A DNA stretch of 36,921 nucleotides from a bacterium (lineage in GTDB: Bacteria; Patescibacteriota; Microgenomatia; Levybacterales; UBA12049), in the NCBI GenBank assembly GCA_021780675.1, contig JAJXYH010000003.1, positions 1 through 36,921 of the forward strand, read 5' to 3'. Made by a program: the position numbers and the translations under genes. The notes beneath the pieces are model-generated. The model searched no databases. It saw only the letters and a program-made list of their open reading frames with translations, and was not told the origin of the DNA. How positions within the stretch are numbered: position 1 is the stretch's first letter; each line of letters starts with the position of its first letter. Positions 1 to 36,921 of this stretch are shown in pieces.

Positions 1-22
1 AGAAAAATTAAAATTTTAAAAT

Positions 23-607
23 ATGGATAAAAAACTACAAAATGCAATAGAAGTATTAAATAATGGAGGAATAATTATTTTTCCAACCGATACTGCCTTT
101 GGAATAGGTTGCAGAATCGATAAAAAAGATGCTATTAAGAGGTTAGTAGAGATTAGAAAAAGGCCTCAGGGTATGGCAATGCCGGTTTTAGTTAATGGTA
201 TAGAAATGGCAAAAAAGTACTCTTTAGATGTTACAGACGATATTGTAAAAAATTTAATTGAGCCGTATTGGCCAGGAGCGTTAACTGTTGTGGTTAAATG
301 CAAAATGGATTTAATTCCGGAGCTTGTTAGGGGAGGAAAAGATACGGTTGGTTTAAGAATGCCAAATCATAAAGATATTTTAGACATAATTAGTAATATT
401 AATGCGCCTATTTTAGGTACATCTGCAAATTTCCACGGAGAGAGAACTCCATTTACTGTTAAAGATTTAGATCCAAAGCTTGTAAGCCTTGTTGACTACG
501 TATTAGATGGAGTTTGTAATCTAGATCAGGAATCAACAGTGATAGATGTAACAGTTAAACCCTGGAAAATTTTGCGTCAAGGCGCAATAGATATTACAAT
601 TAGTTAA
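23..607 (+). CDS. tsaC: L-threonylcarbamoyladenylate synthase (YrdC/Sua5 family)
   Basis: ORF 194 aa; GGIIIFPTDTAFGIGCR, KRPQGMAMPVLV, WPGALTVVVK and LGTSANFHGERTP are YrdC/Sua5 signatures. Confidence 0.93.
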   Translation: MDKKLQNAIEVLNNGGIIIFPTDTAFGIGCRIDKKDAIKRLVEIRKRPQGMAMPVLVNGIEMAKKYSLDVTDDIVKNLIEPYWPGALTVVVKCKMDLIPELVRGGKDTVGLRMPNHKDILDIISNINAPILGTSANFHGERTPFTVKDLDPKLVSLVDYVLDGVCNLDQESTVIDVTVKPWKILRQGAIDITIS

Positions 608-924
608 TGGTTAAATTAAACATAAATACATCCGATAGTGAGACTATTCATATAGAGCTTGAGAAGAACGGAAAAGTAATTGATAAATTAACTTCAAGTT
701 CGAAATTTTTAAAATCCGAAGCGGTAATTCCAATGCTTGATAAATTATTAGCAAAAAATAAGCTAACGCTTACTAGTCTTAACGAAGTTCATCTATTTGA
801 GGGTCCGGGATCATTTACGGGTCTTAGGGTAGGTGTTTCAATTGCCAATGCTTTAGGATATTTGCTTGGTATTCCAGTTAACGGAAGAAAGATTGGAGAA
901 TTAGCTTCTCCAGTATATAATTAG
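607..924 (+). CDS. tsaB: TsaB-like tRNA threonylcarbamoyladenosine biosynthesis protein, short (N-terminal half only)
   Basis: ORF 105 aa overlapping the tsaC stop (TAATG); LNINTSDS...VHLFEGPGSFTGLRVGVSIANALGYLLGIPV is the TsaB N-terminal ASKHA-fold motif. Confidence 0.8.
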   Translation: MVKLNINTSDSETIHIELEKNGKVIDKLTSSSKFLKSEAVIPMLDKLLAKNKLTLTSLNEVHLFEGPGSFTGLRVGVSIANALGYLLGIPVNGRKIGELASPVYN

Positions 925-927
925 AAT

Positions 928-1878
928 ATGATAAGTTTTCTTAAACACCTGTTTCTGCCTAGGGAAACTAATAATTATAGAGCAAAAATACTTCATAATA
1001 AAAGTCTTCTATTATTTACGTTATTCTTTTTCTCAGCAGGTCTTTTAATGTCCTTTTTAAGGACAAATTATCCTCAAGTTTTAGGGACATTTTCCAATAT
1101 ATCTAATGACCAACTTTTAGCAATTACGAATCAAGATAGGCAAACTGCGGGTTTACCACCTCTTAGTATTAATAGTGAATTATCGCAGGCGGCACAAAAC
1201 AAGGCTAACGATATGTTTAGTAAAGACTATTGGGCTCACGTTTCACCGGACGGAACTACGCCATGGGTATTTATTAAAAATACAGGATATAACTATATTT
1301 ATGCCGGAGAGAATTTAGCAAGAGGATTTACAACACCTGGGGATGTTGTAAATGCTTGGATGAATAGTCCATCCCACAGGGAAAATATGTTATCCCCTAA
1401 GTATACAGACGTTGGTTTTGCCGTTGAGACGGGTAATTTAACCGGCGAAAACACAGTATTAGTAGTTGAAATGTTTGGTAGTACCAGTTTTGCTACAAAA
1501 ACTGTTAACCCTGAGCAGCAACAAAAATCTATTGCCGTTGCAGTAACTTCACCAACTCTAACACCAACACCAACCCTTGTACAAACCAGTCCTCAGCCTA
1601 ATGGGCAAACCCTTGCCGAACAAAAAATTAATTTTAATCAACAGTTGGCAGCGACAAATCTAAATCAAACAGAAAAAACGCTTGTAAACGGCGCTACATT
1701 TTCTGTCCTTTCGGCAAGAGTAATTATATCCTTATTTATATTCGTTTTAATATTAGATATGATTATTATAGAGAGAAAGAAAATAATTCGTTTTGTAGGT
1801 CATAATTTGGATCATGTAATATTTTTATCACTTATTTTATTAATTATTTTAGTTCTAGCAAAAGGATCAATTTTATAA
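928..1878 (+). CDS. CAP/SCP-domain (YkwD-like) membrane-associated protein
   Basis: TM helix, CAP motifs (INSELSQAAQNKANDM, YWAHVSPDGTTPWVFI, AGENLARGF, VVNAWMNSPSHRENML), TPTPT linker, C-terminal TM helices. Confidence 0.88.
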   Translation: MISFLKHLFLPRETNNYRAKILHNKSLLLFTLFFFSAGLLMSFLRTNYPQVLGTFSNISNDQLLAITNQDRQTAGLPPLSINSELSQAAQNKANDMFSKDYWAHVSPDGTTPWVFIKNTGYNYIYAGENLARGFTTPGDVVNAWMNSPSHRENMLSPKYTDVGFAVETGNLTGENTVLVVEMFGSTSFATKTVNPEQQQKSIAVAVTSPTLTPTPTLVQTSPQPNGQTLAEQKINFNQQLAATNLNQTEKTLVNGATFSVLSARVIISLFIFVLILDMIIIERKKIIRFVGHNLDHVIFLSLILLIILVLAKGSIL

Positions 1879-2144
1879 TGAAAAAAACACTGAAAAAACA
1901 TGTAGGCTATTATATTTCACTACTTTCAATATTTATCGTAGGTTTTATTTTGACTGTTTTTGTTTCTCCTAATTTAGATCTTCAAAAAATTATTATTTCC
2001 TTAACAATCATTGCCTATGTGATATGGGGAATTTTTCATCATTATAAAAATCATGAATTAACCAGAAGGATTGTGATAGAATATATTTTGATTGGACTCT
2101 TTGGCCTGTCAGTATTGTTTTTTTTAATTGAAGGTGGAGTTTAA
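1878..2144 (+). CDS. small integral membrane protein
   Basis: 88 aa, three hydrophobic segments, start overlaps upstream stop. Confidence 0.6.
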   Translation: MKKTLKKHVGYYISLLSIFIVGFILTVFVSPNLDLQKIIISLTIIAYVIWGIFHHYKNHELTRRIVIEYILIGLFGLSVLFFLIEGGV

Positions 2145-2150
2145 AAATTT

Positions 2151-2876
2151 ATGAAAGGTATAATTTTAGCCGGGGGAAGAGCAACAAGACTTAGACCCCT
2201 TACAAAAATTACTTCCAAACAGTTACTTCCTGTTTACAATAAGCCAATGGTTTATTATCCCATTCAAACTTTAGCAAAAGCAGGTATAAAAGATATTTTA
2301 GTGATTGTTGCCCCTGAATATTCCGGTCAATTTTTAAATTTATTGGGATCAGGTCATGAGTTAGGCGTAAATTTGTCATATGAGGTTCAAGAGGAGCCCC
2401 GTGGCTTACCCGACGCTTTTGTAATTGGCGAAAATTTTATTGGAAAAGATAACGTTGCTTTAATTCTTGGAGATAATATTTTTGACCATGATTTTTCCGA
2501 AAGTATTGCTTCATTTACAACCGGAGGAAGGATATTTGCAAAGGAGGTTCCGGATCCCGAACGGTATGGTGTTGTTGAATTTGATGATAATAATAAAGTT
2601 GTATCAATTGTTGAAAAACCTAAAAATCCTAAAAGTAATTATGCAGTAGTCGGATTTTACGTTTTTGACAATCATGTTATAGATTATGCTATGAACTTAA
2701 AACCTTCACCAAGAGGTGAACTTGAAATAGTAGATTTACACAATAAATACTTATCTAATGGGAATTTGGATGTAAATATAATTGAAGGGATGTGGGAAGA
2801 TGCCGGTACATTTGATAGCTTGCTTCGTGTAAACAACCTCGTTGCTGAAAAAATTAGACAAGGAGAAAATTTATAA
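2151..2876 (+). CDS. rmlA: glucose-1-phosphate thymidylyltransferase
   Basis: MKGIILAGGRATRLRPLTKITSKQLLPVYNKPMVYYPI nucleotidyltransferase signature. Confidence 0.93.
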   Translation: MKGIILAGGRATRLRPLTKITSKQLLPVYNKPMVYYPIQTLAKAGIKDILVIVAPEYSGQFLNLLGSGHELGVNLSYEVQEEPRGLPDAFVIGENFIGKDNVALILGDNIFDHDFSESIASFTTGGRIFAKEVPDPERYGVVEFDDNNKVVSIVEKPKNPKSNYAVVGFYVFDNHVIDYAMNLKPSPRGELEIVDLHNKYLSNGNLDVNIIEGMWEDAGTFDSLLRVNNLVAEKIRQGENL

Positions 2877-3893
2877 ATGAAACTTTTAGTTACAGGTGGT
2901 GCAGGGTTTATAGGATCAAATTTTATTCTTTATTGGTTAAAGAATCATCCTAACGATACTATTATAAATTTTGACAAATTAACTTACGCAGGAAATCTTG
3001 AAAATTTAAAAACCATCGAAAAAAATTCAAATTATAAATTTATACAAGGTGATATTTGCGACGCGACAAAAGTTGATAATGTAGTAAAAGAATCAGATAC
3101 AATTGTACATTTTGCTGCAGAATCTCATGTAGATCGTTCAATTACCGATCCTTCAGAATTTGTTAGAACAAATGTTTTGGGAACGAATGTTTTGTTAGAA
3201 TCGGCACTTAAGTATAAGATCAAAAGATTTCATCATATTTCAACGGATGAAGTTTTTGGAAGTTTAAGTTTAGAAGAAAAGAGTAAATTTGATGAACGAA
3301 CAAATTATAACCCCAGAAGCCCTTATTCAGCCAGTAAGGCAGGTTCGGACCATCTAGTTAGAGCATATTATCATACTTTTGGTTTGCCAATTTCAATTTC
3401 CAATTGTTCAAATAATTTTGGACCATATCAATTTCCCGAAAAAGTTATACCACTTGCTATTACAAATTTATTAGAAGGCAAAAAAGTTCCTGTTTACGGT
3501 GACGGTTTGTATGTCAGGGATTGGTTGTATGTAGAAGATCATTGCAAGGCAATAGATTTGATTTTAGAAAAAGGAAAAATTGGAGAAACGTATTGCATAG
3601 GAGGACTTACGGAAGACATTAATAATCTTGAATTAATAAAGAAAATAATTAAACTACTTGGAAAATCGGAAGACTCAATAGATTTTGTTAAAGATAGACT
3701 AGGGCATGATAGAAGATATGCAGTCGATTGGTCTAAAATCAAAAATGACCTCGGTTGGAAACCTGAAGGAAATTTCGATGAACTTTTGGAAAAAACGGTT
3801 AATTGGTATAAACAAAATAAAGATTGGTGGGAGAAAGTAAAAAATGGAGATTACAAGAAATATTACATCAATCAATACGGATCTAATTTATAA
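2877..3893 (+). CDS. rmlB: dTDP-glucose 4,6-dehydratase
   Basis: KLLVTGGAGFIGSNF, HFAAESHVDRSITDP, HISTDEVFGSL, YSASKAGSDHLVRAYYHTFGLP. Confidence 0.94.
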   Translation: MKLLVTGGAGFIGSNFILYWLKNHPNDTIINFDKLTYAGNLENLKTIEKNSNYKFIQGDICDATKVDNVVKESDTIVHFAAESHVDRSITDPSEFVRTNVLGTNVLLESALKYKIKRFHHISTDEVFGSLSLEEKSKFDERTNYNPRSPYSASKAGSDHLVRAYYHTFGLPISISNCSNNFGPYQFPEKVIPLAITNLLEGKKVPVYGDGLYVRDWLYVEDHCKAIDLILEKGKIGETYCIGGLTEDINNLELIKKIIKLLGKSEDSIDFVKDRLGHDRRYAVDWSKIKNDLGWKPEGNFDELLEKTVNWYKQNKDWWEKVKNGDYKKYYINQYGSNL

Positions 3894-3914
3894 ATTTACT
3901 CTCAATTTATTTTT

Positions 3915-4841
3915 ATGCAAATAATCGGAACGGGGTTTACCGGCTTAATTGGAACAAGGTTTACAGAGCTTCTTAAAGATTCCTATAGTTTTGAACATAT
4001 TAGTCTTGAAAGCGGAGTAAATATACTCAATAAGGAAAAAGTTATAGATGTAATAACCAAAAGTAAGGCAGAGATAGTACTTCATATGGCCGCTAAGACA
4101 AATGTTGATGGGTGTGAAGAAGATAAAAGAAATGATATTGAAACACTAAAGACCCAAGATTTAAATGAGCAGGAGAAAATGTGGATTTCCGGTCAATCAG
4201 CATGGGCAGTAAATGTTTTTGGAACACAAAATATCGTTGAGGCATGCAAAAAAGCAAATAAAAAAATTATTTATGTATCTACGGATTTTGTATTTGACGG
4301 TAGTAAAAAACATTATTCAGAAGAAGATAAGCCAAATCCTATAAATTGGTATGCAAAGACAAAATATGAAGGCGAGAAATTAGTACAAAATAGCGGTTTA
4401 AGATATTTAATAATAAGACTAGCATATCCGTACAGAGCATATTTTGAGAGAAACGATTTTGTTAGAGGGCTTTTGGCAAGGTTAAAAAAAGGGGAAAGTT
4501 TAGAAATGGTTACGGATCATATTATGGTTCCGACTTTTATAGACGATTTTGTAAATGCACTTGATGTTTTAATTCAAAAGAATGAGTTGGGAATTTTTCA
4601 TGTTGTTGGCAGTCAGTCTGTAACCCCTTACGACGTTGCGGTAAAAATTGCCAGAGAATTTAATCTGGATGAGACTTTAATTCGTAAAACTTTAAGAAGT
4701 GATTATTTCAAAAATAAAGCGCCAAGACCCTTTCGCTTAAACCTTAAAAATGATAAAATAGGTAAATTAGGTATAGAAATGTTATCTTTCGACCAGGGGC
4801 TTAGGGAAATTAAAGCCCAAATGCAGAATTTAAACTTATGA
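3915..4841 (+). CDS. rmlD: dTDP-4-dehydrorhamnose reductase-like SDR
   Basis: NAD-binding GTGFTGLIGTRF, VLHMAAKTNVDGCEED, YVSTDFVFDGSKKHYSEEDKPNPINWYAKTKYEGE. Confidence 0.75.
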   Translation: MQIIGTGFTGLIGTRFTELLKDSYSFEHISLESGVNILNKEKVIDVITKSKAEIVLHMAAKTNVDGCEEDKRNDIETLKTQDLNEQEKMWISGQSAWAVNVFGTQNIVEACKKANKKIIYVSTDFVFDGSKKHYSEEDKPNPINWYAKTKYEGEKLVQNSGLRYLIIRLAYPYRAYFERNDFVRGLLARLKKGESLEMVTDHIMVPTFIDDFVNALDVLIQKNELGIFHVVGSQSVTPYDVAVKIAREFNLDETLIRKTLRSDYFKNKAPRPFRLNLKNDKIGKLGIEMLSFDQGLREIKAQMQNLNL

Positions 4842-6127
4842 CAATAACATTTATTGGACACGGATATGTAGGACTTGTTACTGCGGCAGTTTTTGCCGAT
4901 TTCGGTAACAAAGTTTATGTAATTGGCCACACAAAAGATAAAATAGAAAATTTAAATAAAGGGATAATCCCAATTTTCGAACCGGGACTTGAAGAGCTAG
5001 TAAAAGAGAACGTTGCAGCAAAGAGATTAATATTTACTTTAGATTATAAAATTTCAATTCCCGATTCTGATATTGTATTTATTGCGGTAGGAACCCCTAC
5101 TACAAAAACAGGTGATGCAGACCTTTCTACTGTTTTATTGGTTGCCGAGCAAATTGCCAAAAATCTAAAGGGTTATACGGTAGTTGCTACTAAAAGTACT
5201 GTACCTACGGGAACAAATAAAAAAGTAAGAAGAATTTTAGAAGAATTTAGACCCAAAGGGACAGAAGTTGATTATGCATCGGTTCCGGAGTTTTTAAGGG
5301 AGGGAAGTGCAATTTCCGATACTGTACATCCGGATAGAATAGTAATTGGAGCAGAAAGCAAAAGAGCTCAAGAGGCATTAATTAAAGTCCATAAACAGAT
5401 TAATGCACCGGTTATTTTAACCAATTTTGATACTGCAGAACTAATTAAATATGCTGCGAATTCTTTCCTTGCACTTAAGATATCTTATGCAAACGCGATT
5501 GCCAAATTATCTGAAATTTTAAATGCGGATGCATTAAAAGTATTGGAAGGAATTGGAATGGACAAACGAATTGGAGATAAATTTCTTTCGCCGGGTCCCG
5601 GATACGGAGGAAGTTGTTTTCCAAAAGACGTTAAAGCGTTAATTTCCATAGCCAAAGATAACGATTATCAGTTTTCGTTGCTTGAAGATGTAGAAAATAT
5701 AAATCATCAGGCAAAGCGAGATATCGTAAGGAAAGCAAGAAAAATATTAGGGGATTTTAGGGGTAAAAGGATCGGAATATTAGGTTTAGCTTATAAAGCA
5801 AACACCGATGATATGAGAGATGCGCCTGCAATAGATGTTATAAATTTATTGCAAAATGATGGTGTAAAAATATCAGCTTTTGATCCTAAATCAATAGAGA
5901 ATGCCGAAAGGGTATTAAAAAATGTTGAGTATAAAAAAGATCCATACGAAGTTGCAAGCGGAGCTGATTTACTTATTATTTTAACGGAATGGAATGAATT
6001 TAAAGAATTGGATTTTGCAGATATAAAGAAAAAAATGAAAAGCCCCAATATTATAGATGGTAGAAATCTTTATGATGGTGAAAAACTTCGTAAAGAAGGA
6101 TTTACCTATATTGGTATTGGTAGATAA
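4838..6127 (+). CDS. ugd: UDP-glucose 6-dehydrogenase
   Basis: GHGYVGLVTAAVFADFGNKV, GTPTTKTGDADLS, SPGPGYGGSCFPKDVKAL, GLAYKANTDDMRDAPAIDVI. Confidence 0.92.
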   Translation: MTITFIGHGYVGLVTAAVFADFGNKVYVIGHTKDKIENLNKGIIPIFEPGLEELVKENVAAKRLIFTLDYKISIPDSDIVFIAVGTPTTKTGDADLSTVLLVAEQIAKNLKGYTVVATKSTVPTGTNKKVRRILEEFRPKGTEVDYASVPEFLREGSAISDTVHPDRIVIGAESKRAQEALIKVHKQINAPVILTNFDTAELIKYAANSFLALKISYANAIAKLSEILNADALKVLEGIGMDKRIGDKFLSPGPGYGGSCFPKDVKALISIAKDNDYQFSLLEDVENINHQAKRDIVRKARKILGDFRGKRIGILGLAYKANTDDMRDAPAIDVINLLQNDGVKISAFDPKSIENAERVLKNVEYKKDPYEVASGADLLIILTEWNEFKELDFADIKKKMKSPNIIDGRNLYDGEKLRKEGFTYIGIGR

Positions 6128-6130
6128 TTT

Positions 6131-7087
6131 ATGGAAAAAGTCCTCATTACAGGCGCAACCGGGTTTGTTGGAAAATACCTTATTAAGCATCTTCTGTCAT
6201 TAAAAAAGTATGAAATTTACGCAACGTACCGAAAAGAACATTCTTTGGAAAATTTTGAATCAAAAGAAAAAATAAATTTTGTAAAAGTAGATCTTTTGGA
6301 TAAAGATCAGATTAAAAATGTTTTAAAAGAAGCTAAACCAGATATAATTGTTCATCTTGCAGCTCAAGCAGCAATTCTAGAAAGCATAAAAAATCCTTTG
6401 GAAACATTACATAATAATATAGATTCCCAGCTTTTTTTATTCGAGAGTTTAAAAGAACTTGAGATGTTTGATGTAAGATTATTGGTAGTTTTATCCGCTG
6501 ATGTTTACGGTTATGTTTCACACGAAGATCTTCCTATAAATGAGGAAACCCCATTTAGACCCGGAAGTCCTTACGCCGTATCAAAAGCCGCATGTGATTT
6601 ACTTGCATATCAATATTTTAGATCCAGCAAATTGAAAATCATTAGAGTAAGGCCTTTTACACATATTGGTCCGGGGCAAAAGTTGGGTTTTGTTACTTCT
6701 GATTTTGCAAAGCAGATTGCAGAGATTGAAAAAGAACAAATAGATCCGGTGATTAAGGTGGGTAACCTTGATGCAAAAAGAGATTTTACAGACGTTCGGG
6801 ATGTAGTTAGAGCATATGCGCTTTTAATTGAAAATGGAGAAGCGGGTGAAGTTTATAATATCGGATCAGGTAAATCTCATAAAATAAGTGAGGTGCTTGA
6901 ATATTTTTTAAAGCACGCAAAAGTAAAAATAAAGTCAGAAACAGACCCTAATAAATTAAGGCCCAGCGATATTCCTGATTTTGTGGCAGATTTTACAAAG
7001 TTAAAAAAATTAACTAATTGGGAACCGGAAATTCCTTTTGAAAAATCCTTAGAAGAAATACTTGAATTTTGGAGAAACGAAGTTTAA
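6131..7087 (+). CDS. NDP-sugar epimerase/dehydratase SDR (GDP-4-keto-6-deoxymannose reductase-like)
   Basis: ITGATGFVGKYLIKHLL, HLAAQAAILESIKNP, YAVSKAACDLLAYQYF, RPFTHIGPGQKLGFV. Confidence 0.78.
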   Translation: MEKVLITGATGFVGKYLIKHLLSLKKYEIYATYRKEHSLENFESKEKINFVKVDLLDKDQIKNVLKEAKPDIIVHLAAQAAILESIKNPLETLHNNIDSQLFLFESLKELEMFDVRLLVVLSADVYGYVSHEDLPINEETPFRPGSPYAVSKAACDLLAYQYFRSSKLKIIRVRPFTHIGPGQKLGFVTSDFAKQIAEIEKEQIDPVIKVGNLDAKRDFTDVRDVVRAYALLIENGEAGEVYNIGSGKSHKISEVLEYFLKHAKVKIKSETDPNKLRPSDIPDFVADFTKLKKLTNWEPEIPFEKSLEEILEFWRNEV

Positions 7088-7088
7088 A

Positions 7089-8093
7089 TTATTTGAACTT
7101 TTCAAGATCGGAATCAACCATTAATTTAATTAAATCCTCAAAAGAGGTTTTTGGTTTCCAGCCTAATTCTTTTTTTGCCCTTGAATAATCTCCTTTTAAA
7201 GGTTTAATTTCGGTAGGCCTAAAGAATGTTTGACTTGAAACAACGTGATCTTTATAGTCTAAACCTACATGTTCAAATGCAATTTTACAAAGCTCTTCGA
7301 TAGTGTGAGTGGTATTTGTTCCTATTACATAGTCCATTGGTTTATCGTGTTGTAGCATAAGATGCATAGCTTCAACGTATTCTTTTGCATAACCCCAATC
7401 TCTTTTAGTAGTTAAATCACCCATATGTAGTTTAAAATCCTTAGTAATTAAGGGTTCTCCGGCCTCGTTCATTGGAGGATTTTTTACTTTGTTTTTAATA
7501 CAAGCAACTCCGGCTGTAACTTTTCTACTTACAAATATTAAACCCCGTCTCTCACTTTCATGATTAAATAGAATTCCTCCACATGTAAACATATCATACG
7601 ATTCACGGTAGCAACGAGTCATCATATGTGCATATGCCTTAGCTATTCCGTATGGATTATTTGCATCGAATTTTGTTTCTTCGTTTGCGGAATCGGCTTC
7701 TATATTGCCAAAAATCTCTCTGGTTGTTGCCTGATATACTTTACTTTCCGGGTGGAATTGTCTAATGGCTTCTAAGACTCTTACCGGTCCAACTCCGCTA
7801 ATTTCTGCGGTATAAAAAGGCATATTCCAGCTGTCTGCGGGAACCGATTGGGCGGCCAAGTTGTAAACTTCATCAGGTTTATGTTTTCTAATAAGCCTTG
7901 CTATGCTTTCAAAGTCCAAAAGATCCGCAAATTCGATATTAATTTTCCCATACAGGTGTTTAATATTTTCATGGATGTAATTAGTACTTCTTCTTAGTGT
8001 TCCGATTACTTCATAATTTTTTTCAAGAAGTAAATCGGCAAGATAAGAACCATCTTGTGAAGAAACGCCGATAATTAAAGCCCTTTTTGCCAT
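7089..8093 (-). CDS. gmd: GDP-mannose 4,6-dehydratase
   Basis: MAKRALIIGVSSQDGSYLADLLLEKNYEVIG, YNLAAQSVPADSW, FNHESERRGLIFVSRKVT; start taken at the second in-frame Met (8093) rather than 8135. Confidence 0.9.
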   Translation of the reverse strand: MAKRALIIGVSSQDGSYLADLLLEKNYEVIGTLRRSTNYIHENIKHLYGKINIEFADLLDFESIARLIRKHKPDEVYNLAAQSVPADSWNMPFYTAEISGVGPVRVLEAIRQFHPESKVYQATTREIFGNIEADSANEETKFDANNPYGIAKAYAHMMTRCYRESYDMFTCGGILFNHESERRGLIFVSRKVTAGVACIKNKVKNPPMNEAGEPLITKDFKLHMGDLTTKRDWGYAKEYVEAMHLMLQHDKPMDYVIGTNTTHTIEELCKIAFEHVGLDYKDHVVSSQTFFRPTEIKPLKGDYSRAKKELGWKPKTSFEDLIKLMVDSDLEKFK

Positions 8094-8164
8094 AAATATA
8101 ATATACATGATACAATGATGTTGAATATTTATCAATACTTTTTTAAAGGTTGATAAGTCCTAGC

Positions 8165-9118
8165 ATGCAGACTTGTTTAGTAGCCGGCGGAGCCGGTTTT
8201 ATTGGAGCTAATCTTTGCGAGAGCCTTTTGAAAGACGGGTTTAGAGTTATTTGTTTTGATAATTTTATAACAAGTAATAAAAAGAATATCGATAAGTTTA
8301 AAGTTGATAAGAATTTTGTTTTTATAGAGCAGGACATTACTAAAGAGTTTGAAGTAAATGAAAAAATTGATTACATTTTTCATTTGGCATCTCCCGCATC
8401 ACCGAATCATCATAGTAAATTGAGTTATCATTCCCTGCCTTTTGAAACAATGCTTGCAAACACAACCGGAACAATTAATCTTCTTAATTTAGCTGGTAAA
8501 AACAACTCAAAGTTTTTATTTGCATCTACATCCGAAGCATATGGTGATCCTCTGGAACATCCGCAGAAAGAAGAATATAGAGGGAATGTTTCTACAATAG
8601 GCCCAAGATCTGTTTACGATGAGTCAAAAAGGTTTGGGGAAACAATTACATCTTATTATCAAAGAAATAAAGATATTGATACAAGAATTGTTAGGATATT
8701 TAATACATACGGTCCCGGAATGCTGATTGAAGATAAAAGAATGGTTATTGATTTTATAATGCAGTCAATACAAGGAAAACCAATTACTGTTTTTGGCGAT
8801 GGAACACAGACTCGGTCTTTGTGTTTCGTTGGCGACTTGGTAGAGGGTTTAAAAAAATTGATGTTTTCATCAAATACAAAAGGAGAGATTGTTAATTTGG
8901 GATCGGATGAAGAGCATACGGTAATGGACTATGCAAATATTATTAAGAAAATCGCTAACTCAAATTCGGAGATCGTTCTTAGTGAAGTATTGCCCACAGA
9001 TGATCCGCTAAAAAGGAGACCTGATATAACAAAGGCAAAAAAACTACTTGAATGGGAGCCTAAAGTGTCTTTAGAGGATGGTTTGACAAAAACAATAGAA
9101 TATTTCAAGGGTTTGTGA
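8165..9118 (+). CDS. UDP-glucuronate decarboxylase-like NAD-dependent epimerase/dehydratase
   Basis: MQTCLVAGGAGFIGANLCESLL, FHLASPASPNHH, ASTSEAYGDPLEHPQKEEYRGNVSTIGPRSVYDESKRFGE; ATG preferred over the TTG at 8150. Confidence 0.82.
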   Translation: MQTCLVAGGAGFIGANLCESLLKDGFRVICFDNFITSNKKNIDKFKVDKNFVFIEQDITKEFEVNEKIDYIFHLASPASPNHHSKLSYHSLPFETMLANTTGTINLLNLAGKNNSKFLFASTSEAYGDPLEHPQKEEYRGNVSTIGPRSVYDESKRFGETITSYYQRNKDIDTRIVRIFNTYGPGMLIEDKRMVIDFIMQSIQGKPITVFGDGTQTRSLCFVGDLVEGLKKLMFSSNTKGEIVNLGSDEEHTVMDYANIIKKIANSNSEIVLSEVLPTDDPLKRRPDITKAKKLLEWEPKVSLEDGLTKTIEYFKGL

Positions 9119-9130
9119 TTAAATATATTT

Positions 9131-10270
9131 ATGAAAGTAGTTGTTATAACTCCGACGTATAATGAAAAGGGTAATGTTGAAAAACTAATTAATATCCTCG
9201 AAGAAGAAGTGTTTCCCAAAATTAAAAATCATGACATGCATATTTTAGTTGCAGATGATAATTCTCCCGATGGAACAGCAGATGCAATTAAAAAATTAAT
9301 GCAAAAATGGAAAAATCTTGATGTTAATGTTGGAGAAAAACAAGGTTTGGGTGCAGCCTATGTAAGAGCTATGACATATGCCGTTGATAAAATGAACGCT
9401 GACGTAATGTTCCAGATAGACGCGGATTTACAGCATGATCCTGCAAAAATTCCACAGTTTTTAGAAAAGATCGATCAGGGGTACGACATGGTAATAGGAA
9501 CCAGATATTCGGATGGAGGTTCTATTCCGGCAGGATGGCCAATTCAAAGAAAGATATTTTCGATACTAGGAAATTTGGTTGTCAGGACAATTCTTTTAAA
9601 ATTCTCAATTCATGATTGGACAGGAGGGTTTAGAGTACTAAGAAAAGAAGTATTTTTAAAAGAAAAAAATGAACTTACAAGTTTTAAGGGCTATACTTTT
9701 CAGGTTTCGTTTTTAAATAAGGCTGTAAGAGACGGTTTTAAAGTTGCCGAAGTTCCCTTTCATTTTGGAGAAAGATCGATAGGGGATTCTAAAATTGCTC
9801 CGATGGCGTATATTACCGATTTATTGAAATATGTAATAACTGCCAGTATTAAAGAAAAACTGTTCGGAACTTTTGGTAAATTTTTAGTGGTTGGTGGGAC
9901 AGGATTTATTATTCAACTTATTGTTTATAAATTTATAATTGGTTCTTCAAATTTGCCTTTAGGTTTAGCAAATTTGCTTTCTGCTCAACTTGCAATTTTT
10001 TCTAATTATAATTTAAATAATCTTTGGACATTTAAGCATGAAAAAAGTAGTAATCTAGCAAGCTATTTTGTGAAAATGCTTGGATTTTTTGCAACATCAA
10101 ACGTCGGAGTCTTAATTATTCAATCTGGTTTAATACAATTAGGAGAAATATTTTTTGGAAGAAATTATCCTTTACCGTATGTATATTTTGTATTAGCAAC
10201 AGGAGTGTTATTAATTTATAATTTTTCAATGTATAGATTTGTTATTTGGCGAAAAAAACCTCATCAATGA
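9131..10270 (+). CDS. polyprenol-phosphate mannosyltransferase (GT2) fused to GtrA-like membrane domain
   Basis: VVITPTYNEKGNVEKLI, ADDNSPDGTAD, QIDADLQHDP; C-terminal FLVVGGTGFIIQLIVY...SNYNLNNLWTF GtrA-like. Confidence 0.88.
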   Translation: MKVVVITPTYNEKGNVEKLINILEEEVFPKIKNHDMHILVADDNSPDGTADAIKKLMQKWKNLDVNVGEKQGLGAAYVRAMTYAVDKMNADVMFQIDADLQHDPAKIPQFLEKIDQGYDMVIGTRYSDGGSIPAGWPIQRKIFSILGNLVVRTILLKFSIHDWTGGFRVLRKEVFLKEKNELTSFKGYTFQVSFLNKAVRDGFKVAEVPFHFGERSIGDSKIAPMAYITDLLKYVITASIKEKLFGTFGKFLVVGGTGFIIQLIVYKFIIGSSNLPLGLANLLSAQLAIFSNYNLNNLWTFKHEKSSNLASYFVKMLGFFATSNVGVLIIQSGLIQLGEIFFGRNYPLPYVYFVLATGVLLIYNFSMYRFVIWRKKPHQ

Positions 10271-11850
10271 TAAAAAATCTTATCAAAAAGTATAATGGTC
10301 AAAATTTGTTTTTGACTTTAATAATAATACTTGCAACCTTTTTAAGACTATATAGAATCGAAGACTACATGACCTTTTTGGGAGACCAGGGAAGAGACGT
10401 CTTAATTGTTTATAACATCTTACACGGTCATTTAACCCTTCTTGGGCCAACTTCTTCGGTTGGAGGATTTTTCTTAGGACCAATTTATTATTATTTTATG
10501 GCGCCCTTTTTGTGGCTTTTTAATTATAACCCAGTTGGTCCTGCGGTTATGATTGCACTGGTAGGATCGTTAACGGTTTGGCTTGTATATAAATTCACTT
10601 CGGAATTTTTTAATAGTAAAATAGGACTTATCGCTGCTACAATCTATGCAATCTCTCCGGTTGTTGTTTCTTACTCACGTTTTTCCTGGAATCCAAATCC
10701 AATGCCTTTTGTTTCTCTTTTAATTCTATATATATTGTATAGAAATTCCTTAAAGAACAGCCTTAAAAAATTATTATCTATTGGATTATTGTTGGGAATT
10801 GCTATGCAACTACATTATTTGGCTACTTTTTTAACTGTAATTATATTTGCTTACGTTTTCTTGTCGGAGTTTGTTTTATCAAAAACTAAATTATTAAATT
10901 TAATTTTATCTGTTTTTAAAAAATATCTTTTTATATTAGCAGGATTTATAGTAGGATGGTCTCCGTTTTTAGCTTTTGAAATAAGACACGGATTTTTGGA
11001 TTTTAAAAACATTTTTGCTTTTGTTTTACATTCGGGCGATACGGGAGCAAGTGCCAATTATTTCCAAATAATAAACGACGTATTCTTCAGACTTTTTTCC
11101 CGTCTTATTTTTGCCTTTCCCGATTTAAACCAAATATCTAAATTTACTCCAGCAGTGATAGATTTATGGACGCTAGCAGTATTAGCAGTTGCATTGCTTA
11201 GTACATTTTTACTGTTTTGGGGTTTATATAAATCATTAAAAACAAAATCAAAGGAGATAAATAAATATTTATTATTAAGTTGTTGGTTTGTAATCGCAAT
11301 TCTTCTATTCGGTTTTTACAAAAAGTCAATTTATGATTATTATTTTGCATTCATATTTCCTTTGCCATTTATAATGGTTGGGAATTTTATTTATAAGTTG
11401 GGAAATTTTAAGAAAAGTAAGCTTTTTTTAATTGTTTCCGGAATTCTTTTTGCCGGAATTTTTGCAATAAATATTCAAGGTATGCCATTTAGATACGAGC
11501 CAAATAGGCAAGTAAACCAAATGAAAACAATTGCAAAATTTGTTTTGGATAAAACCGATAATATGCCTTATAATTTTGCTTTAATATCCGAAGGTAATAC
11601 GGACCATGCTTATCGGTATTTTTTTACAATATGGAATAAACCTCCGGTAACAATTTTAAACCAGCAAGATGACCCAAACAGAAAATCTGTTACGAACCAA
11701 CTTTTTATTGTTTGTGAAAGTCCGCTCCCGTGCCATCCATTGGGAAATTCTTTATGGGAAATTGCCGGTTTTGGAAGGGCAGATATTGCCGGACACTGGG
11801 AGGTTTCGGTGGTGGAGGTCTATAAGTTAGTACATTATAAGGATAAATAA
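10267..11850 (+). CDS. GT-C (GT39/ArnT-like) membrane glycosyltransferase
   Basis: FLRLYRIEDYMTFLGDQGRDVLIVYNIL plus many TM helices; ATGA overlap with upstream gene. Confidence 0.78.
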   Translation: MIKNLIKKYNGQNLFLTLIIILATFLRLYRIEDYMTFLGDQGRDVLIVYNILHGHLTLLGPTSSVGGFFLGPIYYYFMAPFLWLFNYNPVGPAVMIALVGSLTVWLVYKFTSEFFNSKIGLIAATIYAISPVVVSYSRFSWNPNPMPFVSLLILYILYRNSLKNSLKKLLSIGLLLGIAMQLHYLATFLTVIIFAYVFLSEFVLSKTKLLNLILSVFKKYLFILAGFIVGWSPFLAFEIRHGFLDFKNIFAFVLHSGDTGASANYFQIINDVFFRLFSRLIFAFPDLNQISKFTPAVIDLWTLAVLAVALLSTFLLFWGLYKSLKTKSKEINKYLLLSCWFVIAILLFGFYKKSIYDYYFAFIFPLPFIMVGNFIYKLGNFKKSKLFLIVSGILFAGIFAINIQGMPFRYEPNRQVNQMKTIAKFVLDKTDNMPYNFALISEGNTDHAYRYFFTIWNKPPVTILNQQDDPNRKSVTNQLFIVCESPLPCHPLGNSLWEIAGFGRADIAGHWEVSVVEVYKLVHYKDK

Positions 11851-11870
11851 TGTAGAATCAAAGTCTTCAG

Positions 11871-12005
11871 GTGAAACAACATAACTACCGTAAAGGTTTA
11901 AGGCTTCAGAAGTGTCCTAATTGCGAAAATCCTATGGGTGATATGCCCGGCAGTAGAGATGCATATTGTCCCGAATGCGGATATAAAGACCCCTGTTGTG
12001 AGTAG
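11871..12005 (+). CDS. small double-CxxC zinc-ribbon protein (44 aa)
   Basis: Manual translation from GTG: (M)KQHNYRKGLRLQKCPNCENPMGDMPGSRDAYCPECGYKDPCCE*; CPNC-X16-CPEC treble-clef pattern; below the ORF-track size limit. Confidence 0.55.
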   Translation: MKQHNYRKGLRLQKCPNCENPMGDMPGSRDAYCPECGYKDPCCE

Positions 12006-12012
12006 ATTGTTG

Positions 12013-12893
12013 TTAAGATGTTTGTCCTAGATTGAAGTTTTGTAATGTAGATAAGGCATTTACTACGGCATGAGGTGTTATAAAAGTTGCGTTATGTAAT
12101 TGCCATTCATCAAAAACTATTCTTTTAACCCATGGACTATTTGGAAAAACATCGGAAGTTGTTTTATTTGGATCCGAAATTACATCTTTTGCTCCTTGTG
12201 CAATAATAACAGGAACTCTAACCCCGCTAATGTATTCACTTTGTTCTGCCATTTCTCTTACATAATGTCCGGCTCTATTAATAAAACCCAAAATCCTCCG
12301 GATTGCATAAATTCTTTTACTATTCCTTTTCCACCACTTGCAGTGTATGTAAGACTTTCGGTAAGTTTATCCCTATTCATAAGGGTAGCAACGGTAGTAG
12401 ACATAATATCTTTTAAATACAATTGCAATAACTGGGTATCTCCAAGTTCATAAGTTGATGTAGGATCGGTTCGTATCAGGTCATTCACATGTTACGTTTG
12501 GATTTTTCTTTTGTAAATGCGCGGCTAAGGCAATTGTCATTGTTCCTCCTTCATAATTTTCAATCAGCGTTACCTCTTCAATTCCCTGCCCTTCAATAAA
12601 TAGACGTATGGCTTCGGCATTTCCGCCCAGTTGGCCTCTTCTTGGTTTTTCTATCATAGATTTAACCGCAAAAGTTTGACTGTTTAATTCCTCTGCGAGT
12701 AATTCACAAATGGGTTTGATTGTTTGGGCCCTTTTACCTATAGACCAACCGGGGATAAATATTACTGCTTTTCGGGAGTCATGTTCGATTTGAATTGATG
12801 CCTCGGGATTAAACTTTTACCAAGAGACGGTAAAAGTTTCGCCGCCTATTCTATGCGTTTCTTTTCCTGTTTTTTCTTGAATGGGTTTTATTT
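12013..12893 (-). pseudogene. degraded alpha/beta-hydrolase family gene
   Basis: Minus-strand pieces in different frames read as one protein: EIKPIQEKTGKETHRIGGETFTVSW* / ...NPEASIQIEHDSRKAVIFIPGWSIGKRAQTIKP...LIENYEGGTMTIALAAHLQKKNPNVTCE* / (GTG)NDLIRTDPTSTYELGD...QSGGFWV / GFINRAGHYVREMAEQSEYISGVRVPVIIAQGAKDVIS... Confidence 0.75.
12811..12839. repeat. perfect 11-bp inverted repeat (AAACTTTTACC-AAGAGAC-GGTAAAAGTTT)
   Basis: read directly; lies at one of the disruptions of the hydrolase pseudogene. Confidence 0.8.
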
Positions 12894-12962
12894 CTCAGGT
12901 TTCTATAAGTGGTTGTGATTATACCATAGACTGTTTCTATAGGTTTTTGTTGTAATAATTAT

Positions 12963-12995
12963 AAAAAACCCCTACCAAATGGTTAGGGGTTTTTT
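12963..12995 (-). terminator. bidirectional-type intrinsic terminator
   Basis: AAAAAACCCCTACC-AAAT-GGTTAGGGGTTTTTT hairpin with A-tract and T-tract; downstream of the DUF5679 gene on the minus strand. Confidence 0.85.
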
Positions 12996-13042
12996 ACTAT
13001 CTCTTGAAGGATAATTGTCCTTCGAAGGATCTTCAAGAAGAG

Positions 13043-13186
13043 TTAGGCAGCTCCAATCTTGTACATTCCTGTACCGCAGGTTGGGCATTTACCCTTAAGA
13101 GCTGGTTTACCATTTTTCATGGTAACTTTTTCTGCGTTTGGATCGTCTCTTTTTGCTCTACATTTAACGCAATACATTTGTGCCAT
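13043..13186 (-). CDS. DUF5679-like zinc-ribbon protein (47 aa)
   Basis: Manual translation: MAQMYCVKCRAKRDDPNAEKVTMKNGKPALKGKCPTCGTGMYKIGAA*; SD-like GGGGGTGA upstream; absent from ORF track because of length. Confidence 0.85.
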   Translation of the reverse strand: MAQMYCVKCRAKRDDPNAEKVTMKNGKPALKGKCPTCGTGMYKIGAA

Positions 13187-13209
13187 AATTTAATTCACCC
13201 CCTTTCAAA

Positions 13210-13494
13210 TTAATAAGTTAAACCCGGTATTGTAAAAAAATGGTGTCTTAAACTTAAAAATAAAAGGATTTGAAAAACGAGAATCCCCAAGGTTAAAATT
13301 GCTGTTTTTGATAAATCTCTTTTTAAAAACGGATAAGAGGCTTGAGTTGTAGAAAAAGTTTTTACTTCAGTTTTGTTTGTATAAGATTTAGTTAGCTTGA
13401 CGGAAGCAGGAGTTACGGGTGAATATCCGTGTGTGAAAATATGTCTAAAATCGGCTAATTGTTTTTGTGCCCTAGTTTTTCTTTTCTTAGCCAT
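13210..13494 (-). CDS. small basic membrane protein, one C-terminal TM helix
   Basis: 94 aa; MAKKRKTRAQKQLADFRH start, hydrophobic AILTLGILVFQILLFLSL; promoter immediately upstream. Confidence 0.65.
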   Translation of the reverse strand: MAKKRKTRAQKQLADFRHIFTHGYSPVTPASVKLTKSYTNKTEVKTFSTTQASYPFLKRDLSKTAILTLGILVFQILLFLSLRHHFFTIPGLTY

Positions 13495-13504
13495 GATAGA
13501 GGCT

Positions 13505-13545
13505 AGATTACACTATTGACATGGAGGCTGTCAAGAGGCTAATAT
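13505..13545. promoter_or_regulatory. divergent interleaved sigma70-like promoters
   Basis: Plus: TTGACA (13516-13521)-N18-TAATAT (13540-13545), ATG at 13556. Minus: TTGACA (13534-13529)-N18-TAATCT (13510-13505), ATG at 13494. Confidence 0.65.
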
Positions 13546-13555
13546 AAATTACATT

Positions 13556-14011
13556 ATGCCAAACAGTGTTGCTTTTCTGGTCTTTGCGGTAATTTTTGTT
13601 TGGCTTATCGCACTTACAATATTCTTCTGGAGAGTGTTAAACCATTTTAATAACCTTACAAAAGGTGTTAGTCAAAAAACTTTAAAATCTGTTTTAGAAG
13701 AGGTATTAAAGCAGATGGACATTACTAAAAAGGATATTGATTATTTAAAGGATTTTTCGTTAAAATTAGAAAAGGACGGTTTCTTGCATATTCAAAAGGT
13801 TGGACTTGTCAGGTTTAATCCTTTTAAAGATACAGGCGGAGATCAAAGTTTTATACTCTCTCTTGTAGATGGAAAAGATACTGGAGTAATAATTTCAGGA
13901 CTTTATTCAAGATCCGGAACCAGATGGTACGCCAAAAAAGTTGTTGAAGGCAAAGGCGTTGAGCATGAACTGTCCGAAGAAGAAAAGAGAGCTCTAAAAG
14001 AAGCGAAATAA
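13556..14011 (+). CDS. DUF4446 family protein
   Basis: N-terminal TM; coiled region; VGLVRFNPFKDTGGDQSFILSLVDGKDTGVIISGLYSRSGTRWYAKKVVEGK is the DUF4446 signature. Confidence 0.85.
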   Translation: MPNSVAFLVFAVIFVWLIALTIFFWRVLNHFNNLTKGVSQKTLKSVLEEVLKQMDITKKDIDYLKDFSLKLEKDGFLHIQKVGLVRFNPFKDTGGDQSFILSLVDGKDTGVIISGLYSRSGTRWYAKKVVEGKGVEHELSEEEKRALKEAK

Positions 14012-14012
14012 T

Positions 14013-15197
14013 ATGAATAAAGATAAAAATAAAAGAATTATAGTTACGCTTTTTGCTATCGGGTTATATTTTATTTCAGCAGGGGCCTCGTATTTATTTT
14101 TTAGCGGTAAAGTTACTCAAGGTTCTGTTAATTCGCCGATCCCAGCACCAACTACCGGAGCAAATGGAAAGTTAACTTTTGACCAAGCTTTGCCTAAAAC
14201 GCAACCTTGTCCGTTAAACGGAGTATTGTATTCAAAACAACAGGAAAGCTGGTGGCAAAAACATAGACCGCTTGGAGTAATGATTGAAAACAGTGTTGAT
14301 GCAAGACCGCAATCCGGAATTTCCGGCGCAGATGTTGTTTACGAAGCGGTTGCAGAAGGTGGTATAACCAGATTTCTTTCGGTTTTCTATTGTCAGGATG
14401 CAGGGCAAGTTGGTCCTGTCAGATCGGCAAGAACCTACTTTGTAGATTTTATATCGGAATACGGCAACAGTCCTCTGTATGCCCATGTAGGCGGCGCAAA
14501 CCAGCCAGGACCTGCTGATGCACTTGGTCAAATTAATGATTATGGTTGGGCAGGTTATAACGATTTAAATCAGTTCTCAATAGGTTTTCCTACGTTTTGG
14601 AGGGATTACGATAGATTGCCGGGAGTTGCTACAGAACACACAATGTACGCATCGGTTGGTAAGTTATGGGATTTTGCCGCCACTTCAAGAAAATTAACAA
14701 ACGTGGACGATAAAGGAACTTCATGGGATACAACTTTTGTTCCTTATAAATTTACAGACGATGCTCCGGTTTCGCAAAGACCTACAAGTCAGACAGTTCA
14801 CTTGGAATTTTGGCCATCTGCAGGATCTAATTATACCGTTGACTGGAAATATGATCCTAAAACCAATTTATACATGAGATTTAATGGTGGAAAGCCTCAT
14901 ATGGATAAGGATAATAACAAACAGCTAACGGCTAAAAATGTTGTAGTTTTAGAAATGGTCGAGAGAAATGCAAACGACGGATATGTAGCAAATGACCATC
15001 TATTATATACTAATAAAGGAACAGGTAAAGCGGTTGTATTTAAAGATGGTAAGAGGATTAATGGAAGCTGGTCTAAAGCAAGTAGAACCGGAAGAACAAT
15101 TGTAAGAGATTCTTCAGGAAGTGAAATTAAGTTTGATAGAGGTGTTATATGGTTTGAAGTTCTCCCAACAGATAGCGGTGTTATTGATGTAAAGTAA
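14013..15197 (+). CDS. DUF3048 domain-containing (YerB-like) lipoprotein/membrane protein
   Basis: RPLGVMIENSVDARPQSGISGADVVYEAVAEGGITRFLSVFYCQDAGQVGPVRSARTYFVD. Confidence 0.88.
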   Translation: MNKDKNKRIIVTLFAIGLYFISAGASYLFFSGKVTQGSVNSPIPAPTTGANGKLTFDQALPKTQPCPLNGVLYSKQQESWWQKHRPLGVMIENSVDARPQSGISGADVVYEAVAEGGITRFLSVFYCQDAGQVGPVRSARTYFVDFISEYGNSPLYAHVGGANQPGPADALGQINDYGWAGYNDLNQFSIGFPTFWRDYDRLPGVATEHTMYASVGKLWDFAATSRKLTNVDDKGTSWDTTFVPYKFTDDAPVSQRPTSQTVHLEFWPSAGSNYTVDWKYDPKTNLYMRFNGGKPHMDKDNNKQLTAKNVVVLEMVERNANDGYVANDHLLYTNKGTGKAVVFKDGKRINGSWSKASRTGRTIVRDSSGSEIKFDRGVIWFEVLPTDSGVIDVK

Positions 15198-15266
15198 GTT
15201 TAATTTTACCCCTTGCCAATTTTATAATTGTTGTTGTATATTATCCAAAGAGAAAAAGAGTAAATT

Positions 15267-15842
15267 ATGTTTTCAGATTTAATTACTTCAAAATCGCGAG
15301 TGAAATTATTAAGCGTATTTTTGGCAAACCCCAACGACATGTTTCATGTAAGGGAATTAGTGCGAAGAACAAATGATGAAATTAATGCCGTAAGAAGAGA
15401 ACTAGCTTTCTTAGAAAAAAAGGGAATACTTACAAGGGAACCTAGAGCAAATAGAGTTTATTATTCGCTTTCTAAAAATTATCCTTATTATTATGATTTA
15501 TTAAGATTGGGTTCAAAAAATATCGGCTTGGGGCAGGATATATTAAAAAATAGGGTTAAGCTTGGAAAAATAAAATACGCTATGTTTTCCGGAAGATTCC
15601 TTAGGAAAATTAAGAAAGAACCGGATGAGGTGGATCTTTTAATTGTAGGAAACGTAGTTTTACCGGAACTTGCTCTTTTAGTAAGAGAAGAAGAAAAAAG
15701 ACTTGAATCGGAAATAAATTATACAGTTATGAGCGATGAAGAATTTGATTTTAGAAAGAAAAAAAGAGACCCTTTTATAATGGCTATACTTTCAGGATCT
15801 AGAGTTATGCTCCTGGGAGACGAAGAAGCGATGCTTGCATGA
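15267..15842 (+). CDS. winged-helix transcriptional regulator with nucleotidyltransferase-like C-terminal domain
   Basis: LITSKSRVKLLSVFLANPNDMFHVRELVRRT...RRELAFLEKKGIL wHTH; PDEVDLLIVGNV and INYTVMSDEEFDFR resemble MNT-type folds. Confidence 0.65.
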   Translation: MFSDLITSKSRVKLLSVFLANPNDMFHVRELVRRTNDEINAVRRELAFLEKKGILTREPRANRVYYSLSKNYPYYYDLLRLGSKNIGLGQDILKNRVKLGKIKYAMFSGRFLRKIKKEPDEVDLLIVGNVVLPELALLVREEEKRLESEINYTVMSDEEFDFRKKKRDPFIMAILSGSRVMLLGDEEAMLA

Positions 15843-15866
15843 CCCGTTCGACAAGCTCAGGGTCAT
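15839..15866. repeat. short palindromic intergenic repeat with GTTCGACAAGCTCA core
   Basis: ATGACCC-GTTCGACAAGCTCA-GGGTCAT, 7-bp perfect stem overlapping the upstream stop codon. Confidence 0.6.
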
Positions 15867-15884
15867 AGTGAGTGATTCGAATCT

Positions 15885-17225
15885 ATGAAAAAACCACGTT
15901 CTCTTTTCTGGTTAATTATTGTATTAACGATAGTGGCAGTTTTTATCAATCTGCCTGTTGTGTCTAATGTAAAAATTGCCGGTAAAACGATTAACTTTGA
16001 CCCCAACATAATTTTTAAAAAATTAAACATTAATAAGCAGTTAACTTTTAGAGAAGGACTTGATCTTTCGGGAGGAACAAGTTTGGTTCTTCAAGCGGAT
16101 ATGAAAGATATTGTCTCATCACAAAGACCGGCTGCTTTAGACAGTGCCAAGACGGTAATTGAAAATAGAGTTAATTTATTTGGAGTTTCAGAACCCCTTG
16201 TTCAAACTGTTGTTGCAGGAACAAATGATTATAGAATTAATGTGGAGCTCCCGGGGTTAACAGATATAAATCAGGTTATTAATCTTGTGGGAACAACTGC
16301 ACAACTTAGTTTTTACCAAGAAGTGGCAAGTCCATCGGCAAAACAATTAGCTTCCGGAAAAGTGCAGCAGATCCCAGGACTTGGGTTTTTTCAGAAAACA
16401 AACGTCAGCGGAGCAGATCTTAATTCAACCAGTGTAACTTTTGATAATCAAACAGGAAAGCCGCAGGTTGCCTTAAGTTTTACAAGTGCTGGCGCAAAAA
16501 AATTTATTGATGTTGCAAATAAAACTGTTGGTAAAAGGCTGGCGATAGTTTTGGATAATCAATTATTAGAAGCTCCAACTGTAAATCCTGGTATTAATAG
16601 CGGTGATGTTGTTATTACTGGAGGGTTTACAACCGATACTGCAAACCAATTAAGTACGGAACTTAATGCAGGTGCACTACCTGTCCCATTAAAAGTATTA
16701 TCTTCCAATGTTATTCAGCCAACACTTGGAATATCTTCTTTACAAAAAAGTCTTTTTGCGGGGGTTTTGGGATTTGTAATAATTGTATTTTTCATGATAG
16801 CTTTGTACGGAAGACTTGGGGTAATCGCAAGCGTTGCATTAACTCTTTATACACTTTTTGTTTTGGCAATTTTTAAATTTAGTTCAATAACCCCATACGG
16901 TGTAACACTCACTTTATCGGGAATTGCCGGATTTATTCTTTCAATCGGTATGGCGGTTGATGCAAATATTTTAATTTTTGAGAGAATGAAAGAGGAGCTT
17001 AGAAGCGGAAAGTCAAAAGAAACAGCAATAGAACTTGGGTTTAGTAGAGCTTGGACATCAATTAGAGACTCAAACGTATCAACACTTATTACAAGTTCAG
17101 TTCTTTATTATTTTGGAATTGGAACCGTAAAAGGTTTTGCATTAGTTTTGGCTTTGGGAGTTTTAGTATCTATGTTTAGCGCAGTTGTAATAACCAGAAC
17201 ATTTTTAAGAGGAGTATATAGATAA
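15885..17225 (+). CDS. secD: protein translocase subunit SecD
   Basis: GLDLSGGTSLVLQADM, IENRVNLFGVSEPLVQ, LPGLTDINQVINLVGTTAQLSFYQE, GMAVDANILIFERMKEELR. Confidence 0.95.
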   Translation: MKKPRSLFWLIIVLTIVAVFINLPVVSNVKIAGKTINFDPNIIFKKLNINKQLTFREGLDLSGGTSLVLQADMKDIVSSQRPAALDSAKTVIENRVNLFGVSEPLVQTVVAGTNDYRINVELPGLTDINQVINLVGTTAQLSFYQEVASPSAKQLASGKVQQIPGLGFFQKTNVSGADLNSTSVTFDNQTGKPQVALSFTSAGAKKFIDVANKTVGKRLAIVLDNQLLEAPTVNPGINSGDVVITGGFTTDTANQLSTELNAGALPVPLKVLSSNVIQPTLGISSLQKSLFAGVLGFVIIVFFMIALYGRLGVIASVALTLYTLFVLAIFKFSSITPYGVTLTLSGIAGFILSIGMAVDANILIFERMKEELRSGKSKETAIELGFSRAWTSIRDSNVSTLITSSVLYYFGIGTVKGFALVLALGVLVSMFSAVVITRTFLRGVYR

Positions 17226-17226
17226 T

Positions 17227-18129
17227 ATGATAAATATAATTGGAAAAAAATATTGGTACTTTTTATTCTCGTTAATAATTATTATTCCGGGTATTTTCTC
17301 GCTTTTTAAATACGGACTTAATTTGTCGATTGAGTTTACCGGGGGTTCAACTATTAACTATACCTTTTCAAAAGCCCTTACTAACGACCAGATCTCAAAA
17401 ATAAAAACCATATTTACCCAAAATAAAATTAAAATTATAAATTTAGAAAATTCCGGTACAGACCTTACAATAAAATCACAACCGGTTGATCAAAAACAGG
17501 ATGTTTTAATAAATAATCAAATTCAAAAGAGTGTTGGAAACTTTAAGCAAAATTCTTACGAGACTGTTGGTCCAACAATTGGAACGGAAACTTTAAGAAA
17601 CGCGCTTTATGGTCTTATTGTTGCATCAATTTTAATAGTTTTGTATATAACTTGGTCGTTTAGAAAAGTTCCTAAACCCACGTCAAGTTTTAGATTTGGA
17701 ATTAGCGCAATTGTTGCATTAATTCATGATGTATTGGTGCTTTTGGGAACATTTTCAATCTTAGGACATTTCTTCGGGATAGAAATAGACAGTTTATTTG
17801 TAACAGCCGCTCTTACAGTAATTGGTTTTTCGGTTCATGACACAATTGTTGTTTTTGATAGGATTAGAGAAAATTTAAGAAGAGTGGGTGGGGAAAATTT
17901 TGCCGAAGTTGTAAATGATTCAATTTTGCAAACGCTAGACAGGTCACTTAATACATCTTTAACAGTAATTCTGGTTTTAATAGCCTTACTTATTTTCGGA
18001 GGAGACACTATCCGCTGGTTTGTTTTGGCACTTCTTGTGGGTGTAACCTCAGGAACTTATTCATCAATTTTTAATGCCGCACCGCTTTTGGTTGTATGGC
18101 AGGATCTAGTAAACAAAAGACAAAAGTAA
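17227..18129 (+). CDS. secF: protein translocase subunit SecF
   Basis: SIEFTGGSTINYTF, ETVGPTIGTETLRNALYGLIVAS, SVHDTIVVFDRIRENLRR, SLNTSLTVILV. Confidence 0.95.
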   Translation: MINIIGKKYWYFLFSLIIIIPGIFSLFKYGLNLSIEFTGGSTINYTFSKALTNDQISKIKTIFTQNKIKIINLENSGTDLTIKSQPVDQKQDVLINNQIQKSVGNFKQNSYETVGPTIGTETLRNALYGLIVASILIVLYITWSFRKVPKPTSSFRFGISAIVALIHDVLVLLGTFSILGHFFGIEIDSLFVTAALTVIGFSVHDTIVVFDRIRENLRRVGGENFAEVVNDSILQTLDRSLNTSLTVILVLIALLIFGGDTIRWFVLALLVGVTSGTYSSIFNAAPLLVVWQDLVNKRQK

Positions 18130-18573
18130 ATGACTTCTTCTAAAAAAATAAATAATCAAATTATTGTGTTTTTGGGTGTAGTTATTAAAGATGGTAAGTC
18201 ATTAATGATTTTACGAAACGAGCCTGAGTGTCCAAAAGCTCATTTAAAGTGGGAATGGCCCGGAGGTAAAGCAGATTTGGGAGAAACTCCACAGCAAGCC
18301 TTAATGCGCGAATTTTTGGAGGAGACAGGTGTAACTATTAAAGTAGGTAGGCTTCTTTCGCATATTCAGGTTTCTAACTGGGAATACGCCTGGGGAATTC
18401 AACAGACAATACTTTTTGGTTTTGAGTGTAAATTTATAAGTCAGACTAAAATGGATAAAATGGATCATCACGCTAAAAAAGTAGAATGGGTTGGTATAGA
18501 TAAAATAAAAAAATTAAAAAGTCTTCCGGGTACAAATGAATTCTTTAGCGCCGCACTTAAATCAAGAGGTTAA
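18130..18573 (+). CDS. NUDIX hydrolase
   Basis: WPGGKADLGETPQQALMREFLEETGV is a Nudix box. Confidence 0.92.
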   Translation: MTSSKKINNQIIVFLGVVIKDGKSLMILRNEPECPKAHLKWEWPGGKADLGETPQQALMREFLEETGVTIKVGRLLSHIQVSNWEYAWGIQQTILFGFECKFISQTKMDKMDHHAKKVEWVGIDKIKKLKSLPGTNEFFSAALKSRG

Positions 18574-19014
18574 TGATTTTTTAACTAAATTACTTACAAC
18601 TGCGCCGTCCGCTTTACCTTTTACTTTTGGCATTAAAATTCCCATTACTTTACCGATATCATTCATGGTTCTTGCTCCTGTTTGCTCAATAGCCTGCTTA
18701 ACTAATTTTTCTATTTCTTCTTCGCTCATTTGTGCAGGAAGATAGCTTTGTAAAATCTCAAACTCTTTAGTTTCCTGATCTACCAATTCTTGTCTGCCTG
18801 CGGCCTTGAAACTTTCGATAGAATCTCTTCGTTGTTTTGCCTGATTACCAATAACAGTAAATACATCTTCATCGGTTGCTGTATATCCGGCACCGCCCTT
18901 TTGAATTTCGTAGTAATTAATTGCGGAAAGTAACATTCTAAGAACAGAAGTTTTAACTTGCGTTTTAGAAAGCATTGATTGTTTTAACTCATTTTGCAGG
19001 TCCTGTTTTGTCAT
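18562..19014 (-). CDS. yqeY: GatB/YqeY domain-containing protein
   Basis: MTKQDLQNELKQSMLSKTQVKTSVLRMLLSAINYYEIQK...LQSYLPAQMSEEEIEKLV. Confidence 0.92.
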   Translation of the reverse strand: MTKQDLQNELKQSMLSKTQVKTSVLRMLLSAINYYEIQKGGAGYTATDEDVFTVIGNQAKQRRDSIESFKAAGRQELVDQETKEFEILQSYLPAQMSEEEIEKLVKQAIEQTGARTMNDIGKVMGILMPKVKGKADGAVVSNLVKKSLTS

Positions 19015-19026
19015 ATTTAAATTATA

Positions 19027-20391
19027 TTAATTTTTAAGTTCTTTGCCAAGTTCTTCAACCCGTTTTTCTAAATACTCTTTATTATTTTTAGATAGGTCTT
19101 CGTCAATTTCTTCGAATAACTTTTGTAATATTTCACCAATCCTTTTGCTTGGTTTAATTTTAAGAATGTTCATAATGTCATTTCCGTCAACCGCCAAATC
19201 ATTAATCGAAAAAGGTGCAGGTTTTAGTTGCTCTTCGATTTTTTGCTTGAATAATTTAAGCCGCCAACTTTCAGCTGTTTGTGTTCCTCCACCAAGTCTA
19301 TCACCGACTCGAAGATCCATCATATCTTTAACATTTTCAACACCAACACGTCTAATAAATCTTCTTATTGCAGAGTCAGTTTGATTTTCATTCACAGAAA
19401 ACATATGCCATCTAATTAGATTAACAACCTTATCTCTTTCTTTTTTAGAGAATTTAAGCCTATCACAAATTTGCATGGCCATTTTTGCGCCAACCAATTC
19501 ATGATTATGGAAAATGACCAAACCTTCTTCGTCTTTTTTCTCAACTCTTGGTTTACCCGCGTCATGAATTAAGGTTGCAAATTTTACAACCGGATCTGTT
19601 GATGGGCAAAATTTAAGTGATAGTAAATTATGAGTAAAAACATCTTCCGTATGATGTCTGCCGGGGCGTTTTTGAGAGACGTTAACGCCTTCCATAAGTT
19701 CTGGCAAAATGTACTCAAGCAGTTTTAAATCGTATAGCGACATTATTCCTCCGTATGCATTTTTAGAGGATAATATTCTGAATAATTCATTTTTTATTCT
19801 TTCCCAGGAAACATTTTTAATAAGATTTGCATCTTCCAGGATTTTGTTTTTAGTTTCTTCATCAATTGTAAACTTAAGGTCGGTTGCAATTCTTACTGCC
19901 CTTAAGAGCCGCAGTGCGTCTTCTTTAAACCTTAAGTTTGCATCACCAACGGCCCTAATAATTTTTTCATCCATATCCTTTTTCCCGCCAAACGGATCTA
20001 TTAATGTTCCGTCTTTTTGCATTGCAATTGCGTTGATTGTGAAATCACGCCTTTTAAGATCTTCTTCGATATTACGACCCCATGAAACAGATTCGGGGTG
20101 TCTTTTATCCTTGTATTCACCATCGTTTCTAAAAGTAGTTACTTCAATTACAGCAGCCTTTTTATCTATCTCTGTTGGAATTCCAACAGTGCCAAATTGG
20201 TTATCATAAAAACTGTCGGGAAATATTTTAACTATTTCATCAGGAGTTGCATTGGTTGTTAAGTCCCAATCCTTAACACTCCTTTTCAATAATAAATCTC
20301 TTACGCTTCCTCCTACGATAAAAACTTGAAAGCCTTCTTTTTCCAGATTTTCATAAACTTTTAAAACACTTTCGGGAATTGAGGTTTCCAT
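19027..20391 (-). CDS. cca: CCA tRNA nucleotidyltransferase / poly(A) polymerase family with HD domain
   Basis: FIVGGSVRDLLLKRSVKDWDLTTNATPDEI, RRDFTINAIAM, ATLIHDAGKPR; start moved to METSIPES (20391). Confidence 0.92.
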   Translation of the reverse strand: METSIPESVLKVYENLEKEGFQVFIVGGSVRDLLLKRSVKDWDLTTNATPDEIVKIFPDSFYDNQFGTVGIPTEIDKKAAVIEVTTFRNDGEYKDKRHPESVSWGRNIEEDLKRRDFTINAIAMQKDGTLIDPFGGKKDMDEKIIRAVGDANLRFKEDALRLLRAVRIATDLKFTIDEETKNKILEDANLIKNVSWERIKNELFRILSSKNAYGGIMSLYDLKLLEYILPELMEGVNVSQKRPGRHHTEDVFTHNLLSLKFCPSTDPVVKFATLIHDAGKPRVEKKDEEGLVIFHNHELVGAKMAMQICDRLKFSKKERDKVVNLIRWHMFSVNENQTDSAIRRFIRRVGVENVKDMMDLRVGDRLGGGTQTAESWRLKLFKQKIEEQLKPAPFSINDLAVDGNDIMNILKIKPSKRIGEILQKLFEEIDEDLSKNNKEYLEKRVEELGKELKN

Positions 20392-20446
20392 ACTATTGAT
20401 GCCTGTCTTAGGCTTTGATATAGTATAGCAGAACAAAGCCGAAAGT

Positions 20447-22069
20447 ATGAAATGGGAAGTTGTATCCAAACAAAAGCAAAAAGATCTGATTAAAAATCTT
20501 CTTATAAACCGTGGAATAGAATCCAATAGAGAAATAGATGAGTTTTTACATCCGGAATTAGCAAAAGTTACTGCAAAAAATGTTGAAATCAATATAGCAG
20601 GTCTTAAGAAAGCGGTTACAAGAATTAACCAGGCAATTAAAGGTAAGCAAAAAATTATAATTTACGGAGATTACGATGTAGACGGAGTTTGTGCATCAGC
20701 GATTCTTTGGGAAATTTTAAATGATTTAGGTGCTCAAGTTTTACCGTTTATTCCAAGCAGGTTTGAACAAGGCTATGGTCTTTCAAAAGAGGGTATTGAA
20801 ACTTTAATTTCGGAAAATAGAGTTGATTTAATTATTACCGTTGATAACGGAATTGTTGCAAACAATGCAGTGGAGTTTGCAAATTCAAAAGGAATAGATG
20901 TAATTATTACCGATCATCATACTCCTTCTAAAACTTTACCAAATGCATGTTCAATCGTTCATACAACTAAATTATGCGGGGCGGGAGTAGCTTACTTGCT
21001 GGCGCAAGAGTTCAAAGTTGAGCAAAGTGAACATCTTGAGCTGGTTGCTTTGGCAACGGTAGCAGATCTTGTACCCCTGACTAATGCAAACAGAACGCTT
21101 TTGTATTTTGGATTACAAAGTTTAAGAAAAACAAAAAGACCCGGTCTTTTGGCATTATTTCAAAGCGCGGGAATTAGTGCAAAAGATATAGGAGTTTATG
21201 AAATTGGACACATTATCGCACCAAGGTTAAATGCAATGGGTAGAATGGAAAATGCAACAGACTCCTTGCGCCTTATTTGTACTACCAATAAAAATAGGGC
21301 AACGGATTTGGCAAGAACATTATCTAATACAAATTTTCAAAGACAACAAGCAACAATAGAATCTTTAAGTCTAGCAAGAGAAAAAGTAAATAAAAAAAAC
21401 TTGAAAAAATTAATTTTTGTTGAGGATGAAAAATTTCAGCAGGGAATTGTTGGGCTTGTCGCGGGAAGATTGGTAGAAGAATATTATCTTCCGTCAATTG
21501 TTATATCAAGGGGCAGTAGGTACAGTAAAGCCTCGGCAAGAAGTGTTAAGGGATTTAATATTACGGAGTTTTTAAGAGGTGCAAAAGATTTGTTAGTAGA
21601 CGTTGGTGGTCATCCGATGGCAGCAGGTTTTACTGTAGAAACAGAAAAGCTGGAGGCTTTAGAAGAAAAATTGTTAATTGAAATTGAGAAAAAACTTAAT
21701 GTAAAAGATCTTGAGAAAAGTTTAAGAATAGATATGCAACTTTTTGAAGATTTAATAACGCTTAAAACTTATCATGACTTACAGCAATTGGCTCCATTTG
21801 GAATGGGAAATCCCGAACCGACATTTTTAACCAAGAATTTGATAGTCGAAAATATCAGAATAATTGGTAATGACGGAAAACATCTAAAGCTTCAATTTAA
21901 AACTCAAAATTCAAATTTAAAAATTGACGGAATATATTTTAAGGGAGCGGAAAAAGTTAAATTAAATGTCGGAGAAAGGGTAGATATCGTTTATACACTA
22001 GATAAAAATGTCTGGAACGGTAACACGAATTTACAGCTGAAGATAAAGGATGTAAAAGATGCTAATTAG
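20447..22069 (+). CDS. recJ: single-stranded-DNA-specific exonuclease RecJ
   Basis: IIIYGDYDVDGVCASAIL, LIITVDNGIV, VIITDHHTPSKTLP, GGHPMAAGFTVE. Confidence 0.94.
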   Translation: MKWEVVSKQKQKDLIKNLLINRGIESNREIDEFLHPELAKVTAKNVEINIAGLKKAVTRINQAIKGKQKIIIYGDYDVDGVCASAILWEILNDLGAQVLPFIPSRFEQGYGLSKEGIETLISENRVDLIITVDNGIVANNAVEFANSKGIDVIITDHHTPSKTLPNACSIVHTTKLCGAGVAYLLAQEFKVEQSEHLELVALATVADLVPLTNANRTLLYFGLQSLRKTKRPGLLALFQSAGISAKDIGVYEIGHIIAPRLNAMGRMENATDSLRLICTTNKNRATDLARTLSNTNFQRQQATIESLSLAREKVNKKNLKKLIFVEDEKFQQGIVGLVAGRLVEEYYLPSIVISRGSRYSKASARSVKGFNITEFLRGAKDLLVDVGGHPMAAGFTVETEKLEALEEKLLIEIEKKLNVKDLEKSLRIDMQLFEDLITLKTYHDLQQLAPFGMGNPEPTFLTKNLIVENIRIIGNDGKHLKLQFKTQNSNLKIDGIYFKGAEKVKLNVGERVDIVYTLDKNVWNGNTNLQLKIKDVKDAN

Positions 22070-23541
22070 AAGAAAGTGGTATTTCTTCTGGCCTGTTTTT
22101 GATAATCAAGGAGTCTATTAAGTTCGTTTTCATTAATTCCGTAAATTTCTTCAGGGAATAATCCTTCGATTACACCATTTTTTACCATTCTTCTTATCTC
22201 GAAGTCTTCATGAGCCAGTTCATCTCTGTATTTATAATTCAATAGCTCATCATAAGTAAAAATTAGAGTTTCCAGCCTTGATCCTTTAACCATTAGGTCT
22301 AATTTAACAACTTCAAGAAGCGTAGAACTTCCGGGATGTTCGGCGCTAAAACCTGCACCCTGAGTGCTATCTTCTGTTTTTAATATTTTAACTAAACCGT
22401 CTTTACTGTCTCTTCCTGCTGCCTCAATTTTTCTTTTAAGCCTTATGGCATCCTGTCTATTTCTAACAACGAACCACCAACCTTTCATATCTTCTATGGA
22501 GGTTGTTGGATCTTGTTCACCCTTTCTAAATAATTTACCTATCGAAGAAAGAAAATCTTTTTCAGGTCTACTTTCGAATGCAACAGGAATTTCCTCACCG
22601 TTGTAATCCATAATTCTTTGAGGCAAATGAGTAAGTCTATAATAATAGCCGGACCTTTTAGGATTATGGTTTGCAAGTTTCCTTTTTGCTTCTTCTTCAT
22701 CCACCTCTTCAACTCTAGTGCACTCGTAAGTATCAGATGAATGCCTACTTAATAAAACAGTATCTTTAGATGCTCCTTTACCGTAATTTTGCGACCAAAC
22801 ATGTTCCTCAAGAAATGAAACAAAAGGATCGGATTCTGTTTCAGCATCTTTTTTCGTTCTTTTTTGATTTAGTTCCTCTTCTTCACGTCTACTTTTATCA
22901 AGTTGTGCCGCGAGCTGCATTAAGACTAATTTTCTTTTAGCCTCAAACCTTACTCTTTTATCATTTTGAGGGTCCAGCATTAAACGCATAAGATCTACAA
23001 CGTCATTTGTGCTTTTTACTTCTTCTGCAATATCAATCCTGTTGGCAAAAGGTTCTAAAATACCGTGTCTTAAATAAGAACCGATAAATCTATCTGCGGC
23101 TTTGCCGAAATCTGCAATTTTACCTGCTTTTCTACCTTCTTTGAACATAAAAATTTTTGCAATTTCTGCGTTTGCATGTCCTCTTAATTGATCAAGTTTA
23201 CTCTCATCATTTAACGCTTCTATAGCTTCACTAGGGGAGTCAACGCCTAATAAATTATCAATTAAATCAAGATCCGAAACGTTTTGTAATAATTCCGGGT
23301 TATGTATCTTAAAATATCGTTTGGTTTGATTTAACGTTCTTAATGCCTGTCGATTGCTTCTAAAATAATCTAAATTTACGTCAGAAACTGATTCGATATA
23401 TGCATTATAAAGTCCAGGTAGGATTTGAACGAAATTGTCAACAGCAGCAGGACGTTCCCCCTCACCAAGCGTGGGAAAACTTCTTTGTACTCTTTTGGGC
23501 TTTTTTTCTTGTTCAGGAACTGGTCCTAATGTTTCCGTCAT
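22066..23541 (-). CDS. uncharacterised protein; C-terminal third has RelA/SpoT-like motif order (tentative)
   Basis: Long ORF; start moved to the internal ATG (MTETLGPV). FESRPEKDFLSSIGKLFRKG...SIEDMKGWWFVVRNRQDAIRL...VKGSRLETLIFTYDE...ELAHEDFEIRR. Confidence 0.8.
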   Translation of the reverse strand: MTETLGPVPEQEKKPKRVQRSFPTLGEGERPAAVDNFVQILPGLYNAYIESVSDVNLDYFRSNRQALRTLNQTKRYFKIHNPELLQNVSDLDLIDNLLGVDSPSEAIEALNDESKLDQLRGHANAEIAKIFMFKEGRKAGKIADFGKAADRFIGSYLRHGILEPFANRIDIAEEVKSTNDVVDLMRLMLDPQNDKRVRFEAKRKLVLMQLAAQLDKSRREEEELNQKRTKKDAETESDPFVSFLEEHVWSQNYGKGASKDTVLLSRHSSDTYECTRVEEVDEEEAKRKLANHNPKRSGYYYRLTHLPQRIMDYNGEEIPVAFESRPEKDFLSSIGKLFRKGEQDPTTSIEDMKGWWFVVRNRQDAIRLKRKIEAAGRDSKDGLVKILKTEDSTQGAGFSAEHPGSSTLLEVVKLDLMVKGSRLETLIFTYDELLNYKYRDELAHEDFEIRRMVKNGVIEGLFPEEIYGINENELNRLLDYQKQARRNTTFF

Positions 23542-23556
23542 AATACTATAAGACAA

Positions 23557-23607
23557 ATATTATCATTTTAGCTTCGTCTTGTCAAGTTATGTGTTTTCAG
23601 GTATGAT
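23557..23607. promoter_or_regulatory. divergent promoters with superimposed -35 elements
   Basis: Plus: TTGTCA (23579-23584)-N17-TATGAT (23602-23607), ATG 23617. Minus: TTGACA (23585-23580)-N17-TAATAT (23562-23557), ATG 23541. Confidence 0.7.
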
Positions 23608-23616
23608 GTAGTGGTT

Positions 23617-25047
23617 ATGGCTGAAATTAAAGCTAGGATATTATCTTCTCAAGTTGCCAATCACGTTGACGGAACCGTGAAGCTAAATGGCTGGGTAAAT
23701 ATCAGGCGTGACCACGGAAAGCTTATATTTTTTGATCTTCGGGACAAGGATGGTTTAGTTCAAGTTGTAGTCATTCCAAGCTCGTCAAAAGAGGCTTATG
23801 AAGTAGCACAAGATATTAGACCTGAATATGTTGTAGAAGTCGTTGGAAAGGTAAATAAGAGGCCAGAAGGCACTATAAATAAGGACTTGGCAAGTGGCAC
23901 AGTTGAGCTTGAGGCTAAAGAGATCAAAGTGCTAAATAAGTCCGAAACACCACCATTTGATGTTACTTCCGGCGGGTTGGATATTGATGAGGAAGTTAGA
24001 CTTAAATATAGGTATTTAGATTTAAGAAGACCCCGCATGCAGCAAAATTTAAAACTAAGAAGTGATTATATGCAGGCTTTAAGGCAAGCTTTGGTAAAAA
24101 GGGAATTTTTAGAAATTGAAACACCGCTTTTATCTAAAGCAACCATGGAAGGGGCAAGAGATTTTATTGTTCCTTCAAGGTTTCAGCCAGGTAAATTTTA
24201 TGCTCTTCCACAAAGCCCACAACAATATAAACAGCTTTTAATGGTTGGGGGAATGGAGCGTTACTTTCAGTTTCCCCATTGTTTAAGAGATGAAGATCCA
24301 AGAGCGGATCGTGGATTTGAATTTACACAGCTTGATTTAGAGATGAGTTTTGTAACAAGAGAAGATGTAATAGAAACTGTAGAAGCAGTTGTAGTTGAAG
24401 CGGTAAAAGCAGTTAACGGAAAGTTAAAGAACGATAAATTTCCTGTTTTTTCATATGCGGATGCGATGAAAAAATTTGGTTCCGATAAATTTGATTTGCG
24501 AACCGAAGAAGAAAAGAAAAACGGAACACTTGCATTTGCTTGGGTTATAAACTTTCCCTTTTTTAGGCCGGTAAGTAAAACAGAAGTTTCCGATAAATAT
24601 GACAGTAAAAGTAAATGGACTTTTACACATAACCCTTTTAGCATGCCGATTCCGGAGCACATAGATTGGTTTTTAAAAGGAGAAAATATAGATAAAATCC
24701 TAACCACGCAGTATGATTTGGTGTGTAATGGATTAGAGGCTGGCGGCGGAAGCATCAGAGCTCATACGCCGGAACTTCTAAGAACAACCTATAAAATAAT
24801 GGGATACACCGATAAACAAATTGAAGAAAGTATAGGCCATATGTTAGAGGCATTTTCTTATGGTGCGCCTCCACATGGTGGAATTGCTTTAGGACTTGAT
24901 AGGCATGTAGCACTTTTAAGAGGAGAATCTTCGATTAAAGAAACTATGGCATTTCCTATGACGTCAACTGGTAGAACAGCAGTTATGGATGCGCCGGCAA
25001 AAGTATCGGATGAACAACTTCTCGAACTGAAAATAAAATTCACTTAG
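23617..25047 (+). CDS. aspS: aspartyl-tRNA synthetase lacking the bacterial GAD insertion domain
   Basis: GWVNIRRDHGKLIFFDLRDKDGLVQVV, YRYLDLRRPRMQQNL, GARDFIVPSRFQPGKFYALPQSPQQYKQLLMV, GLDRHVALLRGESSIKETMAFP. Confidence 0.94.
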   Translation: MAEIKARILSSQVANHVDGTVKLNGWVNIRRDHGKLIFFDLRDKDGLVQVVVIPSSSKEAYEVAQDIRPEYVVEVVGKVNKRPEGTINKDLASGTVELEAKEIKVLNKSETPPFDVTSGGLDIDEEVRLKYRYLDLRRPRMQQNLKLRSDYMQALRQALVKREFLEIETPLLSKATMEGARDFIVPSRFQPGKFYALPQSPQQYKQLLMVGGMERYFQFPHCLRDEDPRADRGFEFTQLDLEMSFVTREDVIETVEAVVVEAVKAVNGKLKNDKFPVFSYADAMKKFGSDKFDLRTEEEKKNGTLAFAWVINFPFFRPVSKTEVSDKYDSKSKWTFTHNPFSMPIPEHIDWFLKGENIDKILTTQYDLVCNGLEAGGGSIRAHTPELLRTTYKIMGYTDKQIEESIGHMLEAFSYGAPPHGGIALGLDRHVALLRGESSIKETMAFPMTSTGRTAVMDAPAKVSDEQLLELKIKFT

Positions 25048-25053
25048 TAGTTG

Positions 25054-25989
25054 ATGAAAAAACCTAAGCTTTTAGGAAAGTTTATTGAAATTGATTTTCT
25101 GTTATTTACCCCATTAATATTATTTTGTTTAATAATAATTTTAGGTTTTACGGATTTGATTTTTCAAATTTATAATTTTCAAAATAAAACTCAAAATTTA
25201 CCTTTTGTAACCTCAAAAGAAGCAAAAATTCCGGTTATAAAATTAGATTTTGTACCACAGATTAGCGCAAAAGGTGCAATTATTATGGATGCTGATTCTA
25301 AGGTTTTATTATATTCCAAAAATCCATATCTAAGATTTTCAACAGCCTCAACTACAAAAATTATGACATCATTAACAGCTCTTGATTACTTTAAAAAGGA
25401 TCAAATTTTAACAGTAAGACAGGCAACAGGTGAGGGATCGGTTTTGGGATTACAAAAGGATCAGCAATTCACCTTTGAAAATTTGCTTTATGCCATGCTT
25501 TTGCCTTCTGCAAACGATGCGGCTTTAGCGATTTCACAAAATTATCCGAATGGAGAAAACGCATTCATAGATAAAATGAATACTAAAGCAAATTCTTTAA
25601 AATTATATAATACGCATTATTCGGATCCGGCCGGTCTTGAGGATTCAGGAGATTTCACAACACCTTTTGATTTGGCAAGGCTTGCTTCTTTCGCGATACA
25701 AAATTCCGAATTTAAAAAAATTGTAGGTACAAAAGAATTTACAATTTCCGATCTTTTAGGGAATACTTATAATTTAAAAAATCTAAATATACTTTTAGGA
25801 GAAGACGGAGTAAATGGGGTAAAAACAGGCTATACAGAGGAAGCGGGACAGGTATTAGTTACTTCTAAGCTAGAGAAAGGTAAAACAATTATAATTGTTG
25901 TAATGGGAAGTAAGGATAGGTTTTTGGATACGCAGGTTCTATTAAATTTAGTTTCAAATAACCTCAGTTACTTATCGATCCATCCGTAA
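25054..25989 (+). CDS. dacA: D-alanyl-D-alanine carboxypeptidase (peptidase S11)
   Basis: STTK (SxxK), SAND (SxN), VKTGYT (KTG) motifs, N-terminal TM segment. Confidence 0.9.
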   Translation: MKKPKLLGKFIEIDFLLFTPLILFCLIIILGFTDLIFQIYNFQNKTQNLPFVTSKEAKIPVIKLDFVPQISAKGAIIMDADSKVLLYSKNPYLRFSTASTTKIMTSLTALDYFKKDQILTVRQATGEGSVLGLQKDQQFTFENLLYAMLLPSANDAALAISQNYPNGENAFIDKMNTKANSLKLYNTHYSDPAGLEDSGDFTTPFDLARLASFAIQNSEFKKIVGTKEFTISDLLGNTYNLKNLNILLGEDGVNGVKTGYTEEAGQVLVTSKLEKGKTIIIVVMGSKDRFLDTQVLLNLVSNNLSYLSIHP

Positions 25990-27013
25990 TAGCAGAAACA
26001 TAGGCATAAAAGTTATTATCTCCGGAAAAAATATAGATTGGCATTAAAAAGTCTTGGGGTTGTACTGAAATATAATAGGCAAGAATAACATTATTTATAT
26101 TAATATTGTTTGATTGACCGTTGTATGATGCAACATATGCCTTACCTTGTTTTAATTCGTTAAACGCCTGATCTGCGGTTTTAATATTATAGCTTGCTGA
26201 TTCTTTTGTTGGTATTTGATGAACATAACTTGCAGCAACAATTTGAGCTAGATTTCCGCCGGCAGTAAGAATATTAATATTGGACTGGTTCGGCTTTTCA
26301 TAATATATTGGCAGATTGTCAATATCTTTTTGGAAAATACTTACTTGAATTACTTGCGTTCTAGATAAACTGGAAGCCTTAATTAATGTACCATTTGATA
26401 TTGCATATAATGTTGTTTTAGTTTTTTCAGAGTCTAAATCATCTACTGATCCCATGCTTGCAACTAAGCTGTTTGCTAAATTTATTGCGGTTGGTTGATC
26501 AGGTAAGTTTTTTCCCGACATAACTCCGGGATCATTCATATAATTTGATGTAATTGTAAAATCACCTGATACAATATTTGCACTTAAACTTTCGCCTATA
26601 GCGCCAGAGCGCGTATCATTATTCCATTGATATATATTGTCCGAAATTTGTTTATATGACGAATTAAAACCAATTTTTCCCGCCTTATCATTCATTCTAT
26701 TAATATCTAAAAGATTGGGTATATTTTGTTGCATTCGATAAACATTTATTACTTGTGGAAAACTAGGTAGGCTACCTGACAACGTATTTATGTTATATGT
26801 AAATTTATCACTCGGAATTCCGTTGGGAAATGTTTGAGGTGGAAGTAGTCCAAAAGCAGAACTTGCTTTGGGAGGTGGAGGTGGATAAAAAGTATTTTTT
26901 AATATTAAAATTAAATTAAAAATAATAAGAGCAATAATTAAAAACACTAAAAAAATTGCAGCATACTTCATAAATTTTCTGGTTTCTTGACTAGCATCAC
27001 TAAGTGTAGGCAT
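25964..27013 (-). CDS. uncharacterised membrane-anchored extracytoplasmic protein
   Basis: MPTLSDASQETRKFMKYAAIFLVFLIIALIIFNLILIL TM anchor, PPPPP linker, soluble domain; start moved to 27013. Confidence 0.75.
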   Translation of the reverse strand: MPTLSDASQETRKFMKYAAIFLVFLIIALIIFNLILILKNTFYPPPPPKASSAFGLLPPQTFPNGIPSDKFTYNINTLSGSLPSFPQVINVYRMQQNIPNLLDINRMNDKAGKIGFNSSYKQISDNIYQWNNDTRSGAIGESLSANIVSGDFTITSNYMNDPGVMSGKNLPDQPTAINLANSLVASMGSVDDLDSEKTKTTLYAISNGTLIKASSLSRTQVIQVSIFQKDIDNLPIYYEKPNQSNINILTAGGNLAQIVAASYVHQIPTKESASYNIKTADQAFNELKQGKAYVASYNGQSNNININNVILAYYISVQPQDFLMPIYIFSGDNNFYAYVSAITDGSISN

Positions 27014-27016
27014 ATA

Positions 27017-27049
27017 TTGAGTATAGAAAAAAATTAAGTTACAATGCAA
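27017..27049. promoter_or_regulatory. interleaved divergent promoters for gltX and the 27013 minus gene
   Basis: Plus: TTGAGT (27017-27022)-N17-TACAAT (27040-27045), ATG 27055. Minus: TTGCAT (27049-27044)-N18-TATACT (27025-27020), ATG 27013. Confidence 0.6.
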
Positions 27050-27054
27050 GAAGT

Positions 27055-28296
27055 ATGGTAAAAGTAAGATTTGCTCCAAGTCCAACCGGATATATGCATA
27101 TTGGGGGTGTAAGAACTGCATTGTTTAATTATTTACTAGCGTATAAAAATAAAGGTGAATTCTATTTAAGAATTGAAGATACCGATCAAAAAAGATTAGT
27201 AAAGGAATCGGAAGAAATTATTTATAAAACATTAGAGTGGCTAGGGCTAAAATGGGAAGGAGATGTCGTTAGGCAATCGGAAAGGTTGGATTTGTACAAA
27301 AAATATACCCAAGAATTATTGGATAAAAAAATTGCTCATAAAAAGGAGGGCGCAGTTTGGGTAAAATTACCGGAAGAAAAAGAATTCACTTGGACAGATT
27401 TGGTGGGAAGTAAAAAAATTTCTTTCAAAGGTAAAGATGTAGATGAATTTGTTATTTTAAAATCGGATGGATTCCCGACTTATCATTTAGCAAACGTTAT
27501 TGATGATTCAGCTATGAAAATAACACATGTTTTACGCGGAGAAGAATGGATTTCCTCAACACCCAAACATATTTATTTATATGAGGTTTTGGGTTTGAAG
27601 CAGCCTGAATTTGCCCATTTGCCGGTTATTTTAGGTCCTGATCATGCAAAGCTTTCTAAAAGACACGGAGCAAAATCCGTTTTTGATTACAGAGATGAAG
27701 GATTTGTTAAAGAATCAATTTTAAATTTTATTGCACTTTTGGGCTGGAATCCCGGGGAAGACAGGGAGCAGATGAGTATGGATGAAATGATTGATTTATT
27801 TGATATCAAAGATATCAATACTGCAAACCCTATATTTGATACAAAAAAAATGGAGTGGCTTAACGGAGTTTGGATAAGAACTTTAAATGAAGAAAAGAAG
27901 TTAAAAGATAGACTTGAAGAGTTTTATAAAAATGAAAAAGATGTGTTGTCTAAATTAAATGCGGAAAAAGGATGTGATTTGGTAAATGCTGCCGCTTCAA
28001 GAATGCGAAAGCTATCAGATTTTAAAAGCTTAATTGATTTTAAATATAATCGTAAATTGACAAAGGAAGAAAAAGAAAATGCTAAAACGCTTCTGGAATT
28101 TTTAAACACTAAATTAGGCAATGATTGGGACAGCGATGAACTACTCTTAGTAATTAAAGAATTTAGTAAAAATTATGCTGTAAATTTTAAAAATATCTTT
28201 TTCTTATTAACAGGGAAAGAACAGGGGATTGGAATTTTGGAATTAAACGAAATATTCGGGAAAGAATTTTTTATTGGAAATCTTAAACGTGAATAA
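27055..28296 (+). CDS. gltX: glutamyl-tRNA synthetase
   Basis: VRFAPSPTGYMHIGGVRTALFNYL (HIGH) and KLSKRHGAKSV (KMSKS-type). Confidence 0.95.
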   Translation: MVKVRFAPSPTGYMHIGGVRTALFNYLLAYKNKGEFYLRIEDTDQKRLVKESEEIIYKTLEWLGLKWEGDVVRQSERLDLYKKYTQELLDKKIAHKKEGAVWVKLPEEKEFTWTDLVGSKKISFKGKDVDEFVILKSDGFPTYHLANVIDDSAMKITHVLRGEEWISSTPKHIYLYEVLGLKQPEFAHLPVILGPDHAKLSKRHGAKSVFDYRDEGFVKESILNFIALLGWNPGEDREQMSMDEMIDLFDIKDINTANPIFDTKKMEWLNGVWIRTLNEEKKLKDRLEEFYKNEKDVLSKLNAEKGCDLVNAAASRMRKLSDFKSLIDFKYNRKLTKEEKENAKTLLEFLNTKLGNDWDSDELLLVIKEFSKNYAVNFKNIFFLLTGKEQGIGILELNEIFGKEFFIGNLKRE

Positions 28297-28873
28297 ATTT
28301 TTAGCTCAATTTATTTCTACGGTTCTTAATCCAATTGTTATATTGGCAGTGTTGCCATTTGTCTTGGTTTATAAGGCAACAGGAGAAACTTCTTCAGGAA
28401 TTTTTTGGACATTTTTTTCTTGGATTTTTATACTTATATTTGCATTGTTCTTTTTTATTGGTCTTGAGAAAAAATACTTTACGAACATAGATGTTTCCAT
28501 TCGAAAACAACGTCCGCTTCTTTATTCATTCTCTATTGGGCTTTCGGTAATTTATGCTTTTTTCCTAAATTATTTTAAGGCTCCGGAAATATTATTTATT
28601 GCGCTTTTTGGTTTAATAATGGGATTAGTAGTCATGGAACTTGTTAATCGAATTACAAAAGCAAGTGTTCATGTAGCAACTTTGTCCGCATTTGTTACTG
28701 CTTTAGCTTTAGGATATGGTCCTGTCTTTATTTTGAGTTTTATGCTTATTCCGCTTCTTTCATGGGCAAGGATTGTTACACATAACCATACAAGAAGACA
28801 GGTTGTAATCGGTGCCACCATGGGGATTTTAGTAACGCTTGTAGTTTATGTTATATTTAGATATATAGTATGA
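28289..28873 (+). CDS. PAP2-like membrane phosphatase
   Basis: KQRPLL, KASVHVATLSAFVTAL, WARIVTHNHTRRQVVIGATMG follow PAP2 motif order; GTG 28289 (MNKFLAQF) preferred over TTG 28274. Confidence 0.65.
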   Translation: MNKFLAQFISTVLNPIVILAVLPFVLVYKATGETSSGIFWTFFSWIFILIFALFFFIGLEKKYFTNIDVSIRKQRPLLYSFSIGLSVIYAFFLNYFKAPEILFIALFGLIMGLVVMELVNRITKASVHVATLSAFVTALALGYGPVFILSFMLIPLLSWARIVTHNHTRRQVVIGATMGILVTLVVYVIFRYIV

Positions 28874-29238
28874 TAAATTTTCCAAAACTAAACAGGTCGT
28901 TTAAATATGCTTGGGAAGGAATAACCTATTCGTTCAAATACAATCAGAATATTAAAATCCATTTAATAGTAGCCGTAGTAGTTCTTGCTTTTGGACTTAT
29001 TTTAGGTTTGACAAAATATGAAATGTTTTCAACGGCACTTTTAATAATTTTAGTTATTTCTGCCGAGATGGTAAATACTTCTATAGAAGAAGTGGTAGAT
29101 TTATTGGTCGACGAACACAACGAGCATGCAAAGATAGCAAAAGACGTTGGAGCGGGAATGGTTCTTCTGATATCAATTTTTGCGGTAATAATTGGGCTTT
29201 TTATTTTTCTCCCCCATATTTTAATTTTATTCAGCTAA
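28870..29238 (+). CDS. dgkA: diacylglycerol/undecaprenol kinase family protein
   Basis: SFKYAWEGITYSFKYNQNIKIHL...SAEMVNTSIEEVVDLL...AKDVGAGMVLL. Confidence 0.93.
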   Translation: MINFPKLNRSFKYAWEGITYSFKYNQNIKIHLIVAVVVLAFGLILGLTKYEMFSTALLIILVISAEMVNTSIEEVVDLLVDEHNEHAKIAKDVGAGMVLLISIFAVIIGLFIFLPHILILFS

Positions 29239-30372
29239 CTTTTTATAAACATAAAAGAAATCTTTGTTATTACCGCTTAAATAACTTAAACCGTTTTTCA
29301 TATTTTGCAGTAATGGATAGTTTAAATATTTGCCATTACCATTACTTTCGTAAACTTCAAATTTAATCCATGGATAGTTAATGTCTAATTGAATTGCATT
29401 TACAGCACCTGCTTTTAGTAAAGCGTAGGACAAGGTTCTAGGAATTAGGGAATTCCCTACGGCATAAATAAGGTTTCCATTTTTCGTTATACCAATTGCG
29501 GATCTCCAAGTGTACATACTGTTTGTAGTTGTTCTTCCCCAAGTATCAACACCTTGTTCAACATAACTTGTAATTTTGCCATTTTCAATTAGATATGGAC
29601 CATTTTGGCGAACGGCATATACATCAGGTGGAAGCTTTTGTCCATTATAGTTCTGTAATTTTAATGTGCCGTTATTATACATTAGTAAAACAGGTATGCC
29701 ATTTTTTAACGGTACATAGATTTTATTATTCACAATCATTCCGTAATGACCATCACGTATCTGAAAACCGCCGTTAAAAGCTGCCAAAAGTCCATTCGAT
29801 TTTTGAATGTTTTGGGGTATTAATCCAGGTCCCCGCGCTCCCAGTGGCCCGCCGGGGTAATAAGTTCCCGCCTGTGTGCTAAGCGTAAGTTTTTTCATGT
29901 CCATTTTAACAAGTGTTGTTATAGCATAGGGGTGAGAAGGATCTGGTCTTATAAAAGTTCTGGCTATAATTACATCCTGGGGATAAATATTTTGAGAAAT
30001 AGAAGACCAAATTCCTTCACCTGAAATTGGCGGCAAAATCTTATCAATAGGGAGGTTATTTAAATTCATATAATCGGCCTGTTTAGGAGTAGACTTTTTT
30101 GTAGTAGTTTTGGCAATGTATGCGGGGGCTTTTTGTTTGGAAAATAAATAAGAAACCGCATTAATTTTATCTTCAATCCCAAAATAAATTGATTCGAGAA
30201 AAAGAGTATTTTTTTCACCAACGAGTGGGCGGAGCATGCTATCGGCAAATTGCGCTTGGAATACAACAGTTTTTGTTAATAAGTAGTAACCAACAAGAAT
30301 AAATAGAATAATTATTCCAATCATGTTATATGTCTTATTGGAAATTCTGATTATTTTCTTTGTTTCTTTCAT
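29227..30372 (-). CDS. phosphodiester glycosidase (NAGPA-like) family protein
   Basis: LLAAFNGGFQIRDGHYGMIVNNKIYVPLKNG...AVRQNGPYLIENGKI...RSAIGITKNGNLIYAVG...AGAVNAIQLDINYP. Confidence 0.85.
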   Translation of the reverse strand: MKETKKIIRISNKTYNMIGIIILFILVGYYLLTKTVVFQAQFADSMLRPLVGEKNTLFLESIYFGIEDKINAVSYLFSKQKAPAYIAKTTTKKSTPKQADYMNLNNLPIDKILPPISGEGIWSSISQNIYPQDVIIARTFIRPDPSHPYAITTLVKMDMKKLTLSTQAGTYYPGGPLGARGPGLIPQNIQKSNGLLAAFNGGFQIRDGHYGMIVNNKIYVPLKNGIPVLLMYNNGTLKLQNYNGQKLPPDVYAVRQNGPYLIENGKITSYVEQGVDTWGRTTTNSMYTWRSAIGITKNGNLIYAVGNSLIPRTLSYALLKAGAVNAIQLDINYPWIKFEVYESNGNGKYLNYPLLQNMKNGLSYLSGNNKDFFYVYKKLAE

Positions 30373-30447
30373 GAAATAATATTATACATTAAAAAATTAA
30401 ATTTTAGGTTAGATTTTTACTCGAAATTTTAGTAGAATAATCCTATA

Positions 30448-30482
30448 TTGCTGAATTTTCCCGCGGGGGGATTTCTCAGCAA
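30448..30482. repeat. long GC-core inverted repeat upstream of tRNA-Gln
   Basis: TTGCTGA...TTTTCCCGCGGGGGGA...TCAGCAA; no 3' T-tract. Confidence 0.55.
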
Positions 30483-30499
30483 ATTAAAGTTTTAGACTA

Positions 30500-30570
30500 T
30501 GCTGGATCATCTAACGGTAGGATAGTGGACTCTGAATCCATTCATCTTGGTTCGAATCCAAGTCCAGCAG
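30500..30570 (+). tRNA. tRNA-Gln (anticodon CUG), CCA not encoded
   Basis: Cloverleaf by hand: TGCTGGA/TCCAGCA acceptor, ATC..GAT D-stem, GTGGA-CTCTGAA-TCCAT anticodon arm, CTTGG-TTCGAAT-CCAAG T-arm, discriminator G. Confidence 0.93.
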
Positions 30571-32233
30571 CTAAGTTTCCCCGATGAGTACGAAAATAGT
30601 CGTTTAGCTTGATACACTGGGCTAATCTCGGTGTTCCAGAAATTAGTTGTTGATAAGTAGGTGCTTTATCGAACAAAACCCCAAAATATGAAGCTTTTAG
30701 AAGCGGATCTTCGTTCTTAAGTAATAATTCGTCTAAGTGTTCCAGATAATATTTAACATAGGCCATAACCACTTTAATATCATAACCTTTAGCTTGATTA
30801 GCTTTTTCTTCTAATAATTTTGTAATATTATGTTTCATTGTACCTACTTCATCTTCGATATATTTTATTGCTGTTTCTGAAGTTAGGTATTTAATCTTGC
30901 TAAGTGTCATTGTTATCTGATTATTAATATCATTTATCTTTTGATCAATACTTATTTCATCTTTAACTGTATTTTCATTTCTTTTGTACCATTCAGTAAT
31001 AACTGTATTTGCCAAATCATTTGCAAAACTTGGAGCAAGGTCTATGTTTTGTACAAATTTAGTAATAGTATTTTTAAAGTCTTCTTTGGGTACTCTAAAA
31101 TAATGTCCTCTTTTATTGCAATGGTATGCAGGATAATATTTACCAAGTTTTCCTCTAGAAGCACTGCCAAATAATGGTTTGTCACAATGCGGACACATAA
31201 CAATTTTTCTGTAAGCAAAATCAGCATTTCTTAAACCCTTTTTAATTAAGTACTCAGGTGCTTTTCTTTTAAAGATAGTTATCTCTCCGTTATTGTCTTC
31301 AATGACAACTTTTCCCCTATTTGCCTTGTTAAATGTTTCAATAGAAACAAGTCCTTCATATTTTGCTTTAAAAGGTCTTCCTTGGGTCCATTTCTCAGAA
31401 CTAACACCTGCATAGGTTGTGTTTTGAATATATCGCCAAAAGCCTTTGATATTTAACTTGTTTCCTCCGATTTGTCCGACGATTTTAGTTCTGTCTTTTG
31501 GATCTCTTCTTAAAGCAATGCTTGTTTTAAATCCTAAGTTATTTATTCTTTCAACGATTTGTCTGTCAGTTAAACTTCCTTGGCACCTTAACTCAAACAT
31601 TTTAATAATAAACTCTGATTCAGTAGGATGTGGTTTTAGAATAGTTCTTCTGCCGTTTGTAGTTTCCACTTGTTCATTAATAAAACCGTAAGGAGCCTTT
31701 CTGACCCAGTATCCCATTCTTGCGTAGCGAATTTCTGCTCCTATCATTCTGGACATAATGTCTCGCATTTCGTCTTTTGCTCTTTCTGCTTCTAAGATTT
31801 CAGATTTTTTAGTCGGAGAATAAACACTCCAGTCAAAACTAACTCCTAAATGTTCTAATGTATTTATTTGTTGTGTTCCAATAACGCCATATATATCAAT
31901 AAGCTTTACTCCTTTTCTCTCAAGCTGCATTTTAAGTCCGTCATAAAGATAAGATCCACCTCTTGTGAATCTGTCTATAGATTTAATAATAAAAAGTTGA
32001 ATATCATTTTTAGAATTTACACAATAATCAATTGCTTCCTGTACCGGTTGTTCTTCTTTGGAAGCAGATTCTAAAAAGATAAAGAATTTCTTAACATTAA
32101 TGTGATGTGCTTTGGCAAAGTTTTCTATTTGTTCTTTTTGGGCTTCCGGGGAATCGCCTTGAGTACCTTGTCTGACAGATGAGACTCTAATTGCGGCAAC
32201 TGCATTTTCTATTTTTGGCAGATATTCGTTCAT
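30542..32233 (-). CDS. large serine recombinase (resolvase + recombinase + zinc beta-ribbon domains)
   Basis: AAIRVSSVRQGTQGDSPEAQKEQI catalytic Ser region, IKSIDRFTRGG, MCPHCDKPLFGSASRGKLGKYYPAYHCNKRGHYFRVPKEDF zinc ribbon, coiled coil; stop codon inside tRNA-Gln. Confidence 0.93.
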   Translation of the reverse strand: MNEYLPKIENAVAAIRVSSVRQGTQGDSPEAQKEQIENFAKAHHINVKKFFIFLESASKEEQPVQEAIDYCVNSKNDIQLFIIKSIDRFTRGGSYLYDGLKMQLERKGVKLIDIYGVIGTQQINTLEHLGVSFDWSVYSPTKKSEILEAERAKDEMRDIMSRMIGAEIRYARMGYWVRKAPYGFINEQVETTNGRRTILKPHPTESEFIIKMFELRCQGSLTDRQIVERINNLGFKTSIALRRDPKDRTKIVGQIGGNKLNIKGFWRYIQNTTYAGVSSEKWTQGRPFKAKYEGLVSIETFNKANRGKVVIEDNNGEITIFKRKAPEYLIKKGLRNADFAYRKIVMCPHCDKPLFGSASRGKLGKYYPAYHCNKRGHYFRVPKEDFKNTITKFVQNIDLAPSFANDLANTVITEWYKRNENTVKDEISIDQKINDINNQITMTLSKIKYLTSETAIKYIEDEVGTMKHNITKLLEEKANQAKGYDIKVVMAYVKYYLEHLDELLLKNEDPLLKASYFGVLFDKAPTYQQLISGTPRLAQCIKLNDYFRTHRGNLAAGLGFEPR

Positions 32234-32238
32234 ATATT

Positions 32239-32403
32239 TTAAAGCATAAGTTTTTTAAATAAAGTTCCTCCGTTTTTCTGATCTTCGATGATTTTATCGA
32301 TAATAATGTTGGCAATAAAATGAATTCTATCTTTTGTAGATAAAGAAGAGGATGAAGATTTATCGTAAGACTTAGTAGTTTTATTAGTTATATTCTGTTT
32401 CAT
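32239..32403 (-). CDS. 54-aa recombinase-linked microprotein
   Basis: Manual translation: MKQNITNKTTKSYDKSSSSSLSTKDRIHFIANIIIDKIIEDQKNGGTLFKKLML*; ends 5 nt before the recombinase start; promoter upstream. Confidence 0.65.
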   Translation of the reverse strand: MKQNITNKTTKSYDKSSSSSLSTKDRIHFIANIIIDKIIEDQKNGGTLFKKLML

Positions 32404-32407
32404 ATAA

Positions 32408-32454
32408 ACTATCCTTACAAGGATATTGTACTATGCTTGTAGGGATAGTGTCAA
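32408..32454 (-). promoter_or_regulatory. recombinase-operon promoter overlapped by 14-bp operator-like dyad
   Basis: Minus: TTGACA (32454-32449)-N18-TACAAT (32430-32425). Dyad ACTATCCTTACAAG (32408-32421) / CTTGTAGGGATAGT (32436-32449), one mismatch. Confidence 0.7.
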
Positions 32455-32474
32455 GGGGCTATAGTATTGTACCA

Positions 32475-32520
32475 CCTCAGGCGCGAGCCATGTCACTACC
32501 TGCTAGGACATGGCTTGAGG
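32475..32520. repeat. large imperfect hairpin
   Basis: CCTCA-GGCGCG-AGCCATGTC / loop ACTACCTGCTAG / GACATGGCT-TGAGG: 9 + 5 bp stem with asymmetric bulge. Confidence 0.7.
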
Positions 32521-32575
32521 CTACTGCTGATACTAATTTTAGGCTCAAAATAGGAAAAGATAGTTCCGTTCTTTT

Positions 32576-32590
32576 CTACACTATGTGTAG
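32576..32590. repeat. perfect palindrome CTACAC-TAT-GTGTAG
   Basis: read directly in the intergenic region between the divergent operons. Confidence 0.6.
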
Positions 32591-32613
32591 TATATAAAGA
32601 GAAGAAGTAATAT

Positions 32614-32642
32614 GTGATAAAAATAAACAAAAATGATATAAT
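32614..32642 (+). promoter_or_regulatory. extended -10 promoter for the replication-relaxation-like gene
   Basis: GTGATA (32614-32619)-N17-TATAAT (32637-32642) preceded by TGA (TGn extended -10). Confidence 0.5.
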
Positions 32643-32659
32643 CCAAAACAATAACCTGC

Positions 32660-32784
32660 CTAAATAATTAACTGCCTCTAAATAACAAATAATTCTAAAT
32701 AAAATCTAATCTAAATAAATATATAAATTCTTAAATAAAGATAAATACTAATTCATAAATAATTAAAATTAACAAATTAAATAA
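32660..32784 (+). repeat. iteron-like direct repeats (CTAAATAA and variants, about 7 copies)
   Basis: CTAAATAA at 32660, 32678, 32695, 32711; TTAAATAA at 32731; ATAAATAA at 32755; TTAAATAA at 32777. Confidence 0.6.
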
Positions 32785-32786
32785 TA

Positions 32787-33686
32787 ATGAATTACAGAGT
32801 ATTGCCAAGTATTACGGATAAGCAAAAAGAAATAATGGATTTAATCTTTCGATTTAGATTTGTTAATCGTCACCAAATACAAAGGCTACTTAATCATAAA
32901 GACCCTAAAAGAATAAATGTTTGGCTTAAAGATTTAGTTGATAAAAACTTCTTAGGAAGAATTTATTCCCATAAGCTCTTAGAAAATACTAAACCTGCAA
33001 TTTATTATCTTAATAATAACGGTATTGTATGGGTAAAGTATGAAAAAGCAAATGAATTTGGAAATGATGATGAGATAGAGCTTAAATATATTAAGAAATA
33101 TTACCAGGATAAAAAAGCTTCAACTACTTATATTAACCACTGCGTTACTTTATCTGAATTTTATGTTCAGTTTAAAGAGCAAGAAAGAAAAGAAAATGAA
33201 GGTCGTAAGAAACCAAAACTTGAATACCGTTTTGAAACAAAAAGTGAAATGTGGATTACAAGACAAAGAGAACTTTATGGAAAAGATTTTAATGAGGTAA
33301 AAAATTACATTCCTGATTTATACCTTGAAAAATTTAAAGATCCGGAAGGAAACAGAATGGATTCGACTACCTTTTTTATTGAATTATTTGACCCAAAAGT
33401 TCCAAGATATGCTATTAAATACAAAATTCAACAATTTGTTGAGCTTAAAGAAGAAGAGAAAGAATGGAAATATAGATATGCAGGTATGGATAATAAGTTC
33501 CCACTAATTCTTTTAGTCTTTTCCAATCAACCAAAACTTAATGGACTTGTTCAATTTATTAATGATGAAATTGCATATTCCTATGCAAATGAAGGTTTAT
33601 GTTTTTATGCAACTACTTATCAAAAAGCTATGACTCAAACACTTCTCGCAGGACCTAAAATTTGGAAGGAGATAAGGGGAGAGTAA
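32787..33686 (+). CDS. replication-relaxation (Replic_Relax)-like protein
   Basis: N-terminal wHTH: LPSITDKQKEIMDLIFRFRFVNRHQIQRLLNHKDPKRINVWLKDLVDKNFLGRIYSHKLLENTKPAIYYLNNNGIVWV; adjacency to recombinase. Confidence 0.65.
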   Translation: MNYRVLPSITDKQKEIMDLIFRFRFVNRHQIQRLLNHKDPKRINVWLKDLVDKNFLGRIYSHKLLENTKPAIYYLNNNGIVWVKYEKANEFGNDDEIELKYIKKYYQDKKASTTYINHCVTLSEFYVQFKEQERKENEGRKKPKLEYRFETKSEMWITRQRELYGKDFNEVKNYIPDLYLEKFKDPEGNRMDSTTFFIELFDPKVPRYAIKYKIQQFVELKEEEKEWKYRYAGMDNKFPLILLVFSNQPKLNGLVQFINDEIAYSYANEGLCFYATTYQKAMTQTLLAGPKIWKEIRGE

Positions 33687-33740
33687 TTATTAAACATTTA
33701 ACTTAAGATGCAGGAGCTATCCCATATATATAATAGTATA

Positions 33741-33769
33741 TTGAAACAAGTTTTTTGTAATGCTAGTAT
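33741..33769 (+). promoter_or_regulatory. promoter of the GT-C/TPR gene
   Basis: TTGAAA (33741-33746)-N17-TAGTAT (33764-33769), ATG at 33776. Confidence 0.5.
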
Positions 33770-33775
33770 TGGTGC

Positions 33776-35593
33776 ATGCATAAAGATGATGAAGTAACGT
33801 TCAAAGGATTATTTCTTCCGTTAACCACTAAAAAAGCAATTGTCTTTATTTTTCTTATTGGTTTTATTGTATTCTTTAATAGTTTGTTTAATCCTTTTCA
33901 ATTTGATGATTTTGCTCAAATTGTCAATAATCCTTTTATAAATAATTTAGGCAGCATTCCATCATATTTTGAAAAAGGGATGGCATTTTCCGGTAATTAT
34001 TCATTCAAGATGCTTCATCTTCAATACAGGCCATTTTATTTTTCTTATTTTACTATTGTTTATGCCTTTTTTGGTGCGAATCCATTACCATTTCATTTAT
34101 TTCAACTATTTTTGCATATTACTAATTCTATTCTTTTATTTGTTATTTTTTCAAAGTTATTCAAAAAAGAAATAGCTTTTTTAATATCACTTATTTTTTT
34201 AGTGCATCCGATTAACAGTGAGGCGGTAATCTATATCGCTGATGTTCAGGAAACTATTTTTATTTTGTTTGGTTTAATCGCATTCTATCTAATTTTACAA
34301 ACAAATAAAAGAATATTATCAATTCGCAAACTTATTTTAATTTCGGTATTATTATTGTTTTCACTATTTACTAAGGAAACAGGATCACTATTTTTAATAT
34401 TGTTATTTATTTATGTATATTTATTTAGTAAGGTTAACAAAAAAAGATTTTTTCTATCTGTAATGGGTGTTTTGTTAATATATCTAGTAACAAGATATAT
34501 AATATCTTTTAATTCAGTAACAGATATTAGTCAATCCTTAATCCAACAAGCCTCTTTTTACATAAGATTGATTACAATGCCTAAAATATTTTTTTATTAC
34601 TTTTCTAAATTTGTTTATCCTATTAATTTGGCAGTTGGACAACTATGGCTTGTAAAACAAATTAATTTTACTTATTTTTTCTTACCTCTATTAATGGATA
34701 TCGTGATTCTTTTTACTATTTGTTTGGGTGGTCTTTTTTTATTTAAAAAGAACAATAGTCAGCTTAAATTATATGTGTTCTTTTCTATATGGTTATTTTT
34801 GGGTATTATCATGCATTTGCAAATAGTTCCACTGGATGTTACTGTTGCTGATCGATATTTTTATTTCCCAATAATTGGATTGTTGGGACTTATTGGAATA
34901 CTCATTAATTTAGATTTATCCCAATTGTTTTTAAAGAAATATTCAAGAATTTGTACAATTTTCTTTATAATTTTAATGATACTACTTTCGATTATTACAA
35001 TTATCAGAAACTCACAATGGCAGTCAACCTTTACATTATACAGCCACGATGTACAATATGCACAAAGTCCCTTACTTGATAGTTATTATGGTGGACTTTT
35101 GATATTTAAAGGACAATATAGTCAACCATTCCTATTAAAAGAAGCAAAATTTTATTTAGATAGATCTGTTTCTCAAGCTCCCGAGTTAGGACATAATATT
35201 AATAATTTAGCTGTTTGGTATGAGATTAATAATGACTACGAAAAGGCAAAGTCATTGTATTTAAAAAATATTGCTTTAAACAGTAAAAGAAAAAACGGTT
35301 ACACCTCTGATTCTTATACAGGACTTGCTCATATAGCACTTAATGAGAAAAATCCTTTAGAAGCAAAAAGGATGTCGCAGGAAGCTTTAAAAATTAACTC
35401 GCTAAACATACATGCTAAAGAATATTTAGCCATATCAGAATACCAGTTGGGAGAAAAAGTAGAGGCACTTAATATTATCCGAGAATTATATTATCATGTC
35501 CAAAATCAGGAAATAGTGCAATTATATATGTTAATCAATTTAAATAAACCATTTACATTAAGTCCGAAGTTTGGTTTATCCGTTGTGTATTAA
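33776..35593 (+). CDS. TMTC-like GT-C membrane glycosyltransferase with C-terminal TPR repeats
   Basis: FNPFQFDDFAQIVNNPFI, YRPFYFSYFTIVYAFFGANPLPFHLFQLFLHITNSILLFV, VHPINSEAVIYIADVQE, VADRYFYFP, then TPR helices. Confidence 0.8.
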   Translation: MHKDDEVTFKGLFLPLTTKKAIVFIFLIGFIVFFNSLFNPFQFDDFAQIVNNPFINNLGSIPSYFEKGMAFSGNYSFKMLHLQYRPFYFSYFTIVYAFFGANPLPFHLFQLFLHITNSILLFVIFSKLFKKEIAFLISLIFLVHPINSEAVIYIADVQETIFILFGLIAFYLILQTNKRILSIRKLILISVLLLFSLFTKETGSLFLILLFIYVYLFSKVNKKRFFLSVMGVLLIYLVTRYIISFNSVTDISQSLIQQASFYIRLITMPKIFFYYFSKFVYPINLAVGQLWLVKQINFTYFFLPLLMDIVILFTICLGGLFLFKKNNSQLKLYVFFSIWLFLGIIMHLQIVPLDVTVADRYFYFPIIGLLGLIGILINLDLSQLFLKKYSRICTIFFIILMILLSIITIIRNSQWQSTFTLYSHDVQYAQSPLLDSYYGGLLIFKGQYSQPFLLKEAKFYLDRSVSQAPELGHNINNLAVWYEINNDYEKAKSLYLKNIALNSKRKNGYTSDSYTGLAHIALNEKNPLEAKRMSQEALKINSLNIHAKEYLAISEYQLGEKVEALNIIRELYYHVQNQEIVQLYMLINLNKPFTLSPKFGLSVVY

Positions 35594-35599
35594 TAAATC

Positions 35600-35618
35600 A
35601 TATTTTAGACTAAAATAT
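35600..35618. terminator. hairpin after the GT-C gene (possible terminator)
   Basis: ATATTTTA-GAC-TAAAATAT, 8-bp stem, AT-only, short T-rich tail. Confidence 0.35.
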
Positions 35619-35641
35619 TTATTATGATATACATTGCTATA

Positions 35642-35670
35642 TTGACAATTTATTCAAATAACTTTATAAA
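35642..35670 (+). promoter_or_regulatory. strong sigma70-like promoter of the secreted repeat protein
   Basis: TTGACA (35642-35647)-N17-TATAAA (35665-35670). Confidence 0.65.
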
Positions 35671-35707
35671 TATTCTAACATTACGTCGCTAAAAATTAAC
35701 TTTAATT

Positions 35708-36921
35708 ATGTTTAAAAAGCGATTAAAAATAATCCTCGTTGGTATTTTATTATCTCTCGTGTTTTTTTCGTTTTCTAGTTCAAAAGCATTAGCAACCAAT
35801 TATCAGCTTTCAGGAACAGTAACTGATAATTCATCTAACGGTATTGGTGGGGCAACTGTGCACGTTTATAACGTTGGTTCTACCACAGATGTTGTATCAT
35901 CTACCACAACAGATAGTTCAACTGGCTATTATTCTTTTAGTTCTATTCCTCAGGGAACGTATGATATTCAGGTAAATCCATCAGGAAGCGGGTTTTCTTC
36001 CGCAGTTGCACTTAGTCAGAATATCTCGCAAGATACAGTTTTAAATTTTGTTTTGACTACTGCTGGAATAGTCACTCTTAGTGGTAAACTTACTAATCCG
36101 TTGGGTGTAGCTGCTCCTAATCAGATAATTAAACTGCGACCTTCCGGATCATCATCAAGCGATATACTTGGTTATACTGATTCTAATGGAAACTATTCTA
36201 TTCAAGCGAGTCCTGGAACATATACAATTATTATTTACCCAAATCCTAATAATGGTGGTAATTCATTGGTAGATCTTCCCCAGAATTATACGATTACTGC
36301 CAATAATTACTCTCTAACGCAAAGCACTGTTTTAAACATGTCATTGCCCTTTAAAAGGGTAGCTTTTAAAGTACAAGATTCATCTAACATTCCTATAGAT
36401 AACGTAATGCTTACTGCCAGTATTGGAGGAGGATGTAATGTCAGTAGTTCACAGCTCACTATTGGGGGTATTGCAAATGTATCTGGATGGACTTGTTATT
36501 CCAGCGGTACTCCTAATCTAAAAACAGATGCTTCAGGAAGTGCCGTAATGTGGTTAACTCCCACTGACTCAAGTCATGCATATACCATTACTGCAACTCC
36601 GCCAACAGGAAGTATATATTTATCGACTTCTCTTACAAATGTATCGGTAACTAGTGATGAAACACTAGCAATTACCATGCCACAACCAGTCACTCTTAGT
36701 GGTAAACTTACTAATCCGTTGGGTGTAGCTGCTCCTAATCAGATAATTAAACTGCGACCTTCCGGATCATCATCAAGCGATATACTTGGTTATGCTGATT
36801 CTAATGGAAACTATTCTATTCAAGCGAGTCCTGGAACATATACAATTATTATTTACCCAAATCCTAATAATGGTGGTAATTCATTGGTAGATCTTCCCCA
36901 GAATTATACGATTACTGCCAA
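35708..36921 (+). CDS. secreted repeat protein with carboxypeptidase-regulatory-like domains (truncated by window end)
   Basis: Manual translation: MFKKRLKIILVGILLSLVFFSFSSSKALATNYQLSGTVTDNSSNGIGGATVHVYNVGSTTD...YYSFSSIPQGTYDIQVNPSG...; open to the right edge, hence absent from ORF track. Confidence 0.85.
   Translation, partial: MFKKRLKIILVGILLSLVFFSFSSSKALATNYQLSGTVTDNSSNGIGGATVHVYNVGSTTDVVSSTTTDSSTGYYSFSSIPQGTYDIQVNPSGSGFSSAVALSQNISQDTVLNFVLTTAGIVTLSGKLTNPLGVAAPNQIIKLRPSGSSSSDILGYTDSNGNYSIQASPGTYTIIIYPNPNNGGNSLVDLPQNYTITANNYSLTQSTVLNMSLPFKRVAFKVQDSSNIPIDNVMLTASIGGGCNVSSSQLTIGGIANVSGWTCYSSGTPNLKTDASGSAVMWLTPTDSSHAYTITATPPTGSIYLSTSLTNVSVTSDETLAITMPQPVTLSGKLTNPLGVAAPNQIIKLRPSGSSSSDILGYADSNGNYSIQASPGTYTIIIYPNPNNGGNSLVDLPQNYTITA
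36071..36303 (+). repeat. copy 1 of long near-identical intragenic repeat
   Basis: GTCACTCTTAGTGGTAAACTTACTAATCCG... matches 36689-36921 with one mismatch (A36176 vs G36794). Confidence 0.95.
36689..36921 (+). repeat. copy 2 (truncated by window end) of long near-identical intragenic repeat
   Basis: 618-nt period relative to copy 1; 232/233 identical positions. Confidence 0.95.

Follow-up and report, generated by a model that had tools for sequence, protein, structure and literature searches.

Probable splitting and re-tailing of a tRNA-targeting large serine recombinase upon integration in Patescibacteria

Known self-splitting systems and the present locus

It has been reported that the archaeal 'suicidal' integrases of the SSV1, pTN3 and pT26-2 types carry attP in the integrase gene, which is split at both ends of the integrated element, and a review describes self-disrupting recombinases as exclusively archaeal (PMC8371274). 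In the integration-dependent immunity of mycobacteriophages (Broussard et al. 2013, via PMC8092301 and PMC9262239), attP lies in the repressor gene, the integrase is a tyrosine enzyme, and a degradation tag is removed. In some actinobacterial elements, attP and the 3' end of a tyrosine-type int gene overlap, an arrangement that would be a less drastic relative of the one considered here. In large serine integrases, the motif of the zinc domain lies 5 bp farther from the centre in attP than in attB (PMC3783163); mycobacterial surveys found that serine integrases use non-tRNA sites. In Patescibacteria, a survey found no relaxase in the majority of T4SS clusters (PMC12102498).

The locus described here lies in a window of 36,921 nucleotides, the whole stretch of DNA that was analysed, which is the entire contig C16 of a Patescibacteria-type genome (G000; 960 kb in 61 contigs). 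It is very likely (probability about 0.85) that attP lies inside the recombinase gene of an integrated element and that integration into a tRNA gene splits the gene and re-tails the enzyme, the free circle and any role of the splitting as an integration-dependent switch being inferred. In this reading, the locus resembles the suicidal integrases in having attP in coding sequence, a split gene with its pieces at the two ends, and tRNA genes as typical targets. However, the suicidal integrases are archaeal tyrosine enzymes that lose the whole catalytic half, whereas here a bacterial serine enzyme loses 43–52 C-terminal residues and, in a further difference, gains a host-encoded tail. The recombinase is regarded as an analogue and not a member of the SSV type because it is a serine enzyme and not a tyrosine enzyme with an archaeal Phage_integr_3-type domain. 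As in mycobacteriophage immunity, attP would lie in a coding gene and integration would alter the C-terminus of its product as a switch, but there the repressor is altered and here the recombinase itself. The canonical large serine integrases (LI/A118, Bxb1, phiC31, SPbeta) share with it the domain order, the short core, the 5-bp motif offset and a structural match; unlike theirs, its target is a tRNA acceptor end and its attP lies inside the recombinase gene. No serine-type self-splitting integrase was found in the open-access literature searched, subscription papers and preprints being outside the search; only the archaeal tyrosine cases were found.

The recombinase, its tRNA overlap and the element cargo

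Feature coordinates are collected in Table 1. The recombinase stop codon, TGA at 30544-30542, lies within the T-arm of tRNA-Gln, the protein ends in ...NLAAGLGFEPR, and the first tail codon is completed by core base 30568. The tRNA is canonical, an identical 72-nt copy being present in G017, there without the recombinase. A preliminary description had claimed that a large serine recombinase ends inside tRNA-Gln with its C-terminus antisense to the tRNA, and both the overlap (ARAGORN, ORF coordinates) and the identity (Resolvase domain, conserved positions, structural match) held; only the tRNA end, placed there at 30570, was slightly off.

Table 1. Coordinates of the features of the element and its target; positions refer to the window unless a contig is named.
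Feature	Position	Strand	Remarks
tRNA-Gln(CTG)	30500..30571	+	ARAGORN; the tRNA side of attB consists of the acceptor 3' strand plus the T-arm; intact after integration
Large serine recombinase, integrated (truncated, re-tailed) form, 563 aa	30542..32233	-	ORF; Resolvase PF00239, E=1.7e-9
Host-supplied 3' end of recombinase ORF	30542..30567	-	Tail AGLGFEPR and stop, antisense through the tRNA
T-loop TTCGAA/GAACC, proposed zinc-ribbon-domain motif in attB	30550..30556	.	14 bp from the cut; attP counterpart at 19 bp
attL core, CAGC on + (GCTG on -)	30568..30571	.	Common to attR at G000:C50:11100-11103
Element-encoded recombinase portion	30572..32233	-	Also holds the left arm of attP
Replic_Relax (PF13814) protein	32787..33686	+	Cargo
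TPR-containing membrane protein	33776..35593	+	Cargo
N-terminal part of large repetitive surface protein	35708..36919	+	Open at contig end
Missing 43-aa C-terminal segment	G000:C50:11103-11231		Stop at 11232-11234

The Resolvase catalytic domain is N-terminal, and R16, S18 and the R88 region are invariant in 16 recombinase sequences, as are C347, C350 and C372 at the zinc-ribbon positions. In the relative L029, PF07508 scores above cut-off and the zinc-ribbon match is weak; all Pfam domains of the recombinase lie upstream of the crossover. A sequence search of the recombinase against solved structures gave no match, and the likeness is by fold alone: Foldseek returned a full-length structural match to serine integrase complexes (E=4e-16) for an AlphaFold model of modest confidence (pTM 0.36). 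With the catalytic domain, C-terminal recombinase/zinc-ribbon and coiled-coil features, short core and 5-bp motif shift all present, the protein is a large serine recombinase; that its recombination is directional is inferred, without experiment.

Relatives were represented by 45 recombinases in GTDB genomes, nearly all from Patescibacteria. In 32 of them, the recombinase ends at a tRNA gene into which the ORF runs antisense for at least 30 nt; the tRNAs were Gln, Glu, Lys, Arg or Ser, and the overlap occurred regardless of isotype or reading frame. The remaining 13 comprised two with a tRNA and a broken frame, eight without a tRNA call at that place and three interrupted by the end of a contig, and later sets of relatives added Val, Leu and Gly tRNA targets. 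The overlap is not a chance event but a family trait. Comparison of the C-termini of homologues, as had been proposed beforehand, showed this recurrence together with host-derived tails that differ in frame, look unconstrained and are 8–41 aa long at tRNA or other noncoding sites and longer in DUF1846. The tRNA isotype has switched repeatedly along the recombinase tree, and L027 (tRNA-Lys) and L029 (DUF1846 gene) have nearly identical recombinases at different sites, which indicates recent movement. The family was found in 63 of 374 genomes sampled from the class of the window. At loci without a tRNA, a search for a tmRNA or other RNA gave no Rfam match. Two distant elements, L012 and L026, have a similar non-tRNA site directly after the recombinase, TTCGAAAAA(A)TTCGAAC and then GC-rich hairpins, which is unidentified and without Rfam match. 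In L031 (2060-2271), several tRNA-Glu 3'-fragment repeats lie between a frame-broken recombinase and an intact tRNA; they could be leftovers of successive insertions or excisions.

The element fits a tRNA-targeting integrative element, as it occupies the 3' end of a tRNA gene that stays intact. No relatives were found in viral contigs, phage records or plasmid collections, and a temperate phage was rejected on the first two of these. A Replic_Relax homologue is present in all eight elements compared (window, G082, G078, G089, G054, G075, G087 and G073), and it may be a candidate for the relaxase that remained unfound in the Patescibacteria T4SS survey (PMC12102498). A coupling-protein-like ATPase lies beside the Replic_Relax gene in six of the eight. 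Between the recombinase and Replic_Relax genes, an intergenic inverted repeat, AGCCATGTC...GACATGGCT (32486-32494/32507-32515), might be an oriT or a regulator site. Several relatives, among them G082, G089 and G087, share VirB4, pilin and coupling-protein homologues with integrative conjugative or mobilizable elements, whereas these conjugation genes are absent from the visible parts of the element in the window, which has an assembly gap. Carried as cargo in the G078, G054, G082 and G073 elements are genes for a mercuric-reductase-like flavoprotein, for P-type metal ATPases and for type I restriction-modification. The TPR membrane protein resembles two tandem host genes left of attR (G000:C50:122-3641, MKKEEDVTFKGLFLPFTNKKA...), a likeness that tentatively suggests exchange between element and chromosome.

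Element ends, crossover and the C-terminal segment

The preliminary description took the tRNA 3' region as the attachment site, expected integration to swap the recombinase 3' end, and offered a direct repeat of 30540-30590 and empty sites in relatives as checks. The repeat check failed: no second copy of the tRNA 3' segment exists in the window or its own genome. This absence does not refute the attachment-site idea, because the sites of serine integrases have no more than a short core of a few bases in common. No empty site was found among the relatives examined, since gene order around the tRNA is not conserved. A repeat search within 10–70 kb of relatives gave just two tRNA-Glu 3' copies (G078 and G089); as attR candidates these were rejected, displaced by junctions with the conserved P' arm, and they may be left over from tyrosine-integrase islands at that tRNA. 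BroJett019 (L029/G082) proved to be a complete element, in which a DUF1846 gene is split exactly at profile position 204; its halves lie ~27 kb apart, and the distal one forms an in-frame fusion with the end of the recombinase. Element comparison revealed that a PLD-like gene marks the distal end in relatives, and a search with this gene delimited ten further elements. In the own genome of the window, the PLD-like gene has a single match, C50:11227-11667, beside the missing attachment junction; the attR junction upstream of it reads CTTGCTG followed by GCGAAGTTACCCG, with the core at C50:11100-11103. The probable C-terminal part of the repetitive surface protein is an open, repetitive and suitably oriented ORF at the C50 end (G000:C50:12663-14888, minus strand). 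Because the open surface-protein ORFs match in orientation, the window contig and C50 are likely to join at this gene, the two element ends sitting on different contigs. The element amounts to ~10.1 kb on two contigs plus the assembly gap, with the window as its left end. L036, a 6.1-kb contig, holds a compact element of ~5.8 kb with both ends on one contig (1-135 and 5950); its distal junction lies inside another serine recombinase gene, directly after ...GYRV.

The crossover was mapped in 14 elements with both ends available as attL/attR pairs, 12 of which have tRNA attBs. Only tRNA nt 71-72 (offsets -2 and -1) are identical in all 14 pairs, nt 70 being identical in two; the shared core is 2 bp across all pairs and usually 4–8 bp within one pair, and in the window the crossover dinucleotide is 30568-30569. 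The claim that the tRNA 3' region is the attachment site thus held, with the crossover in the acceptor stem. All 12 tRNA attBs have a GAAC-type motif at +14, and all 14 attP right arms have one at +19, two of the latter as GCACC; the best attB-to-attP shift is 5 bp. This equals the shift described for large serine integrases, in the right arm only; no matching motif was found between the left arms of attP and attB. It is likely, by inference, that the zinc domain reads the T-loop common to all tRNAs, and such reading would make isotype switching easy.

When the element arms are rejoined at the core, the recombinase ORF continues in frame for 43–52 residues in 14 of 14 elements; the same holds for L036 and six more (G476, G014, G621, G221, G298 and G108), giving 21 of 21 resolved elements, with two unresolved relatives, G707 and G148, left out. 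For the element in the window, the predicted attP junction is ...AACTTAGCTG joined to GCGAAGTTACC..., and the protein would read ...NLA followed by GEVTRTWHRILPSLLTTFEKLKALGFTYYNGNVFVIVPEKENV and a stop, versus ...NLA followed by AGLGFEPR and a stop in the integrated form. The expected swap of the recombinase 3' end therefore held, but it is larger than implied, a conserved 43-aa segment being lost to contig C50. The segment is related as protein across elements (window versus G073, score 182; shuffled maximum, 30); the similarity is far above shuffled sequence in Gln/Ser-type elements and weak toward the most distant Saccharibacteria group. Substitutions at codon positions 1/2/3 number 251/152/386, and synonymous codon changes make up 223/509 in the recombinase frame, against 99/533 and 35/524 in the two alternatives; of the three frames, only that of the recombinase is under coding constraint in the segment. 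The stop of the segment overlaps or abuts the start codon of the PLD gene, the last codons being mostly ATGTTTAA/ATGTTTAG or similar, and this probably reflects an arrangement like that of a translationally coupled operon, as inferred from sequence alone. No known domain was found in the 43-aa segment, and the free-form C-termini show no evident ssrA-like tag.

A profile built from the rejoined region was run against ~750 Patescibacteria genomes, 380 from the phylum and 374 from the class, and the two recombinase parts were always apart. Whenever a single contig holds both parts, these share a strand and the small one is situated ~6–40 kb upstream, the exception being an unpaired opposite-strand copy (G014:C15). 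Neither an unsplit recombinase gene nor a free circle was found among these ~750 genomes, the evidence coming from metagenome assemblies without reads; junction-spanning candidates for an unsplit gene (G493, G561, G707, G716, G017 and G639) were checked, and none was contiguous.

Proposed switch, rival readings and implications

In the proposed mechanism, the free circle would carry attP within the recombinase gene, ~43 codons before its end, and would express a full-length enzyme of ~598 aa together with the PLD-like protein and a ~75-aa protein encoded next to it, a candidate for a directionality protein. Recombination of attP with attB at tRNA nt 71-72 would restore the tRNA and split the recombinase gene: attL would retain ~555 recombinase codons and borrow a tail and stop from the antisense of the tRNA, and attR would retain the PLD gene together with the final 43 codons, both cut off from the recombinase promoter. 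With attP in the recombinase gene and the segment in frame, integration would thus remove the segment, substitute a host tail and separate a probable operon. The full-length enzyme would favour integration; the re-tailed enzyme, or the lost downstream expression, would stabilise the integrated state. The sequence itself shows both ends and their core, the continuation of the ORF in frame, the constraint on the segment as coding sequence, its overlap with the next gene, and the shift of the motif between attB and attP. That loss of the segment acts as an integration-dependent switch is as likely as not, the effect on enzyme activity being inferred; it may lock integration, license excision or merely be tolerated. 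A bolder reading could equally prove right or wrong: the free element would co-translate the full-length enzyme with the PLD-like protein, insertion into any of several tRNA genes would exchange a dedicated control segment for a random antisense-tRNA tail, and gene splitting, not only a separate directionality factor, would wholly or partly set directionality.

It could be argued that an ordinary integrase targets the tRNA here and that attP lies immediately downstream of the integrase gene, which would make the tRNA read-through and the distal ORF functionless by-products of this proximity. The variable, apparently unconstrained frame and length of the integrated tails and the position of all Pfam domains upstream of the crossover speak for this; however, the segment is conserved in the recombinase frame only, is in frame in 21/21 elements, scores far above shuffled sequence in Gln/Ser-type elements, and has a stop that overlaps or abuts the next gene, and this reading is very unlikely. 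Less credible still is the view that the segment is not the recombinase C-terminus but an independent small gene that sits beside attR as leader of the PLD operon. It does lie directly upstream of the PLD gene and overlaps it, and some copies have possible in-frame starts, but no start is conserved, several copies, including that of the window, have none in the first 30 codons examined, the upstream frame enters unrelated host DNA for variable lengths, and in all resolved elements the segment and the recombinase keep one phase across the core.

It is also very improbable that the crossover lies in the T-loop (nt 59-61), with the element replacing the whole T-stem and acceptor 3' strand. Tyrosine integrases are known to replace these in such a crossover, and tRNA-Glu 3'-end copies extending to nt 59 (16 bp exact; 18 bp with two mismatches) occur near the distal ends in G078 and G089. 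Yet the two copies are 379 and ~183 bp beyond the junctions with the conserved P' arm and the segment, and the shared bases fall at nt 71-72 in each of the 14 junction pairs.

Under the preferred reading, with attP inside the recombinase gene, integrated copies would always be annotated with wrong C-termini, and therefore cloning the gene as annotated would give an incomplete enzyme. The family offers serine integrases aimed at a conserved feature of tRNAs, together with natural attB/attP pairs whose limits are already defined, and raises the question of whether the last 43-residue segment controls integration versus excision in a serine integrase. A bacterial serine counterpart, widespread in the class of the window, would be a convergent solution to archaeal self-splitting, and it would represent a mobile-element family for a phylum in which gene transfer is poorly understood.
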